38,126 nt of DNA from a virus. Made by a program: the position numbers and the translations under genes. A model generated the notes under the pieces. That model was not told the DNA's origin and did no database searches. It worked only from the letters and a program-made list of their open reading frames with translations. The DNA lies in IMG/VR virus record IMGVR_UViG_3300009285_003751, positions 1 to 38,126 of that record; one strand, written 5' to 3'. Numbering within the stretch: the stretch's first letter is position 1; every line of letters begins with the position of its first letter. Below, piece after piece: positions 1 to 38,126 of the stretch.

Positions 1-1
1 C

Positions 2-3000
2 CAACTTATCAGCAATGTTACCACGCCAACGGAACATTGAGTCCAGCATACGACTCATCTCTGTGGTCACACGCTGAAGCTCTGTATCCTTCCAATCAAC
101 AGTTGCACGATGGAAAAGCTCTTCCATTGTGGGTGTGTGGATATTCTGCCTCGGGATTTCAATGCCCAGCAACGAACCCAGGTTACCTACCCAGTTAGTT
201 GCACTCTGTGGGTTATCCGGACTTACGAGTGTTGCATATATAGGAATATCAACTGCGAGCTTGTTGTGCCTTAGCAGACCGAATATCTTCTGGGCAACCA
301 CTTTCAGGTGCTCTTCAGATTCTGCTGTTATCTGGAACTGTGTGCCATTCCAACCCCATGCACCTGGGATACCAATTCCCACACCCAATCTCTTTCTGAT
401 TGGGTCATGAGATGCAAGGGTTGCAGCATCAACAGTCCACAGTGTCTTTCCATCCACCAGGGTGAATCCAATCAACTGTCCCTTGCCCCAGCCACCACCC
501 ATTACGCGACCAATGAATACCCTATTCATCGCCACTGACATGTTATCTTCAGGGTCAATGAGTCGGTACTCAGATATGAATTCAGGTGCTGCACCAGGCT
601 TGACCGCAGACGGCAACCCCAACCACTCTGCAAGGGTCTTAGATTCAAACACTTCACCGCCCCCACCACCACCCCCAACCACTTGACGGTTCTGCCATAG
701 TGTGATGGTGAAATCAAGCGGAACACCCTGGTCTTCGTACAAGGACTTCAATGCGGGCTCAATAATATCATCATCTTCCCAACCCACAAATGCAATGTGC
801 CGTGGTCCGACCACAGTCATATCCAGGTCACCACCTGGGTGGACATCTGTTGAAAATACCCACTTCGTAAAGGGCCGGTTCCAAATTCCACCAGCACGGA
901 TGTATGAACCCTTCATTACATGATTCTTTCCACCATGCTCAAGTGTGGAGTGGATTATATGTCTTAGCTCTGCCCAGAATGGATGTTCACCCGGGTCATG
1001 TGGAACCGCCGCCATGAACGGATTTGGCTCCGGAGCAACCTTACCTACTTCAGCCAAGAGCTCTGTGGGGTTCTTCGGCTTCCTGTTGAGCACTCTCTCA
1101 GTTAATTCTTTGAGTGCATCCCTGAAGCGTTCATCCTGTGATGTATCCAGATCAGGAACATCCAGTAGTGAGAAGGCGAGCTCGGCAAGCTGGTCTGGAG
1201 ACAAGTCATCTATATCAGCTGTGCCGGAGTTATACTTAGCTGCCAGCACTGAGAATGTACCCTTATAAGCTGCAATCTCTTCTGCGGTTAACCCCGAAAC
1301 ATTACCATCTTCTGTAAGGTCGATAGTCGGTTCCAGGTGCGTAAGGCTGTATGCCGGACCCCTGATACCTTCATCGATGTTGGTTACTTCGGCATCCCCA
1401 AGCCCGATACTAGATAACATTCGATTGAACTTCGCGAATGCAGTCTTCTCAACACCCTTACCCATGCTTACCATGAATGTATTACCTTCACCCTTGGTAA
1501 CTGTCAACCACTCACCAAGGGGTGCAAAGCGCTCAGCCATTGCTGGCTCTCCAGCTTCATGTGGAACATTGAACTGTCCAACTAGAATCATCTTGTTAGC
1601 TGGGTGCCACCCGAACTTGAGAGGCTCATCGCTCTTGAAGAATTCGTAATATGGAGTTAGGTCGTATGATACAAGTTTGCCATTGTCACTAACTATCGTA
1701 ACTGGGGGTGCATCATTTGCCAGATGTAAGAACTCACCCAAGGTACCAACCTGTCGACCATCTGGATACCCAACCATATCTGACATGTCTATGATTATCG
1801 AAGCATCATCTATGTCTACATCGTGCAGCCTGGATGCAATGTCTTCGGTAATGTTACCATTCACATAAATAGCCAGGAAATTAGGGGTCGGTCCAGTCTT
1901 TACGGTAAACATGTGCACGTTGCGTCTCGTACTATCTGCATCGGATGTAAGTATGCCAGAGTTCAATCTGTCTGCCATCCCTGCAACCTTCAGTTTATCA
2001 TAGAGCTCATCACCCAGCAGCTCACGCCACATTGCACCGAACCCAACATACCTTACGAAGAACTCTGGCCCACTATCCCACAATGGTCGGTACATTACAT
2101 ACATCATCGAACCTTCTACACCTGTCTTCAACGCCCCTAGTGACCTGTCAGACATCTCTTCTGACAAGATTTCGTCATACTTCGGCACCTGCAGGTATAG
2201 GTCACCAACCCACATACGGGTGGTCACCTTAGACGATGCCATAGATGATGCACTGTTTATACTACCCAGGTCTGTTAGCTGACGCCACTTCGAAAGGGCA
2301 TCTGGAATCAAATATGTCATGAACCAGTTAGCCATCAATACTTCAGTCGCTTCAGCACCAAGTAGGTGAACCACCATATCATGCATCATCTCAAAGATAG
2401 ATACCGAGTTGGTGGGGCGCATGTTGTACTGTGGCGAACCAGTAATATACAGGTATATCGCATGTACCTGTCTTGAACCAGGTGGAAGTATTGATAGAGA
2501 CTTAATCAGTTCTACTTCATTCATGAGCGATATCTCTGCTTCCTTAGACATCTTTGGTTCCACACCCGACCGTACCGCCTTCAGGGCTTCAAGGTCGTAC
2601 TTCATTATATCCCTCAAAGCCTTGTTCATAAACTCTACATGGGCAGGGTCTAGCAGTGTTTCATTCCACAATGTCTGTGCCCACGCAGTCATGTTCGATT
2701 GGATGCCTGGAACACCTTTCAAATCCATTATTGTGTCCCAGAAACGTTTGGCACCAGGCTCACCATAGAATGTTGTTACAGCACCCAGGGCATCAACACG
2801 TGCTTCGTTAAAGAACCTCGATAAGTAGAAGAGCACTGATTGCTTGAGACTTGCGTCTCCAGTAATGGCACCTGCAGCGATACGATCCCAGATTGACAAT
2901 AGACCTTCATCGCTAGCTACAATGTCTGAATAATCATTGAAGAGTTGTTGTATATCCCCAACGAAGTTGGTTTCGGTGGAGTACTTAGATGGCTGTGCCA

Positions 3001-6000
3001 TCCCCACTGCCCCAGGCGGGGTAGTATACACAGCTGAAAGGTTCATCAGCTCCCTGTAGAACTCTTCGATATCTTCTCTTGCAAAGGGTGGTTCTCTACC
3101 CACCGTGGCATCAGGAGATGCTGCATAGGCGTTACGAATTCCTTCTATGTAAAGTTCCATCATGAATGCTTCGAATGCTTCTCTTGCATGCCCCACAATT
3201 TCATCAGGATTGGATACGGAAAGCGCTGAACCATCACCAAATAACTTCAAGAGCCGTTGATCACTAACAGGCGGTGCAGCAAGCTCTGCGGTCTCACCAA
3301 ACAAACCCTTCTCTATGGGTGAGATTTCATCTATCCACTTACGTGTGCCGGGCTTCAACAACTTCCACATCCCCGACCGTGCCCACTTGATGAACTCCTT
3401 CTCCAACGCACCTTCATCCCAGATACGCTCAATGGCTTCACCTTCTTCACCCATGGGACTTATAGTCGATGGGCCGCCCTTGTAATAATAACCACCACCA
3501 CCTTCAAAGGTCATATACCCACCATGGAACTCCGTTCGCAGGTACCACAATATATCATCCTGGGCATCCAATGGTAACTCCGCAATACCCACAACGGGTG
3601 CCGCAGGTTTAGCCATATCAACCCCGCCCCCCCCCCTACGTGCCATTTCTCCAATTTGGTCAGCATCATAGCTCATGCGGAGTTCATCGATTGTGTACAT
3701 CTCGTCATTATCAGCATCATACCACAACCATTCATCCACGGTTTCATTCCATTCACCAGATCCGTATGTGGTATATACCCACCTGGAGAATGCAAGTGGT
3801 TGTCCCACGAGGCTTTCTGGGGTTGCTACTCCTGGATAGAGCTCCTTCTTCATCAATGATGTGATATAGTCCCTGATATATTCATATGTTTTGTTAAAGG
3901 CACTGTTGACTTCTTCCGGCGTCCGCCTTACAGTAAGTAAGCTATCTACGAAATTTTCGAATTCCTTCTTTAGTACACCATCTCCCACCTGCATATTAGG
4001 AATGTTACCTTCTATCCATAACAATCTCTCGGCAATCAACAAGCGGATTTCTCGTGGTAACCGGAACATTATGCTTTGGGCGGTAAGTGCAATCTCCAGC
4101 CCTTTCATCGGTACCATTCCCACCACTTGCATATATACCCCCTGTGAAGTCGAAGTTGAAAGACCTTCCAACATTGAAAAGTAGATGTTTGCAGTCAACC
4201 AATCATTGGCTTCTTCTTCCGGCATCATCTGTATGTACCTACGTGCACGACCAACAACCTCTCCAAGGAAACCTGTAAGGTCAAAGCCTGACCAGGGTAT
4301 CACTCCATCACCCAGGAACAGGAACGCTGCAATGGTTTCACGCATCGACTTGTATATATCGATAGGTACATAATTAACCACTTCGTTGTGGAATTCACGT
4401 TGATACTTCGTGAGCTCTTCAATAGGTGTGGTCTTATCGGCGAGCATATCTTCCAACACTTTCCCACGTTCGGCAACAAGGTCATTTAGCCCTGAAAGGT
4501 CTGGTTCAGGTGGGGCACCAGGTTCTACACCTGTTTCCTGTGCCAACATCTCACGGTAGATTCTTTCACGGTTATATGGACCAGCAGTACGAATCTCCTG
4601 CCACGCATCTTCACCATACATCTCGGTGAACTCCACAACAAGCTCTTCGAACGACAAGCTATCATACATTTCACGGATGGCAACCATCGTATCGCCGGCA
4701 TCAACATCTATGTCCCCAAATAACGATGACATATCCAGTCCACCAAGGAACTTTTCAGTTGCCCTATCAAACTCACCAGGGTGTTTCATTTGCATGAATA
4801 TCTGATACAGACTACCCATATCCGTTGAGTAAATCGGCGCACCATATTCATTCACTTCATCGTTACCTTCGAATTCTGGCAAGTACCAATGTTTAAGTCC
4901 ATGGTAGTCTGGTGCAGGAGTAATATCTTTCATCCATTCTTCGAACTCTGCACCATGACCAACCCAGGTTTCAAAGCCATTTACAACCCTTATGTCCAGA
5001 CCTTCGGCTGGGGCTTCGGGTGTGGAGGGAACTTCGATATCGGTGCCAGGAACCCTGCCTTGACCACGTTCGGCAGCTGCACGACCTAATTCGTCTAGAC
5101 CAGGCGCACCTGCCATGGTGGGTGGCTCTTTCTTTGTGATGATATCCCAAGCCATTGCCGGGTCCATAAGTGCAATCTGGTTAGATTCCCAACCCAACTC
5201 CTTCAGCTTGGTGCGCATACTCCCGGTAATCATCATTGGTACACCCTGCGCAACCTGCTCAGGGGTAGCAATTGTTGGGTCCTGGGCACGCATCTGGTTC
5301 ATTGTCTCAGCCAGATCGTCCTGTAATCCCAACAAACGTTGGGCTTCTATCACCAACGGATCATCAGGTGCGTAACTATTCTTTGCCATCCAGTCTGCCA
5401 ACCACTCTTCGGGGCAGGTCTTGGCATCCAATAACCCCTTTGTAGTATCTTCCCACACCTGAATGATTACATTACGGTACTCACCAAACTTGGCATCTAC
5501 TTCTGACAGGGCATCCTGTGGAGATATCTCCCCATTCATAACCCTGATTGTCAAGGGGTCGAGCTCTGAACGCAGGTTACGCATTACATCATTCACTGGG
5601 GTGTCAGGTGGTGCCATGTTACCGTAAAGGGTTCCAGGAGTAAGCATGCCGGGTGGGGGTAGTCCCACGTCGAACCACTCCAACACTTCTGCCCAGTTAC
5701 GGCGACGTCCACCCCTAATGTCTGCCGCCAACCCTGGCAGTCGTTGATTGGGGGGTAGACTATCTAACCAGTTTGCCAGCTTCCAGAAACCACGGTCGCT
5801 ATACAGGTAGCCTTCAAACAACTCCACAAATGTCTTGGCACGCTGAGATTGTTCAATAGCCGAAGATACCCCACCCCAGCGACGCAGCAACCCACCATAA
5901 CTCCACGTGTCGAAGAAACGTGCCGTTCGACTGGTACCGGTCATAAAGTCGTAAATACCCTGTGGCAGCTTCCTACCCGTGAGGCGGTAGATTCCTTGGG

Positions 6001-8827
6001 CAATACCACGTGGTGTACCAATGAATGGAATTGGAATCATTTCATTCGCAAGCATGGGTACGCCTTCTACCATATCATCCAACAGTTCAGCACCCATCAA
6101 CGATTGTACCACGTTTTCAGATATGTTCCACCCGAATATGTCTTTCATGTAAGCTTCAGCCTTACGTGCAAATCCAATATCGAAGTTCGGGGTTACGTCA
6201 GACACAATTGCATTGGCCCAGTTACCGTTAATGTTACCCAGGATGTACTTGGGATTGGCAAACAACCAGTCTTCCTTGAGTGCCCGCCCAGTCCAAGATA
6301 GCATCCTAGCCAACGACGGCGCACGTGGCACAATTCCCAGTTGTTTCTTATACATATCTGAGAATGCGCGTGAAACGTAGTGTGCAACCGTATAGGGGTC
6401 GTCCGCGCGTGTAAGTGCATTCTTTATCACGCCACCACGAATCGTATCATCGATAATGTCAGCATGGGCACCAAACTTTTCCAAGATATCCGATATATCC
6501 ATGCTGGGAGCGGTTTTCTCCATTCCCGTAATAGCATCCAGCAATTGTTGAACCCTGTTTGCGGGTAGGCGTTGCGTACTCAAAATCTGTGGGTCTTTCA
6601 ATAGCATACGTTGGAAGAACGTAATCGGGTCTGGGTCACCTGGTTGCATCGTACTGACCAATATCCGCAATGAATCGGCAACATGTTCAGACCACTGAAT
6701 GTGGATTGTCCGTTTGGAGATACCAAACATCCACATCCATGCACCGTTCTGTTCTTCGTAAATCTTACGGTAAATAACCCGCATGGTACTGGGTCGCTTA
6801 ATGTATGAGCCTATTAGCGAGCTCACACCCTTGGCAAGTAACTCTCCACCCGGGAACTGTAAGCGGTTCACCCACGTTCCAACCCCTGCAACTCGCTTCA
6901 ATTGGTTACCAGCGGTTAGCATCATCGGATCAGGAAGCAATCCCAGCCACAAACCTGGGTCGGTGAAGAAGTTAAAGTATAACTCAGACATCGGATCAAC
7001 TACTAGCCCACTTGTCTCAATCTCAAGTATTGATGCACCTTGCTCGGTGAGCGCTACCAGATTCTCCCACCTGGCGGCAATATCTTCATATGGTAGGAAC
7101 GGACTGGTAAAAGTTGCCATCATACCAGTGAGACCAGATGCCATGTAGATCGCATCATCCATATCCCTACCAAATGGTTCAGCTTTCGTTCCTGAAGGTA
7201 ACCCCAACACATACCCCCAGTTAATCTTTCCTTCTGGAGTACGAGTCATGCGTTCCCACTCCACCCTACGGTGGTAGAACATATCATCCCTAGACATTCC
7301 AGGGCCACCAAATGCTGAACCGCCCATCTCAGGCATCGCATACTGTTTACTGTACCACTCTGCATACTGGTCGGCAGGAATGAAGTGCCAACCCTGGTAC
7401 TCAGGTGCTGATCGTGGACCACCCATACGCCATGAGCCCATCTCACCTGTTTCGGGGTTCTGCACCAATGGATATGGACGATCACTCTTAATCATATCCA
7501 TCCAGAAACCACCAAGGTCATAGCCTGCCCCAAAGAAGAGCCCTGGAAGGAACGCCCGTTCTGGTATTTTTGCAATCCACGTTGTATAATACCCAAACCC
7601 TGCCACTGACTGGGCTACGAAGGTTGATGCCGCCTTACTGGCAGGGGTGTCCGCAAATGCAAACGGGTCCATAATACCCATCATTTGGTAGCTCACACCC
7701 GTGGGTGGGGGTTCGTTCAATACCATCCAATCAGGTACTTCACATGGAGTAAATAACTCTCCACTCATCATTCTGTTAAAGTATGCAGTAGTCTGTGGGT
7801 TGGGCTGCCAATACTGTGTTACAGGTATTAGCATCGGTTCACCCATGGCAGGCAACGCTGGTAAGAACGGTATGGCTAAATTACGCACGGGTGGCGCACC
7901 GGGAATCTGTGGTGCATCCGGTACCTGTGGTAGTCCCATATATCCCAGGTCACCCATTCTAGTGCGAAATACCAACATACTGTCTAACCACTCCATCCAT
8001 CCCAGTGGGGTGTATGGATTCTGTGCAACTTCGGTGAATCCCGTAAGGCGGGCCAGTTGGTAAACATTCTGCTCCTGGTCGTTGCGAGAGTTCATCGTCC
8101 TGGTCCATCTGTCGTACAAGTCATCAGGAGCCATATTCCGCCATGGGGTGGGTTGCATTGCAGCTGCATTGTTCAACGCTGCATATAACTGGTCCCCTGG
8201 AATATTTAATGTTGGAATTGGAAGCCCACCTGGACCGGTGGCAAACGTTCCAAATGGTTGGGCACCTTCCATCCCTGGGACGGGTGTACTAAATTGGGTT
8301 CCACCTTCACCCCCACCACCAGCACCAGCACCAGCACCGAAATCACCAGCCCCTGGAACCGGGGTACTTAATTGTCCCCCACCCTGCCCTTGCTGCAGGT
8401 TTTTCTGGTATGCTTCGAATGCACTCTGACCAACGGTCTTGGGCTGTTCGAAATTGGCAGCCCGCTGACCGGCCGGTAGGGCATTACGTAAGCCTTCGTT
8501 CAAGAAACCCCAATCTCCCTGTCCACCCGCACCCCTACCCCCCGCACCCGCACCAAACTCCATTCCGGTGGGGAACCGTGGGTTTTTAACAACACTGGGT
8601 GGTTGTGGTACAGCCCCGCGGGGCACTTGTGGTTCTACTCCACTTGTACCTGGTTCAATACCTAATAGGTCTGGGACATCAATTATATCACCAGGTTTCA
8701 TCATCCTACCAGGTTGCCAGCCGTTGTAACTTGCCAGCATTGAAAAGTACCGCTGGTTACCATACATCTCACCAGCAATTCTCTCCCAGCTATCCCCAGG
8801 TTTAACTGTGTACTGTTTGATCCACAT
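2..8827 (-). CDS. giant LysM-containing virion protein, partial (C-terminus beyond left edge)
   Basis: On the minus strand an ATG at 8827 opens a frame that I read without a stop for about 2,942 codons to the window edge. GGAGG at 8836-8840 is a good ribosome binding site, and the gene follows the portal stop by one base. Residues about 5-53 form a LysM domain (YTVKPGDSWERIA near the start, KPGDIIDVP at the end), a fold that usually binds peptidoglycan. A Gly/Ala/Pro-rich linker follows, with a STPVPG motif seen twice near 8280-8370. The rest looks like a long helical phage protein, including NPKYILGNINGNWAN near 6225-6265, a type of segment found in giant internal or ejected virion proteins. 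I infer a virion protein that meets the cell wall during DNA entry. I found no convincing RNA polymerase signature, so an N4-type virion polymerase is not supported. Function beyond LysM is unknown. Confidence 0.8.
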   Translation of the reverse strand, partial: MWIKQYTVKPGDSWERIAGEMYGNQRYFSMLASYNGWQPGRMMKPGDIIDVPDLLGIEPGTSGVEPQVPRGAVPQPPSVVKNPRFPTGMEFGAGAGGRGAGGQGDWGFLNEGLRNALPAGQRAANFEQPKTVGQSAFEAYQKNLQQGQGGGQLSTPVPGAGDFGAGAGAGGGGEGGTQFSTPVPGMEGAQPFGTFATGPGGLPIPTLNIPGDQLYAALNNAAAMQPTPWRNMAPDDLYDRWTRTMNSRNDQEQNVYQLARLTGFTEVAQNPYTPLGWMEWLDSMLVFRTRMGDLGYMGLPQVPDAPQIPGAPPVRNLAIPFLPALPAMGEPMLIPVTQYWQPNPQTTAYFNRMMSGELFTPCEVPDWMVLNEPPPTGVSYQMMGIMDPFAFADTPASKAASTFVAQSVAGFGYYTTWIAKIPERAFLPGLFFGAGYDLGGFWMDMIKSDRPYPLVQNPETGEMGSWRMGGPRSAPEYQGWHFIPADQYAEWYSKQYAMPEMGGSAFGGPGMSRDDMFYHRRVEWERMTRTPEGKINWGYVLGLPSGTKAEPFGRDMDDAIYMASGLTGMMATFTSPFLPYEDIAARWENLVALTEQGASILEIETSGLVVDPMSELYFNFFTDPGLWLGLLPDPMMLTAGNQLKRVAGVGTWVNRLQFPGGELLAKGVSSLIGSYIKRPSTMRVIYRKIYEEQNGAWMWMFGISKRTIHIQWSEHVADSLRILVSTMQPGDPDPITFFQRMLLKDPQILSTQRLPANRVQQLLDAITGMEKTAPSMDISDILEKFGAHADIIDDTIRGGVIKNALTRADDPYTVAHYVSRAFSDMYKKQLGIVPRAPSLARMLSWTGRALKEDWLFANPKYILGNINGNWANAIVSDVTPNFDIGFARKAEAYMKDIFGWNISENVVQSLMGAELLDDMVEGVPMLANEMIPIPFIGTPRGIAQGIYRLTGRKLPQGIYDFMTGTSRTARFFDTWSYGGLLRRWGGVSSAIEQSQRAKTFVELFEGYLYSDRGFWKLANWLDSLPPNQRLPGLAADIRGGRRRNWAEVLEWFDVGLPPPGMLTPGTLYGNMAPPDTPVNDVMRNLRSELDPLTIRVMNGEISPQDALSEVDAKFGEYRNVIIQVWEDTTKGLLDAKTCPEEWLADWMAKNSYAPDDPLVIEAQRLLGLQDDLAETMNQMRAQDPTIATPEQVAQGVPMMITGSMRTKLKELGWESNQIALMDPAMAWDIITKKEPPTMAGAPGLDELGRAAAERGQGRVPGTDIEVPSTPEAPAEGLDIRVVNGFETWVGHGAEFEEWMKDITPAPDYHGLKHWYLPEFEGNDEVNEYGAPIYSTDMGSLYQIFMQMKHPGEFDRATEKFLGGLDMSSLFGDIDVDAGDTMVAIREMYDSLSFEELVVEFTEMYGEDAWQEIRTAGPYNRERIYREMLAQETGVEPGAPPEPDLSGLNDLVAERGKVLEDMLADKTTPIEELTKYQREFHNEVVNYVPIDIYKSMRETIAAFLFLGDGVIPWSGFDLTGFLGEVVGRARRYIQMMPEEEANDWLTANIYFSMLEGLSTSTSQGVYMQVVGMVPMKGLEIALTAQSIMFRLPREIRLLIAERLLWIEGNIPNMQVGDGVLKKEFENFVDSLLTVRRTPEEVNSAFNKTYEYIRDYITSLMKKELYPGVATPESLVGQPLAFSRWVYTTYGSGEWNETVDEWLWYDADNDEMYTIDELRMSYDADQIGEMARRGGGGVDMAKPAAPVVGIAELPLDAQDDILWYLRTEFHGGYMTFEGGGGYYYKGGPSTISPMGEEGEAIERIWDEGALEKEFIKWARSGMWKLLKPGTRKWIDEISPIEKGLFGETAELAAPPVSDQRLLKLFGDGSALSVSNPDEIVGHAREAFEAFMMELYIEGIRNAYAASPDATVGREPPFAREDIEEFYRELMNLSAVYTTPPGAVGMAQPSKYSTETNFVGDIQQLFNDYSDIVASDEGLLSIWDRIAAGAITGDASLKQSVLFYLSRFFNEARVDALGAVTTFYGEPGAKRFWDTIMDLKGVPGIQSNMTAWAQTLWNETLLDPAHVEFMNKALRDIMKYDLEALKAVRSGVEPKMSKEAEISLMNEVELIKSLSILPPGSRQVHAIYLYITGSPQYNMRPTNSVSIFEMMHDMVVHLLGAEATEVLMANWFMTYLIPDALSKWRQLTDLGSINSASSMASSKVTTRMWVGDLYLQVPKYDEILSEEMSDRSLGALKTGVEGSMMYVMYRPLWDSGPEFFVRYVGFGAMWRELLGDELYDKLKVAGMADRLNSGILTSDADSTRRNVHMFTVKTGPTPNFLAIYVNGNITEDIASRLHDVDIDDASIIIDMSDMVGYPDGRQVGTLGEFLHLANDAPPVTIVSDNGKLVSYDLTPYYEFFKSDEPLKFGWHPANKMILVGQFNVPHEAGEPAMAERFAPLGEWLTVTKGEGNTFMVSMGKGVEKTAFAKFNRMLSSIGLGDAEVTNIDEGIRGPAYSLTHLEPTIDLTEDGNVSGLTAEEIAAYKGTFSVLAAKYNSGTADIDDLSPDQLAELAFSLLDVPDLDTSQDERFRDALKELTERVLNRKPKNPTELLAEVGKVAPEPNPFMAAVPHDPGEHPFWAELRHIIHSTLEHGGKNHVMKGSYIRAGGIWNRPFTKWVFSTDVHPGGDLDMTVVGPRHIAFVGWEDDDIIEPALKSLYEDQGVPLDFTITLWQNRQVVGGGGGGGEVFESKTLAEWLGLPSAVKPGAAPEFISEYRLIDPEDNMSVAMNRVFIGRVMGGGWGKGQLIGFTLVDGKTLWTVDAATLASHDPIRKRLGVGIGIPGAWGWNGTQFQITAESEEHLKVVAQKIFGLLRHNKLAVDIPIYATLVSPDNPQSATNWVGNLGSLLGIEIPRQNIHTPTMEELFHRATVDWKDTELQRVTTEMSRMLDSMFRWRGNIADKL

Positions 8828-8828
8828 T

Positions 8829-11090
8829 CTACTTACCTCCCCGTTTCAGGAAAGGTGCCAGCTTACCCGGCCCCTTTTCTTCTTCTTCGGTTGGAAAGTT
8901 TACCCCACCCATCATTCCAGGTGGTACCATTGGACCCATCCCCCCACCAGGCATGCCACCTGCACCAGGCATACCAACACCACTCATCATTCCTGGTAAT
9001 GCCCCTGCACCTGGCATACCACCAGTTTGCATACCCATTGCACCTGGTCCACCCATTCCACCCATTCCACCAGGTACCCCACCAATACCACCCATACCAC
9101 CCCCACCACCACCACCCATGCCCATACCCATACCCATGTTCATGCCAGCACCCATACCACCACCGGCACCCCCACCACCACCCATACCACTCAGGGCTTG
9201 CATCATAGCCTGTTGGACACCCTGATCCATCTGCGGCATACCAGATTGGGCGTTTCCACCAAATGCACCGCCACCACCACCACCCGGTTGTTGACCAACT
9301 GTCTGCTGTGGCGCACCAGGTCTACCCTGTTGGGCTTTCTGCATCTGCTGTTGCTGTTGCTGTTGTTGGTCCATCTGTTGGATTTGTTTAAGCTTTATAA
9401 CATGGTCAGGGTTCAGCACAGGGTCTTGCAACTCTTCTCTAATCCGCTGCATCTCCGTAGTGGGATCTTCAACTCCCATGTTATGCATGGTGGTAATCAT
9501 TGATTGCGCCCCAGACTTCCATTTATAGACTTCAGACTGCTCGTGCAGCTGGTCATCTCGCGGAAGCAGGTTTGCAAACTGTACTTCCACTGTTGGGGCT
9601 GCAGGAACATCATCAGCTGAAAGTTCTGCAATTCCATACGCACCGAGCTTATCAACCACCCACCCACGGAATGGTACATCCTTTGCATGGTTCTTGAACT
9701 CAGTTAGCAGGTAGACACATATCTCCTTCAATGCATCTACACGGCTGGGCAGTTTCAACTCCAGGACCTGTTCCATGGGTGTTAGGGCAATCTTGAATCC
9801 AATACCAGACATCCCAGCCGCCAGGCGACCAAACCCTGCTTCGCCTAAGAAGCTCAGGTCTTGAATGGCTGAGAACACCCTATCCAGGTATCCACCAACG
9901 CCTGCAGGGTCTGGGCTCCACTGCATTGCATCCAACTCTTCTTCTGCCCCAATGGGGAATATTGCACCTGGTTTGAATTTCATCTTTGTCGGGTCGTTCA
10001 AATGTTCTTCCGACTTATACACAATTGGACTGTGAATATGCGTGGCCACTTCCTGTGCCTGCTCAGACATCATTTCTTCCAGGTGCTTGTTTAATTCACT
10101 GATGTCATCTAAATCCGCAAACGACCCACCATCGGTTGGGTCCACATGTGCATCCGAACGAATATTCTGCAGTATCCAGAACGGAATACGTTTATGTGGG
10201 TTCTTACCTGCTTGAATCACCACATACCTGGCTTTCTCCAATACTTTACGCCCACGCGAATCTGTTTCACTTACCCTGGTCAATGCAACCAACAGGTACA
10301 TCTTACGGGTCCAAACTTCGACCAGGTCGCATGTGGGCTGCGTGGACATGTTTTGGTCGGTAGCCTGCAGTTCCACACCGTATCTTTCTTCCAGGTCTTC
10401 AATCAATCTACCAGGGTCGAATCGATACACTACCAAGAAATCATTCGAAGTGTCATAAGTCCTAAATACAGGATAAAAGTTGTTTGGTTTGATTGAACGA
10501 AACTTAAACGGGCACTTGGTGTATACCTTACGAGTGGTGTTGTCTTCACCTTCACCAACCTTCACCATCTCAGGTTCACCTTCAAATGGTGCCCAGACTG
10601 CCTGAAATACCCCAAACGACAACTTACACGCATCCATCTCTACATCCCGCCAAACGCGCCATAGATCACCCCAGACTGCGTGCAAGAACCTTTCGCACCT
10701 GTTGGCTGCCAATCCTTCCAGACTCTGCCCCGAACCAGGAAACGGTACATGCGGTACAGGTTTACGGCCCAACATCGCCGCATATCTCATGGTGGCGTTC
10801 CGTAGGTAGTTAAGCACTAATTCGAACTCAGTATCCTTCTCATCAGTGTTTTGTCCCCCCGCCCCCATGTCCTTGGTACTGGTACTAGTACGTGCATTGG
10901 AACCATCACCCGTTTGGTCCAACCAGTGATTACCTTCAAACATGTTTCGCCGATCGTCGATATCACTGTTCCGCGAGCCGTATGAAGTCTGCAACTGGAT
11001 GAAATCACTTATGTAAGTATCCGGGTCAACATCAAGCTCCTTGAGCGCCCGACCAATATTCTTATCTGCAACAACCAGGTCGTACTCCAT
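8829..11090 (-). CDS. portal protein with Gly/Met-rich C-terminal tail
   Basis: A 753-residue protein directly downstream of TerL and ahead of the giant virion protein, the usual place for a portal. The first 560 residues look like a large podovirus-type portal: an acidic N-terminus, a central beta-rich part, and the long helical segment around ADLDDISELNKHLEEMMSEQ. The ATG at 11090 overlaps the TerL stop by one base (TAATG), and GGAGA lies 6 bases upstream. Residues about 571-583 are nearly pure glutamine. From about 600 to 733 the chain is Gly, Met, Pro and Ala in short repeats such as GMGMGMGMGGGG, before a charged end (EEEEKGPGK..FLKRGGK). The tail is presumably disordered. It creates long spurious frames on the opposite strand. 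The portal assignment rests on order, size and general sequence character. Confidence 0.75.
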   Translation of the reverse strand: MEYDLVVADKNIGRALKELDVDPDTYISDFIQLQTSYGSRNSDIDDRRNMFEGNHWLDQTGDGSNARTSTSTKDMGAGGQNTDEKDTEFELVLNYLRNATMRYAAMLGRKPVPHVPFPGSGQSLEGLAANRCERFLHAVWGDLWRVWRDVEMDACKLSFGVFQAVWAPFEGEPEMVKVGEGEDNTTRKVYTKCPFKFRSIKPNNFYPVFRTYDTSNDFLVVYRFDPGRLIEDLEERYGVELQATDQNMSTQPTCDLVEVWTRKMYLLVALTRVSETDSRGRKVLEKARYVVIQAGKNPHKRIPFWILQNIRSDAHVDPTDGGSFADLDDISELNKHLEEMMSEQAQEVATHIHSPIVYKSEEHLNDPTKMKFKPGAIFPIGAEEELDAMQWSPDPAGVGGYLDRVFSAIQDLSFLGEAGFGRLAAGMSGIGFKIALTPMEQVLELKLPSRVDALKEICVYLLTEFKNHAKDVPFRGWVVDKLGAYGIAELSADDVPAAPTVEVQFANLLPRDDQLHEQSEVYKWKSGAQSMITTMHNMGVEDPTTEMQRIREELQDPVLNPDHVIKLKQIQQMDQQQQQQQQMQKAQQGRPGAPQQTVGQQPGGGGGGAFGGNAQSGMPQMDQGVQQAMMQALSGMGGGGGAGGGMGAGMNMGMGMGMGGGGGGGMGGIGGVPGGMGGMGGPGAMGMQTGGMPGAGALPGMMSGVGMPGAGGMPGGGMGPMVPPGMMGGVNFPTEEEEKGPGKLAPFLKRGGK
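8890..9375 (-). repeat. low-complexity coding repeat in portal tail
   Basis: This part of the portal gene is built from GGT/GGG/ATG codons in short imperfect repeats, preceded by a run of CAA/CAG codons (9340-9375). On the plus strand it reads as CCA/CCC-rich DNA. It encodes the Gly/Met/Pro tail and the polyglutamine segment. Such DNA is prone to slippage, so its length may vary between isolates or assemblies. Confidence 0.85.
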
Positions 11091-12589
11091 TATGATCTCC
11101 TAGGATGCCAACTATACACGGGCTTGTACTTCCGAGATGCTTTCACCTCTCCATACCTGGCTATGAGTAGGTACCATAACGCCTTGAGTGAGTGGTCTGC
11201 CTGGTTCTTGGGTGGTATCTCCTTCAGGCGCATCTCATCAGGGTCAGTTTTTGGTACCGGTTCACGTTTGAATTTACGAAACTCATAGGGCAAGGACTTT
11301 ACCTTCGGGCTAATTCGCAAATGCGGAGGTTCAATCATATTACCCGTCCGCTCGTCACGCTTATGGTACAAGAATGTCTTCATACGACGAATACCAGACA
11401 ACACTTGTACTTTCTCGGCGTGGAGCATCACCCCACCATACTTGTGCCACCGTTTCTTCTCATCTGGGGCTTCTACGTCTATTGCACCGCCACGTACCAT
11501 TTTCCACCAAAGCCGTGACTTAGCTATCTCAATAACCTGTTCGCATATCTTACCCATTACATATATTTCATCTATTACGTTGCAGTAGTCAATCGGGTCA
11601 GGGTGTATTTCCTTACGCTGATGTGGGATAAACTGTACTGCCAAGACCGAATACGGTGCTGAGCCATCACTGGGGTCAACTGCCAGGTACACGGGTTTAC
11701 TCGCATCAAACTTCGCCAAGTCCGAAATATGCACTGACGAGCGGTACTCTCTGAATATAAGGTTGGTAGGTGGAATAGGAGTTGCACCCAGACGCTCTTC
11801 GAAGAACCCTGGTACCCTACCATAGATTTGCTCCATCCTGATTATCTCAGGGTCATTCCTGCCACCCGGGTATATTAGCGTATTACTCCATGTTGGCATG
11901 CTATATGAGCGCCCACCTTCGATATTATCCTGTTCCCACTCTTCAAATCGCTCTGCATACCACCCTTCAGAACCTTCAAACGTTCCAGACATCAACAACC
12001 AACCACGTTTCTCTGCAACACGACCCACACATTTCAGGTAACTCTCTAAACTCTGCTGTGCCGCTTCAGACATCACAATTCCATCAGGCGCCTTTGCAGC
12101 CAATTTCATCACTTCATCAGCAGTTTTGGTCTCAATTAGCTGTCCAGTCTTCGTTTTGGCACTGGCTTTACCAATTTTGGGACGTGAAATATCCCTTTCC
12201 GAGCGAAACGCCCCCAATTCCATCAAAAACCCGCACCAATAGTCGAATTCGGGTCGTGCCAACTCGTAATCTGGACCCACAATCCAGAACAAACTACCAA
12301 ACATTGTGCGTGTAGCACCAAATAACGCCGAGATAAAGCTCTTTCCCGCACGTTCACCACCTGCCAACAGCTTCAAACGCAGGTTGGAGTACAAAATACC
12401 GTTCTGCATCTCACTCAACCAACCAATACCAAGCTGTTTCAGCATTGTGTCCACCTGTTCTACTGTGGGTCCGATGGTGACTTCCGGCGCCCTGACCAGC
12501 CCGTGGGGCACAGGGGGGTATTCAGATACACTCAGGAGGTTCGAGTCAGCACTCAGGTCATGCGGAGTTGGTATGTCAACTAGTTCCAT
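11090..12589 (-). CDS. terminase large subunit
   Basis: The 499-residue protein has the two-domain plan of phage packaging motors. In the ATPase part, Walker A is GGERAGKS (residues 77-84), Walker B is IVMSEA (171-176) and the coupling motif is LLMSGT (198-203). In the nuclease part the likely metal-binding acids are D305 in VYLAVDPSDGS, D371 in GAIDVEAP and D465 in NQADHSLKAL. It cuts concatemeric phage DNA and drives it into the prohead through the portal. The frame is open back to 12625, giving a Met/Ala-rich lead with several ATGs. I prefer ATG at 12589 because the protein then starts MELVDIPTPHD and the overlap with TerS is only 14 bases. Confidence 0.92.
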   Translation of the reverse strand: MELVDIPTPHDLSADSNLLSVSEYPPVPHGLVRAPEVTIGPTVEQVDTMLKQLGIGWLSEMQNGILYSNLRLKLLAGGERAGKSFISALFGATRTMFGSLFWIVGPDYELARPEFDYWCGFLMELGAFRSERDISRPKIGKASAKTKTGQLIETKTADEVMKLAAKAPDGIVMSEAAQQSLESYLKCVGRVAEKRGWLLMSGTFEGSEGWYAERFEEWEQDNIEGGRSYSMPTWSNTLIYPGGRNDPEIIRMEQIYGRVPGFFEERLGATPIPPTNLIFREYRSSVHISDLAKFDASKPVYLAVDPSDGSAPYSVLAVQFIPHQRKEIHPDPIDYCNVIDEIYVMGKICEQVIEIAKSRLWWKMVRGGAIDVEAPDEKKRWHKYGGVMLHAEKVQVLSGIRRMKTFLYHKRDERTGNMIEPPHLRISPKVKSLPYEFRKFKREPVPKTDPDEMRLKEIPPKNQADHSLKALWYLLIARYGEVKASRKYKPVYSWHPRRS

Positions 12590-13145
12590 TGCCGCCACCA
12601 TCGCCATCCCCACCAGCATCGCCACTGGTTAGTGGACGATTGGATTCTTGTTTAACCTTGTCACGTAGAGAGAGCAGTAGTTGGCCCCATTTGTCATCTT
12701 CGGGCAGGACACCTGTAAAGCCTATTGCATCGGTTTCAGATTGAATCTGTTTGAGTGCACTCAGGTATACTCCAGCAGACTTGGTCTCTAGCTGTGCCTT
12801 TGTTTCCCAGGTCTCAGCCAACTCCGCGAGCCGTCGTATGCGCTCTGACTTGATCGCGAGACCCCTTGAGAGTGTGTCTTTGGAGAGTTGCCGGCGATAG
12901 CCATCTATATCATCAGCATATAGGGTTGCCAATTGCATCAACTGTTGGTCTGTTGGAGAACCACCAAGCTTCTCAGTCAAATGCTCACGTATCCGCCTTA
13001 CGGTGTAACCCTTGGCGAATAAGTCGATAAGCTCGATGCGATCAGCATCTGTAAGCCTACGGGTATGCACCATTCCACTTTGGGGTCCGGGGTGGGCTAG
13101 TGCCGGGTTCTTAATTATCGCAGGTTCATCATCTATAGGTGCCAT
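12576..13145 (-). CDS. terminase small subunit (candidate)
   Basis: A 189-residue protein immediately upstream of, and overlapping, TerL. Residues about 30-62 (RRLTDADRIELIDLFAKGYTVRRIREHL) read as a helix-turn-helix of the kind that recognises packaging sites. A long charged helical segment (about 85-140) would suit oligomer formation, and the C-terminus is Gly/Asp-rich. The ATG at 13145 lies 6 bases after a perfect TATAAT on this strand and has no obvious Shine-Dalgarno sequence, which suggests a leaderless transcript. The name rests on position and architecture, since small terminases diverge strongly. Confidence 0.72.
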   Translation of the reverse strand: MAPIDDEPAIIKNPALAHPGPQSGMVHTRRLTDADRIELIDLFAKGYTVRRIREHLTEKLGGSPTDQQLMQLATLYADDIDGYRRQLSKDTLSRGLAIKSERIRRLAELAETWETKAQLETKSAGVYLSALKQIQSETDAIGFTGVLPEDDKWGQLLLSLRDKVKQESNRPLTSGDAGGDGDGGGNGTS

Positions 13146-13151
13146 ATGTCT

Positions 13152-13181
13152 ATTATATGTGATGAATTTCTAAAATACAAG
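13152..13181 (-). promoter_or_regulatory. promoter for the TerS-TerL-portal block
   Basis: Read on the minus strand: CTTGTATTTTAGAAA (13181-13167), nine bases, then TATAAT (13157-13152). TTGTAT and TATAAT are 17 bases apart. The same 15-base element at the same distance occurs at 18964-18993, and a close variant at 13364-13393. The expected start point falls on or next to the A of the TerS ATG. Confidence 0.7.
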
Positions 13182-13363
13182 GGGGTTGGTGACGGTTGGT
13201 GGCGCCCCCCTATGTTTTAGTATTTTGTTTTTTTCGTATTCCTTGTTACGGATTCAAAAAAAATGACTTATATAAATATGAATGAATAATAATATTATTT
13301 ATTTATTTTTTCTATTAAGGTATGTTGATGTTTATTAATAACAAAGAATATAATAACAAAACA
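13182..13363. other. AT-rich divergent intergenic region
   Basis: No gene is visible here. After a short G/C patch (13181-13206) the DNA is strongly AT-rich, with long A and T runs and alternating TA/AT steps at about 13250-13360. It lies between divergent promoters and next to the iteron cluster, so it could be an easily melted part of an origin. The composition is visible; the role is inferred. Confidence 0.5.
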
Positions 13364-13393
13364 CTAGTAATTTAGAAATAGTGGTTATATAAT
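13364..13393 (+). promoter_or_regulatory. promoter for the three-repeat HTH gene
   Basis: CTAGTAATTTAGAAA (13364-13378), nine bases, then TATAAT (13388-13393). The element differs from the exact copies at 13181-13167 (minus) and 18964-18978 at only two of 15 bases and has identical spacing. A small inverted repeat CACTA/TAGTG overlaps it. Confidence 0.62.
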
Positions 13394-13436
13394 AAAACTA
13401 GAATTGGAGTAAGGTAGGTTGGAAAGGAAGGAAGTG

Positions 13437-13949
13437 ATGAAGGAAATAGAGCCTGGTGATTTGGAAGAAATGTGGAAGTTGTATAAGGAAGAAGGGTTAT
13501 CTATAGATACCCTGAGCCAAGAGTATGCATATCCTAAGAAGTTGATATATAAGGAGTTTGCACTCAAGGGTGAAATCTTCCATACAGGGCAGAGAAGCAC
13601 GCTTGAGAAGATGGATGCCGCAGATGTTGAAGCCATGGTTGGAGAGTACTTGGACTGGGTACCGCTCCGCGTAATCATGGAGAAGTATAATATTGGACAC
13701 CTGGGGGTGATATACAATATGCTGACGTTGTTCAAGATTCCACCTAGGACCCAGTCAAAAGATTACCTGCTGGCAAAGAAGGGGTTGATGGATGAAGCTG
13801 TTAATATGTATGAGAAAGGGTTCCCAATCTGGCAAATATGCGAAGCTTGTTCAGTCGACCCCGCCAAGTTATACAAAGAGCTGCATTTCCGTGGGGTAAA
13901 GATTGGTAGGAAGCGTGGTGATGGTGGCACAAATAGACCCCCGGTGTAA
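13437..13949 (+). CDS. three-repeat helix-turn-helix DNA-binding protein
   Basis: The protein is 170 residues from ATG 13437, chosen because AAGGAAG at 13424-13430 precedes it by 6 bases; upstream GTG and TTG codons are also in frame. It contains three tandem units of the same shape: LEEMWKLYKEEGLSIDTLSQEY, then VEAMVGEYLDWVPLRVIMEKYN, then MDEAVNMYEKGFPIWQICEACS. Each has an acidic helix followed by a helix-turn-helix and a K-xx-LY/IY recognition-like helix. The C-terminus is basic (KIGRKRG). It sits just before the GT tract and iteron cluster, so I infer that it binds those repeats as an origin-binding or master regulatory protein. No named family is recognised. Confidence 0.68.
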   Translation: MKEIEPGDLEEMWKLYKEEGLSIDTLSQEYAYPKKLIYKEFALKGEIFHTGQRSTLEKMDAADVEAMVGEYLDWVPLRVIMEKYNIGHLGVIYNMLTLFKIPPRTQSKDYLLAKKGLMDEAVNMYEKGFPIWQICEACSVDPAKLYKELHFRGVKIGRKRGDGGTNRPPV

Positions 13950-13975
13950 TTTGGTGGAAATCTAGAGAGACACCT

Positions 13976-14034
13976 GGTGCGTGTGCGTGTGTTTGTCTGT
14001 TTGCTTGTGTGTATGCTTGTTTGTTCCTGGCACC
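13976..14034 (+). repeat. GT-rich tract
   Basis: About 50 bases of almost only G and T, with a single A, made of GTGTGCGT, GTTTGTCT and GCTTGTTT variants. The tract is enclosed by GGTGC (13976-13980) and GCACC (14030-14034), which are inverted copies. It is non-coding and directly precedes the iteron cluster. Alternating GT can form unusual helices or act as an unwinding zone. Confidence 0.7.
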
Positions 14035-14191
14035 AAAGTTGATCATATTCCGGAAAATTACCATATTCCGGAAGTTGATCTTAATAGTATGTTGATCTTA
14101 TTCCGTTACTTGACCAAGTTGATCTAAATACTATTCTGATATACATTACCAAGTTGATCTAATTCGGAAGTTGACCTTATTCGTCTGGATG

Positions 14192-14204
14192 GTGGGCAGC
14201 CCAC
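14192..14204. promoter_or_regulatory. inverted repeat GTGGGC-A-GCCCAC
   Basis: Perfect 6-base arms around one central A, flanked by GGT and ATACC. It lies in the largest gap between iterons, suggesting a second protein site in the same region. Confidence 0.45.
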
Positions 14205-14278
14205 ATACCACCCCAAGTTGATCAACTTCGTATTCTGATGTATTATACCAATTTGATCTAAATACTATTTTGAGTATA

Positions 14279-14295
14279 TTCCGGAATGTCCGGAA
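14279..14295. promoter_or_regulatory. palindrome TTCCGGA-ATG-TCCGGAA
   Basis: Perfect 7-base arms. The core TTCCGGAA also occurs at 14048-14055 and 14066-14073, so this looks like a dimeric operator used several times in the region. Confidence 0.5.
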
Positions 14296-14302
14296 GTAGA
14301 CC

Positions 14303-14325
14303 ATGTTCATGAATATACTGAACAT
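14303..14325. promoter_or_regulatory. inverted repeat ATGTTCA-N9-TGAACAT
   Basis: Perfect 7-base arms separated by nine AT-rich bases, the geometry of a typical repressor operator. It lies about 95 bases upstream of the promoter motif for the gene at 14486. Confidence 0.45.
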
Positions 14326-14398
14326 TGTCTATTACCGTATCTAACGTAGAATTATCAAATTGGTCTCTAATCAAACATTCACCTTCCTTTCACGATAG

Positions 14399-14426
14399 TT
14401 TCATCTAACGGATGTATTATATATAT
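14399..14426 (+). promoter_or_regulatory. promoter region with CATC/GATG dyad
   Basis: TTTCATCT (14399-14406), then GGATG (14410-14414), then an AT-rich TATTATATATAT stretch holding a -10-like element. The same TTTCATCT...GGATG plus TATA arrangement occurs at 17805-17836 upstream of the paralogous gene. The CATC/GATG arms could be a shared operator. Confidence 0.5.
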
Positions 14427-14466
14427 AGTAAGGTAGGATACAATAAATCCTAAAACCCCCCTTACT
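14427..14466 (+). promoter_or_regulatory. leader hairpin before the first small HTH gene
   Basis: Outer arms AGTAAGG (14427-14433) and CCTTACT (14460-14466) enclose inner arms AGGAT (14435-14439) and ATCCT (14447-14451). The ribosome binding site AAAGGA follows a few bases later. It could influence translation or mRNA stability. Confidence 0.4.
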
Positions 14467-14485
14467 AAAGAAAGGATTACATTCC

Positions 14486-14863
14486 ATGTCCCCCAATCCC
14501 AACCCCCAAGGCTTTACCCTGAAGCAGGCTGCCGCCTTCCTGAAGATCGATGAGCATACCATGCGACAGCTGCACATGAAGCACAAGGTGCGTGGCGTCC
14601 TAACCCCCCATCCAACGCTTCCCAACGTTTCCCGGCTTATGTTCACCCAACCCCAGCTGGACAAATACGCCGCCAATCGTAAGCAGGGTGTAGGTGCCCG
14701 CGCTGACGGACGTAACAAATTCATCTACTACGCTACTCCGGATGAATTAGCCCGCGCTAACAAGGCGCTCATCGCTGCCGGTTTGCCCGCACTCACCAAG
14801 GCACCGACCCACAAGAGCGTCAAGAAACCCACGACCCCGCAACCCGCCGCCAAGGCGATATAG
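14486..14863 (+). CDS. small HTH DNA-binding protein, paralogue 1
   Basis: A 125-residue protein starting at ATG 14486 behind AAAGGATT. Residues about 10-60 (FTLKQAAAFLKIDEHTMRQLHMKHKVRGV...) look like the MerR/excisionase type of winged helix. A second part (DGRNKFIYYATPDELARANKALIAAG) follows, then a basic Pro/Ala/Lys tail. The whole layout, including the DGR motif and the Ala/Lys/Pro tail, matches the protein at 17880, so the two are probably paralogues. It is likely a transcription regulator or nucleoid-type DNA-binding protein; the target is unknown. Confidence 0.65.
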   Translation: MSPNPNPQGFTLKQAAAFLKIDEHTMRQLHMKHKVRGVLTPHPTLPNVSRLMFTQPQLDKYAANRKQGVGARADGRNKFIYYATPDELARANKALIAAGLPALTKAPTHKSVKKPTTPQPAAKAI

Positions 14864-14880
14864 CCCTACCCTGCCCCAAC

Positions 14881-14905
14881 CTACCTACCCCCAAAGGGTA
14901 GGTAG
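14881..14905 (+). terminator. strong hairpin between genes, possible terminator
   Basis: CTACCTACCC (14881-14890), loop CCAAA, GGGTAGGTAG (14896-14905): a perfect 10-base stem. It is followed by GGGGC rather than a T run, so it may be a processing or attenuation hairpin rather than a classical terminator. Confidence 0.45.
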
Positions 14906-14923
14906 GGGGCATGACAGGAGAAT

Positions 14924-15391
14924 ATGATGTCCAATACCCCCTTAGACCTTCCCCCGTACTACGACGAGGCTGTACGCGCCTGGGGTGCGCATGCACTCCC
15001 GCCCATGAAAGAGATTGAGTGCAAGGTAATAGACTCAATGACCGGCTGCCTGGGCAAGGCACACATCAGCTGGATCAACGACAACGCGTGTACCATCCAG
15101 CGACTACTCATCACCATCAGCCGACCTTGGTTCGCTGCAATCCGCACCGAAGCAGGTGAGCCGGCTATGCTCAGGGAGATACGCAAGACAATCATCCACG
15201 AGCTGGCACACATCGCTACTCGGTATATCTACGGACCACGTACCCAACCCCATGGTATCGAATGGGGTCGACTAATGGCCAAGTGTGGGCTACAACCCTA
15301 TGCCCGCCATTGGTACGATATCCACACCAAGGTACCAGGCACCGCAGTTACATGGAACGATGTTGTCGGAACCATGCGTAATGGTAGATGA
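14924..15391 (+). CDS. SprT-like zinc metalloprotease
   Basis: A 155-residue protein with the zinc-protease signature HELAH (residues 92-96) and a third candidate ligand H110 in PHGIEWGRLMAKCG, the arrangement of the SprT/Spartan family. In cells Spartan proteins cut DNA-protein crosslinks; phage members are poorly understood. The beta-rich N-terminal half, with HISWINDNACTIQRLLITIS, fits the SprT fold. Two adjacent ATGs (14924, 14927) follow AGGAG, and the second has the better spacing. It begins the run of small accessory genes and may act on host or DNA-bound proteins. The motif is clear; the target is unknown. Confidence 0.72.
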   Translation: MMSNTPLDLPPYYDEAVRAWGAHALPPMKEIECKVIDSMTGCLGKAHISWINDNACTIQRLLITISRPWFAAIRTEAGEPAMLREIRKTIIHELAHIATRYIYGPRTQPHGIEWGRLMAKCGLQPYARHWYDIHTKVPGTAVTWNDVVGTMRNGR

Positions 15392-15423
15392 ACTATGAAC
15401 TATTAGAGTTTCATTTAGCCACT

Positions 15424-15452
15424 ACCGCTCATTCAATATTTTCGGGTATAAT
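15424..15452 (+). promoter_or_regulatory. probable promoter for the small-gene cluster
   Basis: A perfect TATAAT lies at 15447-15452, preceded by TCGGG. The matching -35 position is poor, so the promoter may depend on an activator or a phage factor. The next gene starts 28 bases downstream behind AGGAG. Confidence 0.45.
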
Positions 15453-15479
15453 AATAATGACGAATAGGAGCGTCTATAC

Positions 15480-15833
15480 ATGACCCATTCAACAAATAGA
15501 CATCGACCATTTAGACAAACAACCGTACAACCGGTTAGCCTTCCCCCTACCACTACTGGTGGGGGGCGTAAGCTACCGCCTAGCATTGCAGCACAACTCC
15601 AGGAACTTGAAGCCGCCGACGAATGGCAACAGCAATGCATCGACACCCGGGCGAATAGTGCCCTAATCCGGTCTGTTGCCAAGGGTCAAGGTAAAACCCA
15701 ACGGTGTAGGTGTTGCGGTGAACCGTTCCAACAGTACCGCTTGAAGTACGGTATCCCAGCCAACCGTCCCTTCGATACTCCTGAGTTCTACTGTCCAATC
15801 TGTTTCAAGCAACTCAACTGTAAAGGGGTCTAA
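15480..15833 (+). CDS. small protein with C-terminal zinc ribbon
   Basis: A 117-residue protein starting at ATG 15480 behind AGGAG (15466-15470). The N-terminal half is low-complexity and polar with a short GGGRK segment. The C-terminal half holds two CxxC pairs, RCRCCGEPF and FYCPICFKQ, spaced for one zinc ion. It could be a nucleic-acid or protein adaptor. It is the first gene after a promoter and leads a run of five closely spaced small genes. No family is recognised. Confidence 0.6.
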   Translation: MTHSTNRHRPFRQTTVQPVSLPPTTTGGGRKLPPSIAAQLQELEAADEWQQQCIDTRANSALIRSVAKGQGKTQRCRCCGEPFQQYRLKYGIPANRPFDTPEFYCPICFKQLNCKGV

Positions 15834-15834
15834 T

Positions 15835-16119
15835 ATGGCAAGCAGACAACTATTACGTAAGGCTAACATACCCGTGGAGTTGCATAAGCTCACCGCCGGC
15901 CAAATGGTTGGTGTCCTTATCTGGGATGCAATCGACCGAGATGCTGCGTGGGAAATAATTATGGATGCACACATTGGTGTGTACAATGAGTTCGGTGAGT
16001 GTACAATCCCCGAAGAGCGCATCAAGGCTATCGAGGAGTGGCTGCGCAATGTAGAGGGCATGGCACACGAGCTAATCAGCGATGCACTCTACGACGTTCA
16101 GATAAGGAGCCTAACATGA
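15835..16119 (+). CDS. unknown small acidic helical protein
   Basis: 94 residues, starting one base after the previous stop, with AAAGGGG as ribosome binding site. The sequence is mostly helical and acidic (LTAGQMVGVLIWDAIDRDAAWEIIMDAH...). The repeated phrase pattern xx-HELISDALYD resembles the end of the next gene's protein (SGLIHNIIDTLLN), so these two neighbours may share a fold. No signal peptide or membrane segment is seen. Function is unknown. Confidence 0.55.
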   Translation: MASRQLLRKANIPVELHKLTAGQMVGVLIWDAIDRDAAWEIIMDAHIGVYNEFGECTIPEERIKAIEEWLRNVEGMAHELISDALYDVQIRSLT

Positions 16120-16463
16120 CAATGACAAGGGAAGATGTCCATAAGCATGTAGTCGCGGTACTACTAGAGTACCTGAACAGTGAAATCGACCTTAGATACA
16201 TCACCGCCAGCCTACCCGTGATAATGCACGACTGGAGTGCAGATGAAATCACCAAGGCGCTTATCTACGCAGGACACGATAGCGAGGCCGTGTGGGACAT
16301 GATCGATGACAAGGGTATTGATACTCCTACTGGAGAGATACCAGACAAGTACGTCTACCAAGTCCACGACTGGGTATCTCACAATGAAGGCGTGGTCAGC
16401 GGGCTCATACACAACATCATTGACACGCTACTCAACACTGCATTCGACCAAGGTGGTTTATAA
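16116..16463 (+). CDS. unknown small acidic helical protein
   Basis: 115 residues from ATG 16116, which overlaps the previous stop as ATGA and follows AAGGAG. The frame is open further upstream, but that part lies inside the previous gene and lacks a ribosome site. The protein is acidic and helical, with VHKHVVAVLLEYLNSEIDLRYI and a C-terminal VSGLIHNIIDTLLNTAFD. Coupling to its neighbours suggests they work together. Function is unknown. Confidence 0.55.
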   Translation: MTMTREDVHKHVVAVLLEYLNSEIDLRYITASLPVIMHDWSADEITKALIYAGHDSEAVWDMIDDKGIDTPTGEIPDKYVYQVHDWVSHNEGVVSGLIHNIIDTLLNTAFDQGGL

Positions 16464-16801
16464 TGGACCAGAACCAACCTAACGTATCTGCAACAAAACT
16501 CCGCGTGGTTGAGATCAGCGGCAGACCCTTTGGCTTTGAAGTCAGCGAGTTCAGGGGCAAGTTGTATCTCACCGGACGCGAGATGTACAATCCAGACCCT
16601 GACAGTCATGGATACGCCACCTTGGAAGAAGCTGCCAAGCACTTACGCTTCGGTGGCAATGGCGTAAGCATCAGGGTGGATGGCGAACTGGGTACCGATG
16701 CGGTGCTTGAATACGTCCGCAACATGTTACAAGCCGTTGCAGATGCCACCGAAAGCGACTACGCATCAATCTTGGAGGAATTAGCCAATGGACCCGGATG
16801 A
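16463..16801 (+). CDS. unknown small protein
   Basis: 112 residues. The ATG overlaps the previous stop by one base (TAATG), and AAGGTGG lies upstream. The first half is beta-like (LRVVEISGRPFGFEVSEFRGKLYLTGREMY), the second helical. It reads like a small soluble globular protein, possibly an inhibitor or accessory factor by analogy with other phage small-gene clusters. No motif is recognised. Confidence 0.52.
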   Translation: MDQNQPNVSATKLRVVEISGRPFGFEVSEFRGKLYLTGREMYNPDPDSHGYATLEEAAKHLRFGGNGVSIRVDGELGTDAVLEYVRNMLQAVADATESDYASILEELANGPG

Positions 16802-17210
16802 TGACCCTGAATTCGACGTTTATCCTGAGTTCGATCCGCCCCGCATGGTGTTCGATACACATCTCAATGGCAATTTCAAGCGCCTGGAGCAGGCCTTTGA
16901 CAATGCAGAGTGGATGATTGCCCTGAGTGTCTTACGGGCACTGGTAGAGTATGTACACACCCAGCTCGATAGCTCTGGATTCGTAGTTGATACAATGGCT
17001 GGTGGGTACAATATCCACACCGTTGACTATCGCTTTGCAATACCGTTCAGGTGGGCTACTGATGTCCTTGAGTATGCCCAAGAGCTGGTCGAGATGGGCT
17101 ATATGCCTGAAGATGCAAGTATATTCGATAAACTCATGGCCCGTGTGCATTCTGAGGCAACTGCATACAACGAGTGGTTGGATGAACAGGCCGACAGATT
17201 CACCAGCTAG
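16788..17210 (+). CDS. unknown acidic small protein
   Basis: 140 residues, overlapping the previous gene by 14 bases, with GGAGG at 16774-16778. The first 20 residues are very acidic (MDPDDDPEFDVYPEFDPP). The remainder is amphipathic helix, including WMIALSVLRALVEYVHTQL and VLEYAQELVEMGYMPEDA. The strongly negative N-terminus could mimic nucleic acid, but that is only a suggestion. No family is recognised. Confidence 0.52.
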   Translation: MDPDDDPEFDVYPEFDPPRMVFDTHLNGNFKRLEQAFDNAEWMIALSVLRALVEYVHTQLDSSGFVVDTMAGGYNIHTVDYRFAIPFRWATDVLEYAQELVEMGYMPEDASIFDKLMARVHSEATAYNEWLDEQADRFTS

Positions 17211-17254
17211 GCCATCCTGCTGGACCCATACGTACGTCAGAATAGGAGCTGACA

Positions 17255-17758
17255 ATGAACCCCGAAGATGAAATGACTATTTACGACCGTGCACAGAAGG
17301 CGCGTGATGAAGAGATGTTACGCGTCGTCCGCAAACTGGTGGGTATCAATACTATCTACGACCAGTGGCTAAGGGTATTCAACTCAGGTGTGTTTCCTGA
17401 AGTGTCTGAAGCTGACCGTATCTCATTCGCCGGTGACATGTGGCCGTTAATCATCCGACTGTCGCTCAACAAGAAACTAATTTCGGATATCGTGGAGCGC
17501 TTCACCGATCTTGGTTGGACAGCCCAACCGTGGCAAATCTTTCCTGATACCGTAACAGTGAGAATGTCTGCACCCAAGAGTGTGGGTAGCTGGTACACCG
17601 ATGTGCATCTCATTGCATGCGGTAACCCTGATGGCTGTGAGATTATCCCCATCGACAAGAAAGAGCGCATCATGGAAGACGTCACCTATGAGCTCGTATG
17701 TGGTGATGGTGCATCCGAGAACGCCTTCGAAGTCGCCAGAGATAAAGGGTGGGTGTGA
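17255..17758 (+). CDS. unknown small protein
   Basis: 167 residues, starting 44 bases after the previous gene behind AGGAGC, the same type of ribosome site as the gene at 15480. The N-terminal half is helical (DRAQKARDEEMLRVVRKLVG), the C-terminal half beta-like with two cysteines. It ends the small-gene cluster before a new promoter. No domain is recognised. Confidence 0.52.
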   Translation: MNPEDEMTIYDRAQKARDEEMLRVVRKLVGINTIYDQWLRVFNSGVFPEVSEADRISFAGDMWPLIIRLSLNKKLISDIVERFTDLGWTAQPWQIFPDTVTVRMSAPKSVGSWYTDVHLIACGNPDGCEIIPIDKKERIMEDVTYELVCGDGASENAFEVARDKGWV

Positions 17759-17804
17759 ACTTATGTACAACGTACAAAAAACACTAATTTGTTTTTCACT
17801 TTCC

Positions 17805-17836
17805 TTTCATCTTTATGGATGATAATATTATATAAT
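17805..17836 (+). promoter_or_regulatory. promoter region of HTH paralogue 2
   Basis: TTTCATCT (17805-17812), GGATG (17817-17821), and TATAAT (17831-17836). The TTTCATCT...GGATG block matches 14399-14414 upstream of paralogue 1, so both genes probably answer to the same regulator, perhaps to each other. Confidence 0.52.
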
Positions 17837-17879
17837 CGTATGCAAGTCAAATCTACCACCGTTCTAAAAGGAGAACACC

Positions 17880-18242
17880 ATGGCTACAGAAGTTTCAGCA
17901 CCACCCAAGTCTGACGGGAGGGTCAACTTTAACACCGCGGTTCAGTTGTCAGGTCTGACACCGCAATACCTTCGTCGCTTGACCGTTGACGGCAAGATCC
18001 CAGACGTGATCAAGAACGAAAAGGGCGCCTGGAGGTACGATGCCAACTCCGTCAAAGAGTGGGCAGCTAACCGCACCCCTCGCGCGCGCGGACTACAGGA
18101 TGGCCGGCAGGCCTACAAAGTCCGTCTGAACGCTGAAGAGTTCGATCTCGTTAGCAAGGCGCTCAAGCCCAGCGGCATCACTCTCCAGCCTGCCTACAAG
18201 CGGCCGGCTAAGCCCGCAGAGAAAGAAGTCGCCGCAGCGTAG
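17880..18242 (+). CDS. small HTH DNA-binding protein, paralogue 2
   Basis: 120 residues from ATG 17880 behind AAAAGGAGA. Residues about 15-62 (VNFNTAVQLSGLTPQYLRRLTVDGKIPDVIK...WRYDANSVKEWAANR) have the MerR/excisionase winged-helix pattern. Then comes DGRQAYKVRLNAEEFDLVSKAL, comparable to DGRNKFIYYATPDELARANKAL in the protein at 14486, and a basic Ala/Pro/Lys tail. It precedes the DNA metabolism operon. It could control that operon or coat phage DNA; which one is not decided by the sequence. Confidence 0.65.
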   Translation: MATEVSAPPKSDGRVNFNTAVQLSGLTPQYLRRLTVDGKIPDVIKNEKGAWRYDANSVKEWAANRTPRARGLQDGRQAYKVRLNAEEFDLVSKALKPSGITLQPAYKRPAKPAEKEVAAA

Positions 18243-18252
18243 TTGATTGGTC

Positions 18253-18291
18253 AGGCGAATCGGACCGGTCCCCACCCGTACTGGTTCGCCT
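18253..18291. promoter_or_regulatory. inverted repeat AGGCGAATC / GGTTCGCCT
   Basis: Nine-base arms with one G-T pair, enclosing the palindrome GGACCGGTCC (18262-18271). It lies just after the HTH paralogue stop and could be a terminator without a T run, or an operator. Confidence 0.4.
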
Positions 18292-18299
18292 CTCCATCT

Positions 18300-18341
18300 G
18301 GACTCATAACAGGTCTTATTCCTTTCTCCTGTTGTGGGTCC
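18300..18341 (+). promoter_or_regulatory. 14-bp leader hairpin upstream of the resolvase gene
   Basis: Arms at 18300-18313 (GGACTCATAACAGG) and 18328-18341 (CCTGTTGTGGGTCC) pair over 14 positions with two G-U pairs. The 14-base loop is almost all pyrimidine. GTGGAGAG, the ribosome binding site for 18355, follows directly. It may be a translational control element. Confidence 0.5.
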
Positions 18342-18354
18342 AAGTGGAGAGTAT

Positions 18355-18957
18355 ATGGCCAATCTAAACGAGCACGAACACGAACACGAACCCCAACCTA
18401 ATAAACCCCTTGTGATAGGGATAGACCCTGGAAAAACTACCGGGGTCTGTGTGCTTCAGGTGAATGGATTCTATAAGCCTGCGCCCAGGGGTGGAGTTGA
18501 ACGGTTCTCCAAGCGTGGTGGTAGATGGGATGTGACTGTTGCGTCCTTCACCGAGCTGGAGTTCGATGACCGTTTCCACCTGAAGGATATAATCGAGAAG
18601 CTTTCCACGTTACCATTCACAGATAGGGCGGTAGTCATGGAGAGTTTCAATCTATATCCAGGTGCGGCCCAGGCCCAAGGACGTATCATGTCCGACTTTC
18701 CATCTATACAGGTCATTGGTATGGTACAATACGTATGCAATGAACTCGGATATGCGCCACCTATAATGCAACCACCGTCTGCAAGGAAGACAGTGCAAGT
18801 GTTACAGAGTGACCGCCGACTCATCAGTGGATGGAAACACGCAGTAGATGCTTACAAGCATGCACGGTATTACATCGTGACGCGTGGACATGAACGTGGA
18901 TGGGCACTGGAGCCAACTGGGAATGAAAACACCACTACCACTCCAACAGAACCATAG
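18355..18957 (+). CDS. RuvC-like Holliday junction resolvase
   Basis: 200 residues from ATG 18355 (GGAGAG upstream). After a His/Glu-rich start (EHEHEHEP, residues 6-13) comes IGIDPGKTTGV (21-31), the first strand of the RNase H fold with catalytic D24. E96 in VVMESFNLYPG and D165 in HAVDAYKHARYY fill the other acidic positions. Such enzymes cut four-way DNA junctions formed in recombination and remove branches before packaging. Position at the head of the recombination and replication genes agrees. The acidic residues are assigned by eye. Confidence 0.75.
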   Translation: MANLNEHEHEHEPQPNKPLVIGIDPGKTTGVCVLQVNGFYKPAPRGGVERFSKRGGRWDVTVASFTELEFDDRFHLKDIIEKLSTLPFTDRAVVMESFNLYPGAAQAQGRIMSDFPSIQVIGMVQYVCNELGYAPPIMQPPSARKTVQVLQSDRRLISGWKHAVDAYKHARYYIVTRGHERGWALEPTGNENTTTTPTEP

Positions 18958-18963
18958 CCCGTA

Positions 18964-18993
18964 CTTGTATTTTAGAAAGTCTTACCTTATAAT
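18964..18993 (+). promoter_or_regulatory. internal promoter for the LAGLIDADG gene
   Basis: CTTGTATTTTAGAAA (18964-18978), nine bases, TATAAT (18988-18993). The 15-base element is identical to that of the TerS promoter, with identical spacing. It lies seven bases after the resolvase stop, and its expected start point is around 18999-19001. Confidence 0.72.
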
Positions 18994-19023
18994 CTTAGTA
19001 ATTCTAAGATTTGGAGGTAAGAC
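18979..19023 (+). promoter_or_regulatory. hairpin sequestering the LAGLIDADG ribosome binding site
   Basis: Outer arms GTCTTACC (18979-18986) and GGTAAGAC (19016-19023) are perfectly complementary, as are inner arms AATCTTAG (18991-18998) and CTAAGATT (19004-19011), with a 5-base loop. GGAGG (19013-19017) lies within the 3' side and the ATG follows at 19024. The 5' arms lie in the promoter, upstream of the expected start point. Confidence 0.75.
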
Positions 19024-19575
19024 ATGATTACTGAAACGGAGTACGCCTATCTTGCTGGTATCATCGATGGTGAAGGTCATATCCAACCGTGGGTACAGTA
19101 TGCTGCATATGGTAACAGTATTAACGTCAAGGTTAACATATCCAATAAGCACCTGGGTGTCCTAGAATGGATTGCTGAACGTTGGGGTGGATTCGTTACC
19201 ATCCACAGGGATAGCAAGGGTCATGAATGCTTTCAGTTGACCATTGCGAGTAAACAACTAACAGAGATGTTTCGTGGTATACTTCCGTACTCTATTATAA
19301 AGAAGACAGAAGTTGCCGCATCTCTGCGTATCCGTGAGCTCATTGAAAGCAACCCATCAAGGAACAAGGTGGACCTAAAATCAAAGCTCGAAAGGGCTGA
19401 GTTGGGCATCGCAATAATCGACGGAACCCGGTCAAGGTCTTCTGTTGAGCGCCCCTCAAAGTTCTATGATAGTATGGTTGAAATACGTGACGAGATCAGG
19501 CAAATCCTACAAGATGAGAAAGGTGGTGGTATGGCCGATGAAGAAACCTCTTCCTTTACAGCAAGTGGCGATTGA
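19024..19575 (+). CDS. LAGLIDADG homing endonuclease 1
   Basis: 183 residues with one LAGLIDADG motif, YLAGIIDGEGHI (residues 9-20), so it should work as a homodimer. The following part (WIAERWGGFVTIHRDSKGHECFQLTIASKQLTEMF) has the usual beta-saddle pattern. It lies free-standing between the resolvase and helicase genes, and its last 38 bases overlap the helicase start. It has its own promoter and an RBS-hiding hairpin. Homing enzymes cut DNA of relatives lacking the element and so spread themselves. An internal ATG at 19531 also has a ribosome site. Confidence 0.85.
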   Translation: MITETEYAYLAGIIDGEGHIQPWVQYAAYGNSINVKVNISNKHLGVLEWIAERWGGFVTIHRDSKGHECFQLTIASKQLTEMFRGILPYSIIKKTEVAASLRIRELIESNPSRNKVDLKSKLERAELGIAIIDGTRSRSSVERPSKFYDSMVEIRDEIRQILQDEKGGGMADEETSSFTASGD

Positions 19576-20894
19576 CCTCGCTGCCCAACGTAATGTGCTC
19601 ATTGCGGATGAGTGCGGCTCGGGGTAAGACCCTTATGGCAATCGAAGCTGCCAAGTGTACCGGCACACCAGCCTTGGTAATCTGTAACAATACTGCCAAG
19701 GAGCAGTGGGACTTCTTCATCCGCGAGCAATCGGCAGGGGCACAGGTGGTAGTCTTGGGCTCTGCTGGTCGTGGAGAGTGGGAAGGCTTGATTGGTAGGG
19801 GTGGTGGCGGTGTGTGGGTTGTGGTACACTACGAAGCAATACAGTATATCTGGTGGAAGCTGTTGAACTATCCGTGGAAGACTGTTATTGTAGATGAAGC
19901 CCATAGAATCAAGAACCGTAGAGCCAAGCAGACACTATACATAAAGCGGATTGGCAATATGGATACAAGGAAGATTGCCCTTACTGGTACGCCCATGGAG
20001 AATCATCCTGGTGACCTATGGTCAATCATCAACTGGTTGTACCCCAAGGCATTCAGTAGTTACTGGACATTCGCAGAACAGTATGTGGAGTTCAAACAGA
20101 ACTGGCAAGGGTTTAGATACCCTGCTGGTGGTAAGAACCTTGAACAACTGTCTACGATTGTTGCACCATTCTACCTACGTAGGATGATGAAAGACATTAG
20201 AGCTGACCTGCCCGACCTACTTCCGCCCACCACTGTGTGGGTCGACCCCGAGCCGGCGCAAGAAGACCTCCTATCAGAAATGCTCAACGCTCGTGATATC
20301 GAAACGGAGGTAGGCGGGCAGGTTTTCGTAATACCAAATGCACTCACCAAGTTAGTCAGGGCACAGCAGATTTCTTCTCATCCACCGATACTCGGTCTGA
20401 GTGCCCCCTGTGCTAAGCTGGACTGGTTGAGTGATTACATCGAAGACAACCCTGATGAGACAATGCTCATCTTTACCAAGTTTCGTGAGACATGTCAACA
20501 CATAGCTAAGAAGTTCAACGCGAGTTACATTATTGGTGGTGAAGATATGACCATGACTGCCTTGGATTGGTTCGAAGGTCGTAAGCGCCTGTTGGTATGT
20601 ACCATCGCCGCTGGCGGTGCGAGCCTGAATCTCCAACGTGCCAACACTGTTATCTTCTACGACCTTGAATGGTCAACCATCCTATACGACCAAGCGTTGC
20701 ACAGGGTTTATCGTATCGACATTCGTGACCATAAGAATGTCATACGGCTCGTTACCAATCACAGTGCTGATGAACTAGTCCTTAAGGCATTGGAACATAA
20801 ATGGGACAACATTAGATTGGTCAACGAGTTCATCCGTCTATTCGCGGATGTAGGGGTGGGTGCGGATAGCGGAGTTGATGGGAAAGGAGGCTAG
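19538..20894 (+). CDS. SNF2-type DNA helicase, frame broken in Walker A
   Basis: Reading from ATG 19538 gives KKPLPLQQVAIDLAAQ (a Q-motif-like start) and NVLIADECGSG, then TAA at 19625. The next frame continues KTLMAIEAA and stays open to 20894. Joined, Walker A is GSGKT and the protein is about 451 residues. Other motifs are intact: TVIVDEAHRIKN, KIALTGTPMENHPGDLWS, LLVCTIAAGGASLNL and DQALHRVYRID. SNF2-type phage helicases remodel or unwind DNA in replication and recombination. One surplus G in the run at 19621-19624 explains the break. It may be an assembly error, a real mutation, or programmed frameshifting. Confidence 0.8.
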
Positions 20895-20895
20895 C

Positions 20896-22002
20896 ATGAG
20901 CCATAAATATAGTATACATGCATCAGATGTAAAGAGTTTCAGGCAATGCCGACGCGCCTGGAACTGGTCCAGTCGGTTACGGGGAGGATTGGAGCGGGAT
21001 TCAATCTACGCACCATTCTTCACAGGCAAGGCTATACACTACTTGCTACAACGCTTATACGAAGTCGGAGAGGACCCCGCAGTATCGATGAATCGGTTCC
21101 TCGAAGCTGAGTTGAAGCGGATGTCAGAAGCAGGTAGGCTATGGCCACAGGAAGAAGTCGTAATCCAGGAGCAAGTAGAGCTGGTCATTGGTATGATTGG
21201 TCACTACATGATGTGGCGTGGGGTTGGTGCAGGTGTATGGGGCGACAGTAACTTAGAGTTCGTTGCCCTTGAGACCGAGTTCACACTACCAATCCACACA
21301 CCAGGTGGCGGCAAGTCAACCAAGCTCGAGCTAGGTGGCCGGTTCGACGGATTGGTCCGTAGGAAGGATAACGGTACGTTTTGGATACTTGAAACCAAGA
21401 CGGCACGTTCCATCCAAGAGCTCTTGGACCGACTGAGCATTGATACCCAGGCTGCTACGTATGCCCTGGCCGCTCAGAGTATCTTTGGTAAGCAAGTAAG
21501 TGGTGTGATGTACAATGTACTACGCAAGAAGTTACCCAGTCGACCAGTTGTCTTGCAGGGTGGTGACCTGAGCCTGAATAAGGCAATAGATACCACACCT
21601 GCATTCTTCGTCAATGCACTATGGGAACACTATGGTGGTGCAGATTACAATCCTGAAGTCGATATTGATGTCGATTGGGCCGAGATACTTAACCGGTACA
21701 GTGTGCTGTTGGAACACCTGAAGTTGAATGGCAAACCATTCTTCTCCAGGTTCCCAGTGTACAAGACACCCACAGAGCTTGCCAATACTGAGCGGGACTT
21801 ATACTGGACAGGTATGGAGATGACCCGCCATCGGACGCCTATCTACCCAAATGATGGTTGGCATTGCCGTTACTGCCAGTTCAAGGGACCGTGCATGATC
21901 GAGAGCTCTGGTGGCGACACACAGCAAGTCCTGGAAGCAGAGTATCGTCATCGTAGTGAAGATGACTACCTGATTGCCACCCTTGAGGAGAACGGATCAT
22001 GA
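20896..22002 (+). CDS. Cas4/RecB-like PD-(D/E)XK nuclease with Fe-S cysteines
   Basis: 368 residues from ATG 20896, behind AAGGAGG at 20884-20890; the upstream frame extension lacks such a site. Nuclease residues are H48 (GKAIHYLL), D151 (GGRFDGL), E166 and K168 (LETKTA), and the QxxxY motif at 185-189. C18 with C324, C327 and C333 match the four cysteines that hold an iron-sulphur cluster in Cas4 and AddB nucleases. It is likely the exonuclease of the phage recombination module, feeding single strands to the ATPase encoded next. Its stop overlaps the next ATG (ATGA). Confidence 0.82.
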   Translation: MSHKYSIHASDVKSFRQCRRAWNWSSRLRGGLERDSIYAPFFTGKAIHYLLQRLYEVGEDPAVSMNRFLEAELKRMSEAGRLWPQEEVVIQEQVELVIGMIGHYMMWRGVGAGVWGDSNLEFVALETEFTLPIHTPGGGKSTKLELGGRFDGLVRRKDNGTFWILETKTARSIQELLDRLSIDTQAATYALAAQSIFGKQVSGVMYNVLRKKLPSRPVVLQGGDLSLNKAIDTTPAFFVNALWEHYGGADYNPEVDIDVDWAEILNRYSVLLEHLKLNGKPFFSRFPVYKTPTELANTERDLYWTGMEMTRHRTPIYPNDGWHCRYCQFKGPCMIESSGGDTQQVLEAEYRHRSEDDYLIATLEENGS

Positions 22003-22775
22003 GAATCTTGGATATCAACTCCGTACCACATATGCGGATACTTCTGTATGGGCTACCTGGTAGTGGTAAGACCCGCACAGCCGTCTCCGCGACCCTTGAC
22101 CCACGGCTAGCGCCCTGCTTAGTGCTGAACGCAGCAGGCAATCCGCTCTCGGTCAGGGACTATCGACCCCAGCCAACAGTACTTCAGCTGGAACAACTCT
22201 CCGATTTGAATGACCCCTATGACTGGCTCGCTCGTGGCCAGCCCATGGACGACCCCATAGCACAGGCTCTTGGACTGAAGGAACCGTTCAAGACAGTAGT
22301 GTTAGATGGCATCACAGAGATTCAACGGATGAGCTTCAATGAGCAGCGCGGCATTGTAGGACCTGGTAGTTTCCCTACACGTGTCGGTCGCGACCACTTC
22401 TACAATACCCTGGGTCAGATGACGGTAATGGCGAATCTCTTCTACAGTCTGCCACTACATGTTATCATGACGGCATTGGAAGCAACTGAGCGCGATGCCA
22501 AGACCGATTGGATATACCATAGCCCACTCCTGTGGGGTCAATCGGACGTAGAAGTAGGTGGGTACGCCTATGTAGTTGCCCGTATGATGAACTTTGCGGC
22601 AGTGGATGCGAAGGTCGCCAAAGCATTGGAGAAGGAAGATGATGTCTACTACCTGGCTATCTTCAACCCCACTGGCAGGTTCTATGCGAAAGACCAGTAC
22701 TTCGCGCTCGGTGAGTACATGGTCAATCCGACAATGGCCCAAGTGTACGACAGGATACTGGAAGTCAAACACTAA
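21999..22775 (+). CDS. Sak4-like RecA-fold ATPase
   Basis: 258 residues with Walker A GLPGSGKT (18-25) and Walker B TVVLDGITE (99-107), the layout of the AAA_24/Sak4 group of short RecA-like single-strand annealing or recombination ATPases. It is translationally coupled to the nuclease by ATGA and followed by a DUF669-like gene, a combination often seen in phage recombination modules. It likely works on single-stranded DNA during recombination-dependent replication. Confidence 0.78.
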   Translation: MRILDINSVPHMRILLYGLPGSGKTRTAVSATLDPRLAPCLVLNAAGNPLSVRDYRPQPTVLQLEQLSDLNDPYDWLARGQPMDDPIAQALGLKEPFKTVVLDGITEIQRMSFNEQRGIVGPGSFPTRVGRDHFYNTLGQMTVMANLFYSLPLHVIMTALEATERDAKTDWIYHSPLLWGQSDVEVGGYAYVVARMMNFAAVDAKVAKALEKEDDVYYLAIFNPTGRFYAKDQYFALGEYMVNPTMAQVYDRILEVKH

Positions 22776-22814
22776 CCTGACCAAACCTAACCTAACCACC
22801 TAACCAAACCTAAC
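22771..22814 (+). repeat. CTAAC-repeat leader of the ssDNA-binding candidate
   Basis: Five CTAAC copies occur in a 44-base C/A-rich stretch containing only one G, overlapping the previous stop. The RNA would be nearly unstructured. The ribosome site AAAGGG and ATG 22830 follow. Confidence 0.7.
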
Positions 22815-22829
22815 TGAAAGGGAAATGAA

Positions 22830-23255
22830 ATGCCGATCAAGATGAACTTAGCTGATGTCAAAGCCCCCGAGCCCGTCAAGCAGGGCTGGTACCTTGCCAC
22901 TGTGGAGAAGGTCACCGAAGGGACAAGCCAGGCAGGGAACGAGAAAGTTGATATCTCCTGGCGGATCGATGAAGTGAAGTCCAACGGTGAAGCCGCAGGG
23001 CGTGTGGTATTTGACACCCTGACCTTTACCCCCGAGAGCCTTCCATTCGCCAAAGCCAAGCTCGTGGCAATGGGAATTGACGAAGACTTCGAAGGTGAGT
23101 TTGACTCTGATGAGTTGCTCGGTGCCAACTGCAGTATCTTCGTAACGATTCAGAAGAGCACTGCTAACAATCCGGACACCGGCGAGCCGTACCCCGATCG
23201 CAACCGCGTCAGCAAGGTCAAACCCGCGACAGGTGCAGGTAAACTCTTCGGATAA
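22830..23255 (+). CDS. DUF669-like probable ssDNA-binding protein
   Basis: 141 residues, beta-rich and acidic: GWYLATVEKVTEGTSQAGNEKVDISWRI at the start, a central VVFDTLTF, and an end with VFVTI-like strand, DRNRVSKVKPATG and GKLFG. This is the pattern of the DUF669 family found beside Sak4 ATPases, which is thought to bind single-stranded DNA. It sits between that ATPase and the primase-helicase. The GTG of the next gene lies ten bases after its stop and in the same frame, so readthrough of TAA would fuse the two. DUF669 membership is judged by eye. Confidence 0.68.
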   Translation: MPIKMNLADVKAPEPVKQGWYLATVEKVTEGTSQAGNEKVDISWRIDEVKSNGEAAGRVVFDTLTFTPESLPFAKAKLVAMGIDEDFEGEFDSDELLGANCSIFVTIQKSTANNPDTGEPYPDRNRVSKVKPATGAGKLFG

Positions 23256-23264
23256 AGGAACAAT

Positions 23265-25631
23265 GTGGAATTCTTTGACTACTTCGCAGTACCTGAAGCA
23301 TATATATCTGTAGCGGTAGGTAAGTTTGCCGCTGCAACGTACTCCGAAGTGCCTCTACCCCCTGCGGACTATCCCCAGGGGGTAGATGTGTTCTTTTCAC
23401 CTGCTCCAAGACGTTCGAAAGGTGACACAAAAGAAGATGTTCTCGGTGGCCGTGTGCTCTGGGTGGACGTAGACAATCTACAACTTCCACAGAGTACCTA
23501 TCCAGCTAGTGCAATCGTAAACTCTGGACATGGATGGCATATGTACTGGTTCCTGACCCATATGGTTGATCCTGAGATGCTTGAGCGGTGCAACAAGGTT
23601 CTGATAAAGGACATACCTACCGCTGATAAGGCATGTTGGAACGCTAACCGTTTCATGCGTATACCAGGTACCACGAATATGAAGAACCCTGATGAACCTG
23701 TAACCGTAAGGTTGCATAGGTTAGATGGACACATCTATACCCCACAAGAGTTCGATGTCTTAGAGAAGTTGGACAGCAAGACACGGCATAAAATTCGAAC
23801 TGGCGACCGTCGCGGCTACCACTCTCGGTCTGAAAGGGACTGGGTAGTAATAACCGAGATGGTCGCAGCAGGTGCAGAAGACGGTATCATTGAATGGCTG
23901 TTCAAAACACAACCAGTAGGAGATAAAGTTAATGACTCAGAAACGCCAGATAAGTACCTCACTACAACAATCACCGAAGCTAGAAGTAGAACGGCACGCA
24001 CCAGCTCAAGTGGTATTGAAGAGCAACCTGACGGGTATTACGCTTACAGTCGGAGAGGTTCCAAACGACTTTCAACTTTTACTTTTTCTCCCCGCCTCCT
24101 GCTTGACAGCGCTGCCTTCGGGGAAGTCGATGCCATTGTCGGAAGTGTACGAGCTGCCGGATATGAGTGGGGTGATGTTACGTTTACACGTTCCGCTTTT
24201 ACCCGTGTGGACAGAATTGACAGAGAAACACCGATAGCGGCGTGGCAATGGCTGGGTAACGACCAAGAGCTGCGTCAGCTGTTACCATATTTGATGGTCC
24301 AGCTGGCAGACAAAGGTATGCCCAGAGTGATTGCAACACCCGCCCTAGGGTTATACAATGTGGGTGGAGTGTGGTACTTTGTGGGTGACAGGCACACCCT
24401 GTCAAAGGATGAATGCTGGGGTCCGTTCTCTGGACCTATCGCAGCATTACCTACTGGTAAGGAACGTCCGCGGTTAGAGCTAGAGAATGCTGACCGTGGG
24501 GCGTTACAAATGGTGGCAGACCTATTACCTGAGATGAACTCAGATGAGAGTATCTGGACTATGATTGGTTGGTACTTTGCATCACCACTCAAGCCGTATC
24601 TAGAGAGCCAAGGTATTAGGTTTCCAATACTAAACGTCACTGGTACTCGCGGGTCTGGGAAAACAACCCTGATTCAGCGTGTGTTCTTACCACTGCTGGG
24701 GCAAGTAGATGCCAAAAGTTATGATGCCGGAACAACAAGGTTCGTTACACTGGCACTCTTGGGGTCTACTAATGCCGTACCAGTGGCGTTTAGTGAGTTC
24801 AGGTTCGCCAATGTAGGTGGGTTTCTACGATATATCCTGTTGGCATATGACACTGGTCATGACCCACGCGGTCGTAGTGACCAGACAACCAAGGACTATC
24901 CACTCAGTGCGCCATTCTCTTTGGATGGAGAAGACCTTGTATCTGACCCTGCCTGCCAGGAGCGTATTGTGGCATGTAACCTACACCCTGCTGACATACG
25001 TGAAGGTACTATTGCATATGAAGCATATCGTGCATGGAGTAACGCGTGTGTAGAAGGTAGCCTAGTTGGGGTAGCCAGGTACTATATACAATGGTTGCTC
25101 GCCATGCTTACAGATGGTGAAGTTGCCAGAGTGATAGAGAGTTGCCGTAACAGGTCATATGTGGCACTGCCAGCAAGGATGCCCGAACGCGTTAGGAGTA
25201 ACTATACCGTTGCATACATTGGAATCAACCTGTTCTGTCAGGCATTTGGTGTGAAGGTTCCTGACTTCGATGTATTGGGTCGTTCGGTTAGAATTGTATT
25301 CAATACAGAGTCAGGACGGAGCCGTACGATTGTGGACGACTTCGTTGAAGAGCTTGTCAATGATATATCAACTCGTGGTGGTATTGGGTTCAACTGGGAA
25401 CGTGGCGATAGTGGTGGACAGATCTGGTTCCAACTAAGTGCCACTCACTCCTGGTGGCTTGCAAACCTACGTAGACAAGGTAGGGCAGGCTTGGAACGTG
25501 ATGCAATACGCTCACAGTTGAAGGAAGTGGAGTACATACTATCGCCAATGAAGTTTAGGGGCACACTGATGTATGGTGTAGACCTTGCATTGGCACAACA
25601 AACGGGACTTGATGTTCCCGTCAGGATATGA
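23265..25631 (+). CDS. PrimPol-type primase fused to a helicase ATPase
   Basis: 788 residues from GTG 23265 (AAAGGA upstream; an in-frame stop precedes it, so no longer start exists). The N-terminal part has the archaeo-eukaryotic primase signature: VLWVDVDN with D68 and D70, SGHGWHMYW (87-95), and RFMRIPGTTN (129-138). The C-terminal half carries Walker A GTRGSGKT (460-467) and a Walker B-like VAFSEFR about 45 residues later. It should make primers and unwind DNA at the phage fork, replacing separate DnaG and DnaB proteins. No other replicative helicase is seen in the window. Confidence 0.8.
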   Translation: MEFFDYFAVPEAYISVAVGKFAAATYSEVPLPPADYPQGVDVFFSPAPRRSKGDTKEDVLGGRVLWVDVDNLQLPQSTYPASAIVNSGHGWHMYWFLTHMVDPEMLERCNKVLIKDIPTADKACWNANRFMRIPGTTNMKNPDEPVTVRLHRLDGHIYTPQEFDVLEKLDSKTRHKIRTGDRRGYHSRSERDWVVITEMVAAGAEDGIIEWLFKTQPVGDKVNDSETPDKYLTTTITEARSRTARTSSSGIEEQPDGYYAYSRRGSKRLSTFTFSPRLLLDSAAFGEVDAIVGSVRAAGYEWGDVTFTRSAFTRVDRIDRETPIAAWQWLGNDQELRQLLPYLMVQLADKGMPRVIATPALGLYNVGGVWYFVGDRHTLSKDECWGPFSGPIAALPTGKERPRLELENADRGALQMVADLLPEMNSDESIWTMIGWYFASPLKPYLESQGIRFPILNVTGTRGSGKTTLIQRVFLPLLGQVDAKSYDAGTTRFVTLALLGSTNAVPVAFSEFRFANVGGFLRYILLAYDTGHDPRGRSDQTTKDYPLSAPFSLDGEDLVSDPACQERIVACNLHPADIREGTIAYEAYRAWSNACVEGSLVGVARYYIQWLLAMLTDGEVARVIESCRNRSYVALPARMPERVRSNYTVAYIGINLFCQAFGVKVPDFDVLGRSVRIVFNTESGRSRTIVDDFVEELVNDISTRGGIGFNWERGDSGGQIWFQLSATHSWWLANLRRQGRAGLERDAIRSQLKEVEYILSPMKFRGTLMYGVDLALAQQTGLDVPVRI

Positions 25632-25651
25632 TTGAAAGGAAAGGAAAGGAA
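25632..25651 (+). promoter_or_regulatory. tandem Shine-Dalgarno-like GGAAA repeats
   Basis: Four back-to-back AAAGG units precede queC at 25657. Several registers could pair with 16S rRNA, so this may raise initiation at the first gene of the preQ0 operon. Confidence 0.55.
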
Positions 25652-25656
25652 AGACA

Positions 25657-26367
25657 ATGAGCTCGTATGTGTTGCTCAGTGGTGGCTTGGACAGTTGTGT
25701 CCTGGCCGCCCATGTAAAAGCTCGTGTGCCATATCTGGAAGCAATTACCTTCCACTATGGGTCTACACATGAGACCCGTGAGTACAAGGCTGCAATTGAA
25801 GTGGCTGAGAAGCTCAAGATACCAATCAGTGCGATAAAGATACCCAAAGAGTATTTCACTGGTGGAGAGAGTGCGCTCATGGGTGAAGGGTTCATCCCTG
25901 TGGGGGAATATGAATTTGAAACCGGTCCTTCTAACACAGTAGTACCTGGAAGGAACCTACTCTTCTTGGCTATCGCGAGTGCCCGTGCCCTGGCAACTGG
26001 TGGTGGTGCGGTGTATATTGCCGTCCATGCAACAGATCATATGACATGGGCATACCCCGATTGTAGTCCAGAAGCAATTGGCGGGTTTACAGCTGCAGAG
26101 TACGCGGCAAGTTATCATAAGGTAAGAGTGTCAGCCCCATTCATGGAGATGACCAAGACCGATATCGTGAAGTTGGCAGGTAAGATGGACCCCCGTCCAC
26201 CCCTTGACCTAACGTGGTCATGTTATAGGGGTGGTGATGTTTCATGCGGAACCTGTCCAACATGCCTTGAACGCAGGTATGCATTCACACATGCAGGGTT
26301 CATTGACCCCGTGGCATACATGCACCCACAATCAGATGAGAAGTACGGAGGATTAAACAGATGGTAG
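25657..26367 (+). CDS. queC: 7-cyano-7-deazaguanine (preQ0) synthase QueC
   Basis: 236 residues. The PP-loop SGGLDS (8-13) binds ATP. VVPGRN (95-100) is a QueC signature, and C189, C197, C200 and C203 are the zinc cysteines in the C-terminal CYRGGDVSCGTCPTCLERR. The enzyme turns carboxy-deazaguanine and ammonia into preQ0, using ATP. All key residues and the normal length are present, so it should be active. It is the first gene of a coupled run with QueD, QueE and FolE, so the phage carries the whole GTP-to-preQ0 path. Confidence 0.93.
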   Translation: MSSYVLLSGGLDSCVLAAHVKARVPYLEAITFHYGSTHETREYKAAIEVAEKLKIPISAIKIPKEYFTGGESALMGEGFIPVGEYEFETGPSNTVVPGRNLLFLAIASARALATGGGAVYIAVHATDHMTWAYPDCSPEAIGGFTAAEYAASYHKVRVSAPFMEMTKTDIVKLAGKMDPRPPLDLTWSCYRGGDVSCGTCPTCLERRYAFTHAGFIDPVAYMHPQSDEKYGGLNRW

Positions 26368-26663
26368 CGCAACCCACACGTTCCATTGAATTAAGTACCA
26401 ACCTGATGCTCGAAGTCCGTGGTGAAGAATATGGAAACGCCTGGTTCCTTACCGGGTGGATAATTGAACGCCTTGGTGCAGACAAACTAAGCACCCTGAT
26501 CTTCTCTGGGTTTTCATTTGCATGGATACAGATACTCAACAAACTGGTTCGCCTGTTACGAAATCCTTACCACAAGGATAGCTGGATAGATATCATTGGC
26601 TATGCAACCCTGGTGGTACGTGATATCGAAGCAAAACCAGGAGAGGCAGATTCAGATGTTTGA
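26361..26663 (+). CDS. small protein, DUF6378-like
   Basis: 100 residues, overlapping the queC end by 7 bases and the queD start by 8. The end reads KLVRLLRNPYHKDSWIDIIGYATLVVRDI, a pattern I associate with DUF6378-type phage proteins (K-xx-R-x-NP-x-H-x-DSW-x-DI-x-GYA). These are often near nucleotide or DNA modification genes, and their role is unclear. Its place inside the preQ0 operon suggests a part in nucleotide supply or modification. The family name is tentative. Confidence 0.6.
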   Translation: MVAQPTRSIELSTNLMLEVRGEEYGNAWFLTGWIIERLGADKLSTLIFSGFSFAWIQILNKLVRLLRNPYHKDSWIDIIGYATLVVRDIEAKPGEADSDV

Positions 26664-27180
26664 AATCACCCGTTCGTATGAGATATCTGCTGCACACCGT
26701 ATTCCTGGTCACCCCAAGTGTGGTAGGTTCCATGGGCACAACTATACTATAGAAGTTACGTTGATGTCTGAAGAACTTAACCTTGCGGGTATGATCATGG
26801 ACTTCGGTGAACTGGATGAGTACCTACGTCCTATACTGAACAGGTATGACCACCGTTACCTGGCAACTGTACATGAAGAACCGGAGAAAACCCCCACATT
26901 CATTGACATGGGCAGGGATTCTGTATACCTGGGCGCTCAATGGTCAACCGCAGAAGCCATAGCCCGTGTGCTCTACTGGCAGTTCCGTACCCGTCTGGGT
27001 GGTGATGCGTATCCCTATAAACTCAAGTGTGTTCGGGTATGGGAGACACCCAGGAGTTCGGCCACCTATTACCCCACTGGTAATGATGGAACCACAAAAG
27101 ACGAATGGCCCGCAAGCTCACGATACACTACGGGTGGGCTGGATGTGCCACGGGCCAAGAAAGGTAGAGAAGGGCAATGA
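26656..27180 (+). CDS. queD: 6-carboxytetrahydropterin synthase QueD
   Basis: 174 residues from ATG 26656 (GGAG at 26639); the longer frame runs back into the previous gene. Zinc ligands are H14, H26 and H28, the last two in CGRFHGHNY with the catalytic C22. D65-H66 and E130 (VRVWE) complete the site. It turns dihydroneopterin triphosphate into carboxytetrahydropterin, step two of preQ0 synthesis. The last 35 residues (from about 140) are a polar tail beyond the usual QueD core. The stop overlaps the queE start as ATGA. Confidence 0.9.
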   Translation: MFEITRSYEISAAHRIPGHPKCGRFHGHNYTIEVTLMSEELNLAGMIMDFGELDEYLRPILNRYDHRYLATVHEEPEKTPTFIDMGRDSVYLGAQWSTAEAIARVLYWQFRTRLGGDAYPYKLKCVRVWETPRSSATYYPTGNDGTTKDEWPASSRYTTGGLDVPRAKKGREGQ

Positions 27181-27827
27181 ACCAGATGTATAAGGTCAAT
27201 GAGATATTCGACTCTGTACAGGGCGAAGGTGTACACAGTGGGGTACCGGCCACTTTCATTAGGACACAAGGTTGTCCTGTAGGGTGTGCATGGTGTGATA
27301 CCAAATACACCTGGAGTGAAGGTGGAGAGTGGATGTCCGCCAGGCAGATTGTTGAAAAGGTGAACAACCACCATGTAGTGATTACGGGTGGTGAACCCTT
27401 GTTGTGGAACCTGGATGATATGCTCTCATCGCTTGCTGAGCACAACCACTATGTACAGGTAGAGACCAGTGGCTTCTGTTGGCTCAAAGGTCATCGAAGA
27501 CCAAGGTGGATTACCTGGTCGCCCAAGCCCAACCTGAAGTATGCTGCACCTAAGAACATGTACCATGCAGTCAATGAGATCAAGTTCGTTGTAACACCAG
27601 ACCTGACCCATGATGATGTAATGGGTGTGTGGGACATGGTAATCAAGGCACACAAGGACTGGAACTATCCATATGTGGTGTTAATGCCTGAAGGCTGCCC
27701 ACCACCCAAGGAGAACATGGACCTTGCGTATGCGATACTAAACTCTGTTGCGGTGCACAAGCGACCCAAGTATGGTAACCTGTGGCGTGTTAGCGACCGC
27801 CTACAGTGGAGATTGGGGGTACGATAA
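27177..27827 (+). CDS. queE: 7-carboxy-7-deazaguanine synthase QueE
   Basis: 216 residues. FDSVQGEGVHSG (11-22) is the QueE entry motif. C33, C37 and C40 form the radical-SAM CxxxCxxC, followed by WCDT, and GGEP (71-74) binds S-adenosylmethionine. It performs the ring contraction from carboxytetrahydropterin to carboxy-deazaguanine, using a 4Fe-4S cluster and Mg. Length and motifs are normal. It is coupled to queD (ATGA) and to the next small gene (TAATG). Confidence 0.92.
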   Translation: MNQMYKVNEIFDSVQGEGVHSGVPATFIRTQGCPVGCAWCDTKYTWSEGGEWMSARQIVEKVNNHHVVITGGEPLLWNLDDMLSSLAEHNHYVQVETSGFCWLKGHRRPRWITWSPKPNLKYAAPKNMYHAVNEIKFVVTPDLTHDDVMGVWDMVIKAHKDWNYPYVVLMPEGCPPPKENMDLAYAILNSVAVHKRPKYGNLWRVSDRLQWRLGVR

Positions 27828-28027
27828 TGACCCGAATCATAGAGACCAAAGGGTCTGTTGCAATAACCTTATCCAATGACATGCGGGTTATCATCAAGGT
27901 CACATATGAGAACGGTGATGAGACCCATGTAGTATTGGATACGGAAGAAGCCAGGTCGGTTACTGAAGCCCTGTGCGAAGCCCTACTGGTAGTAACCGGG
28001 AGGTCAAGATGCCTACCGCCCCGCTAA
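27827..28027 (+). CDS. unknown small beta protein in the preQ0 operon
   Basis: 66 residues from ATG 27827, overlapping the queE stop by one base and folE by 19 bases. The sequence alternates hydrophobic residues (SVAITLSNDMRVIIKVTYENGDETHVVLDTEE) and then turns helical. Its position between two pathway genes, with coupled starts, suggests that it is translated. Function is unknown. Confidence 0.5.
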   Translation: MTRIIETKGSVAITLSNDMRVIIKVTYENGDETHVVLDTEEARSVTEALCEALLVVTGRSRCLPPR

Positions 28028-28608
28028 CCAACAATAAACAACTGGTTCGTAGTTTACGTAGCGTGCTCTGTGCAATCTTCCCAGATGAGTTGTGGGATGA
28101 TAGCGTAGATGATACGGCACGTAGAGTAGTGGAATATTGGATGTCGGTTTTACCCAAGGATGAAGAAGAGTTCATCGCCACGGTGTTTCCTGCATCCGCC
28201 CAACAGATGGTTGTGGTCAAGAACATAGAGTTCTCAAGTGTATGTGCCCACCACCTGTTACCCTTCTACGGAAGGGCACATGTTGGATACCTACCACACA
28301 AGCTACAGATCGGTGTCAGTAAGATACCCAGGATGGTGCAACACTTTGCACAGCGCCCTCAGGTACAAGAGCGTATGACACATCAAATCAGTAGCTGGAT
28401 GCAATCTACACTCGAGCCTAAGGGGTCTGCAGTTATGGTTCAGGCTGTACATACATGTATGGCCTGTCGTGGAGTAATGGCACGGAATAGCTCAATGTTG
28501 ACCAGCGAAATCCGCGGCATCTTCTTAACCGCACCACCAGCCAGATATGAGTTCTTATCACTCATTGGCGGTATGGGTGGTGGGGCTGTAGTGGGGGGCG
28601 GAGAGTGA
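28009..28608 (+). CDS. folE: GTP cyclohydrolase I
   Basis: 199 residues from ATG 28009 behind GGGAGG; the frame opens earlier but without a ribosome site. Zinc ligands C79 and H82 lie in SSVCAHHLLPF and the third, C150, in HTCMACRGV. GVSKIPR (102-108) is the substrate-site signature. It converts GTP into dihydroneopterin triphosphate, the first step of both folate and preQ0 synthesis. Next to queC, queD and queE it serves preQ0. The extra cysteine C153 is unusual but harmless to the motif. Confidence 0.93.
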   Translation: MPTAPLTNNKQLVRSLRSVLCAIFPDELWDDSVDDTARRVVEYWMSVLPKDEEEFIATVFPASAQQMVVVKNIEFSSVCAHHLLPFYGRAHVGYLPHKLQIGVSKIPRMVQHFAQRPQVQERMTHQISSWMQSTLEPKGSAVMVQAVHTCMACRGVMARNSSMLTSEIRGIFLTAPPARYEFLSLIGGMGGGAVVGGGE

Positions 28609-28611
28609 AAC

Positions 28612-29016
28612 ATGATTAGTACCGAATACGCTGCTGGGTTCTTTGATGGGGAAGGAAGCATCACCTTAATGAAGCCTCCCCCATGGGGTGCTGTCCGTAT
28701 CCTTCGTGTTGTTGTGGTCCAAAACGATCGTAGACCGTTAGATTTGTTTATGGAACGTTGGGGTGGACACGTTAGGCAACTACGAAAGTGCTATCAGTGG
28801 CAAGTTGCAACAGTTAAGGCGACAAGTTTTTTAGAAGATGTCTTACCACATCTAATCGTGAAACATTACCAGGCGGAGCTTGCATTGAAGTATCGAAGCA
28901 TGATGAGACCATATGGTGGTAAGTGGGAAGGTCGAAAGTACACTGAGGAAGAACTGGTAAAGTTTCGTGATATAGAAGAAAAGATGATACTCTCCAAGAG
29001 AGGAGTTTCGACATGA
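28612..29016 (+). CDS. LAGLIDADG homing endonuclease 2
   Basis: 134 residues, short for the family, with one motif YAAGFFDGEGSI (6-17) and then the typical FMERWGGHVRQLRKCYQWQVATVKATSFL core. It starts three bases after the folE stop and ends by overlapping the dpdA-like start as ATGA, so it is translated inside the modification operon. It resembles homing endonuclease 1 in the ERWGG segment. Unlike that gene it has no promoter or hairpin of its own that I can see. Confidence 0.8.
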   Translation: MISTEYAAGFFDGEGSITLMKPPPWGAVRILRVVVVQNDRRPLDLFMERWGGHVRQLRKCYQWQVATVKATSFLEDVLPHLIVKHYQAELALKYRSMMRPYGGKWEGRKYTEEELVKFRDIEEKMILSKRGVST

Positions 29017-29786
29017 AGTATTTCGCAATATTCACACCTAAGTATTTCTACCACTACATGTACCTGGGGAGTGCATGTGTGTTGGCACAGAAGGTCTTGG
29101 AAGATGATGTCTATATGCGCCAGGCAAAGTACCTTTCCCACCATGGGGCTAATATCTTGTTAGATAATGGCACCGCTGAGCGGGAGATGGTAACACTCGA
29201 TGAGCTAATCGATGTGGCATGTGCCGTGGGTGCAACCGAGATTATCCTACCCGACAAGAAAGGTGACCCTGAAACCACCATTGTGTGGGCTGAGCGGTCG
29301 CTTGAGAGACTGCGTGAGATAGATACCATGATTGTCTTGCATGGCAATTCTGAAGATGAATGGGAAGTAACCCTAAGGTGGGTTGTGGAGAACCGGTATC
29401 GTGGTTCGATAGGGTTGCCCAAATACATCGACAGTGAAGGTCCTGAAACACGCATACATTTGTTGGATTTCATAGGTGATACCAGCGTTCGTAGCAGTAA
29501 CCACGTTCACCTGCTAGGGTTACATGGTAATCCAATTGGGGCGTGTGCAGAGTTCAGGCAACGATTCCCATGGGTAAGAAGCATTGACACCGCCGCACCA
29601 CTTGCATGTGCCCAGAAGGACCTGCGGATTGAAGCTGTTGTCCATGCACCATCGCTTGACTGGGATGCAGAAGCACCCCACAGTGTTGTCATGCACAATG
29701 TAAGTAAGTTCTTGGAGGTATGTGATGCATATAATATTCAAACCACAGAAGGGCAGCGGACAGGCAACACTCTGCATCGATCGTGA
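29013..29786 (+). CDS. dpdA: TGT-like DNA deazaguanine transglycosylase (DpdA type)
   Basis: 257 residues with a TIM-barrel rhythm. ILLDNGTAERE (D51) stands where tRNA-guanine transglycosylases have DSGGF. ILPDKKGD (79-86), RGSIGLPKY, HLLGLHGNP (166-174) and RSIDTAAPLACA (D192) follow in TGT order. No zinc-binding cysteine set of tRNA enzymes is seen, and the chain is much shorter than bacterial Tgt, as in phage DpdA proteins that put preQ0 or derivatives into DNA. It follows four complete preQ0 genes with no other user of preQ0 in the window. I infer that it exchanges guanine for preQ0 in phage DNA. The gene name is by family resemblance and context. Confidence 0.72.
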   Translation: MKYFAIFTPKYFYHYMYLGSACVLAQKVLEDDVYMRQAKYLSHHGANILLDNGTAEREMVTLDELIDVACAVGATEIILPDKKGDPETTIVWAERSLERLREIDTMIVLHGNSEDEWEVTLRWVVENRYRGSIGLPKYIDSEGPETRIHLLDFIGDTSVRSSNHVHLLGLHGNPIGACAEFRQRFPWVRSIDTAAPLACAQKDLRIEAVVHAPSLDWDAEAPHSVVMHNVSKFLEVCDAYNIQTTEGQRTGNTLHRS

Positions 29787-29976
29787 GAACCAGCATGTTG
29801 AAGTTATGACCGACCTGCCGCCACATGAAGTTGGTCCGTGGTTAGAACCATTACTCCTGAGTATGGGAATCAAATCCATACCATACACAGTTGTGCCCAA
29901 TGATAGGGTACAGGAGTGGATGGGTGCAGGCTGGGAAGTGGTTGCCGCAACGGTCATGGTAAAGAGGAAGATATGA
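29725..29976 (+). CDS. unknown small protein between dpdA and polymerase
   Basis: 83 residues from ATG 29725, chosen over GTG 29722 for better distance from GGAGG (29714-29718). It overlaps the end of the dpdA-like gene by 62 bases and the polymerase start by ATGA. The sequence has two beta-type halves (MHIIFKPQKGSGQATLCID and VVPNDRVQEWMGAGWEVVAATVMVKRK). No family is recognised. Confidence 0.55.
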   Translation: MHIIFKPQKGSGQATLCIDRENQHVEVMTDLPPHEVGPWLEPLLLSMGIKSIPYTVVPNDRVQEWMGAGWEVVAATVMVKRKI

Positions 29977-32396
29977 ATAAAGCACCATTTGCCGATTGTG
30001 AGGCCTGCCCGCTTAGGGACAAAGAGAAGTTTGTTAGGGGGGCGGGTCCACACATAGCTGATATGGTGTTCATTGGAGAATCCCCGGGTGCACACGAAGA
30101 GAACCAAGGTATCCCTTTTGTGGGTGACTCGGGGATGTTCCTAAAGAACACCCTACGCCAGCTAGGTGTTGACCCTGACCGTTGTTACTTCACCAATGCC
30201 CTTCTCTGCAGACCACCAGGTGGAGAGAAAGAAGAGATAGCCAATGCAGCCGCGGATAGGTGTAGGCAGCGCTTGCTCGAAGAGCTCGCTGACGTGCACT
30301 GTAAAAGTGGGCGCTATGTGGTGCTAGGGGGTATTGCTGCACGTGTGCTCGTAGGTGCGGGTAAGATTACAACTATCCGCGGTCGTTGGTTTCCATTTGG
30401 TATGGGTGGGGTGGGGGCGAAGATACTCCCTACATGGCACCCAGCGTATATACTTCGTAAACCCAATGAAGGCATGGACTGGGTCCTGGACATGGAGAAG
30501 GCTGTTAAGGGTCCACCCCACAACTGGGATGAAAGGCAGGTATCACCCGATTGGGAGGTGCTGGGTACTGAAAATGATGTCCACCGGGTACTGGGTGGGG
30601 TGAATGGGGTAAGGATTGCATATGACTTTGAGACCAGCCAGAATCTGTGGTTCCGTGACCGTCCGATGCTGCTTGCGTTGGCATGGGATGAAACGTGTGG
30701 GTATGTAATACCAGGTTACCATCCTGAAGCCCCCCACAACTTGTTAGAAGAAAGCACACGGGTACAACAGGAGCTTCGTGAGCTCTGGGGGCGTAATACG
30801 TTCGTAGGGCACAATGTCAAGTTCGACCAGCACTTCGGGTTGAACATAGGCGTGGATATGTCCGTGAACTGTTGCATGGATACCATGATTGCCCATTACT
30901 GTCTGGATGAACGCCGTGGTACGCATGGCTTGAAGGACCTGGCTAGGCTGTACCTAGATGCCCCTGACTACGAAGATGAAGTTACTCAGTACTTACCCCG
31001 TAGGTCTGCACAGTGGACTTGTATACCCTTCATGAAGCTAGCACAGTATGCGGTGTGGGATGTAGTCAACACCTTAGAGCTGGCTGGTGTCTTGGAACAG
31101 GACTTGCGTGCACAGGGGTTATGGGAGATGCCCTTCATGGGGCTGTTGATGCCTGCTGTGCAATCTATGTTCAAGGTTGAGAGAATAGGCATGGCTGTTG
31201 ACCTGGATTACCTGGAAACGGCACAGCAACAACTCCTGGCTGAAGAAGAAGACTTTACCAACCAGCTGCGGGAGATGTGTGGTCACCCGGAGTTCAATCC
31301 ACGGTCACCCATGCAGGTTGCCAGGGTAATCTATGATGAGATGGGATTAGAACGTCCTGGTTCAGAGAGATGGGACTTGTGGAAAGGTCGTACCAAGGTA
31401 GGTCCGAACTCTACCAGTAAAGGTGCCTTGGAACGGTTTGCCATCAAGGACGGCAATGAAGTAATAGGGTACAACGTTGAGTTCCTGGATGTGCTGTTTC
31501 GTTATCGTAGAGCGGACAAGATACTCTCTTCATACATCAATAACCTGATAGACTATTGTGATGAAGGGGGTAGGGTGCATCCGGTAGTGTACCTGCATGG
31601 AACTGAAACAGGCAGAATAAGCATCCGCGAGCCCGCACTTCAAACAATCCCCAGAGAGACCACAGATAAGTATGGTGAGTTGATCAGGAACGCATTTGTT
31701 GCCCCACCTGGTAAGGTCATAGTAATTTGTGACTACAGCCAGGCAGAGCTTAGGGTGTTTGCTGCACTCACCGAAGACCCTTGGTGGATAAGGGTGTATC
31801 AAGAGGGTAGGGATATACACTCAGAAGTATCGCTGGAGTTTTACGGTCCGGAATATAAGAAGGAAGATCGTATGATCGTGAAGCGGTTCAACTTTGGATA
31901 TATCTATGGTGGCGGGTTTACAATCCTACATGATAGCCAAATACCGGAAGCCGCTGCCAAGAGGTTTATGGCTGAATACAAAAAGCTAATGGCTGTGGCT
32001 CATAGGTGGCGTGAGAGCCAGAAAAAGGTTATGCGTAGTGAGTGTGAAGTGAAGTCACCATTCGGTAGGGTAAGAAGGTTCCCTGTGCTAACCCCAACGA
32101 ATGTGTTAGATGCTGAACACGCTGCAATCAACTTCCCTGTGCAAGGCGCTGCGAGTGACCTGAACCTTATGGCAGCAATGGAATTGCAGGGCATGGGGTA
32201 TGATGTGCTGTTAACCATACATGATAGTATCCTGGTCGAAGTAGAAGAAAAAGGTGCAGAATGGCATATGGAGAAGATACGGCAGGTAATGGAGGATGTG
32301 GGGAACAAGTACTTCCCACAGGTTCCGTGGAAGGCCGACCCAGAGATAAGAAAACGTTGGGGCGGGCATTACAGCTCATCAGAGAACGTGGACTGA
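29973..32396 (+). CDS. uracil-DNA glycosylase / family A DNA polymerase fusion
   Basis: 807 residues from ATG 29973. Residues 1-180 are a family 4-like glycosylase: C9, C12, C79 and C97 for a 4Fe-4S cluster, GESPG (35-39), PFVGDSG and WHP (155-157). Residues 210-375 are a 3'-5' exonuclease with D218/E220, N281/D285 and D363. Residues 400-807 are the polymerase: TGRISIREPALQTIP, motif A CDYSQAELR (D587), motif B R633, K637, F641, Y645, and motif C HDS (D751, with Ser for the usual Glu). It is the replicative polymerase. The glycosylase may remove uracil at the fork; a similar fusion is known from phage SPO1. F641 corresponds to the Phe found in E. coli Pol I. Confidence 0.92.
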   Translation: MNKAPFADCEACPLRDKEKFVRGAGPHIADMVFIGESPGAHEENQGIPFVGDSGMFLKNTLRQLGVDPDRCYFTNALLCRPPGGEKEEIANAAADRCRQRLLEELADVHCKSGRYVVLGGIAARVLVGAGKITTIRGRWFPFGMGGVGAKILPTWHPAYILRKPNEGMDWVLDMEKAVKGPPHNWDERQVSPDWEVLGTENDVHRVLGGVNGVRIAYDFETSQNLWFRDRPMLLALAWDETCGYVIPGYHPEAPHNLLEESTRVQQELRELWGRNTFVGHNVKFDQHFGLNIGVDMSVNCCMDTMIAHYCLDERRGTHGLKDLARLYLDAPDYEDEVTQYLPRRSAQWTCIPFMKLAQYAVWDVVNTLELAGVLEQDLRAQGLWEMPFMGLLMPAVQSMFKVERIGMAVDLDYLETAQQQLLAEEEDFTNQLREMCGHPEFNPRSPMQVARVIYDEMGLERPGSERWDLWKGRTKVGPNSTSKGALERFAIKDGNEVIGYNVEFLDVLFRYRRADKILSSYINNLIDYCDEGGRVHPVVYLHGTETGRISIREPALQTIPRETTDKYGELIRNAFVAPPGKVIVICDYSQAELRVFAALTEDPWWIRVYQEGRDIHSEVSLEFYGPEYKKEDRMIVKRFNFGYIYGGGFTILHDSQIPEAAAKRFMAEYKKLMAVAHRWRESQKKVMRSECEVKSPFGRVRRFPVLTPTNVLDAEHAAINFPVQGAASDLNLMAAMELQGMGYDVLLTIHDSILVEVEEKGAEWHMEKIRQVMEDVGNKYFPQVPWKADPEIRKRWGGHYSSSENVD

Positions 32397-32644
32397 TATA
32401 TCTGCAGCATGGGCATCCCCTGATAAGGTTCTATACCAGGGACTGTCGTGAGTGTAGGTTATTGGAACGTGAGCTGGGTGGTAACTATTATCAACATATG
32501 CGCCACAGGAACTTACAACCCCCCGTTTGGGTATGGCAAACAGCCAAGCGGGGTTCTTTACTAAACATCATTGAACTGTTCAAACAGGAAGGAGGTACGA
32601 TACCAGATACTATACTAGTGCTAATGGATACGCTTGTGGAATAG
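32357..32644 (+). CDS. small CxxC protein, possibly thioredoxin/glutaredoxin-like
   Basis: About 95 residues if translation starts at TTG 32357; the frame is open back to 32261 and the start is unsure. It overlaps the polymerase end. The sequence IRFYTRDCRECRLLERELGG places a CxxC after a beta strand, as in glutaredoxins, with PVWVWQT and IPDTILVLMD as later strands. That resemblance is weak. A terminator-like hairpin lies inside it at 32521-32553. Coding is plausible because it fills the space to the convergent gene. Confidence 0.4.
   Translation: MGRALQLIRERGLIYLQHGHPLIRFYTRDCRECRLLERELGGNYYQHMRHRNLQPPVWVWQTAKRGSLLNIIELFKQEGGTIPDTILVLMDTLVE
32521..32553 (+). terminator. terminator-like hairpin after the polymerase gene
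   Basis: CCCCGTTTGG (32521-32530) pairs with CCAAGCGGGG (32544-32553), 10 pairs with one G-U, followed by TTCTTTA. It could end the long plus-strand operon, although it sits within a small open frame. Confidence 0.45.
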
Positions 32645-32666
32645 GGGGTGGGTGGGGGGTGGGGGG
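32644..32666 (+). other. G-quadruplex-type run between convergent genes
   Basis: Four G runs (5, 3, 6, 6) separated by single T bases fill exactly the gap between the stop of the plus-strand gene (TAG ending 32644) and the stop of the minus-strand gene (32667). Single-base loops give very stable quadruplexes. Confidence 0.7.
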
Positions 32667-33533
32667 TTATGGCATATAGCCGAAGAACCTGAAGTAGGCG
32701 TCTACCCACTCTTCGTACTGTGCCAACCACCAATCGTATTCTTCTAACCACCTTTCAAATGCCTCCTTCCATTTCATAGCCGCTTCAAGGAGTTCGGGGA
32801 ATATCTCGAACACCATCGGCTCAACAGTGGGAGGAGGTCGTGTTACTGCCGCACCACTTTCCTTCCAAGAACTAATAGGCTTCACACCGGCTTTGGAACC
32901 TATACGTTTCGTCCGAGAAACTCCACCCACCTTAGGCCACTGTTGCATGCGTGATGCAATTGAAGCTGTGGGGTTAAATGGTCTATCGCCAACCATGTGC
33001 ATGTTTCCATGAATAAGGGGTGCACGAAGCTCTGGTATCCTGTCAACTGCTTCCTTGGCATTCATCATAACTTCAAAGTCGTTCAGGATATACACCTGGA
33101 ACCCGCTTGCCATCAGGAGCATTGCACGGTAGGCATCGTGTTCAAATGACCCAGGGCGGGTGTGCCAATATATTCCATACACTTCAATAATAATCTTATA
33201 GTCTGGTAAGTAGAAGTCAGGGCGCATTCTTTCATATTCACTTGGTGTAATGGGCATATCACCCATGTACCAGCTGAAGTAGAAGTTTACCTGCCTGCGT
33301 ACCAACTCCGCGAATACGAGCTTCTCTGGGAATGTGGCAGGGATTTCTTGCCAGTAATCAATAAAGTCAGGTGGTACAGAGACGTTCCATGCAGTGATAG
33401 CCCCCTTTCCGTAACGTGCCTGGCGCTCAGCGATTCTTTTCCAGAACCTTCTACGTAATAAATGTCTACGGGGGCCACCAGTGGTAGCCCCACGTATCTT
33501 GTCACCTGGGTCCTTGAGAGTCCGCCGGTACAT
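32667..33533 (-). CDS. Vsr/DUF559-like endonuclease in the virion operon
   Basis: 288 residues from ATG 33533 behind AGGGG. The central part, E70, then RPDFYLPDYKIIIEV (D106, E117), YGIYWHTR (H124), EHDAYR and GFQVYIL, follows the PD-(D/E)XK plan of DUF559 and Vsr-type nucleases. The N-terminus is very basic. The C-terminal third is a Trp-rich acidic helix (EAFERWLEEYDWWLAQYEEWVDAYFRFF). It is the last gene of the minus-strand structural run, 12 bases after the 902-residue protein. It could nick DNA, act in packaging or attack host or rival DNA. The fold is well supported; the role is not. Confidence 0.65.
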   Translation of the reverse strand: MYRRTLKDPGDKIRGATTGGPRRHLLRRRFWKRIAERQARYGKGAITAWNVSVPPDFIDYWQEIPATFPEKLVFAELVRRQVNFYFSWYMGDMPITPSEYERMRPDFYLPDYKIIIEVYGIYWHTRPGSFEHDAYRAMLLMASGFQVYILNDFEVMMNAKEAVDRIPELRAPLIHGNMHMVGDRPFNPTASIASRMQQWPKVGGVSRTKRIGSKAGVKPISSWKESGAAVTRPPPTVEPMVFEIFPELLEAAMKWKEAFERWLEEYDWWLAQYEEWVDAYFRFFGYMP

Positions 33534-33545
33534 TGCCTACCCCTA

Positions 33546-36254
33546 CTACACTTCATCTAACTGGACAGGTATCTCTGAATGTGAATTGTTTATATCGTCA
33601 TCACGTAATGATGGAACCGACCCGCCAGGTGGTGTGATTGAAACCATTGCATTGATTGTATGTTCACCTGGCCATGGTAATTGGCAGACATACGAACGTC
33701 CTGCTGCCGCAAATGAGTATAGAGTGGCAACTACGCTGGTTGCGTTGGACCTTACCTGCAGGTTCGGTAGTTCAACATTCTCGGCAACAGGAACGGTAAA
33801 GTTATATACCTTGAGCTTCGTTGGGGTGGGCATCCATTCGACTTCATACCTACGGATGATGGGTTTGGTGAACTTACTACCGTAGAACATAAACTTGAGC
33901 ATAAGCTGGTCGGCGGCGAATCCATTCGGGAAGCTCAGACTCTTACGGGTCTTATGGACTTCACTGGTAGATGGGTCTGCGTATCCGCCAATCTGCCCTA
34001 AGTAAGTCCAGTTCAGGTTATTGATATGCACAGGCTCATCTGCGGGGCTGGCCACAAACACTTCACGGGCTTCAAACTCGGTGAATGAGTTTACAGTTTT
34101 AAGTGCCCACCAGTTTTGAAGTCCACGCGTATCAGTGAGTGCGGCCTCGGTAACAGTTCCAGTTGTTGCGTGGGTCATTGGTATCCTGTTCCAACGGAAA
34201 AGTACTTCAATGACAAGATACTGGATATCACCACCATAGAATCCGCTCATATAAGATACTTCGAAACTGCACGCGTTACTTATATTTACCCACGCACCGT
34301 CCGTGTAGGCATACATTTTGAAATCGCCGTCTGGGAATCGCTCCCCACCAGCGGCGTTCCACTTAGATATGAATCGCAGTGTTGTGATATCATCCCGGAT
34401 TGCGGTTCCACCCGCGATTGCTCCGTCAGGGGCTGCGGCTGCCACTACCCAGAAATCGTGTTCGCCCGGTCCAAAGACGAACGCCCGCCCTGTACTGATA
34501 TCACCGTCGATTAACTTATCATCTTTCGTGGCTGGCCACGCCGGGGCAGCGTCTAGGGTCTTGGCTTCAAATGAGTTCGTTAACGTGCGGGGTCGTTCCA
34601 ATCCGGTAATGTAGTAGACCTTGATATAGTCTTGCGTTCGACCCTGAAGCTCATAGTCAACCGTTAGACGTTTGAATGACTTCTGTAGGGTAGGTAGCCC
34701 GAAGTCCAACATGCTGGTAATAAACCACGAGTCTCTGGTAGCGAAGTGGGCTATATGTTTCTGGGTTGCTGGTACAACGGGGTCGAGGACTGATATGGGC
34801 ATGTTGATGGTATAGCCCTGAGACTGTCCCGTTGCATTGTATTGTTCAGTCTGTGTCATGGGCGACATAAACAGTAGTCCATATGCTGTACCCATTGAGC
34901 GTGGTGAGCGCCAGTTCTTCATGCCTACGTTATAGGATGAGAACATCTTAAAGTTACCGCCCGTTTCTGGGTCGAATACCCATACGGTCGCGGCAGGGTC
35001 TTGTATACCCGGACTACGGGTTAGGTAGTACAACCTATCTCCCACCGAAGCGGCATCTGCTATAATTCCGCCTTGTGAGTAGGTTTGTATCTGTTCCAAG
35101 GTACCAGCCGTAGATAACCGGAACAGCATGTGCTTAATGTTGAAATACATGTACCCACGGTGAACGGTCATATGGGAGAAGTTTAGGTGATCATGGTAAG
35201 ATGAGAAGTCTTCAACCCTATAGAGACGTCCAGCATCAAAGGTCCATAGGGCGTTAGGCTTACCGATGTACAAGCGTCCGTTGAACTCTCGCATGTTCAG
35301 AACTTCGTCACTGGGGCTGCCAGGGAGTAGAGATTCCCAACGGGCAGGCATTGTACTTGCAGCTGGTTCTAGGTAATGGATGCTACCCTCCTTTGAGAAC
35401 CAGAGCTTCTCATCATATACTGCCAGCTTTGCCGCAATGGTGGCATATACCGGTGAGTACATGGTTGAAATAGTAGGCTTGAAATGTGTTTCGCTGGTGC
35501 CGACCGCCTGCGTACCTGCCATTGGTCCGTAGGCTAACATCCTATGGACGCCGCGGGTCTCTTTAATTGCCAGGTGTATCGTCCCTGAGTAGTTGACCGC
35601 ATCGTTAATCCAGAAGTCGTCAGCCTGGTCTGAATGTGACCACAGTTGTTGCCATTTACCGGTTAGGCGGTTGGAGTAGGCTTCGAGTGCCGCTCCTGAC
35701 CAAGAGATGGGGTCATAAACATTTGTATACCACCAGGCACTTTTCCAATGCCATATGGATGGTCTGCCTGACCACTCCAGTACGAAGGTAGGAAACTTAT
35801 CGGTGAAGAGTGATGCGGGGTTACCTATCTTGGTATTGAACATTACCTGGTAGATACCCTGTGATGTTGCCATGGGGTATAAGGCAGTTGAGATGTCACC
35901 CACAACAGAGTCGTCCCGACTACCAGCGACGCCGTAGTTTACAAGGTTGTGTCCGTATTGCTGATTCGTACCTTCAGCCCTAGATGTAACATCAGGACGA
36001 CCCACTTCCACCAGATGCCCCTGTGCATACCTGTTGGTAGCTTCGGCGGAAGACCACAGCATCTGGCCTTCGCCTTCGTCAAAGCGGGCTTGTACCCAGC
36101 TACGCCACCTGGCCTGGTCAAGTCCGCGCATGTCGCCAACTGAGAAACGTGGATAGAAGTCAGGTGCGAAGTTTACTCTATAGGAGAAGGGCTTGACAAC
36201 CAGTCCCAGGAACTGGCTATTATTGGTCCAGATCTTTATATGATCGGTGGTCAT
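33546..36254 (-). CDS. large tail-type protein with beta-propeller character
   Basis: 902 residues. Between about 300 and 480 there are repeated short phrases such as KLAVYDEKLWFSKEG, EFNGRLYIGKPNALWTFDAGRLYRV, VHRGYMYFNIKHMLFRLS and VGDRLYYLTRSPGIQD..VWVFDPETGG, the pattern of beta-propeller blades. The last third is beta-sandwich-like. The ATG at 36254 overlaps the upstream stop (ATGA). Size and fold suit a podovirus nozzle or tail-tube protein, or a baseplate hub. No enzyme motif is seen. It is called structural from fold, length and neighbours. Confidence 0.6.
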   Translation of the reverse strand: MTTDHIKIWTNNSQFLGLVVKPFSYRVNFAPDFYPRFSVGDMRGLDQARWRSWVQARFDEGEGQMLWSSAEATNRYAQGHLVEVGRPDVTSRAEGTNQQYGHNLVNYGVAGSRDDSVVGDISTALYPMATSQGIYQVMFNTKIGNPASLFTDKFPTFVLEWSGRPSIWHWKSAWWYTNVYDPISWSGAALEAYSNRLTGKWQQLWSHSDQADDFWINDAVNYSGTIHLAIKETRGVHRMLAYGPMAGTQAVGTSETHFKPTISTMYSPVYATIAAKLAVYDEKLWFSKEGSIHYLEPAASTMPARWESLLPGSPSDEVLNMREFNGRLYIGKPNALWTFDAGRLYRVEDFSSYHDHLNFSHMTVHRGYMYFNIKHMLFRLSTAGTLEQIQTYSQGGIIADAASVGDRLYYLTRSPGIQDPAATVWVFDPETGGNFKMFSSYNVGMKNWRSPRSMGTAYGLLFMSPMTQTEQYNATGQSQGYTINMPISVLDPVVPATQKHIAHFATRDSWFITSMLDFGLPTLQKSFKRLTVDYELQGRTQDYIKVYYITGLERPRTLTNSFEAKTLDAAPAWPATKDDKLIDGDISTGRAFVFGPGEHDFWVVAAAAPDGAIAGGTAIRDDITTLRFISKWNAAGGERFPDGDFKMYAYTDGAWVNISNACSFEVSYMSGFYGGDIQYLVIEVLFRWNRIPMTHATTGTVTEAALTDTRGLQNWWALKTVNSFTEFEAREVFVASPADEPVHINNLNWTYLGQIGGYADPSTSEVHKTRKSLSFPNGFAADQLMLKFMFYGSKFTKPIIRRYEVEWMPTPTKLKVYNFTVPVAENVELPNLQVRSNATSVVATLYSFAAAGRSYVCQLPWPGEHTINAMVSITPPGGSVPSLRDDDINNSHSEIPVQLDEV

Positions 36255-37318
36255 ACACCCGTACCTTTCCTACGCTCTAGTTGCATATACGTTGGACCCG
36301 TTGGGGCTTTCTTCACTGGATGGTTGAGTTGGATATACTTCTCCTGTGCCTGCATACGTAGTGTCTCAACCAGGGCAATGATGTCGGATGAGTCCATCTG
36401 CTGCATCTGGCTCGAGGCCGCCCACTGGTCATATGCGGTACGATGTGCTACCCAGTACTGATACATATTCGCCTGGGCTTCAAGGATGATAACCGCATAC
36501 GCTTCGGGTGGAAGCATTATGATAGGTGATATCCATACAGAGTCAGTCATGGCACTAAACGTGTTCCTAAATGTGCCCATCTGTCCCCGTTGGATATTCC
36601 CCAGTCCACCATACTCTCTACCAATCTGTGGGTCAGGTGCCATAATACCCCAACCTTCTATATAAGCTGGTGGTGGTATAACGATGGACCAGTGCGTCGG
36701 GGCATTGGCGAACATGTACTTACCGCCGTACCAGATTATCTCGTAGTTGAGTGCTGCAGCCGTTGACCTCGTGGGGCGTAGGGCAGCGAAACCATCTTCG
36801 GGCCAATAATGAACCAGGTCTGCCATTCGCCTAATGCCAATCGACGTTTGAGTTGCAATCATATTGAACTCAAGTGATAGGGGCTTGGGTAGTTCCTTCT
36901 GCCGGTACTCATACTCAACTGAGAGCCAGTACTTGGCGGCTGACTTACCCAGAGAAGTTTCCATGGCGTATTCAGGTATCTCAACGTTTAGGAAATTAGT
37001 CCACAGGGTCGGTACATGGCGGTATTGATTGACCTGCACACGCGTGGTCATATCCGATGCATGGTAGGCACAGACTTCCAAAATGCGTTCAGCCTGACTA
37101 GGTAGTACCACGGGCATGTTAGACGGCATGAAGCGTATCGAGTATGCAGTTGCCCGTACCATAAATGGGTATGCCATTAAGGCATCATTGATTGCCCTAT
37201 CTACTCTATCCGTTACCGATGCTGCAATTGACCACAGCGATGTATTAGCGGCCGACAGTCTTACATTCAAGACGTCGTCTCGCATATCCAATAAGTCTTT
37301 AGGTATCTGTACAGGCAT
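36251..37318 (-). CDS. unknown structural-type protein
   Basis: 355 residues from ATG 37318, behind a perfect AGGAGGTAAC; the longer frame up to 37384 lacks this. The first half is helical (LLDMRDDVLNVRLSAANTSLWSIAASVTDRVDRAINDALMAYPFM), the second mixed with many Trp, Tyr and Pro residues. The C-terminus is basic. It lies just before the large tail-type protein and may be a head-tail adaptor or connector, by analogy with the small-then-large tail gene pair in podoviruses. No motif proves this. Confidence 0.5.
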   Translation of the reverse strand: MPVQIPKDLLDMRDDVLNVRLSAANTSLWSIAASVTDRVDRAINDALMAYPFMVRATAYSIRFMPSNMPVVLPSQAERILEVCAYHASDMTTRVQVNQYRHVPTLWTNFLNVEIPEYAMETSLGKSAAKYWLSVEYEYRQKELPKPLSLEFNMIATQTSIGIRRMADLVHYWPEDGFAALRPTRSTAAALNYEIIWYGGKYMFANAPTHWSIVIPPPAYIEGWGIMAPDPQIGREYGGLGNIQRGQMGTFRNTFSAMTDSVWISPIIMLPPEAYAVIILEAQANMYQYWVAHRTAYDQWAASSQMQQMDSSDIIALVETLRMQAQEKYIQLNHPVKKAPTGPTYMQLERRKGTGV

Positions 37319-37326
37319 GTTACCTC

Positions 37327-37755
37327 CTACGGTGATGGAATGGCGTGAAAGAAAATAGGGGTATATCCTATCGTATCTCCCCACATTACACGTAACCAGG
37401 CACCCACCATTCCCTGGGACTGTGCCTGCGGATACACCGCAAGCGGTTCATCTATATAATATATGATATCCTGCGGATCAGGTGCAGGCCTCTTTACTAA
37501 GACTTGAGAGATGGGGCCGCTATACGGATCGCGCGGCGCGAACGGGTCCTCACCGGTAACAGTAGGTGCATTAGTTAGGTCCAAACGGTAGTAAAGACTA
37601 TCAAACGAAGGCCTCACACCTGGAATAGCCCCAAGGTGACGCAGGGCAGCATGTAGTCCGCGGGGAGTTACAGCCTTGTTGTCGGCTGTACCGGCTCGAG
37701 ACTCTTCGCTCGACGCGAACTGGTTCGGTGGTATGATGTACCTTGGTATGGGCAT
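37327..37755 (-). CDS. unknown small structural-type protein
   Basis: 142 residues from ATG 37755, with GAGAGG upstream and eight bases before the next gene. Pro- and Tyr-rich, beta-like, with SEESRAGTADNKAVTPRGLHAAL near the start, a phrase common in phage tail fibre and appendage proteins (tag: adnkavTp..l), and VRVMWGDTIGYTPIFFHAI at the end. Probably a virion or appendage component. The resemblance is short. Confidence 0.5.
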   Translation of the reverse strand: MPIPRYIIPPNQFASSEESRAGTADNKAVTPRGLHAALRHLGAIPGVRPSFDSLYYRLDLTNAPTVTGEDPFAPRDPYSGPISQVLVKRPAPDPQDIIYYIDEPLAVYPQAQSQGMVGAWLRVMWGDTIGYTPIFFHAIPSP

Positions 37756-37764
37756 GTTAACCTC

Positions 37765-37803
37765 TCACTTCGTCCCTTCACCCGATGACCTTTTCTTAGC
37801 CAT
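37765..37803 (-). CDS. possible 12-residue peptide
   Basis: ATG 37803 behind AGGATAAC reads MAKKRSSGEGTK and stops at 37765, just where the ribosome site of the next gene lies. It could be a leader peptide coupling translation, or chance. There is no direct evidence. Confidence 0.22.
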   Translation of the reverse strand: MAKKRSSGEGTK

Positions 37804-37844
37804 AGTTATCCTGCCTTTTTACGCAGTATAGTCCATTTTTTGGA

Positions 37845-37865
37845 TATCTGCTGGTTTTGCAGATA
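37845..37865. promoter_or_regulatory. inverted repeat TATCTGC-N7-GCAGATA
   Basis: Seven-base arms between the LamG-type gene and the next minus-strand genes. On the plus strand a T run follows 8 bases later; on the minus strand the hairpin is followed by an A-rich stretch and TATACT, which might be a weak -10. Confidence 0.4.
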
Positions 37866-37890
37866 CACATATTTTTTATCGCATTGTAAA

Positions 37891-38126
37891 TCATAATGCC
37901 GCCATCGCGGCATGAATTGCCAGCACCTGCGCGTCAGAGAGAGCGACATCGTAGAGCGCACAGGCAGCAATATTCCCGGACAAATAGGCTACAATAGAAG
38001 TACCATTATGATACGCACCGATGTAAGTCGTATCAAGTCCAGCGGGTGTTTTTGCGGTGGCATTTGTGCCTTTACTGCCGCCATCTATATAACTTGCCCG
38101 TGCATTGGCGGCAGGTCCGTTATCAT
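37891..38126 (-). CDS. LamG-type protein, C-terminus only
   Basis: On the minus strand the last 77 residues of a protein run in from the right edge and stop with TGA at 37891. The sequence ...YIGAYHNGTSIVAYLSGNIAACALYDVALSDAQVLAIHAAM is the characteristic end of a concanavalin A-like/LamG domain (usually GxIDEVRIYNRALS...). In phages such domains sit on tail fibres or capsid decorations and bind sugars. The gene begins outside the window. Confidence 0.75.
   Translation of the reverse strand, partial: DNGPAANARASYIDGGSKGTNATAKTPAGLDTTYIGAYHNGTSIVAYLSGNIAACALYDVALSDAQVLAIHAAMAAL

Follow-up and report, generated by a model that had tools for sequence, protein, structure and literature searches.

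A putative read-through lock with a built-in promoter in front of a free-standing LAGLIDADG homing endonuclease gene of an uncultured tailed phage

How can a homing endonuclease gene that lies directly behind a co-directional phage gene be translated from its own message and not from that of its neighbour? This question is raised by a hairpin that the first-pass annotation had placed over the ribosome site of such a gene. The window, that is the whole stretch of DNA analysed here, is a virus record of 38,126 bases from an uncultured tailed phage, recognizable by portal and terminase matches, a DNA polymerase A and queuosine-type genes. Its rightward genes begin at about 13.4 kb and include, in this order, a gene similar to RuvC/Holliday junction resolvases (18355-18957, plus strand; PHROGs 1981 and 1770), the endonuclease gene and a SNF2 helicase gene. 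The stop codon of the co-directional resolvase-like gene is located 66 bases 5' of the endonuclease ATG and 21 bases 5' of the stem, and a terminator scan revealed no terminator-like site between the two genes. Protein scans of IMG/VR and of genomes with the endonuclease, resolvase, helicase and terminase, together with a blastn search against phage records, found no close relatives, and no relatives without the endonuclease insertion were found in IMG/VR, genomes or phage records.

The endonuclease gene (19024-19575, plus strand) encodes a free-standing protein of 183 amino acids with a single LAGLIDADG motif (YLAGIIDGEGHI), which belongs to PHROG 5046 (E 2.5e-13). The protein alone stays below the Pfam cut-off; the profile of its family (alignment A1), searched against the PDB, matches I-MsoI (5e-25) and also I-CreI. 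PHROG 5046 is labelled HNH, yet its family profile matches these two enzymes, and the motif, the PHROG and the profile matches bear out the earlier assignment to the LAGLIDADG class. Because a single motif is combined with a match to the I-MsoI/I-CreI family, the enzyme is predicted to be a homodimer. The phage carries a further LAGLIDADG gene, also of PHROG 5046, at 28612-29016; it starts directly after the preceding stop and is tightly packed between the GTP cyclohydrolase gene and the next gene.

Downstream, the start region of the helicase gene (ATG 19538, within the 3' end of the endonuclease gene) and its body (19572-20894) are in different frames; the shift of +1 falls precisely within the Walker A motif, at GGGGTAAG, with a stop at 19625-19627 (segment 19538-19630). 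This split may be a real mutation, a programmed frameshift or a sequence error. The sequence GGTAAGAC, which has five occurrences, was considered as a shared element and rejected, since at 19623 it codes for G-K-T in the Walker A motif of the helicase; at 22065 it probably codes for a Walker A G-K-T too.

According to the computed fold, RNA that reads through from the resolvase-like gene forms a nested hairpin of 18 pairs at 18979-19023. The outer stem consists of 10 pairs, including one G-U, between GTCTTACCTT (18979-18988), an anti-Shine-Dalgarno strand lying within the promoter spacer, and GAGGTAAGAC (19014-19023), which carries most of the Shine-Dalgarno sequence. A 2x2 internal loop separates it from an inner stem of 8 pairs between AATCTTAG (18991-18998), which overlaps the -10 box, and CTAAGATT (19004-19011), and the inner stem is closed by a loop (18999-19003) that contains the predicted transcription start. 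The first-pass annotation had described at least 16 nested pairs, a GGAGG within the 3' side and an end on the base preceding ATG 19024. The nesting, the positions of the arms and the end point agree with the fold, while the number of pairs has to be corrected to 18; moreover, only the GAGG of the Shine-Dalgarno sequence (GGAGG, 19013-19017) is paired, its first G (19013) being in the internal loop. This ribosome site, with an ideal spacing of 6 bases from the ATG, is therefore predicted to be paired in the read-through RNA, as in the T4 type of lock.

The fold has a minimum free energy of -36.1 kcal/mol (z -5.2; 18950-19060), which was equalled by none of 200 shuffles, and when the upstream side alone was shuffled (18958-19004) the observed energy was matched in 0 of 2000 cases. 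Among ungapped palindromes, the dyad with its centre at 19001 ranks first in the window, with 17 of 20 positions, against peaks of 13-15 in eight simulated 38-kb sequences. Opening the Shine-Dalgarno sequence is computed to cost 10.2 kcal/mol in read-through RNA at all lengths tested; in RNA beginning at 19000 the cost falls to 2.1 kcal/mol (RNA to 19140) or 5.7 kcal/mol (to 19060), and what is left is due to weak pairing with the coding region, a point that counts against a lock. The stem does not resemble an intrinsic terminator: it has no U tract and the ATG follows it directly. No Rfam covariance model matched the window at gathering, and none matched 18200-19100 up to E 5.

The 5' strand of this hairpin coincides with a putative promoter (18965-18993, plus strand), composed of a -35-like TTGTAT (18965-18970), the conserved TTTAGAAA (18971-18978), nine further bases and TATAAT (18988-18993), with 17 bases between TTGTAT and TATAAT. 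A plain sigma-70 scan of the window did not list it, because TTGTAT is a poor -35 element. The call gains support from the fact that the same 29-base block, TTGTATTTTAGAAA-N9-TATAAT, is found in three copies at identical spacing in the window, where none is expected, and that the two other copies are divergent promoters at operon starts, both in a control region near 13.15-13.39 kb. In the whole-window search, the one at 13180-13152 (minus strand) is identical in 14 of 14 positions of the upstream block and in the -10 box, with 0 mismatches, and is directed leftward, towards the terminase and portal genes; the one at 13365-13393 (plus strand), TAGTAA-TTTAGAAA-N9-TATAAT, has 2 mismatches in 20 positions and reads right into early/DNA-metabolism genes. 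This recurrence is the strongest argument for a promoter at 18965-18993, and the position of TATAAT over the 5' arms is as first annotated. In IMG/VR the element matched three contigs, none of them a close relative. A match with 3 mismatches at 7562 (plus strand) was not counted, being antisense within a long open frame; this frame (2-8827, minus strand) has at least 2942 amino acids, begins with a LysM-like segment and runs off the left end of the window.

Judging from the position of the -10 box, transcription would start at about 19000, where A19000 lies in the hairpin loop, 7 bases past the end of TATAAT. The entire 5' strand of the hairpin is located upstream of this predicted start, as in the T4 type, and since it is promoter DNA it would be absent from the promoter's own RNA. 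The T4 late promoter (TATAAATA, read with gp55) is not present; TTGTAT-17-TATAAT takes its place. The perfect sibling at 13180-13152 drives the terminase/portal operon, which hints at late activity, though weakly, because the third copy at 13365-13393 faces early-type genes. In the leftward structural operon the -10 box of the perfect sibling ends 6 bases before ATG 13145, so that its message would be leaderless. The noncoding stretch 14040-14300 contains repeated AAGTTGATC(TAA) with dyads, which are possibly replication iterons or regulator sites.

From the arms, their strength, the computed pairing of the Shine-Dalgarno sequence and the repeated promoter element, all demonstrated here, we infer a read-through RNA, a start site and an effect on translation, and we consider it probable that the locus is a read-through lock in the style of T4 I-TevI and segB, with a built-in promoter as its key. 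A polymerase coming from the resolvase-like gene would produce a message with both arms, which would pair and bury the Shine-Dalgarno sequence, so that the endonuclease would not be translated from this RNA. A polymerase starting at TATAAT would instead produce a message that begins in the loop, lacks the 5' strand and leaves the ribosome site open. Translation of the endonuclease would thus depend on its own promoter, irrespective of the activity of the upstream operon. A ribosome terminating on the resolvase-like gene should not melt the stem, because the stop codon is 21 bases upstream, to judge from the size of a ribosome footprint. The lock is favoured by the lack of a terminator after the resolvase-like gene and by the second LAGLIDADG gene (28612), which has neither hairpin nor promoter of its own; it is weakened by the near-perfect dyad, which would also suit a DNA operator.

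An operator would explain the palindrome at the DNA level: the endonuclease itself or another dimeric repressor would cover the -10 box and the start and shut its own promoter. This alternative is serious, as the enzyme is predicted to be a homodimer, and single-motif LAGLIDADG relatives such as I-CreI and I-MsoI bind, as dimers, to pseudo-palindromic sites about 22 bp long. Moreover, the near-perfect dyad is centred on the predicted start and overlaps the promoter, and both strands fold. However, it is odd-centred, with a 5-base loop, whereas in I-CreI-type homodimers the two-fold axis falls between base pairs; the inner site is found nowhere else in the window, the dyad is missing at both sibling promoters, and an operator gives no reason why the outer arm should complement a correctly spaced Shine-Dalgarno sequence. 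We therefore regard an operator in place of the lock as unlikely; because the dyad is odd-centred and the Shine-Dalgarno strand is used exactly, it would probably not be the whole explanation. The I-TevI operator is a precedent (PMC2988022) and, by analogy with that gene, operator and RNA lock could coexist here.

The leader of the resolvase-like gene offers a different comparison, being a second ribosome-site lock in the same phage. At 18245-18365 (plus strand) it folds into a three-way junction of -69.7 kcal/mol (z -8.0), in which a 23-pair arm (18290-18351) pairs the complete Shine-Dalgarno sequence GGAGAG. The folded stretch has 140 bases; owing to several G-U pairs the opposite strand reaches a z of only -3.1, which makes the structure look like a feature of sense-strand RNA. 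No recognizable promoter was found inside 18245-18365 and no Rfam model matched this leader. Since this stronger lock has no promoter, a hairpin at a gene start of this phage does not by itself indicate a promoter switch, and another common use of leader hairpins may exist. The endonuclease hairpin could then be one of a set that acts by the same means, for example through cleavage by RNase III or through a phage protein that binds RNA, and its overlap with the promoter would be incidental; the resolvase leader and a further strong hairpin, upstream of the gene at 14924, would suggest this. Yet the two locked leaders have nothing obvious in common in sequence or in shape, the stem before the endonuclease gene, with 10+8 pairs, is short for an RNase III substrate, and it would have to be accidental that the predicted start falls exactly in the loop, which makes a shared route quite unlikely. 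Finally, the hairpin might be functionless, a product of chance or a decayed terminator or insertion scar: homing endonuclease loci turn over fast, and no homologue confirms that the arms are conserved. Against this, none of the 2000 shuffles reproduced a fold that is also the best dyad of the window, a terminator would have a U tract, and Shine-Dalgarno sequence, promoter and loop coincide; we hold this origin to be very improbable.

The preferred reading, a lock with an internal promoter, has known parallels. RBS-sequestering hairpins have been described for I-TevI, I-TevII, I-TevIII, segB and Aeh1 mobE (PMC2988022) and the same lock design for e, soc, 49 and I-TevI (PMC3014915), so that the earlier comparison with T4 I-TevI, e and soc was correct. 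In I-TevI, I-TevII and I-TevIII the regulatory hairpin has an internal late or middle promoter (PMC2988022, PMC3014915). As in these genes, the endonuclease Shine-Dalgarno sequence is buried here in the read-through RNA and the predicted RNA from its own promoter lacks the 5' arm; but the T4 I-Tev genes encode GIY-YIG/HNH enzymes, lie in group I introns and have late promoters that require the phage sigma gp55, whereas here a free-standing LAGLIDADG gene of an unrelated phage has a TTGTAT/TATAAT-type promoter. T4 segB and Aeh1 mobE are likewise free-standing endonuclease genes amid phage genes with an RBS-sequestering hairpin, but they encode GIY-YIG and HNH enzymes of T4-like myoviruses, and the review makes no mention of LAGLIDADG (PMC2988022). 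T4 e, soc and gene 49, the latter encoding a Holliday resolvase, are late genes that are kept silent in read-through RNA made early (PMC3014915). Like gene 49, the resolvase-like gene of this phage has a locked Shine-Dalgarno sequence; unlike it, no internal promoter is recognizable. Outside phages, the IS10 transposase is likewise protected from read-through transcription. In IS200 a stem that forms in RNA reading in from outside blocks the ribosome site of the transposase, again a selfish gene, but this transposon, which is not a phage homing endonuclease, additionally has a terminator stem (PMC3196728). The locus would therefore work like the T4 system without being a member by descent, because TTGTAT-17-TATAAT replaces the T4 late promoter. 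In the literature searched, descriptions of the design concern T4-like phages with their GIY-YIG/HNH endonucleases.

Of the LAGLIDADG loci that we screened, 80 came from IMG/VR and 66 from genomes. Locked starts were no more frequent in the LAGLIDADG class than among other genes, so that the lock is not a trait of the family, and the promoter-in-hairpin design was rare across about 110 LAGLIDADG loci; both points weigh against the lock. The strong cases among the screened loci were the window and a LAGLIDADG gene of an unrelated phage (L047/L048; lock of -48 kcal/mol, z -4.2), whose start is further upstream than first assumed and which has no clear sigma-70 box; in weaker cases, among them L033 and L077, a -10 box is in the hairpin. 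Two Streptomyces phage LAGLIDADG genes (L008 1066-1129, L009 1141-1204) have a terminator-like hairpin followed by a -10-like box 6 bases before the ATG, and their start codon takes part in a short hairpin; this is perhaps another way of excluding read-through.

IMG/VR was also scanned for the pattern CCTCC-TATAAT-GGAGG-ATG, giving at least 120 stretches against 97 for a non-complementary control; after removal of near-duplicates, 74 pattern and 74 control stretches were left among the matches listed. Among these listed matches, the arms extended at least 8 pairs past the seed in 11 of 74 stretches versus 1 of 74 controls (p 0.005), a -35 element of 5/6 or better accompanied 6 of 17 long-arm stretches versus 8 of 74 (p 0.02), and a co-directional gene lay 20-130 bases upstream in 14 of 19 versus 21 of 52 (p 0.02), while nuclease genes did not differ significantly (3/19 versus 4/50). 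Long-arm cases among the matches listed precede genes for a dUTPase (L193), an HNH endonuclease (L189), an endonuclease VII-like protein (L109) and a LAGLIDADG protein of the same PHROG as the window's endonuclease in an unrelated phage (L141), where a CCTCC...GGAGG hairpin encloses a perfect TTGACA-18-TATAAT and a co-directional gene lies 73 bases upstream. Two other arrangements were observed: an opposite-strand gene pair (L186) with a near-identical hairpin of more than 20 pairs, TATAAT inside and the Shine-Dalgarno sequence in an arm, which resembles a leader that is repeated or mobile, and a capsid-like gene (L020 1139-1219) whose Shine-Dalgarno sequence is locked by CCTCC...GGAGG without TATAAT. 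The survey suggests that the architecture recurs and is good evidence of this rather than of its frequency, because the sample is small and the counts are lower bounds. Together with L141 and L047/L048 it also speaks for the lock in the window.

The chances are about even that promoters inside RBS hairpins form a recurrent, convergent gate across phages, with sigma-70-type promoters placed just behind co-directional genes. The appearance of the design in an unrelated phage, where both the endonuclease family and the promoter, of the sigma-70 type, differ from those of T4, and again in other phages, suggests that genes lying inside the operons of other genes generally need to silence translation from read-through RNA. 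A searchable sequence signature results, namely the complement of the Shine-Dalgarno sequence, a -10 box and the Shine-Dalgarno sequence itself. If the gate is indeed recurrent, such locks would shield from read-through, far outside T4 as well, both selfish nucleases and further genes with timed expression, represented in the sample by LAGLIDADG, HNH, endonuclease VII-like and dUTPase genes.
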